From: a virus
Length of the DNA stretch: 39,946 nucleotides
Strand: one strand, 5' to 3'
IMG/VR virus record: IMGVR_UViG_3300034375_008483
Location: 1 to 39,946 of that record
A program made the position numbers and the translations under genes. This document shows positions 1 through 39,946 of this stretch, in pieces (within the stretch, counting starts at the first letter, position 1; every line of letters starts with the position of its first letter). The notes below the pieces were generated by a model that saw nothing but the letters and a program-made list of their open reading frames with translations, was not told where the DNA came from and searched no databases.

Positions 1-916
1 TCAGGATTTGGGGTATGGACCGCTCAGCAGTCTGAAACGGACGGACATACAGGCGAAGCTCAAATACCTGAAGCAGGACAACCCTCTTTTCTACGGGACT
101 CCGGAAACCCTCGACGACATCACCAGCATTTCCTACATGCGGAGCGGGGCGGGAGAGGATGAGATACTTTTCACCGATGTCCGGCCCGGATCGAAGGCAG
201 ACCCTGAACTCATCAAGCAGGGCATCGAGAAGCTGGAAAGGCAGCAGAAATTGCTCAACATCCACAACCAGATGAGGCAGACCGCGGAGATAGTCGTCGA
301 CCCGTCGAGGCATGAAGGTCTGCTTGGGCAGGGTCTCCTCGATGCGACCCGATCGGTTCCCTACACCGCGATGGCAATGGTTCCCTACGTGGGGATGGTC
401 GTGAACTCCGCGGCAATGGCTGACCAGGGATTCTATCAACTGAAGGAACAGGGACTCTCCGACGAACACGCGCACACTGCATCCCTCATTGCGGCACCGT
501 TCCAGGGATTGTCGGAAAAAATCAACGCGAAGATCCTGCTGGGAAAGGCACCGATCATCTCGAACATGTTCAACAAGTGGGTTTGGAACACGACGGCACC
601 AGGACGGGTCGTTCGAGGATTGGAGAGACTCGCATCCGGAACGGTGGCAGAGATGACCACGGAAAACTTTCAGGATGTGGCGCCACTGCTGTCGGCGGAG
701 ATCGTGGAGGAATTCGTCGATGCAGCAGAGCAGGACTTTCCAGACTTTGAGTGGGGAGCGATCATCAACGAGCAGATCAAGCGGCAGCCGGAATTGTTCG
801 CCGCAGTGGTGCCGTTGGTCCTTCTGGGCGTGGGAGCGGGAAGCGTACGGGACAACCTGCAATTGCAGCAGTCACTCACCCAACCGGAACTGCTCCGGGG
901 ATTCGGCATCAACCTG
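1..916 (+). repeat. Left copy of diverged terminal overlap
   Basis: Bases 1-916 correspond one to one with 39031-39946 (offset 39030). I counted about 63 mismatches and no indels, giving about 93% identity. Differences cluster at 121-180 and 421-600 and many change amino acids. Both copies are open in the same frame. The simplest reading is the closing overlap of a circular or circularly permuted genome assembled from two closely related strains. Confidence 0.9.
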
Positions 917-3900
917 GACGATGCGCTCGACATCTCCGAACTGGCGAAGGGTAAGAAATTCACGGAAGCAGAGGCGAAGCTGCGCGAATCCATGGCGAAT
1001 ATCGGGATGGATGGCAGATCCCTCGATGAGGTAGCGACCGACGGCGCCATCGGGGCGCGGGAAGCGATGAAGAAGATGCTCGAATCGCGGGAGCAACTCG
1101 ATGTTCTACAGACGGCAGGTCTACTTCCTTCCATTGTCCAGACAGAACAGGGATGGGGACTCGTTCAGGAGGTGAAGCAGCAGGACGGGACATTCGTCGA
1201 AATGCAGCCGGCTACGCAATTCTTCAAGACATTCGAGGAAGCGAAGGGACGGCAGCAGAAAATTCTCACGGAGAGGCAGGTCGACCTGTCGGAAGATACC
1301 CGAACCCTTCTCAGCCACATCGAGAAGAACCAGGGCAGGGGTGTTCGGACTCGCTTCATGTTCTCCCCAGAATCGCGTACAACGCAGCAGGAGCGTGAGG
1401 AGGGTGGAGACAAGGAACAACTGCGGAAACGCGAGGAGCAGGCAGACAGGGAGCAAGCCGAGGGGTCTCAGCAGGATGTTTCCGAAATTGATGACCTCGG
1501 GGAGAAAACAGAGCAGGAATTCAAGGAGGCGGAGGCGGCCGCGATGGCAGCATCACAGGATGAGGGCGACAAGGAAATGATCCACCTGATCCTCGGTCGA
1601 TCGTCGCATGAATTCGCGGACGGCATCTTCGTCCGGAACGTGGAACTTTTCCGCGGAGCAACCCTGGCGACTGTGCTGGAGGAGACATCGGAGGCGGACG
1701 CAGGCCGGATCATGGGCGAGATGGGAATGGACTTCCTTCTCGATAAGCTGCGCAGGTTTGAGGAAATTTCCGGAATCGTCCTCTTCCCAGAGGAAGGGGA
1801 GATCGTCGAGTCGGATGTGAAGGAGGCATATTCCACGATTGTACGGTCCTACTTCCTGACCCGATCGGAAGATCTCGGGGAGGTCGGTCAAACTTATCGA
1901 CAACTGTTCTCTAACATGATCGACTCCGGACTCGGGGGCGCCATGGCAGCCTATCGGGACATTTTCCGTGCAATGCAGCGTAGAGCGGAAACGATCGGGA
2001 AGGTGCGTGAGAAGGAGGGTATCGACCCGGAACTCGAGGCTATGCTCGAGAAATCCCTGGGCATGCAGGAGGGGCGGCAATTCACCCGAGAGGTGGAGAA
2101 CGAAGCGGTCAGGATGGCAGAAGACCTGACGCGTGGACGACAGGCGCCGGCGACGTTTTCGACGATTGCAATCTCGCCTGAGATGGATGCTGACTACATG
2201 GCAGCGGTCGAGGCCGGCGACATGGCGACCGCGCAACGGATGGTGGATGAGGCGGCGAAGGCGGCGGGATACAAAGTCAGAGCATGGCACGGGTCACCGA
2301 GGGCGTTGGAGGGGTTGAAATTTGATCGCAGTCGGATCGGGGAAACCTCCGGAATCAACAGGGACGGGTTTTCCTTCACTACCAACGAGGAAAAAGCCGG
2401 GTCGTATGCGCGAGGACTTGGGGAAGAGGAAGCGGAACTTGCATGGTGGGTCCATGAGGTAAACACCATCATCCGATCGATCCCCGAAACAACTGAAGCG
2501 GAGATCTGGGATATGCCGGCCTACGAGTCTCTCTGGGACTCTGGCGCAATGGATGCAGACCGAGAGTCACTGGACGACATCCCAAGGGCGCTTCGAGAAA
2601 TGGCGGACATGATCCGCGAACAGGAACCTGACGCAGCAAAGAAACTGGATAAACTTTCGACCTCGACTCCATCGAAAACTGAGAATCCCTCACTCTATGG
2701 AGTTTATCTAAAACTAAACTCTCCCAGGAGGTTTGAGACGACGTTGGAAACAATGGCGGAGGATGTGTGGGGAGTCAGAGCAATTCCAGAAAGCGATGTC
2801 GAAATCGAGGTGGACGATGACCTGATCTACTTTGTATACTCACCTGAGAACATCAAATCCGCCGATCCCGTCACCTACGACGCAGACGGCAACGTGGTCC
2901 CGCTCTCTAAGAGGTTCGACGCAACGAGGGATGAGATCACCTATTCGGTTCTTTCGACCTCTAAGATGGACACGGACTACCTAGCGGCGGTCGAGGCCGG
3001 GGATATGGAGACGGTGCGGAAGATGGTGGATGAGGCAGCACGGGCGGCAGGGTATGAGCAAGCATTTCATGGCACAGCATCAACCTACGTTGAGGGCGAC
3101 GTTTTCCGATTGCCTCTGTTTGTGACGCAAGATGAGAAAGTAGCAGATTCCTATAGTGAAGGCAGAACAGCAGGGAAAAAGTATTCAGGCAGGACATTGG
3201 GACTCTACGTGAAAGGTCCATTTGCGGACGAGCAGACGGTACAGGAAATAGCGAGGGAAAAGGGTTTCTGGAAAGAGGGTGACACTGGTTATATGTTCCT
3301 TGACCCAGCGCAAGGGATCGAGTCCGAGGTGGCGGAAGTCATTGAGGAATTGAGGAATCGAGGATTTACAGGGACCAGGCTGGACGACTTTGGTCTTGAC
3401 GATCCGTTTACCGTGGTCGAATCCATCGCTATAATTGAGCAAGGAGCGATCAAGGACGGCGCGAGTGTAACGGAAGACGCAGACGGCAACGTGATTCCGC
3501 TTTCGCAACGCTTCGATCAGGGGCGGGATGAGATCACATATTCAGTTCTTTCGCCGGCAAAGATGCTGGAGGCGGAGGTGAAAGGGATGTCATCGGACGA
3601 GGTTCGCGACTACCTGAAGAACGTGAAACTCACTCCGACGAAGGAGATGGTCGCGATGCTGGGGAGTTACCCGGAATACCTGGACCCTGTCATCGATTAC
3701 ATTCTCGAAAAGCGGGAGGATCTACTCAACGGGGAAACCTCACCCAGGGATGTCGCCAAAGCATATTGGATCACGATTGCCTCCATCGGGGCGGATGCCA
3801 TCGATGTGTCTACCATCAAGGCACATGCAGAGAAGCACGGTATCGAATTCGATCCGGACCCGCTCTACATGGCAGTCGGCAAGAAGGGGCAGGACCAGAT

Positions 3901-6900
3901 GCGACCGGAAGAACTGGCGGCCTATTGGTTGGGAACCGAGGACGGGCAGAAGGCACTCGACAACATCGAGAAAGGTATCTTCCGCAAACCGGACTGGGAG
4001 AGTGGACTCATCCTCCGTGATGCATTCGGGAGAAATGATCTCCGGTCGAAGAAGAAACCGACTGAGAAGAATCCCGAAGGCACCTACAAACCCGGAGCGG
4101 TCGGGATCCCGAAGAAGAATGCATTCAACCTCCGCAACTTGCAGGATGCCGTCGAGACAATCCGTGATGCCAAGGGCAACCCTGAGAAACTGGAAACGGC
4201 ATTGAAGCGAATTGTCGGCATAGGTGAGGGCAAGAAAGGATTCATCGGTCACCTTCTCGGGTTCGGTGAATGGGCAACCCTGGACGCAGTCGAATTGAAT
4301 ATGTGGTTGACCGGTGAAGGGGAAACCACCTACGCATCGAAGGCGAACAAGAAGAGAGCGGCAGTGGCGAAACGGGCATCGGGATCGAAGACGGAATCGG
4401 AAGATTTGTTCCGCCGGATTCGCAAGAGGATCAACAACTTGCGCAAGACAGCAGACGGAGGCTCAAAAATCCCCGAAGAGGTGGCCGCGCATGTGATCCA
4501 CCACTGGATCTGGGACGCAGGGAAGGGGTTGGAGACGACTCACGAAGGCGTCTACCACTCGATGCGAACGCACTCGGTAATCCGCAGCACGGAATACCTG
4601 CGCCAGGACGACCGGTTCGAGGAACTAGTTAAAGAGGGCAGGGTGAAGACCGAACGGACCATCGATGACTTCGCCGGACAGCATATCCTTCTCCACGCTC
4701 CAGACAACGCTTTCTCTGGAAAGATTACGTTTGAAGACGGGCAGGAACTGGAAGGAAAAGGTGGGGTGCTTTACCCGTCACTTTACGCTGACCTGAACTA
4801 CTTCTGGGCATCGACCAAGGCAGTCGCCGAAAGGACTGCGAATCACCTTAACGAGATCGGCAGGAAGAACGGGGGGAAGGTGTTGATGGCATTGGTTTCT
4901 GCACCTGTCGCAAAACTGTTCTCCTCCACAACTATGTCGAGGGGAGTGGTGCGGTTTTTTGAGGCACTGGCAGACCAACCCAGAAAGTCGGGAATCACAA
5001 AAGCGAAGTTCAATTCCATGCTAGTGAAAGCGAGCAGGGTGACAATCAAGGACGACAAGGGGAAGGAGAAGAAATTTGAAGTAAATCCCCTCGACGCGAG
5101 GAACGGATTGGCGGCAAACCTCGAAAGGGTTGATGGTCTACTGGACCCTGACAACGCAGTGTTTGCCGTTCGTAAGGCTTTTGTGGAATCACTCCTTAAA
5201 CAACTGGCTGAAGAGATCGGGACGGATAAAGCGAAAGCAGACCCGAAGGTGTTGGATCAAGCGAAATTCGTCGCTGACAAACTCCACGGGGAACACAATC
5301 CCTATGCAAAGTCGACGCTCGAAAAGGGTTGGCTCAGCCTGAGTAATTTGAGGCAAGGGTTAGGCAACCTGCTGACTGAGCCTTTCCTGCGCGACTTCCA
5401 GGAAGGGAACCAGAACGGGATGATCTATGCGGTGATCGAGGTGGAAGGAGAAGTGGAGGCTATTGAGTCGACTCACCATGAGAGTTACCCGTTCGCCATC
5501 GTGCCGAAGAACAAAAAGAGCAAGGTGGTCCTGCATGCCCTCAAAGAGTCCCATGATTGGCAAGAGGTGGTCGGACATGAGGAGTCAGGATTCGGTGATG
5601 TTACACTCATCGATCCAAAGACCAAAAAGCCCTACACCAAACCTTTTGATAAGGCGCGACTAAATCTCTTCCCAACATCGGGGATGTCATCGACCACCTT
5701 GAAGGTGATGCCGAAAACGGACACAAGGGCAAAAGGGAAAGAACTCTCCTTCTCCGCCCTCCGTATGCCGAAGGACTACGCGGAGGCTCAGGCACGGGTC
5801 GACCAGATGCTGTCACCGTTCCAGCGGTCACCGAAACTCCGGGGGGAAATCGTTCGCAATATTCGCGAACGGGCGCAGGAGCAACTCGAGAAGTGGGTCG
5901 ACATCGTCGAGCAGCAGGGACTGATCGAGGAGAGCAGGAAGGAAGAGATCCGACTCCGCGCAAAGAAAACCGTCGAGGACTTCGTCGAGGAGGAAGAGAA
6001 GGCAGGTCGAACGGTCACCGATGAAGAGCGCAAGAAGATGCTGTCGGAGGCGCGGAAAGAAGCTCAGATCTACTACAGGCAGGAGGCGAAAGATGTCACC
6101 ACCCTGGACCGTGAGCAACTCAGGGCTGCCCTTCGGACAATTGAAGCGATCACCATGCAGGCGCCCCCAGAGGTGAGGGGGAAATTGCTGCGAGGCTCGA
6201 ACAAGATTGCTTCACTGAAGACTCCGGCGGCAATGCTGAAGGAGATCGAGAGACGGGTCGCGAAGCTCGATCAGGAACTCGAATACTTCTTGTGGAAGGA
6301 AGCGGAAGAAACCCGGAAGAACCTGTTCCGGAAGATCAAGCGGGGCGACGACCGGACCGCAGGGAAAAAGCGGAAAGCAACCCTGACAGCGGAATTCTAC
6401 GAACTCTTTGAGGCAGCCGACCAGGCAATGGCATGGGACCGGGCGAAGGGCGAGATCGAAGCGGAGAAACTCCAACTGGAAGCGGAGGCGATGGAGTCGG
6501 AAGACGTTTCCAAGATGACCCCTGATCAACTGGAGGAACATCACAACAAGATCGCGAAGCTTGAACTGACTGCGGAGATGTATCGCGGTTTCGCCGGCTG
6601 GATGGAACTGGACTCTATCCTGCGCTTCCATGCCGTCGACACGCTCGAAGAACTCCGGGTAGGCGCCTGGGAGATGAGGAAGCAGAACGAGGCGAAGCGG
6701 AGGGAATTCCTCGAGGAGAAACGCAGTGAGGCATGGTTGGATGCTAAAGCTTCCGGCAACGTAGCGGACCTCCAGAATGCTTTGAACGAGGCAAAGAAAC
6801 ACCGGAAGGGCGCACAAGGTCTGCTGAGTTGGGATCAACTATTTGATTACTGGTTCGGTTCGGAGTCAGAGACCTACACCTACTGGACGGACAGGCTCAG

Positions 6901-8803
6901 GCATGCAGAGAACCTCCGGCATGACTTGGATCAGGAGACCGGCAACCTTGTGCAGGGATTGATGCAGCAAATCGGAGGCAGCAAGCGCAACGGCATGAAG
7001 GTGGACTGGGATCTCAACCAGGACATTATCGAGACGAAGGAGGGCAACTTCACGCCGATGCAAGCGGTCGACATTCTTCTCACCTGGAGACAGGAAGACG
7101 GCCGGCGCCATATGATGGGTCCGCTCGATGAGGAGGGCAACCCTCGCAAAGGAGGTCGTGAATATTGGCACTACGACCAGAAGTTTGTCGACGACCTGAA
7201 GCGGCAACTCACCGATAAGGCGCCGGCCGCGATCAAGGTCTACAAGTTTCTCCGGAAGCAATACCGGAAAGAGTGGGAGCGAATCAACCCTCTCTACAGG
7301 CAGATCTACGGTGTGAACCTCCCGAAGAACATCTTCTACGCGCCGCTCAAGGTGCAGGGTGTTTCGGAGACGAACCGCGACCAGATGGATCCGACCACCG
7401 GACTCACCAAGAGCGGCACTGTCACACCGAACTCACTCCGCTCACGGGGGCATGCGATTGCGCGACCCACCTGGGTGAATGCCCTACAGAAGTTTTCCGG
7501 ACACAAGCGGCAGATCAATCACTTCCTTGCCTTCGCAGAGTTCAACCGGGATGCCCAGTCAATCCTCGGGGAGCGATCGATTCAGAACGGGCTGACTGAG
7601 AAGTTCGGGGTCGAGTCGGTGAATAACCTGAACTTTTTCCTGCGGTTCTACCGAGAGAACGGGAACACCATGGCAGGGGCGGAGTTGGGATTCAATACCG
7701 ACTGGCTGGGCAAGGCGACATCCAACTTCGCGCAGATGGCAATTGTCGGACGGATCGGGACCATTGCCCTGCAATCCTCGCAGCTCACGGCAGCCAGAGC
7801 GGAGATGTCCGCGGCTGACTACTACAGCAGAGTCGTAAAGCTTTTCGCTGGAGACCTCGAGATGGGGTGGAAGGAGGCATGGAACTCTGACTACATCCAG
7901 AGGAGACTGGAGGAGATGCCGCCGATCGTCAGGCAGGCATTGCAGCATAACAACGTCTACGATGTCCCTGCCTGGTTGGACTCCGCGGGACTCGGGGACA
8001 TGGCGCGAGGAGTTCGCCGCGGCACGGGCAACGATTTGAAATATGCTGTCGGTAACCTCGGGCGCACAATTGCCGGCGCGGACGCTCTCTTCACGGCAGG
8101 CACCTTCGCGATCATTTACGACCAGAGACTATCCGCGGCAAAGGCAAAGGGGATGCCGAACCCGGAGAAGCATGCGCTCAACGAGGCTGAGAGAATCACC
8201 GACAAGGTAGCGCAACCGACGCGCCCGGGTTCAAGGTCATCGGTGGAACTGTCATTCTCCGCCAACCCTCTCGGGGCATTGGTGTTCAACTTTGGTAGTG
8301 AGGCGCGGAAGAACATCGGCCTCATGCTGGTCGCGGCCGTCACAAAAGATGCAACCAGACTGGGACGGTCGGTCGCCTATGCGGTCATACTTCAGGGCAT
8401 CATGTCTGCTGTAATTCGGAACGTATGGAGAGAAGCTAGAGACTCTGACGACGAGAGTTACTTTGATGCACAGAACAACTGGGCGCGTCGTTTCATGCTC
8501 GACGCGATGACAGAATGGTTGTACGGTGTTCCCATCTTTGGCGAAGAAATCCAGTCCATGATCTACTCCCTGGCAGGCGAATACAAATACGACTCCACGC
8601 CGCTCTCGTCTATCGGGAGGGGAGCCACTCGCATTCCCCGCCTATTGACAGGTGAGAGCATCGAGGACGGCACCGCTCTCCGCGACCTCGAGGGACTCAT
8701 CGAAGGCATGGGAATCTTCTCAGACTCTGCGGCTGCATCCGCATCATTCATGCACCTATTCCGCGATTTGAGCAGACTCGGGGAAAACATCCTAACCGAC
8801 TAA
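2..8803 (+). CDS. Giant internal virion / polyvalent protein, 3' part (5' end cut by window edge)
   Basis: The frame is open from base 2 (about 2,934 codons); the TTG at position 8 is not a real start, since the second copy at 38030 shows about 335 more residues upstream. Residue numbers here count from base 8. Residues 115-140 are hydrophobic (SVPYTAMAMVPYVGMVV). Residues about 725-1185 hold two tandem ADP-ribosyltransferase-like domains. Long charged helical stretches follow (about 1940-2300). The C-terminus (about 2735-2930) has amphipathic and hydrophobic helices and resembles the C-terminal large-polyvalent-protein-associated (LPD38-like) region of giant phage proteins. Position next to the other internal virion proteins and the tail fibre suggests a virion protein ejected with DNA, analogous to T7 gp16 but much larger. 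The family assignment is from memory of motifs. Gene identity as one ORF is certain; function is inferred. Confidence 0.85.
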   Translation, partial: QDLGYGPLSSLKRTDIQAKLKYLKQDNPLFYGTPETLDDITSISYMRSGAGEDEILFTDVRPGSKADPELIKQGIEKLERQQKLLNIHNQMRQTAEIVVDPSRHEGLLGQGLLDATRSVPYTAMAMVPYVGMVVNSAAMADQGFYQLKEQGLSDEHAHTASLIAAPFQGLSEKINAKILLGKAPIISNMFNKWVWNTTAPGRVVRGLERLASGTVAEMTTENFQDVAPLLSAEIVEEFVDAAEQDFPDFEWGAIINEQIKRQPELFAAVVPLVLLGVGAGSVRDNLQLQQSLTQPELLRGFGINLDDALDISELAKGKKFTEAEAKLRESMANIGMDGRSLDEVATDGAIGAREAMKKMLESREQLDVLQTAGLLPSIVQTEQGWGLVQEVKQQDGTFVEMQPATQFFKTFEEAKGRQQKILTERQVDLSEDTRTLLSHIEKNQGRGVRTRFMFSPESRTTQQEREEGGDKEQLRKREEQADREQAEGSQQDVSEIDDLGEKTEQEFKEAEAAAMAASQDEGDKEMIHLILGRSSHEFADGIFVRNVELFRGATLATVLEETSEADAGRIMGEMGMDFLLDKLRRFEEISGIVLFPEEGEIVESDVKEAYSTIVRSYFLTRSEDLGEVGQTYRQLFSNMIDSGLGGAMAAYRDIFRAMQRRAETIGKVREKEGIDPELEAMLEKSLGMQEGRQFTREVENEAVRMAEDLTRGRQAPATFSTIAISPEMDADYMAAVEAGDMATAQRMVDEAAKAAGYKVRAWHGSPRALEGLKFDRSRIGETSGINRDGFSFTTNEEKAGSYARGLGEEEAELAWWVHEVNTIIRSIPETTEAEIWDMPAYESLWDSGAMDADRESLDDIPRALREMADMIREQEPDAAKKLDKLSTSTPSKTENPSLYGVYLKLNSPRRFETTLETMAEDVWGVRAIPESDVEIEVDDDLIYFVYSPENIKSADPVTYDADGNVVPLSKRFDATRDEITYSVLSTSKMDTDYLAAVEAGDMETVRKMVDEAARAAGYEQAFHGTASTYVEGDVFRLPLFVTQDEKVADSYSEGRTAGKKYSGRTLGLYVKGPFADEQTVQEIAREKGFWKEGDTGYMFLDPAQGIESEVAEVIEELRNRGFTGTRLDDFGLDDPFTVVESIAIIEQGAIKDGASVTEDADGNVIPLSQRFDQGRDEITYSVLSPAKMLEAEVKGMSSDEVRDYLKNVKLTPTKEMVAMLGSYPEYLDPVIDYILEKREDLLNGETSPRDVAKAYWITIASIGADAIDVSTIKAHAEKHGIEFDPDPLYMAVGKKGQDQMRPEELAAYWLGTEDGQKALDNIEKGIFRKPDWESGLILRDAFGRNDLRSKKKPTEKNPEGTYKPGAVGIPKKNAFNLRNLQDAVETIRDAKGNPEKLETALKRIVGIGEGKKGFIGHLLGFGEWATLDAVELNMWLTGEGETTYASKANKKRAAVAKRASGSKTESEDLFRRIRKRINNLRKTADGGSKIPEEVAAHVIHHWIWDAGKGLETTHEGVYHSMRTHSVIRSTEYLRQDDRFEELVKEGRVKTERTIDDFAGQHILLHAPDNAFSGKITFEDGQELEGKGGVLYPSLYADLNYFWASTKAVAERTANHLNEIGRKNGGKVLMALVSAPVAKLFSSTTMSRGVVRFFEALADQPRKSGITKAKFNSMLVKASRVTIKDDKGKEKKFEVNPLDARNGLAANLERVDGLLDPDNAVFAVRKAFVESLLKQLAEEIGTDKAKADPKVLDQAKFVADKLHGEHNPYAKSTLEKGWLSLSNLRQGLGNLLTEPFLRDFQEGNQNGMIYAVIEVEGEVEAIESTHHESYPFAIVPKNKKSKVVLHALKESHDWQEVVGHEESGFGDVTLIDPKTKKPYTKPFDKARLNLFPTSGMSSTTLKVMPKTDTRAKGKELSFSALRMPKDYAEAQARVDQMLSPFQRSPKLRGEIVRNIRERAQEQLEKWVDIVEQQGLIEESRKEEIRLRAKKTVEDFVEEEEKAGRTVTDEERKKMLSEARKEAQIYYRQEAKDVTTLDREQLRAALRTIEAITMQAPPEVRGKLLRGSNKIASLKTPAAMLKEIERRVAKLDQELEYFLWKEAEETRKNLFRKIKRGDDRTAGKKRKATLTAEFYELFEAADQAMAWDRAKGEIEAEKLQLEAEAMESEDVSKMTPDQLEEHHNKIAKLELTAEMYRGFAGWMELDSILRFHAVDTLEELRVGAWEMRKQNEAKRREFLEEKRSEAWLDAKASGNVADLQNALNEAKKHRKGAQGLLSWDQLFDYWFGSESETYTYWTDRLRHAENLRHDLDQETGNLVQGLMQQIGGSKRNGMKVDWDLNQDIIETKEGNFTPMQAVDILLTWRQEDGRRHMMGPLDEEGNPRKGGREYWHYDQKFVDDLKRQLTDKAPAAIKVYKFLRKQYRKEWERINPLYRQIYGVNLPKNIFYAPLKVQGVSETNRDQMDPTTGLTKSGTVTPNSLRSRGHAIARPTWVNALQKFSGHKRQINHFLAFAEFNRDAQSILGERSIQNGLTEKFGVESVNNLNFFLRFYRENGNTMAGAELGFNTDWLGKATSNFAQMAIVGRIGTIALQSSQLTAARAEMSAADYYSRVVKLFAGDLEMGWKEAWNSDYIQRRLEEMPPIVRQALQHNNVYDVPAWLDSAGLGDMARGVRRGTGNDLKYAVGNLGRTIAGADALFTAGTFAIIYDQRLSAAKAKGMPNPEKHALNEAERITDKVAQPTRPGSRSSVELSFSANPLGALVFNFGSEARKNIGLMLVAAVTKDATRLGRSVAYAVILQGIMSAVIRNVWREARDSDDESYFDAQNNWARRFMLDAMTEWLYGVPIFGEEIQSMIYSLAGEYKYDSTPLSSIGRGATRIPRLLTGESIEDGTALRDLEGLIEGMGIFSDSAAASASFMHLFRDLSRLGENILTD
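2183..3565 (+). repeat. Two tandem ADP-ribosyltransferase-like units inside the giant gene
   Basis: Unit 1 runs about 2183-2965 and unit 2 about 2966-3565. Each opens with a MDxDYxAAVEAGDM motif followed by MVDEAAxAAGY, then a strand with WHGS or FHGT, then FTTNEEKAGSYA or FVTQDEKVADSY, then an acidic strand (SPENIKS or IIEQGAIKD). Each ends with DADGNVxPLSxRFD and RDEITYSVL. The His-strand, the (F/Y)xT motif and the late Glu match the layout of ART domains of the H-Y-E type found in phage polyvalent proteins. The flanking motifs are also similar at DNA level, so the units look like an internal duplication. The second unit is shorter and more diverged in the middle. Whether either is catalytically active cannot be told. 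Confidence 0.7.
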
Positions 8804-8806
8804 ACC

Positions 8807-10003
8807 ATGATCGACACAGAATCCTCAGAGATCTACTACGCACTGGGTTCAACCTTTCCGGTAGACTTCAATTTCACGTTCCGGTACAACGACGTTGACG
8901 ACATCCGTGTACAACTTTTCGACAATTCGCTGGGCGCGGTTGTTGAGGTAGACACCTGGACCCTCAATCCTGACTATGACTCGGGGGGAAGGTTGAAGGG
9001 TGGAACCGTTACGGTGCCGACCGATCCAGGGATCGTTGGAATGACGACGATACGCATTCGCAGGGAGACCGCGAAGGTGCAAAACCTGGACCTTGTCACC
9101 AGTGGTAAGTTCCCGCCGGAGGAGTTGGAGACCGCTCTAGACAGGGTCGTAATGATCGCGCAGGAAGCGTATCGAGACGCCCTGACGACTGCGGCATATT
9201 TGAACGCGGACGACATCGTAGCAACCGGAAACGGATTACTGGCGCAGACCACCAACGGCACCGTCACGGCAAGGCAGATCGAAGGAGCGTCGACGAAGGG
9301 GATTGCCGTCAGCAACGGGAACGGCATCGCTGGGAATCCGACTCTACAACTGCAACTGGGAGGCAATCTCCCCGACTTGGTGGGGACTCTGTCATCTGGG
9401 CAGAAGGCAACGATGCGATTCCCATTCTCTCTGGGATCCAATGCGCCGGAGACGTTGACCCTGGCCGAACTGATTTCCCTGGTGAGGGAAGACTCACCTC
9501 GGTACCGGACTGTGTCTCGCTTCTATGACGGCACGGTCGATGTGGACGGGGTCCACTGCACGGAGGTGAATACGGCAACGGGATACTCCGACACTCCTCA
9601 CGCTTCGTATGCCTACGCTGGAGATGGGGTCTCCAACTGGAGGGTTGTCATGCCCGGGGACTGGAACGGAGATACCAGTTCACTCTCCATTTCAATGATC
9701 CTCTACGACGCTGCTGGGTGGACGACTGGCACAATCGACTGGGATTTCTTTGCTGACATGTGGGCAGTTGGAGAGGGGTTCCACGACATTGGGACGACCA
9801 CATCCGCAGGAGGGCAGAACCTTCTCAACTCACAGATGAACCCGACCCCTTACTCTTCATTGACTCCACTCGAGCAAGGAGGATCTTCTCCACAACCTGG
9901 GTCACTCCTCGGTATCTCGATCCGGCGTGATGTGAGCGCAGGAAGCTACACGGGTGCGATCGGGATTCAGGCTATCTCCATCCGCTACGTTTCAGCCGAG
10001 TAA
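8807..10003 (+). CDS. Tail fibre with T7 gp17-like N-terminal adaptor
   Basis: The gene is 398 aa and starts 3 nt after the giant gene stop. The N-terminal 115 residues match the pattern of the T7 tail-fibre N-terminal domain: an FPVDFNFTF strand, DIRVQLFD, a Val/Asp-rich beta region, IRIRRETAK, then the helix FPPEELETALDRVVMIAQEAYRDAL. In T7 this domain binds the adaptor/nozzle. The rest is Gly/Ser/Thr-rich beta sequence with no recognised catalytic motif and probably holds the receptor-binding tip. The next gene starts on the TAATG of its stop codon. The N-terminal assignment is strong; the receptor role of the C-terminus is inferred. Confidence 0.8.
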   Translation: MIDTESSEIYYALGSTFPVDFNFTFRYNDVDDIRVQLFDNSLGAVVEVDTWTLNPDYDSGGRLKGGTVTVPTDPGIVGMTTIRIRRETAKVQNLDLVTSGKFPPEELETALDRVVMIAQEAYRDALTTAAYLNADDIVATGNGLLAQTTNGTVTARQIEGASTKGIAVSNGNGIAGNPTLQLQLGGNLPDLVGTLSSGQKATMRFPFSLGSNAPETLTLAELISLVREDSPRYRTVSRFYDGTVDVDGVHCTEVNTATGYSDTPHASYAYAGDGVSNWRVVMPGDWNGDTSSLSISMILYDAAGWTTGTIDWDFFADMWAVGEGFHDIGTTTSAGGQNLLNSQMNPTPYSSLTPLEQGGSSPQPGSLLGISIRRDVSAGSYTGAIGIQAISIRYVSAE

Positions 10004-10644
10004 TGATCCCGATTCTAGTCAGGCACGGCATACGCCAGAAGAGGACCAGGTCGTCGTGGATTCACGACTACAAGGTGCAAACCTATCGGGAGTTCGGTCC
10101 GGCGGCAGTGCATGTCGACACGGAGAAATACAAGGCGGGACTGAACTTCCTCGACAACCACATTCGCGTGAATCCTACGCAGGCGAGGTCTATGCTCGTT
10201 GAATACTTTTCGGTCGCGAACTCCTTCCCGGGTCACCGTCCAGCTCACTGTGTTTCTCACTCGAACGGAACAAACGTGACCATCGAATTCCTGAAACTGG
10301 CAGCAGCACAAGGGCAGAGGTTCGGCACGGTCATCCTGATCGGGTCGGCAATCCACTCCGATGTAGATCGCTCGGGAGTGGCGGAACTTGTGCAAGCAGG
10401 GGTGGTTGAAATGTTCTACGCGTATGTGAGTCCGGAGGACAAGGTCATCCGCCGGTTGGAAAACTTCCCTGGATTCTACGGTTCTCTCGGGTCGAAAGGT
10501 TTCCACCGGGATGGGCAACTCTACCTGGCTGACCCACGGATCCGCACACGGACGTTCACGGGCTACGGTCACAACGACTACTTTTCGCGATCGAGAGTCG
10601 CGACCACCATTGACTGGATCAACTCAGACCTGGGAATCAAATGA
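10003..10644 (+). CDS. Alpha/beta-hydrolase-like serine esterase
   Basis: The 213-aa protein starts at the ATG overlapping the fibre stop (TAATG). A serine nucleophile elbow is visible as HCVSHSNGTNV (Ser87 in SHSNG), preceded by hydrophobic sequence and followed by a helix. A plausible catalytic acid lies at Asp146 (YVSPEDKVIR) and a histidine at His190 (GYGHNDYF), in the order expected of an alpha/beta hydrolase. The following strand FGTVILIGSAI fits the fold. No signal peptide is seen. It lies between the tail fibre and the endolysin, so it may act on envelope lipids, on ester-linked cell-surface polymers, or as part of the tail. The substrate is unknown. It is not recognisably a mycobacteriophage LysB by sequence. 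Confidence 0.65.
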   Translation: MIPILVRHGIRQKRTRSSWIHDYKVQTYREFGPAAVHVDTEKYKAGLNFLDNHIRVNPTQARSMLVEYFSVANSFPGHRPAHCVSHSNGTNVTIEFLKLAAAQGQRFGTVILIGSAIHSDVDRSGVAELVQAGVVEMFYAYVSPEDKVIRRLENFPGFYGSLGSKGFHRDGQLYLADPRIRTRTFTGYGHNDYFSRSRVATTIDWINSDLGIK

Positions 10645-11330
10645 GCATCGAAGACATAGGAGACCACCACGACAAAGCAATGTGGCACCTGAAGGAAGCT
10701 CACCACCTTCTGGGTGGACTCCTTCCTGTTGTCCCTCCCATCGGGGAAGGGCAATTGCCGGCGCCGCCTGAGACAATCACCCTTCCAAATGAGAACCAAC
10801 TCTCTGCTTTTTACGGTTCCCCCGGAAAGTCGGCGACATGGCAGAAGTCAAATCTGACCCGGTTCAACTTTCCTGTAAACGACATCCGACTCTATACCAG
10901 GACGGGCGCCCATCTGCGCGACACGACCGGTGATGACCTCGACGACCACCGGTGCCATGTAAAGGTAGCGGCATCGCTGGAGGCGGCCCTGAAGGAGGTG
11001 CTTCTGACGCTCGGGAAACCAGAATTCTACCGGCAGGGATGGCACCTCTACTCTGGGTGTTGGAACTACCGCTACAAGCGGGGTGGGTCCAGCCTCTCGA
11101 CCCATGCATGGGGCATCGCAGTCGACATCAATAGCGAGGAGAACCCGTTCCATCAGCGGTCGACCACCTTCTCCGATGCTGCCATCGATGTGATGGAGAG
11201 GCACGGTTGGCTATCCGGCGGACGGGCATGGGGGAAGGACTGGATGCATTTTCAGAGGGCAATCCCTTTCATCACCGGCGGTTCCTACTATTCGACAAAC
11301 GGTCTGCCGGATCACATCGAGAAGTATTGA
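10641..11330 (+). CDS. M15-family peptidase endolysin (D-Ala-D-Ala or L-Ala-D-Glu carboxypeptidase type)
   Basis: The 229-aa protein has the zinc-peptidase M15 (VanY/T5-lysin-like) motifs: SLSTHAWGIAVDIN gives His155 and Asp162 of SxHxxGxAxD, and WGKDWMHFQ gives His203. A conserved Tyr/Trp-rich stretch (YSGCWNYRYKRG) precedes the motif. The N-terminal 50 residues are helical, followed by a Pro-rich linker, and no cell-wall-binding repeat is seen. It overlaps the hydrolase stop by 4 nt (ATGA). It should cleave peptidoglycan peptides at lysis. No classical holin or signal-anchor is adjacent, so export must rely on a membrane protein elsewhere. It is the last gene before the early-region promoter. 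Confidence 0.85.
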   Translation: MSIEDIGDHHDKAMWHLKEAHHLLGGLLPVVPPIGEGQLPAPPETITLPNENQLSAFYGSPGKSATWQKSNLTRFNFPVNDIRLYTRTGAHLRDTTGDDLDDHRCHVKVAASLEAALKEVLLTLGKPEFYRQGWHLYSGCWNYRYKRGGSSLSTHAWGIAVDINSEENPFHQRSTTFSDAAIDVMERHGWLSGGRAWGKDWMHFQRAIPFITGGSYYSTNGLPDHIEKY

Positions 11331-11343
11331 TCCTAGCGTATTC

Positions 11344-11358
11344 GGAATAATTTATTCC
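11344..11358. promoter_or_regulatory. Operator-like inverted repeat before early region
   Basis: GGAATAATTTATTCC is a perfect inverted repeat of 7-nt arms (GGAATAA/TTATTCC) around one base. It lies just upstream of a candidate promoter, in the short AT-rich gap between the lysin gene and the first small early gene. It may be an operator. The downstream T-run needed for a terminator is absent. Confidence 0.4.
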
Positions 11359-11367
11359 TGAAAATAG

Positions 11368-11394
11368 TTGACGGGTGTAACGGAAGGGTTTAAT
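11368..11394 (+). promoter_or_regulatory. Candidate sigma-70 type promoter of the early region
   Basis: TTGACG at 11368-11373 and TTTAAT at 11389-11394 resemble -35 and -10 boxes (5 of 6 each) with a short 15-nt spacer. A start site about 7 nt downstream would fall on or next to the ATG at 11404, giving an almost leaderless mRNA. The location at the switch from late to early genes supports it; the short spacer weakens it. Confidence 0.4.
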
Positions 11395-11403
11395 CTCCTT
11401 CCG

Positions 11404-11712
11404 ATGACGAAAACAGAATACTCTACCTATTGGCTCGGAGGCGATCACGACGGTCGCGAATGCATCCTTTTTCTGGAGGTGCAGGAATGTTCCGGGGAAT
11501 TCGAGGTGACCGGAGGAGTCTGGAAAGACGACGGCACCGAAATGGACGACGACCTCATCTTCGAGGACGACTCGTTCCTGGATCGCGTCACGGAGGACTG
11601 GACCTCTGAGTGGATCTCTGCGCATGAACCTGAGTTCATGACTTTCACTGGACGGACCGCTTTCGGCGGCACCTACGCTTACCGAGTCGACATGAGCGAT
11701 TCACCCTACTGA
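11404..11712 (+). CDS. Small acidic hypothetical protein
   Basis: 102 aa from the ATG at 11404 (MTKTEYSTYWLGG); the longer frame back to a TTG at 11368 would run through the candidate promoter and is not preferred. The protein is strongly acidic (GTEMDDDLIFEDDSFL) and rich in aromatic residues, without cysteines that form a finger or any membrane segment. No family is recognised. As the first gene after the candidate early promoter it may be a host-takeover or DNA-mimic type protein, but that is speculation based on position and charge only. No Shine-Dalgarno is present: CTCCTT precedes the start. Confidence 0.6.
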   Translation: MTKTEYSTYWLGGDHDGRECILFLEVQECSGEFEVTGGVWKDDGTEMDDDLIFEDDSFLDRVTEDWTSEWISAHEPEFMTFTGRTAFGGTYAYRVDMSDSPY

Positions 11713-11737
11713 TTTGAACCCAAATATGTACAAAACC

Positions 11738-11884
11738 ATGAAACTGAAATCCTACATTGTAAAAACCAAATCGAGTCGCCGCCTGATCGTTTCCGCTACC
11801 TCCCCGGATGGAGCAGAAATGCAGGTGAATAAGGCCGGAGAAACCGTAGCCAAGATCGCACCGGTCGGAACCCTTCTGAAATAA
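11738..11884 (+). CDS. Very small basic hypothetical protein
   Basis: 48 aa from ATG 11738 (or 52 aa from the in-frame ATG at 11726). It begins MKLKSYIVKTKSSRRLIV and contains VNKAGETVAKIAPVG, which could form a small beta sheet. Its TAA overlaps the ATG of the next gene (TAATG), which supports it as a real translationally coupled gene. The leader is A-rich with no Shine-Dalgarno. No function is recognised. Confidence 0.55.
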   Translation: MKLKSYIVKTKSSRRLIVSATSPDGAEMQVNKAGETVAKIAPVGTLLK

Positions 11885-12144
11885 TGGACCTGAAAACAAT
11901 CGAAGAAATGCCCGTCACCCTGGGCTGCACCCGTCTGAAAGTTCTCGCCGTTCTCCATGAGAGAGGGTTGATGAAGACTGCGGAGGTTGCTGCCTTCTGC
12001 AAGATCTCTCCAGCCGGCGCGACCGGCATTCTCGACCGAATGGAGGAGGCTGAGTTCATCCAACGGGCCAATGACCCAAATGACCGACGCGTTCGATTCG
12101 TTTCTCTCACGGAATACGGTCGGAAACTTGCTGCAAAACTTTAA
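11884..12144 (+). CDS. MarR-like winged helix-turn-helix regulator
   Basis: 86 aa, starting on the TAATG of the upstream gene. The sequence matches the DNA-binding core of MarR proteins: LKVLAVLHERG, MKTAEVAAFCKISPAGATGILDRMEEAEFI (helix-turn-helix), then the wing with the characteristic NDPNDRRVRFVSLTEYGRKL. The usual N- and C-terminal dimerisation helices of a full MarR (about 140 aa) are missing, so this is a minimal wHTH. It probably binds DNA, perhaps the early operator upstream. No target can be assigned from sequence alone. Confidence 0.7.
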   Translation: MDLKTIEEMPVTLGCTRLKVLAVLHERGLMKTAEVAAFCKISPAGATGILDRMEEAEFIQRANDPNDRRVRFVSLTEYGRKLAAKL

Positions 12145-12155
12145 ACCAACCAATT

Positions 12156-12392
12156 ATGATGACGATGACGATTGACGAAGCAAAGGACGAAATCCTCGAC
12201 CAACTGTTCAGCCTGGATGAAGAAGGGGAGATTCTCCGAATCCATCGGGAGAACCGGAATGCGATGCACTTCCGCGGACTGATCAAGCTGAACGACCCGG
12301 TCATGCAGAAGGCATTCAACGGGAATGTCGTTTCATTCCGCTACGAGGCTGACCAAGAGTCTCTCCCACTCTACCTCGCGATTGAGAAATGA
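12156..12392 (+). CDS. Small hypothetical protein
   Basis: 78 aa, with a helical acidic N-terminus (TIDEAKDEILDQLFSLDEEGEILRIHREN) followed by a beta-rich half (HFRGLIKLNDPVMQKAF). The ATG is preceded by an A/T-rich leader without Shine-Dalgarno, and a second in-frame ATG lies one codon later. The stop overlaps the next start (ATGA). No family is recognised. It lies just upstream of the recombination genes. Confidence 0.6.
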   Translation: MMTMTIDEAKDEILDQLFSLDEEGEILRIHRENRNAMHFRGLIKLNDPVMQKAFNGNVVSFRYEADQESLPLYLAIEK

Positions 12393-12640
12393 TTGGCGAC
12401 GACACGACCCAGGCGTGGAAAGTGGAATACACCGACCGGTGGTTCCGAAACCAAACCCTCTCCCATGAGGAGAAAATGTGCAGGGTTGCCTTGCAGAACC
12501 TGGACCCCACGGTCTGCTGCAAGGTCACCTATCTCGTGGAGGACGATGTGGTCCTCTACCCTAGTCGGGAACTGTTCGACGCATTCGAGCAGCACCGGCA
12601 ACAATCTGAAAAATCCTACCTTTATTCCTACGAAAGATGA
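12389..12640 (+). CDS. Small hypothetical protein
   Basis: 83 aa, overlapping both neighbours by ATGA-type junctions, so it belongs to one translationally coupled unit leading into the Erf gene. The sequence is aromatic and mixed-charge (WKVEYTDRWFRNQ; two adjacent Cys at VCCKV). No domain is recognised. The alternative frame starting at 12393 is a shadow: only this frame has the coupled junctions on both sides. Confidence 0.6.
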   Translation: MIGDDTTQAWKVEYTDRWFRNQTLSHEEKMCRVALQNLDPTVCCKVTYLVEDDVVLYPSRELFDAFEQHRQQSEKSYLYSYER

Positions 12641-13464
12641 CGACTGAAATAACAACAACACCCGAAGGGGCAACGCAGGGGCAACTCACCCTGCATGCCA
12701 TCGAACGAATTGTCCGCGACCCGGACGCAGATGTGGAGAAACTGGAACGCATGCTCGACCTGCAAGAGCGGATCCTGACGAAGGAGGCGCAGCACCTTGC
12801 TGCATTGGCCCTCCAGAAATTCAAGAGTGCATGCCCTCAATTGCAGAAGAAATCGATCATTCACGACCGGTCCGGCCGGCCCGTGAGCAGGTATACGAGT
12901 TTCGATTCCATGATGAAGCAGATCCGGCCGCTGATGGTCGAGTGTGGATTCACCGAACGGTTCACCTCTGTCCTCGGGACAAACGGTGGAATCACCGGGG
13001 TAATCTGCACGATCACCCATGAGGCAGGACATTCCTGGGAGGCACTGGCGCCTGTCTGCATCGACGACAGTGGATTCAAGAACAAGGTCCAGGGACTCGG
13101 GAGCGCGATGTCATACGGCAAACGCTATGCCCTCCAGAATGCTCTGGGCATCGAAACCACCGAGGAGGACGACGACGGACACAGCACCGAGGATCCACCG
13201 GTGGATCCAGGTCGACCGGCCTGGAAGAAGGAGGAACCCGCAGCACCCCAGACGCAGGGTCCGGAACCTACCTACGAGGAATTGATGGAGGTGAACATGG
13301 CATCGAACGGGATCACCGAGGCCCAACTGAATGGAGCGATTTACGTCCTAACCAAGAAGAAGTTCAACGACTGGAGAAAGCTTCCGGTGGCATGGCGGGA
13401 TGACATGACGCGAGATGAGAAGTGGAACACCATCATGGAAACCATCAACAACCAAGAGATTTAA
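12637..13464 (+). CDS. erf: Erf-type single-strand annealing protein
   Basis: 275 aa. The N-terminal ~185 residues match the ERF superfamily of phage single-strand annealing recombinases: ALQKFKSACPQLQKKS, then YTSFDSMMKQIRPLMVECGF, GVICTITHEAGH and the diagnostic GLGSAMSYGKRYALQNALGI. A Pro/Glu-rich linker (residues about 188-215) leads to a small helical C-terminal domain (GITEAQLNGAIYVLTKKKFNDW). The protein would anneal complementary strands made by the exonuclease encoded two genes downstream, giving recombination-dependent repair or concatemer formation. P22 Erf and related proteins are about 200 aa, so the C-terminal domain is an extension. Confidence 0.88.
   Translation: MTTEITTTPEGATQGQLTLHAIERIVRDPDADVEKLERMLDLQERILTKEAQHLAALALQKFKSACPQLQKKSIIHDRSGRPVSRYTSFDSMMKQIRPLMVECGFTERFTSVLGTNGGITGVICTITHEAGHSWEALAPVCIDDSGFKNKVQGLGSAMSYGKRYALQNALGIETTEEDDDGHSTEDPPVDPGRPAWKKEEPAAPQTQGPEPTYEELMEVNMASNGITEAQLNGAIYVLTKKKFNDWRKLPVAWRDDMTRDEKWNTIMETINNQEI
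13191..13208. repeat. Perfect 18-bp palindrome in the Erf linker
   Basis: GGATCCACCGGTGGATCC is identical to its reverse complement. It sits in the Pro-rich linker of the Erf gene, where protein constraint is weak. It could be a protein-binding site or a chance result of repeated proline and aspartate codons. Confidence 0.5.
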
Positions 13465-13466
13465 TT

Positions 13467-13760
13467 ATGAACGTATCAGAAAAACTGTATCACATCATTT
13501 CTGAGGAGGCACACAGGGATGAATACCACGACATTGCCGATCGACTCCTCAACAAGAGCGAACCCGGAAGTGTCGGAGAAATCTCCTACGAACTACTCGA
13601 GACCATCATTCGGACGACGTTCGTCCACGGGTGCATCGCACAATACAAGCAACCGTTTGACATCGGGCAGATCCTGCAAGGGTTGGAAGTGGAAGAGAAG
13701 TTCCACGGACCTGAAGGAGACCAGGGACACCTGAAAGCGAAGGAGGACGAAACCAAATGA
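13467..13760 (+). CDS. Small hypothetical protein between Erf and exonuclease
   Basis: 97 aa from ATG 13467, two nt after the Erf stop; upstream codons of the same frame overlap Erf and are not needed. It is mostly helical (MNVSEKLYHIISEEAHRDEY; YELLETIIRTTFVHGCIAQY). The tail is hydrophilic and overlaps a good Shine-Dalgarno (AAGGAGG) serving the exonuclease gene. No family is recognised. Its place inside the erf-exo pair suggests a role in recombination or a nuclease modulator, but this is inferred from position alone. Confidence 0.6.
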   Translation: MNVSEKLYHIISEEAHRDEYHDIADRLLNKSEPGSVGEISYELLETIIRTTFVHGCIAQYKQPFDIGQILQGLEVEEKFHGPEGDQGHLKAKEDETK

Positions 13761-14977
13761 AAATTCCAACCTACAGAGAAATTTTGGCGGACTGCTTTCC
13801 GGTGAACCCGGAGGACGGCATCAACGGGGTGAGAATCAATCAACCGATGAGAGAATACCGGGTCGCACCTGGGATCTCCGGATCGGACATCAAGAACGGG
13901 TCGCAGGAATTCACCTCGTTTGGCAACCGCGGACACTTCACCCGAATCGCGAACGACCGCATCGCGAGGTGGTGTACGAACAACAATATCGATCTACCTG
14001 TCGGAATCGATTACAGGGAAGAGACTGAGGCACTGATTTTCGGATCTCTCTACCATTGCGTCCTGTTGACTCCTGGCGAGTTCGACAACGAATTCGCTGT
14101 CCTCACACCAGAGATGCTCTCGGAACTCACTGAGAGGCGTCTCAGGCGCAAGGAGGGGGGATTGCCGGAAAAGTATTCAGGGAACAGCAAGGAAGCACAA
14201 GAATACAAGAGAAAGCACGGGAACCTTCCGAAGACTGATGAGGAGAAGGAAGAAATCCTGGCCGCTACCCGGAAGCGGATGAAGGAGGAGATCGAGAACA
14301 CCTTCCCGCAGACTGAATACGACAAGTGGAAGCAGGAACAGACTTCCGCCGGCCGGCTTATTATCAAGCCTGCGATGCTGGAACACGTTCGTCGCATGGT
14401 GGATGCGATGCACGACCACCCTGAATCGTCGGAGGTCGGAACCTACCTTCGCGAGATGAAACTTCAGAAGAAGCACAAGGAGGTGGGGCTCTTTGCCGTT
14501 GCTTCGTTCGGGTCGTCAGGGAACGAGTTTCATGTCCAGACAAAGGGCAGGCTCGACATCCTTCCGGCCGGAGATGCGATTCTCGACCCGAAGACATGCC
14601 TGTCAGCGCATCCTCTTGCGTTTGGGAAGCAGGTCGAAATGAACGGTTACGACTTTTCGATGGCAAGCTACATCCGTATTTCGCAGTGGTTGGAGGGTCA
14701 CCCGGAAGTGGCGGCCTACGACTTCCCGAAGAAGAGAGCGGGATTCCTTGCTCAGGAAAAAGTGGCACCGTTCATCGCCCGGATCTTCTGGCTGCCGGAG
14801 GACTGGATCCAGGCGGAGACCGTCAAATACAACACCGAGATTCAGAAACTCGCTTCGCTCTACAAGCGGGGGAAATGGTCAGCGGACATGATGGAGGCGC
14901 AGGAGCAGACGCTCGAACCCTCGAGCTACAAGGTTGGAGAGATCGACCTCTACAGTGGATTTCATGCATCGATGTAG
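13757..14977 (+). CDS. PD-(D/E)XK exonuclease, RecE/exodeoxyribonuclease VIII-like
   Basis: 406 aa. The visible signature is that of the phage RecE-like nuclease family: ALIFGSLYHCVLLTPGEF near residue 95-110, where the Gly-x-x-x-His acts as motif I; GRLDIL (Asp267); then AILDPKTC giving Asp277-x-Lys279, the catalytic D-x-K; and a helical QVEMNGYDFSMASYIR stretch bearing the conserved Tyr. It should digest one strand from DNA ends to feed the Erf annealing protein encoded just upstream. One of the few starts here with a strong Shine-Dalgarno (AAGGAGG, about 10 nt upstream). It overlaps its predecessor by ATGA. Confidence 0.85.
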   Translation: MKIPTYREILADCFPVNPEDGINGVRINQPMREYRVAPGISGSDIKNGSQEFTSFGNRGHFTRIANDRIARWCTNNNIDLPVGIDYREETEALIFGSLYHCVLLTPGEFDNEFAVLTPEMLSELTERRLRRKEGGLPEKYSGNSKEAQEYKRKHGNLPKTDEEKEEILAATRKRMKEEIENTFPQTEYDKWKQEQTSAGRLIIKPAMLEHVRRMVDAMHDHPESSEVGTYLREMKLQKKHKEVGLFAVASFGSSGNEFHVQTKGRLDILPAGDAILDPKTCLSAHPLAFGKQVEMNGYDFSMASYIRISQWLEGHPEVAAYDFPKKRAGFLAQEKVAPFIARIFWLPEDWIQAETVKYNTEIQKLASLYKRGKWSADMMEAQEQTLEPSSYKVGEIDLYSGFHASM

Positions 14978-14989
14978 AAAAAGGTTGAA

Positions 14990-15017
14990 ACTCGACAGTC
15001 GCCTACTACTGTCAACA
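14990..15017. promoter_or_regulatory. Inverted iteron half-sites upstream of the replication initiator
   Basis: ACTCGACAGT (14990-14999) and ACTGTCAACA (15008-15017) form an inverted pair around an 8-nt spacer. The right arm is the exact reverse complement of TGTTGACAGT, the first iteron in the downstream initiator gene. The pair lies 15 nt before the initiator ATG and overlaps any promoter starting from TTGAAA at 14985. Many iteron-controlled replicons place inverted half-iterons in the initiator promoter for autorepression; the same role is inferred here. Confidence 0.6.
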
Positions 15018-15032
15018 TGATGACAAAACGAT

Positions 15033-15764
15033 ATGGCTGGATTTACAAAATTATTCGATAGCATTCTCGACTCCTCCATTTGGCAGGAATCGAAGGAAAC
15101 CAAGATTGTCTGGATCACGATGCTTGCAATGGCGGACCGGAGCGGGGTCATTGAGGCGGCGATTCCAGGACTTGCGAACCGGGCAGGGGTGACGATTCAG
15201 GAGGCGGAGACTGCGGTCGAAACCTTCCTGTCTCCAGATCCCTACTCACGCACCACCGACTACGAGGGCCGGCGGATTGAAAAGGTCGACGGTGGTTGGC
15301 GTCTACTCAACCATGAGAAGTTCAGGCAGAAGCTCAGTGCGGCTGAGCGGAAGGAATATCAGCGGGAGTGGATGAGGAAGAAACGTGCCGAAAAATCGAC
15401 CAATGTTGACAGTTCGTCGACAGATGTTGACACTGTTGACACCACGTTGACAAATATCGACAGTGTCGACACAGTACAGAAGCAGAGTACAGAGGCAGAG
15501 TACAGAAGCAGTGAAGAGAGTACTTTTGCTCAATTTTGGGAGATTTACCCCAGGAAGGTTGGGAAGGGAGCGGCAAGGAAGGCATTCGCGAAGGCATGCA
15601 AGAGGGCCGAAGCTCAGTGCATCATTGATGCCCTGAAGGCGCAGGTCGGATCACCTCACGCTTTCACCGAACCGAAATACTCACCGCATGCCTCTACCTG
15701 GCTCAACCGAGATGGTTGGGAAGACGAACTCGAAGCGGCCCAAAGCAAGAACACCGAATTCTGA
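15033..15764 (+). CDS. Replication initiator / replisome organiser (lambda O-like architecture)
   Basis: 243 aa. The N-terminal ~115 residues form a winged-helix DNA-binding domain typical of phage replisome organisers (FTKLFDSILDSSIW, IVWITMLAMADRSGVIEAAIPGLANRAGV, WRLLNHEKFRQK). A highly charged helix (KEYQREWMRKKRAEK) is followed by a low-complexity Ser/Thr/Asp/Val linker at residues 122-165. The C-terminal domain begins FAQFWEIYPRKVGKGAARKAF, a motif common to the C-terminus of these proteins. The linker DNA holds direct repeats that look like an origin. It would bind the origin and recruit the helicase loader encoded by the next gene. The start has no Shine-Dalgarno and is preceded by inverted iteron half-sites. 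Confidence 0.82.
   Translation: MAGFTKLFDSILDSSIWQESKETKIVWITMLAMADRSGVIEAAIPGLANRAGVTIQEAETAVETFLSPDPYSRTTDYEGRRIEKVDGGWRLLNHEKFRQKLSAAERKEYQREWMRKKRAEKSTNVDSSSTDVDTVDTTLTNIDSVDTVQKQSTEAEYRSSEESTFAQFWEIYPRKVGKGAARKAFAKACKRAEAQCIIDALKAQVGSPHAFTEPKYSPHASTWLNRDGWEDELEAAQSKNTEF
15404..15473. repeat. Seven ~10-bp iterons (consensus TGTYGACA)
   Basis: Copies begin at 15404, 15415, 15425, 15434, 15445, 15455 and 15464, with spacings of 11, 10, 9, 11, 10 and 9 bp, one helical turn. All contain T(T/C)GACA. Copies at 15415 and 15445 fall in a different codon frame from the others, so the DNA rather than the peptide appears conserved. This is typical of initiator-binding iterons. Confidence 0.8.
15473..15511. 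repeat. Three contiguous 13-bp tandem repeats (AGTACAGARGCAG)
   Basis: AGTACAGAAGCAG at 15473-15485, AGTACAGAGGCAG at 15486-15498 and AGTACAGAAGCAG at 15499-15511, with a single mismatch. Thirteen is not a multiple of three, so each copy is read in another frame; selection must be on DNA. They abut the 3' end of the iteron array. Confidence 0.85.
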
Positions 15765-15765
15765 A

Positions 15766-16458
15766 ATGATGACCGAAGAGATGACATTGTGCAGGGTCTG
15801 CAAGAATCCGTTCCCGTCGCAAAAAGCGGAGATGGAGGTAGCAGGCGCCATGATCAAGTTCGCGCAGACTGCCTGCGACGACTGCATTGAGGAATACGAA
15901 GCCCGGACGAAGGAAAGCCGGACGAAGCTTGGCAGGATTCCATGGGAAGAGATTGCACCTCCGCTCTACCAGCAGAAGTTCGAGATGGATCTGCTTCCGG
16001 AACTCACGCGCCCCGTAGCGACGAAGGTGTTCGAGTGGAAGAATGGTCCTCGAGGTGTTGGACTCATCGGCAACAGCAGGACGGGCAAGACGCCGATCAT
16101 GTTTGAACTGATGCGCCGGTGGTATGAGACCGGAGCGAGTGTCATGCTTTCATCCGGGGTCGAATTCGCGTCACAGGTGGGAAGCTTGGGGAGCGGTCGG
16201 GAGACTGTTATCCAGAGGGCGCAGAACTGCGACATGCTGTTCCTGGACGACATCGGCAAAGAGAAGTTCACCGAACGGGTGGAGGCTGACCTGTATGCCG
16301 TGCTGGAACATCGGCGGAGATACCTTCGACCTGTCTTCGCGACCGTGAACTCCCGCGGGGATGTCATAGCGGGAAAGATGTCAGCCGATGGCGGAATCCC
16401 GATCGTGAACCGTTTGAAATATGACCTGTGCGAATTTCTGCACGTTGAATCCAAATAA
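15766..16458 (+). CDS. DnaC/IstB-like helicase-loader ATPase with N-terminal zinc finger
   Basis: 230 aa from ATG 15766, chosen because it directly follows the initiator stop; an upstream frame to 15688 overlaps that gene. Cys9, Cys12, Cys37 and Cys40 (CRVC and CDDC) form a zinc finger like that of DnaC-type loaders. The AAA+ ATPase core has Walker A GNSRTGKT (residues 102-109), Walker B MLFLDDIG (157-164) and a sensor-like ATVNSRG around 192-198. The role is to load the host replicative helicase at the origin, with the upstream initiator as partner. The phage encodes no helicase or polymerase of its own in this window, which fits. Walker A has Ser-Arg in place of the more usual residues before GKT. 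Confidence 0.85.
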   Translation: MMTEEMTLCRVCKNPFPSQKAEMEVAGAMIKFAQTACDDCIEEYEARTKESRTKLGRIPWEEIAPPLYQQKFEMDLLPELTRPVATKVFEWKNGPRGVGLIGNSRTGKTPIMFELMRRWYETGASVMLSSGVEFASQVGSLGSGRETVIQRAQNCDMLFLDDIGKEKFTERVEADLYAVLEHRRRYLRPVFATVNSRGDVIAGKMSADGGIPIVNRLKYDLCEFLHVESK

Positions 16459-16463
16459 AAATA

Positions 16464-16817
16464 ATGAGTGAAGAACTGCTACAATGGGGAGAGGAGCGCG
16501 CTCTGGCGCGGCACGACGACCCGGAAACCTCGCACGATGCTGCGAAGAGCATCAAGGTCTCTGCGAAGGAGGAGATCGTCCTGGAATGCCTTGCCGAATA
16601 CGGTCCGCAAACCAGCATCGAGATTGCCAACCGAACTGGGCTGAATCCCAACACCGTTACGCCCAGGATGAAACCGCTCAAAGAGAAAGGAAAGGTTTAC
16701 GACACGGGGATCCGGAGGAGATCGGAACTTTTGCACCAATGTCCCTGCTGCTCCCATAAATCAACCATCAGGGTCTCGAGGCCGAAGATCGTCTGGGCAT
16801 TAAAGAAGGGAGAATGA
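16464..16817 (+). CDS. Winged-helix protein with C-terminal zinc knuckle
   Basis: 117 aa. It starts MSEELLQWGEERALARHDDPETSHDAAKS, the R-x-DDPxTSHxAA signature common in small phage HTH proteins. A winged helix follows (VLECLAEYGPQTSIEIANRTGLNPNTVTPRMKPLKEKGKVYDTG). A CPCC pair and basic residues close the protein (SRPKIVWALKKGE). It lies between the helicase loader and the methyltransferase, whose start overlaps its stop (ATGA). In other phages this family often sits in the replication region. It likely binds DNA, as a regulator or replication accessory; the target is unknown. Confidence 0.75.
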   Translation: MSEELLQWGEERALARHDDPETSHDAAKSIKVSAKEEIVLECLAEYGPQTSIEIANRTGLNPNTVTPRMKPLKEKGKVYDTGIRRRSELLHQCPCCSHKSTIRVSRPKIVWALKKGE

Positions 16818-17788
16818 ATGAGTTACATTTATTTGCAGGAGCAGGGGGAGGAATCCTCGGCGGAATGCTTCTCGGACATACCACAGTTTGCGCTGTCGAG
16901 ATCGAGGAATACCCTCGAAAGGTCTTACTGCAACGGCAGCGAGACGGAATCCTGCCTCGCTTCCCAATCTGGGACGACATCCAAACCTTCGACGGTAGAC
17001 CGTGGAGAGGGCGCGTCGATGTCGTCTGCGGCGGATTCCCGTGCCAGGACATATCCTCCGCCGGGAAAGGAGCAGGAATTGAGGGAGAGAGATCTGGTTT
17101 GTGGGGAGAAATGGCGCGAGTTATTGGTGAAGTACGACCCCGATTCGTGTTCGTGGAAAACTCACCTATGCTTGTGGGAAGAGGACTTGCCGTGGTCCTC
17201 GGTGACCTTGCCGAAATGGGGTATGATGCGCGATGGGGTGTGCTGGGAGCAGACGACGCAGGAGCGCCCCACCGACGGAAAAGGATCTGGATACTGGCCC
17301 ACTCCGGTTCATTCGGAAGCAAGGCAAGGATACCAGAACCGGAACAACGGGAAGAAGGGGTCGCAAAAGAGCCTGACCACAGCTGTTGTGGACAGGGATC
17401 AGGAAAGAATGCCGACCCCGACCAGTCGAGATTGGAAAGGCAAGAGCGGATCGGGACGACAGGAGAGGAAGGGGCATCCGACCGACACGCTGCCGAACTA
17501 TGTGGACAAGTGGCCGGCACCAAGATTCCCATCACCGACAGCAACGGACTGGAAGCGGGGAGTGGAGTCTCAACAGGCGAGACGGGACAGAGGGGCGCAC
17601 ACGGGTGTAACACTGAACGACGCACTGAACGCTCCTGGTGGGAGGCTGAACCCGAATTGGGTCGAGTGGCTCATGGGGTGGCCTGTCGGGTGGACCGACT
17701 CAAAGCCATTGGAAACGGACAGGTTCCGCAGGTGGCCGCACTCGCATGGAGAATTTTAGCAGAGGACGCTCAAGAGATTCGGTCCTGA
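16814..17788 (+). CDS. Orphan C5 cytosine-specific DNA methyltransferase (Dcm-type)
   Basis: 324 aa. The motifs of m5C methyltransferases are present in order: motif I LFAGAGG (residues 6-12), motif IV GGFPCQDIS with catalytic Cys77, motif VI FVENSP (113-118), motif VIII APHRRKRIWILA (151-162), motif IX RVDRLKAIGN (292-301) and motif X GNGQVP (300-305). The target-recognition region (about 163-280) is hydrophilic and poorly conserved. It should transfer a methyl group from SAM to a cytosine, protecting phage DNA or altering expression. No cognate restriction enzyme gene is nearby. Its full length is also open in the +1 frame (16818-17759), and that product is protein-like; see the next entry. 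Confidence 0.9.
   Translation: MNELHLFAGAGGGILGGMLLGHTTVCAVEIEEYPRKVLLQRQRDGILPRFPIWDDIQTFDGRPWRGRVDVVCGGFPCQDISSAGKGAGIEGERSGLWGEMARVIGEVRPRFVFVENSPMLVGRGLAVVLGDLAEMGYDARWGVLGADDAGAPHRRKRIWILAHSGSFGSKARIPEPEQREEGVAKEPDHSCCGQGSGKNADPDQSRLERQERIGTTGEEGASDRHAAELCGQVAGTKIPITDSNGLEAGSGVSTGETGQRGAHGCNTERRTERSWWEAEPELGRVAHGVACRVDRLKAIGNGQVPQVAALAWRILAEDAQEIRS
16818..17759 (+). CDS. Overprinted +1-frame protein within the methyltransferase gene (WVEWLMGWP family)
   Basis: 313 codons, starting 4 nt after the methyltransferase ATG (tandem ATGs, the TGA of the upstream gene between) and ending 29 nt before its stop. The product carries motifs I recall from separate phage proteins, often labelled hypothetical or methylase: SSAADSRART, WRELLVKYDPDSCSWKT, LPKWGMMRDGVCWE, repeated PTP...DWK units (WPTPVHS, MPTPTSRDWKG, PSPTATDWK) and the C-terminal GRLNPNWVEWLMGWPVGW. 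The WVEWLMGWPVGWTD motif is encoded by the same bases as GRVAHGVACRVDRL, just before motif X of the methyltransferase. The length of open frame and ordered motifs argue against chance. Whether it is translated, and from which start, is unknown; the first 65 codons look least protein-like. Function unknown. Confidence 0.6.
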   Translation: MSYIYLQEQGEESSAECFSDIPQFALSRSRNTLERSYCNGSETESCLASQSGTTSKPSTVDRGEGASMSSAADSRARTYPPPGKEQELRERDLVCGEKWRELLVKYDPDSCSWKTHLCLWEEDLPWSSVTLPKWGMMRDGVCWEQTTQERPTDGKGSGYWPTPVHSEARQGYQNRNNGKKGSQKSLTTAVVDRDQERMPTPTSRDWKGKSGSGRQERKGHPTDTLPNYVDKWPAPRFPSPTATDWKRGVESQQARRDRGAHTGVTLNDALNAPGGRLNPNWVEWLMGWPVGWTDSKPLETDRFRRWPHSHGEF

Positions 17789-17816
17789 TCGGGATCGCGC
17801 AACCGATACAAATACA

Positions 17817-18452
17817 ATGGAAAAATCAGAAGAATCAACCGACACGGAGCGAGATCAGGCTTCGCAGCCTCGCTTTGGTAGCCCGTCGAAGTCACTAACG
17901 ATTATGATGGGTGCAGCGGTTGCTCTTGGAAGCATTGGTGGCGGATTCCCCAAGTTGGGATGCTCTCGTCGCGGCCCAAGAGGGACAGAGATGGAGAAGG
18001 TTGGAAAGACCGATGATGGCGACGACATCTTGCAGGATCGAGGGGGCAGAAAATACACGCGGAACGCCAGGGGGACGATCAGAAGATTTAATGCCGAGAA
18101 ACCGACCGAACAACCCCAACGAGAGCAGGATTCGAGTGCGCTGACTTGTTCTGTGCCGTTGGTCTGGAACGCTGGACCGGCGAGAGGAGGAGGCGGAACG
18201 GCAGGAAAGCGAGATGGGGTGCCGTGGTGGTGGGATGGTGATTTGCTCGTCGTGGTCGTCGAATGCCGTGGAGGTCCACACGTCGCGATGGTGAGCGTTT
18301 ACGCGGACGAGGACAAGCTGGATTTTGTCGATCCCGAAACGGGAGATTTTAGCTTCGGGTATCTACCGGACGATGTCTCGTGGTGGGCTAAGATTGAGGA
18401 GTCTCTTCCACAGAACGATGAGACATGCCAGCCTGACGAGGGCGGAAAATAA
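17817..18452 (+). CDS. Hypothetical protein with DUF551-like small C-terminal domain
   Basis: 211 aa. The N-terminal half (to about residue 105) is low-complexity, Gly/Arg/Lys-rich and does not look like a folded domain; a competing frame (17911-18144) is also open there, so the true start is uncertain. The C-terminal half from SALTCSVPL onward looks like a real domain: WWWDGDLLVVVVECRG, HVAMVSVYADED, and DDVSWWAKIEE near the end, a motif seen in small phage accessory proteins. The stretch SALTCS is shared in related form with the two downstream genes at 18749 and 19006. Function unknown. Confidence 0.55.
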   Translation: MEKSEESTDTERDQASQPRFGSPSKSLTIMMGAAVALGSIGGGFPKLGCSRRGPRGTEMEKVGKTDDGDDILQDRGGRKYTRNARGTIRRFNAEKPTEQPQREQDSSALTCSVPLVWNAGPARGGGGTAGKRDGVPWWWDGDLLVVVVECRGGPHVAMVSVYADEDKLDFVDPETGDFSFGYLPDDVSWWAKIEESLPQNDETCQPDEGGK

Positions 18453-18466
18453 AAAACACTTTAGAT

Positions 18467-18715
18467 ATGAAAACGGTAAAGCGAAGATGCAACAACGAGA
18501 ATTGCCGAATCGAATACGAAGCGAGGGAAGCGGACCTAAAGCGAGGATGGGGGAAATCCTGCTCAAAACGGTGTGCGGCTATCGTCCGAAAGTATGGGGG
18601 GCGGAAGATGGCAGCAGCGTCCCGAAAGTATCGAGGCAGACCGAACGACAACCGAACGTATGAGATCCAAGAGGAACCCGATCAAGGGTGGGATGCACAC
18701 AAGCTTTGCAGGTGA
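18467..18715 (+). CDS. Small zinc-ribbon protein (C-x4-C ... RGWGKxCSKxC)
   Basis: 82 aa. The N-terminal 40 residues carry Cys8 and Cys13, then the motif LKRGWGKSCSKRCAA with Cys32 and Cys36. The RGWGKFCSKxC pattern recurs in small phage proteins, so a single zinc finger with nucleic-acid binding is likely. The rest is basic then acidic and probably disordered. It follows the 211-aa gene by 14 nt with an A-rich leader. The alternative frame 18325-18663 is a shadow without motifs. Confidence 0.7.
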   Translation: MKTVKRRCNNENCRIEYEAREADLKRGWGKSCSKRCAAIVRKYGGRKMAAASRKYRGRPNDNRTYEIQEEPDQGWDAHKLCR

Positions 18716-18748
18716 GAACGATTGAGGACATCCAGCGAGGAAAAGACT

Positions 18749-19009
18749 ATGGAAAAAGAAACGACGAAATCGAGCTTGGATGCTCCGACTTGTTCTCTTT
18801 TGGACGGGTTGAGCGACCGAGCAAAACAATGGCTAGACAAGGCTTGTGAGCAGGCTGCTGATGGTCAGGGGATTACATTGGATTTAGAGGCCCGTAACGA
18901 ATGCGAGTTAGTTGGTTTGATTGAGGTTGATCGTCGACAGTGGGTCACTATCCCCGCGAACGTGATGGATGCCGTTTACTCGAATGGATATTTAAAAGAG
19001 AACGCATGA
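18749..19009 (+). CDS. Small hypothetical protein sharing the APTCS tag
   Basis: 86 aa from ATG 18749, preferred over the upstream start at 18722 because GAGGAAAAG precedes it at Shine-Dalgarno distance. The N-terminus has LDAPTCSLLDG; then helical (SDRAKQWLDKACEQAADGQG) and a beta half (RRQWVTIPANVMDAVY). The stop overlaps the next start (ATGA). No family recognised. It shares a 17-nt identical segment with the next gene. Confidence 0.6.
   Translation: MEKETTKSSLDAPTCSLLDGLSDRAKQWLDKACEQAADGQGITLDLEARNECELVGLIEVDRRQWVTIPANVMDAVYSNGYLKENA
18781..18797 (+). repeat. 17-bp direct repeat, copy 1 (TGCTCCGACTTGTTCTC)
   Basis: Identical to 19053-19069. It encodes APTCS in the same reading frame in both genes. 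A third partial copy sharing GACTTGTTCT is near 18143 and encodes ALTCS. Confidence 0.8.
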
Positions 19010-19359
19010 GGACAGACACTGACAACGAGTGCAACGAGGAAGGCAGTTGTTCTGCTCCGACTTGTTCTCCTCCGGGCTACCAGAAGGCTGTCGATAGTAT
19101 GACGGAAGCTGAGAAGGCGCAACGTCTCGCGGAGATACTGCGAGCGGAGGCGCACGGAAACGACCTGCACGAAGATACGGAAAAATGGAGGCTAGTGGTT
19201 TGCAGGGAGGATGAATCCGGCGATTGCTGGTCTATCGGTCACATTGATCTAACGGTAGCCAGAGAGTTGAAGCGACTGAATCGGCCTGACGATCTGCGCC
19301 GGATGATCGAGCGAGTGAAGTTCGGCTGGATGGTTGAACCTTTAGAGGAGAACGATTAA
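19006..19359 (+). CDS. Small hypothetical protein sharing the APTCS tag
   Basis: 117 aa from ATG 19006, overlapping the previous stop. It has an acidic Cys-containing N-terminus (NECNEEGSCSAPTCSPPGY), a helix (MTEAEKAQRLAEILRAEAHG), then a mixed domain (WRLVVCREDESGDCWSIGHIDLTVARELKRL). No family is recognised. It is probably an early accessory gene expressed with its neighbour. The 40 nt after it contain no clear terminator. Confidence 0.6.
   Translation: MRTDTDNECNEEGSCSAPTCSPPGYQKAVDSMTEAEKAQRLAEILRAEAHGNDLHEDTEKWRLVVCREDESGDCWSIGHIDLTVARELKRLNRPDDLRRMIERVKFGWMVEPLEEND
19053..19069 (+). repeat. 17-bp direct repeat, copy 2 (TGCTCCGACTTGTTCTC)
   Basis: Exact copy of 18781-18797, 272 bp downstream, in the N-terminal coding region of the next gene. 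Confidence 0.8.
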
Positions 19360-19403
19360 GCTCTGGCACTGCGAGAGAATGCAGGCCGCAACGAATAGAA
19401 TTT

Positions 19404-19679
19404 ATGAAACCAGATATAGTAAATAGTCAGGGAACGGGTGCCGCAGTTGTCCAGCAGCGCCTTGTTCGTCGCTTCGGTGTTGGTGATGTGGTCCGTATGC
19501 CGCACTACGAACTCGCCGGAAAAGAACGCAAACGGGTGTGGAAAATCACCGAAGAATCTCTAGGCGGGAACAACCAAGAAGGCACATACGGAATGATCCC
19601 TCTCGACATCGCGGACAATGAGCCAATTCAGGTACCGTGTCTGATACTCGAAACGCACCCCGAAATTGAGAAAGTCTAG
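19404..19679 (+). CDS. Small hypothetical beta-rich protein
   Basis: 91 aa. After a flexible N-terminus comes LVRRFGVGDVVRMPHYELAG, resembling the start of a small SH3-like or KOW-type beta barrel, then RKRVWKITEESLGG and a strand-rich end. This is only a visual resemblance. The leader is A-rich with no Shine-Dalgarno. Function unknown. Confidence 0.55.
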   Translation: MKPDIVNSQGTGAAVVQQRLVRRFGVGDVVRMPHYELAGKERKRVWKITEESLGGNNQEGTYGMIPLDIADNEPIQVPCLILETHPEIEKV

Positions 19680-19699
19680 GCGACGAACAGCCCGATTCA

Positions 19700-19711
19700 G
19701 CCACTAGTGGC
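19700..19711. promoter_or_regulatory. 12-bp perfect palindrome in a short intergenic gap
   Basis: GCCACTAGTGGC lies in the 54-nt gap between the 91-aa gene and the small membrane protein gene, about 23 nt before the latter's ATG. It may be an operator site; no T-run follows, so it is not a terminator. Confidence 0.35.
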
Positions 19712-19733
19712 ATAAACAGCCATTTATACCAAC

Positions 19734-19922
19734 ATGCAATATCTCACCCTATTCTTTTTCGTCCTGGTTCTGTCTCTCTGCTGCGCCCTGGCACTCGTTA
19801 CGATCGAAACAGGGAACCTCCGCCGGGATCTGCGGGAAGCGGAAACGCGAGCAGATGAAGGTTGGCAGCAGGTCCAGATTCTCCGCGCAAGTATCTCCAG
19901 CGGGATCAAGATAAAATTATGA
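19734..19922 (+). CDS. Small single-span membrane protein
   Basis: 62 aa. Residues 4-23 (LTLFFFVLVLSLCCALALVT) form one strong transmembrane segment, followed by a charged, likely coiled helix (LRRDLREAETRADEGWQQVQIL). This is the topology of small phage membrane proteins such as i-spanins or pinholins, but the soluble part is short and the gene is far from the lysin. It overlaps the next gene by ATGA. Function unknown; a role in lysis or membrane takeover is possible. Confidence 0.6.
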   Translation: MQYLTLFFFVLVLSLCCALALVTIETGNLRRDLREAETRADEGWQQVQILRASISSGIKIKL

Positions 19923-20260
19923 ACGACTACCACCTCGACCCTCCCGAAGAACCGGAACCTCCTGATTGCCCGGAATGCGAAGACGGGTATGCAAGCGACT
20001 ACGAGAAAACGGCAGATGGGCAATTCCTCTACGTCTGCGAATGCTGCGGCGCGAAATGGGAATGTGACGACTGCGAACTCTACGAACCGGACCCGCCGGA
20101 ATGGAAGTGTGAGGACTGCGGTCAGAAATACCCCTGCGACTGCTGTGAGGAACCGGAAGAGGAAACCGAATGCGTCCACGGGAACGAACCTGGATACTGC
20201 GATCACTGCGACTACCTGGGGGATCTCGCCTACGACGCAGCAAGGGAGGGAAGGAGATGA
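19919..20260 (+). CDS. Cysteine-rich multi-zinc-ribbon protein
   Basis: 113 aa from ATG 19919, which overlaps the stop of the upstream gene. It has 15 cysteines, mostly paired: CPEC, CECC, CDDC, CEDC, CDCC and CDHC, separated by Pro/Glu-rich spacers. The pairs could bind two to four zinc ions. The protein is very acidic, so nucleic-acid binding is less likely than protein contact. No family is recognised. The next gene again overlaps by ATGA. Confidence 0.65.
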   Translation: MNDYHLDPPEEPEPPDCPECEDGYASDYEKTADGQFLYVCECCGAKWECDDCELYEPDPPEWKCEDCGQKYPCDCCEEPEEETECVHGNEPGYCDHCDYLGDLAYDAAREGRR

Positions 20261-20430
20261 GAACAACTCGAACCTACGTTGCCACCGATCGGTCAGGAAT
20301 GCGGAAGGATTACATAATCACAGACAAACTGAACAAACACCAGGATACGGCAATCCGGAAAGAGATTGCCAAGGAGAAAATGATCATCGAACGTGTAACG
20401 GATACAACATATGGAAAAGCAAGAGACTGA
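20257..20430 (+). CDS. Very small hypothetical protein
   Basis: 57 aa from ATG 20257, which overlaps the previous stop and has GGGAGG 8-13 nt upstream. It is basic and helical (KLNKHQDTAIRKEIAKEKMIIERV). It overlaps the next gene start by 20 nt in another frame. No family recognised. Confidence 0.5.
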   Translation: MRTTRTYVATDRSGMRKDYIITDKLNKHQDTAIRKEIAKEKMIIERVTDTTYGKARD

Positions 20431-20644
20431 GGACGGGGAATTCATGATGGGACTGTTCAACGCAAGATTGGTGGGATGGAAGCACCCGCTGATGATCTGG
20501 GCAGACTCCCCAGAATCCGCCAAGAAGCATATTCGGTCACGATACCAGGGGAAGTTTATGATGTGCCTCGAGGAAGTAGCTTACATGAAAAGTGATGACT
20601 TCAGAGCGTTGGCACGGTATGCTGAAAAACACGGAATGAACTGA
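20411..20644 (+). CDS. Small hypothetical protein upstream of terminase
   Basis: 77 aa with mixed alpha/beta pattern (FMMGLFNARLVGWKHPLMIWADSPESAKKHIRSRYQGKF). The pattern 'WADSPESAKKHIR' suggests a small strand-helix unit. The A of its TGA stop is shared with the ATG of the small terminase gene (TGATG), so it is probably cotranslated with it. Function unknown. Confidence 0.55.
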   Translation: MEKQETEDGEFMMGLFNARLVGWKHPLMIWADSPESAKKHIRSRYQGKFMMCLEEVAYMKSDDFRALARYAEKHGMN

Positions 20645-21174
20645 TGGAAGCAGTAGATCCCAGTAAGCTGAAGATTCCCCGCCGGCCGAAACGCTCGGAC
20701 CTGACAGAGAAGGAGTGGCGATTCGTCCACCTCTACGCTCTCACAGGGAATGCTACCCAGTCCTATCGTCATGCAGGATACAAGGGAGCAGCAAATGTAT
20801 GCGCAGTGACAGGTCACCGGATGCTACGAAAACCTAAGATTGCCGCTGAGCTTGACCGGGTGTTCGATCGGATCCGTGAGGAGGCTGACTTCACTCTTGC
20901 CGACCTGGTTGGATTCTACGAAGAGATCGTGTTCACTCCCATCTCCCATGTCGATGAGGATTCCTGGATGGTGGAGGAAAAGCGGGAAACCTACGGGGAG
21001 GAAGGGGAACTGCGGTCGTGCAATTTGAAAATGATCTCCAAGCAGTTCGCGTTGCAGCAGATCGGCAAGCTTACCGGGCTCGATCGGGATTCCCTGAACG
21101 GTGAGGTAGGTGATACCCTTCTGGATTTGATTCGCGACATCCGCGGAACCGCTAAAGAGAAAGAGAATGAGTGA
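20644..21174 (+). CDS. terS: Terminase small subunit
   Basis: 176 aa. The N-terminal half matches the Terminase_2 pattern: LTEKEWRFVHLYALTGNATQSYRHAGYKGA, an HTH that binds phage DNA, followed by LRKPKIAAELDRVFDRIREEADFTLADLVGFYEEIVF. The C-terminal part (FALQQIGKLTGL) is typical of the oligomerisation region. It recognises the packaging start and hands DNA to the large subunit encoded two genes downstream. Length is usual for the family. Confidence 0.85.
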   Translation: MEAVDPSKLKIPRRPKRSDLTEKEWRFVHLYALTGNATQSYRHAGYKGAANVCAVTGHRMLRKPKIAAELDRVFDRIREEADFTLADLVGFYEEIVFTPISHVDEDSWMVEEKRETYGEEGELRSCNLKMISKQFALQQIGKLTGLDRDSLNGEVGDTLLDLIRDIRGTAKEKENE

Positions 21175-21403
21175 ATACTGCCACAACTGCGGAGACCACA
21201 TCTCCGATGACATCGAGAAACTGTGTCGCAAGTGCAAGGAAGCGAACACGCTCCGGCTGGAATCAGCGGACGGTCCTGTCACCTTTACCAGAGATGCTGA
21301 CGGGAAGGTCACGATCGAGATCCAGGATCAAGCCGGCCCGGTTACCGAAACGATCGACGAAGCTGACCAGATGGCATTGGCTGAGTTTCTGTGCGAATAC
21401 TGA
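21167..21403 (+). CDS. Small zinc-ribbon protein between terminase genes
   Basis: 78 aa, overlapping terS by 8 nt. The N-terminus MSEYCHNCGDHISDDIEKLCRKCKE contains two C-x2-C pairs with 14 residues between them, a typical zinc ribbon. A beta-rich acidic second half follows (GPVTFTRDADGKVTIEI). It may be a small accessory packaging factor or HNH-less relic; only the zinc-binding fold is supported. The +1 overlapping frame (21171) is a shadow. Confidence 0.6.
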   Translation: MSEYCHNCGDHISDDIEKLCRKCKEANTLRLESADGPVTFTRDADGKVTIEIQDQAGPVTETIDEADQMALAEFLCEY

Positions 21404-21406
21404 GGC

Positions 21407-22972
21407 ATGATTGAGTCGTTCACTCCAGAAGATCTGCGCGACCAGATGTGGAGGCTGAAGCATCTCTACAAGTGCAAGAAGCAGGGATCCGGCGAAGCGA
21501 TACCGTTCTATCCGCGGCCGGAGCAGAGAGCGATTTTCCAGAGACTGATCGACAATCCTACGGACCTGATCATCATCATCAAATCCCGGCGCCTGGGACT
21601 CTCGACAGGGTTGAACATCTTTCAGGTGGACTCTTCTGTCTTCAATCACGGTTGGACCGGTGAACTCATCGACCGAACCGAGAACGATGCGAAGAAGAAG
21701 ATGGACAACCAGATTCAGTTCGCCTTCAACAACATGCACCCGCTGATCCGCCAGTCGTATCAGGGTCTGAGCGAATCGAAGAAGGAATTCTCAGTCATCG
21801 CAAGGGGAGAGAGCAAGACAGAGAAGTCATCGATCTACGCCAGTGTGTCAGCCAGGGGCGGAGACTGCTCCATGCTCCACATCTCAGAGATGGGACCGAT
21901 CGCAGCTATGGATGACCAGAGAGCGCAGGAGATCGTCTCTGGTGCCATGCCGGCCGCATCACAGGGACGCACGGTCATCGAGACGACCTGGATGGGAGGA
22001 AAGAAGGGGGAACTCTGGGAACTGGTCGAGCCGATCCTGCGCAACGATCCAAACGCGAAGGGCGTCATCTACTTCTTCCCATGGCACGATGACCCGGAAG
22101 CGATCGAGACAGAGGGATCCATCACAAAGGAGACAGAAGAATACTTCAAGCAGTTGGAGTCGAAACTGGGAAAGCGATTCAACCAGGAGCAGAAGAAGTG
22201 GTATGCGGCAAAGAAGGTGAAATACCGCCACGCTACGAAGCGAGAATACCCGTCGACCTTGGCAGAGGCATTCGCTGCACCGATCAAGGGCGCCATTTAT
22301 GCTCCCTACCTCGATGAGGCGGAGGCAGAGCAGAGGATCACGAACTTCCCGGTCGATCGGTCCGCTCTGGTTCACACTGCATGGGATCTCGGGACTCCGT
22401 TCAACACCGTGACCTGGTTCTTCCAGATGATCGGGCAGGAGATCCGGATTGTCGACTGCATGCTCGAGAAGAACCTCACCCCGGTCGACAGGGTCGCAGC
22501 TATCAACGCGAAAGGATACCCTCTCGGGGTGCATCTGTTCCCGCACGATGGCAAGCGAGACACGGACACGGGAGAATCGATTGCTGACAAGTTCACGCAG
22601 GCCGGACTCTCCAACATCCGTATCGTGCCGCGGACGAAGTCTGTCTGGGTCGGCATCAACGCGACCGAAGAGGCATTCCCGCGGTTTCTGTTCCATCGAG
22701 CGAATACCGAGAAAGGGCGGGAACGATTGGTGAACTACCGGGTCGACAACGAGTCAAGCACGGGGAAAGCGATTGAGACGCCGGTCCACGACAGAAACTC
22801 TCACGCCGCTGATGCTCTGCGCATGATCAAAGAGGGCGAGACAGCGGGACTGATCAGGGCTACGGTAGGGAACCGCGGAGGGAGACGTTTGAAGGCGAAC
22901 ATCACAACTATCAAGGATTCCGCGCCTCGACGGTCGGGTAGGGGTCCAACCGTAATCAGACCGGGAGCATAA
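21407..22972 (+). CDS. terL: Terminase large subunit
   Basis: 521 aa. The ATPase domain has an atypical Walker A KSRRLGLST (residues 59-67), in place of GxxxxGK(S/T), as in many phage terminases, and a Walker B region SMLHISEMG with catalytic Glu161. The nuclease domain has Asp327 (HTAWDLGT), Asp350 (IVDCML) and the closing motif RNSHAADALR (Asp469). It cleaves concatemers and drives DNA into the procapsid through the portal. The order with terS upstream and portal downstream fits a standard packaging module. Confidence 0.92.
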   Translation: MIESFTPEDLRDQMWRLKHLYKCKKQGSGEAIPFYPRPEQRAIFQRLIDNPTDLIIIIKSRRLGLSTGLNIFQVDSSVFNHGWTGELIDRTENDAKKKMDNQIQFAFNNMHPLIRQSYQGLSESKKEFSVIARGESKTEKSSIYASVSARGGDCSMLHISEMGPIAAMDDQRAQEIVSGAMPAASQGRTVIETTWMGGKKGELWELVEPILRNDPNAKGVIYFFPWHDDPEAIETEGSITKETEEYFKQLESKLGKRFNQEQKKWYAAKKVKYRHATKREYPSTLAEAFAAPIKGAIYAPYLDEAEAEQRITNFPVDRSALVHTAWDLGTPFNTVTWFFQMIGQEIRIVDCMLEKNLTPVDRVAAINAKGYPLGVHLFPHDGKRDTDTGESIADKFTQAGLSNIRIVPRTKSVWVGINATEEAFPRFLFHRANTEKGRERLVNYRVDNESSTGKAIETPVHDRNSHAADALRMIKEGETAGLIRATVGNRGGRRLKANITTIKDSAPRRSGRGPTVIRPGA

Positions 22973-22976
22973 AACG

Positions 22977-23360
22977 ATGAACAGAAACTACCAATATTCG
23001 ATCCAGGTTTACGTGAAGGAACAGAAGCAGTGGGTCTACCTGGGGGAGAGATTCCGCCGGATGAAGGGCAAATTCGCAGAGGGAGCATGGGCAACGCTGA
23101 TCACGTTCACCTCGGGAAAGGCACCCTTCCGCCTGATCTGCGTCGAGACCGGATTCGTTGAGGGCCGGCAGAACTATTCGATGAAGGACGACCTCGACAA
23201 GGCGCCCGGAAACCCGAACGAGGGCGTCAAGAAGGCAGCCGCGAATGCCGTCAAGGAGGTGAAGGAAGCGGCCCTACCCAGGCCGAAAATCATTCAGCCG
23301 AACGGGGGCAAGGTCATTGAATTTCCAAAGGAACCGGTGAACAACCGTTCCCGAGGATAG
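22977..23360 (+). CDS. Hypothetical protein between terminase and portal
   Basis: 127 aa. The N-terminal 60 residues look beta-rich and aromatic (NYQYSIQVYVKEQKQWVYLGERFRR), then WATLITFTSGKAPFRLICVETGF. The C-terminal half is Ala/Lys-rich helix and a Pro/Gly tail. No domain is recognised. It is probably a small structural or packaging accessory protein on the basis of location. Confidence 0.6.
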   Translation: MNRNYQYSIQVYVKEQKQWVYLGERFRRMKGKFAEGAWATLITFTSGKAPFRLICVETGFVEGRQNYSMKDDLDKAPGNPNEGVKKAAANAVKEVKEAALPRPKIIQPNGGKVIEFPKEPVNNRSRG

Positions 23361-23420
23361 TTTTTGCTTTTGACTGATGCCGGTATTTCTGGCACTGTTG
23401 GACATTCACCCCTTTGAATC

Positions 23421-23750
23421 ATGGCCGGCGAAGCATTCTACCAACTGCTAAGAAACAACCGCAGACGACGCAAGAAGGCGCGGCGTAAAGCCGCACAAAA
23501 GCGGGACAGGTGGTCGGACATCCGGAAGAAGGAGAAAGAGCGGTATCGGGCTCTCCGAGGAAAATACACACAGTTCATCGAGGACAATCTCGAGCCGATT
23601 CCGGCTGAGACTGAGATCATTGACGAACGCACGGGAAGCAATCAAACCGATCCGAGGAAACGCAACCGCACACGGTTCGGAGTCCTTCAAACCATGCCTC
23701 GGGGTGGATACCTTGGCGCACCGAAATCGCCGATGGGCGGACCTAAGTAG
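23421..23750 (+). CDS. Small highly basic protein
   Basis: 109 aa. The N-terminal 50 residues are dominated by Arg and Lys (NNRRRRKKARRKAAQKR), followed by a helix and a disordered Gly/Pro tail. Strong positive charge suggests DNA or RNA binding or a head-interior function. It ends immediately before the portal start. The start lacks a Shine-Dalgarno. Confidence 0.6.
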   Translation: MAGEAFYQLLRNNRRRRKKARRKAAQKRDRWSDIRKKEKERYRALRGKYTQFIEDNLEPIPAETEIIDERTGSNQTDPRKRNRTRFGVLQTMPRGGYLGAPKSPMGGPK

Positions 23751-25400
23751 ATGCAATCCAGAGTCGAGAAACTACTCCAACGTAGGAAGGATGCCGAAAA
23801 CATGCGGACATTCTTCCACTCCCATTGGCGCGAGCAGGCTAACTACTTCCGCCAGAACATCGACAATATCGGCACCGAGAAACACCGGACCCAACCGAAC
23901 ACCTCCCGGCAGTCTGCTCTTTTCGATTCCGTAGGAAGCGAGGCAGCCTCATCCTATGCGGCCGGCTGCATGGCGTGGCTCTCACCATCGGAATCTGCGT
24001 GGTTTAAGTTCGCGCCCCCGAAGCAGATGGAGGGAGACGACGAGGTCACATCCTGGTATTCCAAATGCACGGAGATCACTCGGGAGGTTCTCGCGAATTC
24101 CAACTTCTACCGGGAGATCCACAAACTCTATCTCGACGACGGGGTGTTCGGCACGGGATCGATGCATATGGACACGGATCCCGTCCTTGGTCTCAACTTC
24201 CGGACGATGCGAATCGGTTCCTACTCGATCCTGGAGGACATGCGAGGCAATGTCGACACAGTGTTCGAGGACAAGGAATTCACAGCTCGACAAGCGGTTG
24301 AAAAGTTCGGGGAAGAGAATGTGGGGAAAACGGTCCGGCAAGCATGGCAGAATCCGCAACGCATCGACAAATCGAAGTTTACTTTCACTCGGGTAGTGGT
24401 GCCGAATAACGAGATCCAGAGAGGCTACATCGATGCGACCGGCATGCCCTGGTCGATCATCTGGATTGCGGTCGACGACAAGGTGGAGTGTTCCGTAGAA
24501 GGGGCATGGTCGATGCCGACCTTTGTTCACCGGCACATGACCTACACCGACACGGCATGGGGATTCGGCCCAGGGTGGCAGGCAACCCCTGACATGCGAC
24601 AACTCAACGAGCAGCAGATGTTCCTCGACTCACTGGTAGAAACTCTGGTGGTCCCTCGCGTCATGGCACACGTAGACCATGAGGGGAAGATCGACATGCG
24701 ACCAGGGGGAGTCACCACCTTCACCGACCCGAACAAGATTCCGAAGGTTTGGCTCGAGAACGGAAGCTACCCTGCCGGAGTCGATCGGGTAGAGTGGCGG
24801 CAGAACAATATTCGCCGCGCCTTTCACAACCACCTGTTCCAAGTCATGAGCGAAATTCCTCCTGGAAAGGAAGTGACTGCGACGGAGATCGTGCAACGGC
24901 AACGGGATCAACTCCCTGCGTTCTCGCCGACCTTCGCCGCCAAGATGGTCGAGGTGTTCAATCCGCTGGGCCGAAGAGCGTTTGGCGCCCTGCTACGCAT
25001 GCAGGCATTCCCTCCACCTCCCAAGCAATTGCAGATCCAGATGGAGAACGGGGTCCACATCCCCGACCCTCGCATGGTCTACTCTTCCCGGATGGCATTG
25101 CAGATTGAGGCACTCGAGAATGAATCATTCGGTCGATACTTTGAATCGCTGGGTGCATTCGCTCAACTGAACCCCGGTGTGATCGATCACGTAAACTGGG
25201 ACGCAGCAGTCCGCGAATACGGAAGGAACGAAGGGGTGCCGGAGAGTTGGATCATGCCGGAGTCTGATGTCCGCCGGATGCGCGAAGCAAGAGCGGAAGA
25301 GCAGGCGCGTTTGCAGGAGCAGGAGCAGGCATTGCAGGAGTCACAAGCGGTGAAGAATGAGTCGGAAGCAGTCAAGAACATGGAACAGGTCGCGGCGTAA
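23751..25400 (+). CDS. Portal protein (head-to-tail connector, T7 gp8 type)
   Basis: 549 aa, typical for podovirus connectors. The sequence follows the known pattern: an N-terminal helix (NMRTFFHSHWREQANYF), FDSVGSEAASSYAAGCMAWLSPSESAWFKF, a central TREVLANSNFYREIHKLYLDDGVFGTGSM region, and NEQQMFLDSLVETLVVPRV. The C-terminus is a Gln/Glu-rich coiled region (EQARLQEQEQALQES). Twelve copies should form the vertex through which DNA passes. The stop is followed after 3 nt by the Bbp19-like gene. Confidence 0.9.
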   Translation: MQSRVEKLLQRRKDAENMRTFFHSHWREQANYFRQNIDNIGTEKHRTQPNTSRQSALFDSVGSEAASSYAAGCMAWLSPSESAWFKFAPPKQMEGDDEVTSWYSKCTEITREVLANSNFYREIHKLYLDDGVFGTGSMHMDTDPVLGLNFRTMRIGSYSILEDMRGNVDTVFEDKEFTARQAVEKFGEENVGKTVRQAWQNPQRIDKSKFTFTRVVVPNNEIQRGYIDATGMPWSIIWIAVDDKVECSVEGAWSMPTFVHRHMTYTDTAWGFGPGWQATPDMRQLNEQQMFLDSLVETLVVPRVMAHVDHEGKIDMRPGGVTTFTDPNKIPKVWLENGSYPAGVDRVEWRQNNIRRAFHNHLFQVMSEIPPGKEVTATEIVQRQRDQLPAFSPTFAAKMVEVFNPLGRRAFGALLRMQAFPPPPKQLQIQMENGVHIPDPRMVYSSRMALQIEALENESFGRYFESLGAFAQLNPGVIDHVNWDAAVREYGRNEGVPESWIMPESDVRRMREARAEEQARLQEQEQALQESQAVKNESEAVKNMEQVAA

Positions 25401-25403
25401 CGG

Positions 25404-25703
25404 ATGAACATCAGCGAAAGAGTGGCATCCCCTCGGGTAGGGGAAAAGCCCCAGGATCACAAGAGACGACAGGAGAGATTCGCGAAGGCATGCAAAGAGA
25501 TTCTCAACACCCCGGAGGGACGCATTATCCTGGGTGAACTTGTCCAATCGACGCATCCGATGCAGCCGAGATTCCATGAATCACTTTCGACATCACAATC
25601 AGCATTTCTGGACGGGGAGATTTCAACCCTCTCCTTCCTAATACACACAAGCAACAACACGGATTTACTCCAATTACCACCAGCATTAATCGATAAGACA
25701 TGA
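25404..25703 (+). CDS. Bbp19-like small structural protein
   Basis: 99 aa. The pattern FAKACKEILNTPEGRIILGELVQ, followed by MQPRFHESLSTSQSAFLDGEISTLSFLI, resembles the Bbp19 family (Bordetella phage BPP-1), in which 'TPEGRxVL' and a later 'FREGxR' helix recur. It lies just after the portal gene, as in BPP-1-like phages. The stop overlaps the next ATG (ATGA). A structural or portal-accessory role is expected. Confidence 0.65.
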   Translation: MNISERVASPRVGEKPQDHKRRQERFAKACKEILNTPEGRIILGELVQSTHPMQPRFHESLSTSQSAFLDGEISTLSFLIHTSNNTDLLQLPPALIDKT

Positions 25704-26344
25704 GTGAACAACTTACACGCCAGGAAATGGTCGATATTCTCCACGGGGAGGGCATCAAGGCCAATGTGAACGAGGGAGTCGACGCACTACGCGTAAAGCT
25801 CGAAGAGAATAACCTCATGCCAGATGAGTCCCTGCCGGCGCCGGTTGCCGGTGGTGATGTGGTGGAAGAGATTTCCGAAGAGGAGGGCGGGGACGTTGAA
25901 TCCCGCACCGCAAGCGAACCCGTCCCCTCGGAGGAGACCAACAAGGTGGTCAACGACGACGACGACATCACCATCTCGCGACGGGAACTGAAGCGCCTGA
26001 AGGATGCATCGGAATTCGAGGAGAAGCAGGAGCGGGACGCAGAACGCAAGCGGGAGATTCTCGGTGAGCGTGAGACAGGGAAGTCAGAGTATGACCTCGA
26101 CGACCTGGAAGACGACGATGCACCGGATCCGACCGTCAACCTCTCGGCTCAGTTCGAGGGCGAGAATGGCGAAGTGAAACCCGGCGATGTCGGAGTCACG
26201 ATGCGCGAGGACATTGCCTCCGGATGCCCGATGCCGGACAAGATGCTGGGGGACAAGGATCCCCTGGTGATTGCATGGCGGAAGAAGAACTGGGGAGCGA
26301 AGAAGTTTCGCCGGGTCTACGGGCGCCGCCGCGGCCAATTCTAG
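25700..26344 (+). CDS. Acidic hypothetical head protein with SAP-like N-terminus
   Basis: 214 aa. Residues 4-37 (LTRQEMVDILHGEGIKANVNEGVDALRVKLEE) resemble a small SAP or LEM-like helix-extended-helix motif. The middle is strongly acidic and disordered (SEEEGGDVESRTASEP, NDDDDITISRRELKRLKD). The C-terminal 60 residues have a compact pattern (MPDKMLGDKDPLVIAWRKKNWGAKKFRRVYGRR). It sits between Bbp19-like and scaffold genes, so a head-assembly role is likely; no family recognised. Confidence 0.6.
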   Translation: MSEQLTRQEMVDILHGEGIKANVNEGVDALRVKLEENNLMPDESLPAPVAGGDVVEEISEEEGGDVESRTASEPVPSEETNKVVNDDDDITISRRELKRLKDASEFEEKQERDAERKREILGERETGKSEYDLDDLEDDDAPDPTVNLSAQFEGENGEVKPGDVGVTMREDIASGCPMPDKMLGDKDPLVIAWRKKNWGAKKFRRVYGRRRGQF

Positions 26345-26377
26345 TCGACAGATTGAACAACAACAGAAGGAGAATAG

Positions 26378-27343
26378 ATGTGGAAAAGAGCAATACAAGG
26401 ATTCCCGAGATTTCATGAAGAGGAGAGTGGTGGAGGCGGCGACGGTGGAGGTGCCGGTGATGCTGCTGCTGCTGCTGCTGCTGGTGATGCTGGTGCCGAC
26501 CAGGGCGGAGGCAACGGTGGATCCTCGCCGGCCGGAATCTTCAAAGAGGAGGGCAGCCTGGAGTTCCGGGAGAATTGGTATGACGGGATCGAATCCCTCA
26601 AAGGACATGAGAACTACCTCCAGCAGTTTTCATCCTTCGACAAGATGGTGCAGTCCGGACGGGACTTCATGTCCAAATACCGAGAGAAGACAGATCACCT
26701 TCTGGAGATCCCCAGCGAGGAGTCGCCTGAAGAGGTTGTGGCGGCCTATCGGGAAAAGATGGGCATCCCGGACGCTCCTGAAAAGTATGAGATCAAGCCG
26801 GACGATGGTATCATGCCCGAGGGTAGCGAGATCGAAGCTGAGAAAATTAAAGCCTTCGAGGCATTCGCAGCAGAGACTGGCGCCCCGAAAGAACTTGCTC
26901 AGAAGATGTTCAACTACTTCCTGAAGGCGGACATCAAGGAATTCGAGACCCTACAGCATCAGGAGCAGCAAGAGGCGCAGGAGGCTGAGAAGCACCTGCA
27001 AGAAACCTGGGGGCGCGACTACGAGAAGAAGTCCGCACAGGTGAAGCACCTCGCCAATGAATTCGGTATGCCGCCGGAGGAGCAGGAGGCATTGAAGATC
27101 CCCGGAGTGGCTAAACTGCTCGGGGCAATTGCCGGCAGGGTCCAGGAGGGCAAGGTGACCGAAGAGTTGGGAACACCGACCGATATGTCGTTCGGAGCGC
27201 AGGCAAAGTCGATCATTCACGACAAGAGCAATGCGCAATATGATGCGTATCACAACGGGTCTCACCCGGACAACAAGATGGTCAGAGAGAAGGTTCGGAA
27301 CCTCTTGAAACAATCCGTTGACAGTGGAGAGCCGCAACGATAG
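26378..27343 (+). CDS. Scaffolding protein
   Basis: 321 aa. The N-terminus is Gly/Ala/Asp-rich and disordered (GGGGDGGGAGDAAAAAAAGDAG), then helical acidic sequence with YREKMGIPDAPEKYEIKPDDG, AFEAFAAETGAPKELAQKMFNYFLKADI and a long Gln/Glu coil. The 'PxxYE' module followed by 'FKxxAxxxGLSxxQAQ' helices is characteristic of podovirus scaffold or head assembly proteins encoded before the capsid gene. One of the few genes here with a strong Shine-Dalgarno (AGAAGGAG). It should form the inner core of the procapsid and leave before DNA entry. A terminator follows. Confidence 0.8.
   Translation: MWKRAIQGFPRFHEEESGGGGDGGGAGDAAAAAAAGDAGADQGGGNGGSSPAGIFKEEGSLEFRENWYDGIESLKGHENYLQQFSSFDKMVQSGRDFMSKYREKTDHLLEIPSEESPEEVVAAYREKMGIPDAPEKYEIKPDDGIMPEGSEIEAEKIKAFEAFAAETGAPKELAQKMFNYFLKADIKEFETLQHQEQQEAQEAEKHLQETWGRDYEKKSAQVKHLANEFGMPPEEQEALKIPGVAKLLGAIAGRVQEGKVTEELGTPTDMSFGAQAKSIIHDKSNAQYDAYHNGSHPDNKMVREKVRNLLKQSVDSGEPQR
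26462..26482 (+). repeat. (GCT)7 microsatellite in scaffold gene
   Basis: Seven GCT triplets encode the Ala run in the disordered N-terminus of the scaffold. Loss or gain of units would keep the frame. Confidence 0.9.
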
Positions 27344-27390
27344 TATTCCAGCGTTACGCCGACCTTTGAACAGTCTCGTTTCGTCATCAC

Positions 27391-27434
27391 GCCCTCCCTC
27401 TGGAAAGCAGTTCCCAGGGGGAGGGCTTTTTTTT
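27391..27434 (+). terminator. Strong rho-independent terminator between scaffold and capsid genes
   Basis: A 13-bp stem (GCCCTCCCTCTGG pairing with CCAGGGGGAGGGC, one G-T wobble) with a 9-nt loop is followed by eight Ts (27427-27434). This is the best terminator in the window. It separates scaffold and capsid, so the capsid gene must have its own promoter or readthrough must set the ratio. Confidence 0.9.
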
Positions 27435-27591
27435 CTTGCCATAGTGACCGGTTTGGGCTTATCGTCTCCATAGCTCAGTAGCGGCCCTATTCAGGCATAC
27501 CGGCACAGAGTTCTCACCGTTCCCGAAACGGCCTCTTGAGAGCCTACCGATTCGAGGGTGAAGCAACCACTTAGAACCTGAATAAAACACA
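27435..27591 (+). promoter_or_regulatory. Structured leader region of the capsid gene
   Basis: About 157 nt with no ORF between the terminator and the capsid ATG. It holds two hairpins, CCGTT-CCCGA-AACGG (27517-27531) and GGC-CTCT-TG-AGAG-CC (27530-27544), and a tRNA-like phrase CCATAGCTCAGTAG (27470-27483). No convincing -35/-10 pair is seen; TTGCCA at 27436 is a weak candidate. The leader ends in an A-rich stretch without Shine-Dalgarno. A capsid-specific promoter and a stable 5' leader are likely but not proved. Confidence 0.45.
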
Positions 27592-28512
27592 ATGGCATTA
27601 TCTCCATCTTTGGAGATCCCAGAACACTACCGGCGCGAGTTCGCCGAAAACTGGGATCACAATGTGAATCAGGAGATCCAACGACTCGGGAATCGCGTTC
27701 GCGTTGATAACTGGGCCGGCAAAAGCAAAGTCTACAACGACATCGATGAAGTCGAGTGGACGGAGCGAACGGGTCGCCTGACGAACTCCACCCTCACTGA
27801 GGTCACGGGAAAAGCACGGGAAGCGGTAAAACGCGACTTTAAGTGCCAAGTCGTATTCGACCAAGTCGACGACGATTTTCTCGGAATGTTGGGCCAACCG
27901 GATTCGGAAGTGCAGGAAGAAATGCGCCGCGCGTGGAACCGAAAGGTTGACACACTTGTCGCTCTCGCCTGTGACCAGACCGAATACGGTGGCGCGGAAT
28001 CCTATACCGATGCAATCGATCTCCCGTCCTCTCAGCAGGTCGGAGTCCAGTTCGGAGAGTCTCCTGCCGCTAACATCGGCATGACTCCATCGAAGCTGGA
28101 AGAGGCAGTTCGCATTCTCGAAACCTATGACATTTTCTGCGACGAAGAAGAGATCGCAGTCGCCATGGGACCAGCAGAGAAACGTGACCTGCTCCAGTAT
28201 CTCAAGACGGCAACGAACGAGGTCTGGGCGAACATGATCGGTGCATGGCACGAAGGCAAAGAGAAGAAACTCTACGGCATGGATGTGATCATCACGAACC
28301 GACTTCAACACTCGAGTTCGACTGATATTGCGACCTGCTTTGTCTACTCGAAAGAGCGAGGTCTGATTGTTGTCCCTGACGACATGAAGATCAAGTTCGA
28401 TGAGCGAGCAGACCTGGATCACGCGATTCAGATCAGCGCATACAGCAAATACTGTGTGCTTCGCCGGTTCGAGAAAACTGTCGTGACCATCGCCTGCGAT
28501 CGTTCGCCTTAA
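27592..28512 (+). CDS. Major capsid protein
   Basis: 306 aa. The order LEIPEHYRREFAENWDHNVNQEIQRLGNRVRV at the N-terminus and ITNRLQHSSSTDIATCFVYSKERGLIVV near the C-terminus match the phage capsid family of HK97 fold used by many podoviruses. The pattern VDDDFLGMLGQPDSEVQEEMRRAWNRKVD covers the P-domain helix. Position after the scaffold and before a small beta-rich protein fits. It forms the icosahedral shell. An antisense frame of 310 aa covers it (27598-28530) but is a codon-bias shadow. The start lacks a Shine-Dalgarno despite needing the highest expression in the genome. Confidence 0.88.
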   Translation: MALSPSLEIPEHYRREFAENWDHNVNQEIQRLGNRVRVDNWAGKSKVYNDIDEVEWTERTGRLTNSTLTEVTGKAREAVKRDFKCQVVFDQVDDDFLGMLGQPDSEVQEEMRRAWNRKVDTLVALACDQTEYGGAESYTDAIDLPSSQQVGVQFGESPAANIGMTPSKLEEAVRILETYDIFCDEEEIAVAMGPAEKRDLLQYLKTATNEVWANMIGAWHEGKEKKLYGMDVIITNRLQHSSSTDIATCFVYSKERGLIVVPDDMKIKFDERADLDHAIQISAYSKYCVLRRFEKTVVTIACDRSP

Positions 28513-28553
28513 TCGGTAGCGGTTCAACATTAACAGAAAGGAATTTTTGAATC

Positions 28554-29024
28554 ATGGCATTTCTCACTGACCACCCACTCTACACATCCCAGCAGAATCG
28601 GAAGAAGACTCGCAACGCGATGCCCTCCCACCGGACTCTGGTGCATGCTGAACGGGTTGCCAAACCGGCAGCCTACACGTTTGACGCGACTCCATCCGGG
28701 GACGACGACATCCGACTCTGTTTCCTTCCGGCTAAGACGGCCTATGTCGTCCCGGAAAAGTGTCGGGTAACGTCCTTGAACGGGGCAATCAACGGAAGCT
28801 TTCGCCTCGAGAAACTCGGGACCGATGGCACCACTGTCACAGCACTGACCGGTGCGGTCGCAGTGAATGACGACTCTGTCGCCTTCACGCGTCCCTCTGG
28901 CAATGCGCTAGTCCAGGTCAACGAAGGGGAACTCCTGATCCTCACCATCACTGCCGTTACGGCAATCGTGAGCGGTGACATCGTGGAAGTCCTCATCAGC
29001 TATCTGGACGAGGAAATGGGATAA
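28554..29024 (+). CDS. Putative head decoration/stabilisation protein
   Basis: 156 aa, directly after the capsid gene. The first 55 residues are extended and basic; residues 65-155 are predicted beta-rich (FRLEKLGTDGTTVTALTGAVAVNDDSVAF, LLILTITAVTAIVSGDIVEVLISYLDE). Small beta proteins of this length encoded after the capsid are usually decoration or capsid-cement proteins. AGAAAGGAA lies 12 nt before the start. The assignment is from position and secondary-structure look only. Confidence 0.6.
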   Translation: MAFLTDHPLYTSQQNRKKTRNAMPSHRTLVHAERVAKPAAYTFDATPSGDDDIRLCFLPAKTAYVVPEKCRVTSLNGAINGSFRLEKLGTDGTTVTALTGAVAVNDDSVAFTRPSGNALVQVNEGELLILTITAVTAIVSGDIVEVLISYLDEEMG

Positions 29025-29050
29025 TTCTTCCCACATCACCCACCTGATGG

Positions 29051-29081
29051 GCGCCTCGGGGACTTATCCACCTCGAGGCGC
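29051..29081 (+). terminator. Possible weak terminator hairpin after the decoration gene
   Basis: GCGCCTCG pairs with CGAGGCGC (8 bp), the stem extended inward by two pairs across one mismatch. Only three Ts follow (CTTTCCCC), so it is a weak terminator or a mRNA-processing or attenuation hairpin. It ends 11 nt before the next ATG. Confidence 0.45.
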
Positions 29082-29092
29082 TTTCCCCGCTG

Positions 29093-29713
29093 ATGAGTTA
29101 CACCGACACGACGATCGCAAACCTGGCACTATCTCATCTCGGGCAGAGCGGGATTGTCGCCTATACGGAGAACTCACCGAAGGCGGACAAGGTTCGTAGG
29201 ATTTACCCACTGTGTAGGGATGCTCTTCTGCGGTCTCACCCGTGGAACTTTGCAATCACCCGAGCGGTTCTGACTGCGTCAGCTACGGCACCCACATTCG
29301 GGCCGGCCTACTCCTACCCACTCCCGTCTGACTGCCTTCGCATTGTCACTCTCAACGGACAGGAAGCATTCATGAATCAGGCGTTCTACTCGATCGAGAG
29401 TGGCAACCTGATCACAAAAGCGGACTCCGCCAAGGTCACATACATCCGGAGAGTGACCGATCCAGCGGAGTTCGATGAGACGTTCATCGAGGCATTCAGC
29501 CTGAAACTGGGGCATATGCTTGCCCAGATTTTGACGCAAGACTCTGAGAAGGAGGCAATGCTGTTGGCGAAGTTCAGCGAGATGGCATTGCCAGAAGCAC
29601 AGCAAACGAACGCGCAGGAAGACGACCCGGAGGTCATCCCGCCATTTGCGACCAGCAGGACATGGAGCAGACGTTCTCGGCATGGAACCGGGTATTTCGA
29701 CTCTGACTGGTGA
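29093..29713 (+). CDS. Tail tubular protein A / head-tail adaptor (T7 gp11-like)
   Basis: 206 aa. The pattern IANLALSHLGQ...I, VRRIYPLCRDALLRSHPWNFAITRAVL, then YSYPLPSDCLRIVTLNG and a helical C-terminus (FIEAFSLKLGHMLAQIL) is typical of the tail tubular A family. It forms a ring between portal and nozzle. The final residues are Ser/Arg-rich and disordered. The stop overlaps the GTG start of the next gene by GTGA. Confidence 0.87.
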   Translation: MSYTDTTIANLALSHLGQSGIVAYTENSPKADKVRRIYPLCRDALLRSHPWNFAITRAVLTASATAPTFGPAYSYPLPSDCLRIVTLNGQEAFMNQAFYSIESGNLITKADSAKVTYIRRVTDPAEFDETFIEAFSLKLGHMLAQILTQDSEKEAMLLAKFSEMALPEAQQTNAQEDDPEVIPPFATSRTWSRRSRHGTGYFDSDW

Positions 29714-30558
29714 AGACGCTATCCCCCATTCCAAATAGTCAGCCTGCATCAGAAGAGCGCCGGCTCGATGACAATATCATTGGCGAGGGCAAGGAGCATT
29801 TCGGATGGCGCCTCCCTCCGAAGTTTCTCTGGTGTGATGGATCGGCATACTCGTCGAGACTCAGTGGAGGGTATTCGGAACTTGCTCGGGAGATCGGGAA
29901 GGGTGAGGTAGTCGGGGCATTCTCAGACATAGAAGCTTTCTCTGTTCAGTGGTCGCTTGGATTAACCACGCTTACGACATCTTTCCCGCATACCCTCGTT
30001 GTGGGTGATATTATGTTTATGTCCGGGGCATCCAGTTTCACCGGAGGCTGGACTTCTGCGGTCGGGTTCTCCGATTTTGCGCATGCACCGTTGATTGTAC
30101 TCACGACTCCTACTGACCGGACGTTGACGGTCACATCACCCCTCAACAGTGCCTTCCCTGGCGCAATAACTGCGATCGGGTCTTCCGGCAGTTCCTGGTC
30201 GACGACATTCAATGTTCCGGATTGTCGCGATCGGGTCGGAGTGGGGAGGGGAAACATGGGTGGAACTGATGCAGCAGTCATCGGCACGGAGAACACCATC
30301 CACCTGAATCACCAGTTCGGCGAGGACGCGCATTTGCTCACGGGTCAGGAGTCGGGAGTCCAGAACCATACCCACCCCTACGTGGACCGCTACGACCAGG
30401 GAACCGACGCAGACGGAAATGGTGGTAAGGCCCGAAATAACGATATTGTTACCGACAACAGAACCACAAGCGGTTCCGGAAATATTGATGCGGTCGAAGC
30501 TCACAACAACCTCCAACCGTCCTACATCTGCAACAAGATCATTCGTTATCTACGATAA
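29710..30558 (+). CDS. Collar-domain tail protein with split domain
   Basis: 282 aa, GTG start. Residues 34-65 (RLPPKFLWCDGSAYSSRLSGGYSELAREIG) and 165-185 (TTFNVPDCRDRVGVGRGNMGG) are the two halves of a tail collar domain, usually separated by a few residues. Here about 90 residues of beta-rich sequence (71-160) are inserted. The C-terminal part has a His/Asn-rich loop (LNHQFGEDAHLLTG, NHTHPYVD) and ends in the typical NNLQPSYICNKIIRYL. The family contributes to receptor-binding fibres or baseplate. It lies between the two tail tube genes rather than with the tail fibre at 8807. Confidence 0.8.
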   Translation: MKTLSPIPNSQPASEERRLDDNIIGEGKEHFGWRLPPKFLWCDGSAYSSRLSGGYSELAREIGKGEVVGAFSDIEAFSVQWSLGLTTLTTSFPHTLVVGDIMFMSGASSFTGGWTSAVGFSDFAHAPLIVLTTPTDRTLTVTSPLNSAFPGAITAIGSSGSSWSTTFNVPDCRDRVGVGRGNMGGTDAAVIGTENTIHLNHQFGEDAHLLTGQESGVQNHTHPYVDRYDQGTDADGNGGKARNNDIVTDNRTTSGSGNIDAVEAHNNLQPSYICNKIIRYLR

Positions 30559-32852
30559 TGGCTCTCCACATTCTCAGAAACTCTTGTGCTGCCGGGGAAT
30601 TCTCTCCTCTGCTTGATACCCGTGGAGACCTCCCGAAGTTTCCAACTGGGTGCCGCATCCTTCGCAATTTCTTTCCGCGGATCTACGGCACAGCTCAACG
30701 CCGGCCAGGGATGCTCTACGAAGGCACCCTGCTAGGTAACGCACGACTCATTGCATTCAGACCGACCGCAGCAAGGCAGTTCGTCCTTGAACTCTCCGCA
30801 CTGAAGATGGAGGTCTGGGACGACGACGGGTCCAAGGTTTCTGGCGTCTCCCTGACGACCCCATACCTGGAGACCGAACTGTTCGAGGTGCAGATGAAGC
30901 AACTGAACAACATCGCATTCTTCACCCACCCAAATCACCCACCCTACGAGTTGACTCTCACGGTCGACGGGTCGGGCAATGATTCATGGACGATGGTCGA
31001 GACGGTGTTTGATTGGCCGCCGATGAGGCAACGCAACGAGTCGGACATCACGGTCACGGCATCAGGGACCACCGGTAGTGTTACTCTCACCTTTTCTGAC
31101 GATGTTTTCCTCGACTCTCCTACTCTGAACGACCACATCGGAATGGCAGTTGAGGTGACGCACCGGCGGCCTCAAGTCTCGGAGACCCTTGCACTCGATG
31201 CAACGGCAGATTCCTCTTCCATCACGGTAGTGGGAGACTACACCCTGACAACGTATGGGACATGGGAGGGGTCGCTGGATGTGGAGGTCAAGAACCTCAA
31301 CGGGGGATGGGACACGATTCGGTCGTTCGAGTCACCGGCAGACGCTCTGCGAAACATCGCATGGAAAGCAACAAGCGAGAAACCAAGTGAGATCCGGATG
31401 TCCTATACAACGGTCTCCCACCAGGGGAACCCGTCCGCGGTTCTGGAGGTAGAAGACTCCGAATACACAGGATGGGCGGAAATCACTGCGATGACCGATC
31501 GTGCTATCTGCACCGCAACGGTAAAGACGGCACTTTTCGGAACCGGAGCGACCGACATATTCAGACTGGGAAGTTTCTCGCCGGCTACCGGATACCCACG
31601 GGCCTGCACGTTTCATGAGCAACGCTTGGTGTTCGCCGGCACAAACGCCCAGCCAAATACGACTTGGCTCTCCCGAACGAACGACTTCCGGTGGTTTCGA
31701 TACGGTGCCTACGACGACGACGCGATCGGTTTCACGCTATCGGCTGACGACTCTTCCCCGATCCAGTCGATGCTGTCGCATGTCGCTCTCCTCATCTTCA
31801 CGCAGTCGGAAGAATGGGCATTGCTGACCAGTGAGCAGACTCCAGTCACGCCCCGGAACATTTTCGTCCGCCGACAATCCAGGATCGGCACGGCACAGAA
31901 GACTCCGATCATTGCTTCCGACACGGTGGTCCTACTCGAGCGAGGGGAGAAGAAGCTGCGCCAGTTTCAGTATGGTGGGGAGCAGGGCGGGATCTCGGAC
32001 GACCTGACCGCACTCGCAGAACACTTGGTGAGGAACGGAGTGAAGGAATACCAGTTTCAGGTGCAACCCGACCCCATCCTGTGGTGTGTTACCAACGACG
32101 GCAAACTCATCGCAATGACGATCGATCAGTCGCAGAACGTGATCGGGTGGTCGCCTCATGTCACCGATGGACTGGTCAGGTCTGTCGCGATCACAAGCGG
32201 TGAGAATGCCCTGGGGGACTCTGTCTGGGTCGTAGTCGAGAGGGAGGTGAACGGGTCGACCGTCTACTATCTCGAGAGGCTGGATCCTCTATGGCTCGAG
32301 AAACTGGAGGACGACGAGACTACCTCGGTGGTCTACGTGGACTCTGCGGTCACCGTCGACGGGGGGGCGCCTACCACTACCTTCTCCGGATTCAGTCACC
32401 TGGAGGGCAAGACGATCACCGGACTGGCAGACGGAGCGGAGATACCCGCACAGGTGGTCACAGGTGGTCAGATCGTTCTGTCGACTCAGGCGACAAGGGT
32501 TGTCGTTGGACTACCTTTCACCTCGACGATGCAGCCTACCCGATCTGAACTCGGGAGCGAAACCGGCACATCACTTGGCCGGAAGTTTCTCACTCAACGA
32601 TGTTCGGTGAACGTCTGGAAAACTCTCGGATTGAAGGTATCGGACCACCCGGAGGGAACTTTTACTGAGTTTCTTCTGCGAGACTATGATACATTGATGG
32701 GAGAGGCTGAACCCTGGTTTACCGGTCAGATCGACGACGTTCAGATCAACGCCGATTCCAGACAGTCGATTGATACCACATTCCAAACAGATTCGCCCTT
32801 CCCGTGTTCAATCACGGCATTCACACTTAAAACCATGGTAGACGGAAAATGA
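30558..32852 (+). CDS. Tail nozzle / tail tubular protein B (T7 gp12-like)
   Basis: 764 aa, close to the 794 aa of T7 gp12. The N-terminus (AAGEFSPLLDTRGDLPKFPTGCRILRNFFPRIYGTAQRRPG) and the repeat LIAFRPTAARQFVLEL are typical. The central region includes LGSFSPATGYPRACTFHEQRLVFAGTNAQPNTTWLS, a strong hallmark of this nozzle family, and the beta-propeller-like middle. Six copies form the tail end that contacts fibres and closes the channel. It starts on the TAATG of the preceding gene and overlaps the next by ATGA. Confidence 0.87.
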   Translation: MALHILRNSCAAGEFSPLLDTRGDLPKFPTGCRILRNFFPRIYGTAQRRPGMLYEGTLLGNARLIAFRPTAARQFVLELSALKMEVWDDDGSKVSGVSLTTPYLETELFEVQMKQLNNIAFFTHPNHPPYELTLTVDGSGNDSWTMVETVFDWPPMRQRNESDITVTASGTTGSVTLTFSDDVFLDSPTLNDHIGMAVEVTHRRPQVSETLALDATADSSSITVVGDYTLTTYGTWEGSLDVEVKNLNGGWDTIRSFESPADALRNIAWKATSEKPSEIRMSYTTVSHQGNPSAVLEVEDSEYTGWAEITAMTDRAICTATVKTALFGTGATDIFRLGSFSPATGYPRACTFHEQRLVFAGTNAQPNTTWLSRTNDFRWFRYGAYDDDAIGFTLSADDSSPIQSMLSHVALLIFTQSEEWALLTSEQTPVTPRNIFVRRQSRIGTAQKTPIIASDTVVLLERGEKKLRQFQYGGEQGGISDDLTALAEHLVRNGVKEYQFQVQPDPILWCVTNDGKLIAMTIDQSQNVIGWSPHVTDGLVRSVAITSGENALGDSVWVVVEREVNGSTVYYLERLDPLWLEKLEDDETTSVVYVDSAVTVDGGAPTTTFSGFSHLEGKTITGLADGAEIPAQVVTGGQIVLSTQATRVVVGLPFTSTMQPTRSELGSETGTSLGRKFLTQRCSVNVWKTLGLKVSDHPEGTFTEFLLRDYDTLMGEAEPWFTGQIDDVQINADSRQSIDTTFQTDSPFPCSITAFTLKTMVDGK

Positions 32853-33718
32853 TCTTTTCAGGTATATCAGCACTTATTGGTCTTGCGGGAGGACTCGGTC
32901 AGGCGGCAGCCTTGGAAGAGGCAGCAGCAGACAATTTCGAGTTGGAGTTGGACAACGCAGAAACACGGCGTGATTTCGGAATCGCCGGAGCGTTAACCAG
33001 ACGCGCGGCTCAACGGATCGGGTATCTCGAGACCGCAATCAATTTCGGATTCGAGGCAATGGAGAACATGGGCCGGCGGAGGAATATTCGCCGACTCTCG
33101 GAGGAAATCGAATACCGAACGGAGCAGGACCGTGAGAACATCAATCGGAGTTCGGAAGCGTTTGAGCGCATGCAGGGATCGCAGAGAGCGGTCATCGGTG
33201 CATCCGGTGCCGTAGGGGAACTGAGTGGAGCGGAAGTCATCGCAGACTCCGCGGAGCAGTTCACCATGTCGATGGGGGATCTCTACGATGAGATGACCTA
33301 CAATCGGGCGGCAGGACTCAGTGAGGTAGCCAACCAGCAGTATGCTTTGAAGTGGAGTCGCTACAAACTGAAAGCAAATCGGAGGTCGTTCAAGCGTACC
33401 CGAAAGCTTGAGGGATTCGCCAACTACCTCGAGAAGTCAGGGATTCGGGCGCAATACTCTTCCGATGTCGGTCAGGCTATGGTCAACCGGCAACTGATGG
33501 AGGCACAAGCAGACGGTGTGGCAGCCAATGCCGTCGCCGGCGCAATCTCCGGAATCGGTGGAATGATCAGCGGCGTGATGGGAGGTGCCTCTGGAGGAGC
33601 GCCAACGACAAGTTTCCAGGGATTCATGCCATCCGGGTCGTCAGCCGCACAGACATCTGCGGCGCCAACTTCCGTTGGTGTTTCCGGCTACACGATGCCA
33701 GTCTATCAGTACAACTAA
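32849..33718 (+). CDS. Internal virion protein (T7 gp14-like)
   Basis: 289 aa, helical and Ala/Gly-rich. It starts with a hydrophobic segment (IFSGISALIGLAGGLGQAAAL), followed by helices (FELELDNAETRRDFGIAGALTRRAAQRIGY, YRTEQDRENINRSSEAFERMQGSQRAVIGASGAVG), and ends with a Gly/Ser/Ala-rich tail. Length and layout match virion core proteins such as T7 gp14, which enters the outer membrane at ejection. It is the first of the internal virion genes. The stop TAA overlaps the start of the small lipoprotein. Confidence 0.72.
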   Translation: MIFSGISALIGLAGGLGQAAALEEAAADNFELELDNAETRRDFGIAGALTRRAAQRIGYLETAINFGFEAMENMGRRRNIRRLSEEIEYRTEQDRENINRSSEAFERMQGSQRAVIGASGAVGELSGAEVIADSAEQFTMSMGDLYDEMTYNRAAGLSEVANQQYALKWSRYKLKANRRSFKRTRKLEGFANYLEKSGIRAQYSSDVGQAMVNRQLMEAQADGVAANAVAGAISGIGGMISGVMGGASGGAPTTSFQGFMPSGSSAAQTSAAPTSVGVSGYTMPVYQYN

Positions 33719-33864
33719 TGAGAAACATTTTTCTAATCTCCACACTATTCCTGCATTCCTGCGCATCGCTTGTCACTCCAGATGGGGTGATGGTAGGTCA
33801 GGGAGTGGGAGATAAAGCAGACGGAACATTCGTCTACGTAAACTGGGCAATTCCACAACCATGA
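33718..33864 (+). CDS. Small lipoprotein
   Basis: 48 aa, starting on the TAATG of the previous gene and overlapping the next start by ATGA. The N-terminus MRNIFLISTLFLHSC is a short signal peptide with a lipobox (LHSC, Cys15). The mature part is about 34 residues and ends in FVYVNWAIPQP. Length, lipobox and position before a single-span coiled-coil membrane protein resemble an outer-membrane spanin subunit (Rz1 type), but the mature part is not proline-rich. It could instead be a virion or immunity lipoprotein. Confidence 0.65.
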   Translation: MRNIFLISTLFLHSCASLVTPDGVMVGQGVGDKADGTFVYVNWAIPQP

Positions 33865-34586
33865 GCGACACGGTGAAAAAAGGAATCAAGGGGACGGTTA
33901 TCACAATCGCGCTCGCAGTCATCAGCTTGGTATCAAGTTGGATCGGCTACCATTACGTTTTCCGCGCCGATGTGGAAACCGCAGCTAAAGCGTCCGCGGC
34001 AACCCTGGAGGAGAAATACCTGACGGCATTCACTCGGGAACTGGAATCACTACGGGCTGAGAGCAAAGTAAAGGCCGAAGAATTGAAGATGCTCTACGAG
34101 GCAAACCGGGATCTCCGAAAGGAAAACGCAGAGGTCCGCGATCTTCTTCGCAGATTCGAGGTAACAAGCGTCCCGCAGGATAGCAAGCAACTGATCGAGC
34201 TAGTGTTCAATTCGATGCCTTACCCTGCCTGGTTGCATGAGGTCGGCAAAAACAACTGGTATTTGAATGACGCATACTCGACGGCATTCCATATCAATCG
34301 CGCAAATTTCTGGACTCCTATCAATATCCTGCGCAGGTATCCAAGTGAAGTCTCGGCGAAGTATGTCGCCAACGACATGCACGTAGTCGAGGCTCGAGTC
34401 GGGCAGGTTTTCACAGAGAAGGTGAATCAGATGGTTCTCTACCCGGAGGGACCGGAGAACCCAGCGAAGGAGTGGACCGTCTTGAAGATTCCGATGGTCG
34501 TCGAAGGTAAGTCGTACGTATTCGGAGCGTGTGTCGATGGGGTTGTTCCAGACTCGATTTTCTCTCCATTCCTCAATAACGGTTGA
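33861..34586 (+). CDS. Membrane-anchored coiled-coil protein with PAS-like domain
   Basis: 241 aa. A short basic N-terminus is followed by one transmembrane segment (residues 12-34, TVITIALAVISLVSSWIGYHY), so the rest is probably periplasmic. Residues 48-100 form a charged coiled coil. Residues 109-226 look like a PAS-fold sensor: LIELVFNSMPYPAWLHEVGK, NWYLNDAYSTAF, then VLKIPMVVEGKSYVFGACVD, the usual closing strand. The preceding gene encodes a lipoprotein, as in an i-spanin/o-spanin pair. Without the PAS part the topology would be an i-spanin. A lysis or membrane-sensing role is inferred; the ligand is unknown. Confidence 0.65.
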   Translation: MSDTVKKGIKGTVITIALAVISLVSSWIGYHYVFRADVETAAKASAATLEEKYLTAFTRELESLRAESKVKAEELKMLYEANRDLRKENAEVRDLLRRFEVTSVPQDSKQLIELVFNSMPYPAWLHEVGKNNWYLNDAYSTAFHINRANFWTPINILRRYPSEVSAKYVANDMHVVEARVGQVFTEKVNQMVLYPEGPENPAKEWTVLKIPMVVEGKSYVFGACVDGVVPDSIFSPFLNNG

Positions 34587-34588
34587 CC

Positions 34589-37500
34589 ATGGCATTCATC
34601 CCCCAGCATATAGCAGAAGCATCCGCTCCGACAGGGGGCAGCATGCCCACAGAAGACAACGCTTTGCCTCGAGTGGACTTCTCCGGTGAGGAGAGGGCGA
34701 TGGCAGAGGTCGCGAAGCAGTTGGAGGTTCTTGGGGACAAGTCTCAAATGCCTTTGATTCCGCAGGAAATCTACACCGCAAAGGCGAAAGGATTGCAGTC
34801 GATTGCCAACGCAGTCGGCTCGATGTTCCAGGGATTTGGGAAGTTCAAGCAGGCGAACATGGCGGCCCGACAGATCCGGGATGAACACAAGGTGAAGATG
34901 GGCTATGCCCAGGTCGTGAACGGGTTTGAGGAATGGAGGGCGCAGAACCCTGGGGCGCCGGAGAACTGGGTGCCGGAATTCGACAAGCGCATGTCGGACT
35001 ACAACGAGAGCCTGACCACCGGTGACCTACAGTTCAGCAAGGACAATGAATTCGCTGTCCGCTCCGCGATTGAGGCGAAATACATCCAAGGGCGGGGAAC
35101 GCTCGCTATCGATGCAGCCAGATCGAATGTCGAGCAGGCCAGGGAAGCGTCAGAGTTGGACCTCCAGACTGCTGTGGAGGAACTGAATGTGAACGGCGGA
35201 ATTGCGATTATCGATCGACTTCACAAGAACAGTATCTTCTCCGATGAGGAACGAGACAAGGCTATGCAGGGGTTTGAGGAAGCTCTCACCGAACGGGAGA
35301 CCGAACTGATCAAGGAGGAGTCGTTCATCTTTGCGGAGCAGGGTGAACTCGAGGCAGGTCTGCAAAAGATCCGGGCATCGCAGTTTCTCGACGACAACGA
35401 TAAGAAGGTTCTCGAGATCGAGTTGAATAAGACCTACAAGGCAGGGCAGGCGCAAAGGGACATCCGCGGAATGATCGAAGAAGGTAAGGCGCGGAAGGTT
35501 TCCCGCATGCTGCGTGAACCGGGTCCGGATGGATTCGCGAAGAATTGGCCCGACCTTCCGGAAGGCGCGCGCGAGAGCCTGTTGGAGGCAGCCGACAACG
35601 TCTATCTACAATCGATCGAAAAACCACTCGAGGAAGCGGGGCGCCTCATTGCGGAGGGGGAGATCCGAACTCCGGCCGCTGCAATTTCTTTCGCTAAGGA
35701 AAAAGGATTGGAGATCGATTCCTATTTTCAGGGCATCCTGAATGAACGGATGGCGGGAGGACTGGAGGCATCAGCAAAGAGGCGAACCAAGTTTCTCAGC
35801 CAGATTTCGGAGTGGGATCCGAAGGTGGACAAGTCAGGGATGGGTAAGCGCCGGATCCTGATGGGCATGAAAGTCTCGGGCATGGCAGCCGAAGAGATCA
35901 AAGACCTTTCCGCCATGCTCCTTGCGAAGGAGAACGGAGACGCGAAAGCGATCAACGCCGCGGATGCCAATTCGGAATTCAAGCGCAGGATGTTCGGAAA
36001 CTACGTCACCGATGGCGGGAGGGTGCATGTTAGCGAAATGACGGAACTTGTCGATCCGCTGACAGGTCGTCCCAAATTCGTCCGGCCGGCGACTCCGGAA
36101 GAATTGAAGTCAGGGGAGAACCTGATCACTCTTCCTGGAGGATTCGGTGACTTCGTTGGCGCGTGGTTCGGTGGTGGCGACATCGACAACGTGACCGGCG
36201 GCACAATGGTCGAGGTCGACCTGGCATGGGAGGACCAGCAAAAGGTCCGGAACAAAGCGGACTACAATGGAGACAAAGAGGCATATGTAACGGACCGAAA
36301 CCGCGAAAATCGCCAGTATCAGGACTATCTCAACGCACAGGAGGAATTCAAACAAGCGGTCGAGAGTGGCAAGTATGGCAGCATGCAGGAAGCAATGGAC
36401 GCGATGGGAAGCGGCGCCGGCGGCATCGATCAGAAACGAGGCCGCGAAAAGGCGAAGGAAATCCTCGGGGACAAGGCAGCACCTGGAGGGATGAAATACT
36501 ACGGTCCGGCAGGTGAGGCACCCGAAGAACCGGAGGGCGCAGCTTCGCTCATGGAAAAAGCAGCAAAGCAGGCAGAGGAGGGAGACAACGATGCCCTGGC
36601 CGCTACCATGAAACTCGTCGACGATGCCCTGAAGAGGGCCGGCACAACAATGGAGGAACTGCCTCCGGCGGAGGGAGGATCCCCGTCACCGTCGCCATCG
36701 ATGAGACCTCTTCCCACATTCAACACCGAGGAGATCTACAATTCGTCTGGCGGTCTACGCTCGACTGGGCAGGCGACCGTGGGAGGATACTCTGCGAGGA
36801 GCGGGGTGATTCCGGCGAACAATGCAGGCTCGATCAAGCAGTTCGGACCACCCAGCATGCATGCAGGAGGAGTACTGCAAACGGCAATGCAATGGGAGGG
36901 GCAGCACTACAAGCAGGGAACCCCTGCGATGTGTGCCGACTTCATCAGCAACGTGATGAAGGATTCCGGCATCAACATGAGCGGGAAGATGACAACCTTC
37001 GCCTACGGACTCAACAGAGACGAGATCGGCACGTATGTCCCGCCACAGGGAGTCCAGCCAGGTGACCTGGTTTTCTTCCGCGATACGTACAATGCCACTC
37101 ACGGACGGGAGGAGACGCATGTAGAACTCGTCACCGCTGTCGACCCTCGCACGGGTGCCGTCGAGATGATCGGTCGGAACACAAAGGGCGGACCGGTGAA
37201 ACGGAAGGTGATGAACATGGGAGATCCGAACGACTTCTATGGATCTCGCGTAATGAATGCACGACGCATCTCCGGCGGCGAAGGTGGATTCGGTTACGGT
37301 CAGCCAGTCAGGTATGAGGGTCCGCAGAACCTGATGAAGGTGATGCAGAATGTCGAGGTGAGGCAGGACCAGCACACTGTCCGGAACGACATCCCGAAGA
37401 ACGGGGTCAACGCAAACGTCCGATACAACAATCCTGGGGCAGCATACCCTCGGGAACGCGACAACCTCTACGCGACGATGGGATACGGCATCATTAAAGA

Positions 37501-38008
37501 TGGTCACAAGATTGCACTGTTCCCGACCCCAGTTCACGGTGCAGCCGCGAACATGGATCTATTTGCGTCGAAATACGCAGGCATGACCTTGAAAGATGCC
37601 CTCTACAAGTGGCGGGACGGCAACGAAGGGTGGGATAACATCCCCAAGGGATTTGACCCGAACATGGTCATCGACGACGTTTTCGTCCGGAACAAGAAAA
37701 TGATGATGATGCTCTTCATGGAAAAGGCGCAGCATGAAGGCGGCAACAACATGCCGCATGAACTATGGAGCGAAGCGTTCGACATGTATGCAGCCGGGGG
37801 ACATGAGAACTACCTGAAGGCGAAAGCGGACCCGATGGCGTTTCCGATCGATGCAGACGGTCCCGGTGAGGAACCCGAACCTCGGACTCCAACGGTTACC
37901 TATTCCGGCGACTATAAACCGGGGGAAGAGGTCGCGGGAGGAATCGTCCTTCCGGAAGACGAGGAAGAGGAGCAAGATCTGACTGGAGATTTGTTCCCGC
38001 AGGGGTGA
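34589..38008 (+). CDS. Internal virion protein with NlpC/P60-type peptidase and C-terminal P5-like domain
   Basis: 1139 aa from the ATG at 34589; the TTG at 34583 lies within the end of the previous gene. Residues 1-650 are helical and Glu/Lys-rich. Around residues 765-860 lies a cysteine peptidase domain: Cys782 (MCADFISNVMKDSG) and His844 (EETHVELVTAVD), with GVQPGDLVFF between, as in NlpC/P60 proteins. From about 940 to 1070 comes NVRYNNPGAAYP... ALFPTPVHGAAANMDLFASKYAGMTLKDALYKW, resembling the P5-like virion domains found in phage murein-related proteins. The protein probably locally degrades peptidoglycan during DNA entry, like the transglycosylase of T7 gp16. Confidence 0.8.
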   Translation: MAFIPQHIAEASAPTGGSMPTEDNALPRVDFSGEERAMAEVAKQLEVLGDKSQMPLIPQEIYTAKAKGLQSIANAVGSMFQGFGKFKQANMAARQIRDEHKVKMGYAQVVNGFEEWRAQNPGAPENWVPEFDKRMSDYNESLTTGDLQFSKDNEFAVRSAIEAKYIQGRGTLAIDAARSNVEQAREASELDLQTAVEELNVNGGIAIIDRLHKNSIFSDEERDKAMQGFEEALTERETELIKEESFIFAEQGELEAGLQKIRASQFLDDNDKKVLEIELNKTYKAGQAQRDIRGMIEEGKARKVSRMLREPGPDGFAKNWPDLPEGARESLLEAADNVYLQSIEKPLEEAGRLIAEGEIRTPAAAISFAKEKGLEIDSYFQGILNERMAGGLEASAKRRTKFLSQISEWDPKVDKSGMGKRRILMGMKVSGMAAEEIKDLSAMLLAKENGDAKAINAADANSEFKRRMFGNYVTDGGRVHVSEMTELVDPLTGRPKFVRPATPEELKSGENLITLPGGFGDFVGAWFGGGDIDNVTGGTMVEVDLAWEDQQKVRNKADYNGDKEAYVTDRNRENRQYQDYLNAQEEFKQAVESGKYGSMQEAMDAMGSGAGGIDQKRGREKAKEILGDKAAPGGMKYYGPAGEAPEEPEGAASLMEKAAKQAEEGDNDALAATMKLVDDALKRAGTTMEELPPAEGGSPSPSPSMRPLPTFNTEEIYNSSGGLRSTGQATVGGYSARSGVIPANNAGSIKQFGPPSMHAGGVLQTAMQWEGQHYKQGTPAMCADFISNVMKDSGINMSGKMTTFAYGLNRDEIGTYVPPQGVQPGDLVFFRDTYNATHGREETHVELVTAVDPRTGAVEMIGRNTKGGPVKRKVMNMGDPNDFYGSRVMNARRISGGEGGFGYGQPVRYEGPQNLMKVMQNVEVRQDQHTVRNDIPKNGVNANVRYNNPGAAYPRERDNLYATMGYGIIKDGHKIALFPTPVHGAAANMDLFASKYAGMTLKDALYKWRDGNEGWDNIPKGFDPNMVIDDVFVRNKKMMMMLFMEKAQHEGGNNMPHELWSEAFDMYAAGGHENYLKAKADPMAFPIDADGPGEEPEPRTPTVTYSGDYKPGEEVAGGIVLPEDEEEEQDLTGDLFPQG

Positions 38009-38029
38009 TACTTCACGGGACGACACGCC

Positions 38030-39946
38030 ATGCCACAGCAATCTTTCAGCACAATTCCCAGTCCGGACGACCTGATCGAAAGGGAAAAGGAAAAAAATGA
38101 GCCGATCATTCAGCCGAAACAAGTGGCGCCGGCCGGCCCGTCCCTGATCACGGAAGAGGAGGCAGTGGCGGCGCAGAAACTCTGGATCCAGACAGACGAC
38201 GAGAACTACAAGAAGAAGGCGACCACCCTGGTCAGCAAATACGTCCAGCAGCAGAAGCGCCTGGGCGAGAAAGCGTTCCCGAACTCGGCGAAAGAGAAGC
38301 AGCGGAAAGCGTTCGGAGAGGCGCGGAAAGCGTTCACATCCCCGACCTACGGACTCGACCCAGAGAAGGCAGGCAAGATCGAGGAATCCTTCCGGGGAGA
38401 CAAGGATGCAGTGAAGACGTTTTTCACCGGCAGATACTTCCAGTCGCAAAACCCTGAAATCACCGACGACATTATCGACGGATACCTGCCCGACCTGATC
38501 TCGCAGTATTCGGAGGAGGTGTTCGGCGAGAAGATCGAGGACGCTCCTGCGTTCTTTGATCGACTGGGGCAGGACATCGATTTCTCAGACAACGACATCC
38601 TGAAGGCAGCAAGGGAGGCAGGGGTGCGTGGGTATGACGCGATCCGGACGGCGGAACTGCTCGAGGAGAGATTCGCAGGAAATCCGCTCTACGAAGGTCG
38701 AGAGAGCAAGTGGGGCGAGATCGCAGAATCGGCACGGGAAAAGATTCACGGATCCCTGACGAACGAAGAGCGGGAACTCATGATCTGGACGCACGACCAG
38801 ATGGAGTTGAGGACCGGAGTCCGGGAAGGCGAGGTTCTTGGGGAGGTCAAAGTCGGAAGGCGGACCCGAGACAAAATCGAGAAACCTTCTTCCTACGCGG
38901 AGATGGCAGAACGATGGGCAGACCTGCCGGAGGACAGGGTGAGGTTTCTACTCGGGAATTTCGATGTTCTCTCCGACAGCGTCGACAAGAACTACGGGAA
39001 GAAACTGGCGGAGAATTTCGGGCGAGGTGTTCAGGACTTGGGGTATGGACCGGTCAGCAGTCTGAAACGGACGGACATCCAGGCGAAGCTCAACTACCTG
39101 AAGCAGGAGAATCCTCTTTTCTACGGGACTCCGGAAACCCTCGACGACATCACCGACCTTTCCTACATGCGGAGCGGGGCGGGAATGGATGAGAAAATTT
39201 TCATCGATGTCCGGCCTGGATCGAAGGCAGACCCGGAACTCATCCAGCAGGGCATCGAGAAACTGGAAAGGCAGCAGAAATTGCTCAACATCCACAACCA
39301 GATGAGGAAGACCGCGGAGATAGTCGTCGACCCGTCGAGGCATGATGGTCTACTTGGGCAGGGTCTACTCGATGCAGCCCGATCGGTTCCCTACACTGCG
39401 ATGGCAATGGTCCCCTACGTGGGGATGGTCGTGAACTCCGCGGCAATGGCAGACCAGGGATTTTACCAACTGAAGGAGATGGGACTCTCCAACGAAAACG
39501 CGCACACTGCTTCTCTCATTGCGGCACCGTTCCAGGGACTGGCGGAAAAAATCAACGCGAAGATCGTGCTGGGAAAGGCACCGATCGTCTCGGATTTTTT
39601 CAATAAGTGGGTATGGAACACGACGGCCCCGGGACGGGTCGTTCGAGGATTGGAGAGACTCGCATCCGGAACGGTGGCAGAGATGACCACGGAAAACTTT
39701 CAGGATGTGGCGCCACTGCTGTCGGCGGAGATCGTGGAGGAATTTGTCGATGGAGCGGAGCAGGACTTCCCGGACTTTGAGTGGAGAGCGATCATCAACG
39801 AGCAGATCAAGCGGCAACCGGAACTGTTCGCCGCAGTGTTGCCCCTGGTCCTTATAGGCGCGGGAGCGGGAAGCGTTCGGGACAACCTGCAATTGCAGCA
39901 GTCACTCACCCAACCGGAACTGCTCCGGGGATTCGGCATCAACCTG
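38030..39946 (+). CDS. Giant internal virion / polyvalent protein, 5' part (3' end cut by window edge)
   Basis: The frame starts at ATG 38030 (MPQQSFSTIPSPDD) and stays open for 639 codons to the window end. The first ~335 residues are unique to this copy: a helical, charged region (EARKAFTSPTYGLDPEKAGK, DDIIDGYLPDLISQYSEEVFG, IEKPSSYAEMAERWADLPEDR). The remaining ~304 residues match the start of the window at about 93% DNA identity. If the sequence is a circle, bases 38030-39030 join in frame with 1-8803 to give about 3,267 residues. It follows the peptidase gene by 21 nt without a Shine-Dalgarno. Confidence 0.85.
   Translation, partial: MPQQSFSTIPSPDDLIEREKEKNEPIIQPKQVAPAGPSLITEEEAVAAQKLWIQTDDENYKKKATTLVSKYVQQQKRLGEKAFPNSAKEKQRKAFGEARKAFTSPTYGLDPEKAGKIEESFRGDKDAVKTFFTGRYFQSQNPEITDDIIDGYLPDLISQYSEEVFGEKIEDAPAFFDRLGQDIDFSDNDILKAAREAGVRGYDAIRTAELLEERFAGNPLYEGRESKWGEIAESAREKIHGSLTNEERELMIWTHDQMELRTGVREGEVLGEVKVGRRTRDKIEKPSSYAEMAERWADLPEDRVRFLLGNFDVLSDSVDKNYGKKLAENFGRGVQDLGYGPVSSLKRTDIQAKLNYLKQENPLFYGTPETLDDITDLSYMRSGAGMDEKIFIDVRPGSKADPELIQQGIEKLERQQKLLNIHNQMRKTAEIVVDPSRHDGLLGQGLLDAARSVPYTAMAMVPYVGMVVNSAAMADQGFYQLKEMGLSNENAHTASLIAAPFQGLAEKINAKIVLGKAPIVSDFFNKWVWNTTAPGRVVRGLERLASGTVAEMTTENFQDVAPLLSAEIVEEFVDGAEQDFPDFEWRAIINEQIKRQPELFAAVLPLVLIGAGAGSVRDNLQLQQSLTQPELLRGFGINL
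39031..39946 (+). repeat. Right copy of diverged terminal overlap
   Basis: Corresponds to bases 1-916 with no indel and about 63 mismatches by hand count. Contains the codon frame of the giant gene. See the left copy. Confidence 0.9.

Follow-up and report, generated by a model that had tools for sequence, protein, structure and literature searches.

Genes and sequence elements of the locus

The stretch of DNA analyzed here (the window) is the IMG/VR virus record IMGVR_UViG_3300034375_008483, positions 1 to 39,946, with a length of 39,946 bases. On its + strand, which carries all features described below unless stated otherwise, two long open reading frames share the same bases. The first one (frame 0, here named alpha) starts with ATG at 16814, ends with TGA at 17788 and codes for 324 aa. 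The second one (+1 frame, here named beta) starts with ATG at 16818, ends with TAG at 17759, codes for 313 aa and is nested within alpha (16814-17788). Both frames had been described as open from end to end in an earlier reading made from the letters alone (the sequence-only reading), and re-translation gave the same coordinates and peptides.

Profile matches upstream of the locus comprised an Erf-like annealing protein, an exonuclease VIII, a replication initiation protein and a DnaC-like helicase loader. Downstream, terminase subunits, a head-tail adaptor and a major head protein were found. The methyltransferase is located at the end of the early replication module. No adjacent restriction gene was seen among the ORFs of the window that were examined. 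An antisense ORF of 285 aa (16768-17625, - strand) covers the same stretch and is presumed to be a consequence of base composition and of the two constrained sense frames.

The starts of alpha and beta are 4 nt apart within the element ATG A ATG AG (16814-16823), and the TGA (16815-16817) of the preceding ORF (16464-16817) overlaps the ATG of alpha. The pattern across homologues is NTG A ATG AG, where alpha starts with ATG, GTG or TTG and beta nearly always with ATG 4 nt downstream. Codon choice in the homologues supports this dual start. The Asn of an Asn-Glu-Leu near the alpha start is encoded by AAT in all of 133 cases, compared to a background of 491/1312 (37%), and the Glu by GAG in 131 of 133. 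This choice retains Met-Ser at the N-terminus of beta. AATGAG is usually retained even when the start of alpha lies farther upstream.

The putative catalytic subunit alpha

Alpha (16814-17788) was assigned to the large domain of C5-cytosine methyltransferases (MTases) based on matches to PF00145 (Pfam, E 4.8e-33, residues 3-170) and to phrog_363 (PHROGs, 3e-73), and on its AF2 model. The closest solved fold to this model was M.HhaI with a Z score of 21.9 and 3.1 A over 195 residues. Monomeric MTases were aligned to alpha by hhalign with 99.9%.

Of the motifs of the superfamily, alpha has conserved I, IV (PC), VI (EN), VIII (R.R) and X, and is therefore a member. Motif I (LFAGAGG, 16829-16849) consists of invariant columns, as does motif IV (GGFPCQDIS, 17030-17056), which holds the catalytic Cys77 and is also aligned to monomeric MTases by hhalign. 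These are followed by motif VI (FVENSP, 17150-17167) with invariant E115 and N116, and by motif VIII (HRRKRIWIL, 17270-17296) with invariant R155 and R157. Motif X (AIGNGQVPQVA, 17705-17737) with invariant G300, N301 and Q303 is constrained in the alpha frame; in five relatives it lies in the beta frame. A self-sufficient monomer would carry the recognition domain (TRD) and motif IX in one chain with these motifs, but motif IX was found in the +1 frame. In the AF2 model the pLDDT was 80-97 over most of residues 1-165 and approximately 85 at residues 301-320, the motif X helix. Residues 168-290 in between are predicted to be disordered, and no selection was found on them in frame 0.

The putative recognition subunit beta

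Beta (16818-17759) matched phrog_1008 (3.1e-26) over most of its length, with residues 59-296 aligned to positions 29-282 of the profile. Alpha matches the same profile solely at its extreme C-terminus, which is motif X, and the +1 product matches the remainder. The sequence-only reading had assigned the motifs of the +1 product to a separate phage protein family. This needs correction, as the product is unlikely to be a family of its own unrelated to the methyltransferase, since its WVEWLMGWPVGWTD element appears to be the motif IX missing from alpha. Besides phrog_1008, searches of Pfam and NCBIfam with beta revealed no family match, and a Pfam search with beta variants carrying motif X gave no MTase match. 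Likewise, no methyltransferase was found when the beta profile was compared to solved structures, where most of beta was without a recognisable homologue. Modelled alone (AF2), beta reached a pTM of 0.32 and a mean pLDDT of 57, and Foldseek with this low-confidence model gave no meaningful fold match. Such a model might fit a domain that requires its partner.

The general plan of beta consists of an N-domain (SWKT ... LPxWGMMRxG), one to six PTP modules and the element LNPxWVEWLMGWPxGWTD. The N-domain of the window (residues 96-168, SWKT ... LPKWGMMRDGVCWE) is located at 17103-17321, where both frames are constrained. Three PTP modules were then identified with a repeat HMM at 17292-17393 (YWPTPVHSEARQGYQ...), 17397-17525 (MPTPTSRDWKGKSGSGR...) and 17526-17633 (FPSPTATDWKRGVESQQ...). 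Among relatives beta becomes longer by ~30 aa with each additional PTP module (Spearman 0.85 for length versus copy number). We consider that these modules probably recognise DNA.

The last element of beta (LNPNWVEWLMGWPVGWTD, 17646-17699) is a putative motif IX. It aligns with the in-frame motif IX of the MTases of mycobacteriophage Tweety, Gordonia phage Neville and Klebsiella phage BL02, and the ratio of differences at alpha position 3 to position 1 is 0.41. In Tweety and Neville the element belongs to frame 0 and is flanked by the variable region and motif X; it aligns there with the canonical motif IX of monomeric MTases, e.g. that of BL02. When the beta profile was compared to canonical MTases, the best match was at the position of motif IX as well, but it was short and weak (hhalign probability 5.6%, P 0.007). 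From these alignments the WVEWLMGWPVGWTD element of beta can be identified as the likely motif IX that alpha is without. In frame 0, the bases that encode WVEWLMGWPVGWTD of beta (17658-17699) read as GRVAHGVACRVDRL and are followed by GNGQVP, exactly as had been noted before. With motif IX in beta and absent from alpha, the two frames most likely represent two subunits of one enzyme.

An N-domain-like stretch was also seen in the 426-aa MTase of Staphylococcus phage IME-SA4 (gp50), where it was all that the +1 frame held of beta (hmm 66-160, 1e-9). This may be an overprinted N-domain without the rest of beta.

Openness of the two frames

Synonymous shuffles, in which the alpha protein and the codon usage of alpha were held constant, served as null. 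In the window the +1 run is 313 codons long, compared to a mean of 123 in 200 shuffles, none of which was equally long. With alpha alone as query, 69 unique full-length homologues were retrieved. The +1 frame was open in all 69, with a median of 0.99 of the alpha length versus 0.44 in the shuffle null, and reached an individual P<=0.005 in 52 of them. The +2 frame of these homologues was at or below its own shuffle null.

When all scans were pooled, the +1 frame was open over >=90% of the length in 230 of 239 unique alphas and the +2 frame in none (0/239), a set slightly biased to open frames since some of its members had been selected for similarity to beta or for an alpha length of >=630 nt. 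The same slight bias applies to two regional tests, in which beta was open over codons 10-96 in 154/157 cases (38% expected) and alpha was open over the TRD in 152/152 (16% expected), the latter count being slightly favoured since alphas <630 nt were excluded beforehand. In the same test, the third frame was open in 11% with 11% expected. Each frame is thus open even where just the other is constrained, which argues that both chains are kept whole. In monomeric C5 MTases hand-picked from eight phages, the +1 runs covered just 6-28% of the length, and the beta HMM gave no match to these enzymes.

Taken from the homologues, this supports the old overlapping gene pair suggested by the sequence-only reading, and the +1 stops that would be expected in most relatives of a chance frame were not present.

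Selection along the gene

In the +1 arrangement the wobble base of an alpha codon is the second base of a beta codon, and the two frames therefore make opposite demands. We compared the differences at codon positions in disjoint pairs of homologues with 75-93% identity, expressed as the ratio of alpha position 3 to position 1. This ratio was ~2.1 in motifs I-III, ~2.0 in motifs IV-VIII and 1.75 in motif X, i.e. alpha position 3 changed fastest. The order was reversed in the TRD segment (0.55) and in the motif IX segment (0.41). Here alpha position 1, the wobble base of beta, is the fastest.

A fine profile showed constraint on alpha only to approximately codon 96, on both frames at codons 97-144, on beta only at codons ~169-295 and on alpha again at motif X. 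Differences at 4-fold sites of alpha dropped from 0.48-0.52 (aa 73-96) to 0.17-0.25 (aa 97-144). The stretch constrained in both frames thus comprises ~50 codons between the alpha-only and the beta-only part. Beta residues 1-90 were under moderate constraint only.

Additionally, 157 diverse sequences contained fixed alpha codons at which the third base sets a Trp, Pro or Gly of beta. These were Val114 (GTG in 117/117), Ala133 (GCC in 112/112), Gly136 (GGG in 156/157) and Val285 (GTG in 106/106). Across motif IX of beta the third bases of alpha were nearly invariant. Amino acid changes in the +1 frame are therefore not neutral, a point on which the sequence-only reading had made its own proposal depend.

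The frame under selection switches along the gene, from alpha in motifs I-VIII to beta in the TRD and motif IX and back to alpha in motif X. The small domain of C5 MTases is composed of the variable region and motif IX (PMC3404938). The frame switch hence falls at the structural domain boundary of the enzyme.

Distribution and rearrangement in relatives

In 298 of ~320 distinct loci the beta N-domain, motif IX and motif X were found in the frames +1, +1 and 0, respectively. The beta N-domain co-occurred with alpha in the great majority of the examined loci. When genomes of bacteria and archaea were scanned with the beta profile, 155 relatives were obtained, 80 of which were kept. Nearly always, alpha was found in the -1 frame across beta. 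The 80 relatives include Pseudomonas, Acinetobacter, Myxococcus and Geothrix as well as Verrucomicrobia, Planctomycetes, Nitrospirae, Patescibacteria and archaea of the Poseidoniaceae. A megablast search of E. coli genomes with one alpha gave no match; a distant search with the S9-5 gene gave four E. coli chromosomes, with a copy in PT62.

Motif X was located in the +1 frame in five loci. Four of them (L338, L389, L026 and L065) were read through; in each, alpha ends at most ~20 codons past motif VIII, and the former alpha linker contained many stops where it was inspected. Alpha thus seems to be kept open just where motif X must be reached. In the actinophages Upyo and Samy, alpha and beta are adjoining genes with motif X in beta, and Bora is similar. 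Both the relocation of motif X and the side-by-side genes are rearrangements that would be expected if the two frames encode parts of one enzyme. Paenibacillus polymyxa pAP1, where both matches lie under one CDS, was considered as a single-chain fusion and rejected, as beta is in the +1 frame there.

Two further loci showed apparent natural disruptions. In one (L214) motif IX has become part of frame 0 by fusion, with motif X out of frame; in the other (L194) a stop in alpha is followed by a later frame change.

Comparison with known methyltransferases

In the M.EcoHK31I system the small gene is nested in the large gene in another frame, and its beta is 176 aa long. The window has the same arrangement, with the second gene (16818-17759) inside the first (16814-17788) in the other frame, but beta is modular and comprises 313 aa. 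M.EcoHK31I is a C5 MTase (YGGCCR) that requires two polypeptides; the larger one contains motifs I-VIII and X, and the smaller one provides motif IX alone (PMC3404938, citing Lee, Kam and Shaw 1995, NAR 23:103). Compared by description, the 298 loci and the motifs of the window share this distribution of I-VIII and X in the large chain and IX in the second. A difference concerns the predicted TRD, which was assigned to the large subunit of M.EcoHK31I in the literature, whereas here the TRD is selected in beta and the middle of alpha is predicted to be disordered. This suggests that the location of the recognition domain in enzymes of the M.EcoHK31I type needs revising. EcoHK31I also differs from the window in that no restriction gene was seen beside the locus here among the ORFs inspected.

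The second chain of M.AquI (CYCGRG) contains part of the variable region together with motifs IX and X (PMC3404938). As in M.AquI, the C5 MTase of the window is divided into two polypeptides after motif VIII; however, its motif X belongs to alpha in frame 0 and the second chain carries only IX of the two. AquI-like relatives are confined to L338, L389, L026, L065 and the actinophage pairs, some with overlapping frames.

Multispecific MTases of Bacillus phages (SPR, phi3T and SPbeta families) have tandem target-recognition modules in the variable region (PMC8936443). The variable region of beta with its one to six tandem modules resembles these in layout. The Bacillus enzymes are single chains, and the SPbetaL3 MTase has no beta frame. 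For M.BatI, a C5 MTase of a Bacillus prophage, an unusually small size, a very short TRD and a toxicity unrelated to methylation were reported (PMC8936443). In the open literature searched we found no description of the present overlap in phages.

A probable two-subunit enzyme encoded in overlapping frames

In our view, the product of the locus is very likely a two-subunit C5-cytosine DNA methyltransferase of the M.EcoHK31I kind, encoded in two overlapping frames of the same strand. The analysis established the two open frames, the switch in selection between them, the distribution of the motifs and the dual start. Alpha would be the large catalytic domain with motifs I-VIII, followed by an unfolded linker and a motif X helix folded back onto this domain; the linker would be no more than an out-of-frame reading of the overprinted recognition region. 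Beta would be the small domain, with an N-domain overprinted on motifs V-VIII, one to six tandem PTP modules of ~30-40 aa, and motif IX. Since the two starts, separated by 4 nt, share an initiation site (NTGAATGAG), similar amounts of alpha and beta would be expected, and the two might assemble into one active enzyme methylating phage DNA, most likely against host restriction. Translation of beta, assembly with alpha, DNA recognition by the PTP modules and protection of phage DNA are what we infer.

The selected frame changes exactly at the boundaries that a single chain of motifs I-VIII, TRD, IX and X would need. Such a chain could arise by programmed frameshifting, +1 after motif VIII and back before motif X, so that neither ORF would be a full protein alone. 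This is very improbable, since beta has a separate, conserved ATG where alpha starts, is open over codons 10-96 and has an N-domain constrained simultaneously with alpha. Furthermore, alpha is open across the TRD, which a double shift would not need, and just ends after motif VIII in L338, L389, L026 and L065.

Another explanation is that beta is a real overprinted protein of unrelated function, e.g. anti-restriction or regulatory. Even though beta lacks Pfam and NCBIfam matches and most of it has no recognisable homologue among solved structures, we regard this as very improbable: alpha is without motif IX and a folded TRD while beta supplies IX, motifs IX and X change frame among relatives, the N-domain accompanies alpha in the great majority of loci, and M.EcoHK31I provides a precedent. 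Long +1 ORFs do occur by chance at high GC (44% of the length on average in the shuffle null), but a +1 frame that is a mere by-product of MTase gene composition and codon use is practically excluded by the open-frame, third-base, codon-position and start-codon tests and by monomeric MTases without such a frame.

The two-subunit reading may be extended, although we hold this with somewhat less than even confidence. Across many bacterial phyla and some archaea, cytosine MTases of phages and prophages might form a large class in which a single stretch of DNA encodes the two structural domains in different frames. Their recognition domain might consist of tandem copies of a DNA-reading module not recognised before. 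One part of this domain, the N-domain of beta, might have originated by overprinting on the catalytic core, and motifs IX and X might have changed frame repeatedly during evolution.

The principle of such an enzyme was already known from one E. coli enzyme, M.EcoHK31I. New are the breadth and age, the recognition domain in beta, the tandem recognition-like repeats and the motifs hopping between frames. Outside small viruses, it is rare that strong selection acts on both products of a long same-strand overlap. In the present case the two products are apparently halves of one enzyme, tying the core and the specificity subunit together genetically and in dosage. The locus also offers a clean case in which selection can be measured in two frames simultaneously.

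Annotation in public records

In most of the records examined, gene callers give one frame and omit the other. Public records mostly annotate alpha alone, as in ABMM1, S9-5 and E. coli PT62. A cloned or codon-optimised alpha would be without its recognition subunit and seem inactive, and assignments of methylomes to genes would fail. In Pseudomonas phage phPA-G (PP083311.1; L409 801-1529) only beta is annotated, as 'hypothetical protein', and alpha, 4 nt upstream, is absent from the record. In addition, parts of beta gave matches to several PHROGs of unknown function. The suggestion that many hypothetical proteins in databases are MTase genes read in the other frame thus applies in places.

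Both genes are annotated in Paenibacillus phage Diva (gp49/gp50), where DIVA_50 is beta, a nested hypothetical named 'g49 internal gene'. Together with phrog_363 and phrog_1008 these are database entries for alpha and beta, and they state no function or subunit relation.

Finally, mycobacteriophage Llama (L408 535-1294) seems to have a frame change in the middle of the gene when compared to its close relative Nitzel (L411 535-1293). It apparently splits both alpha and beta and could be explained by a natural double knock-out or by a sequencing error; the Llama locus is annotated as two DNA methylases.
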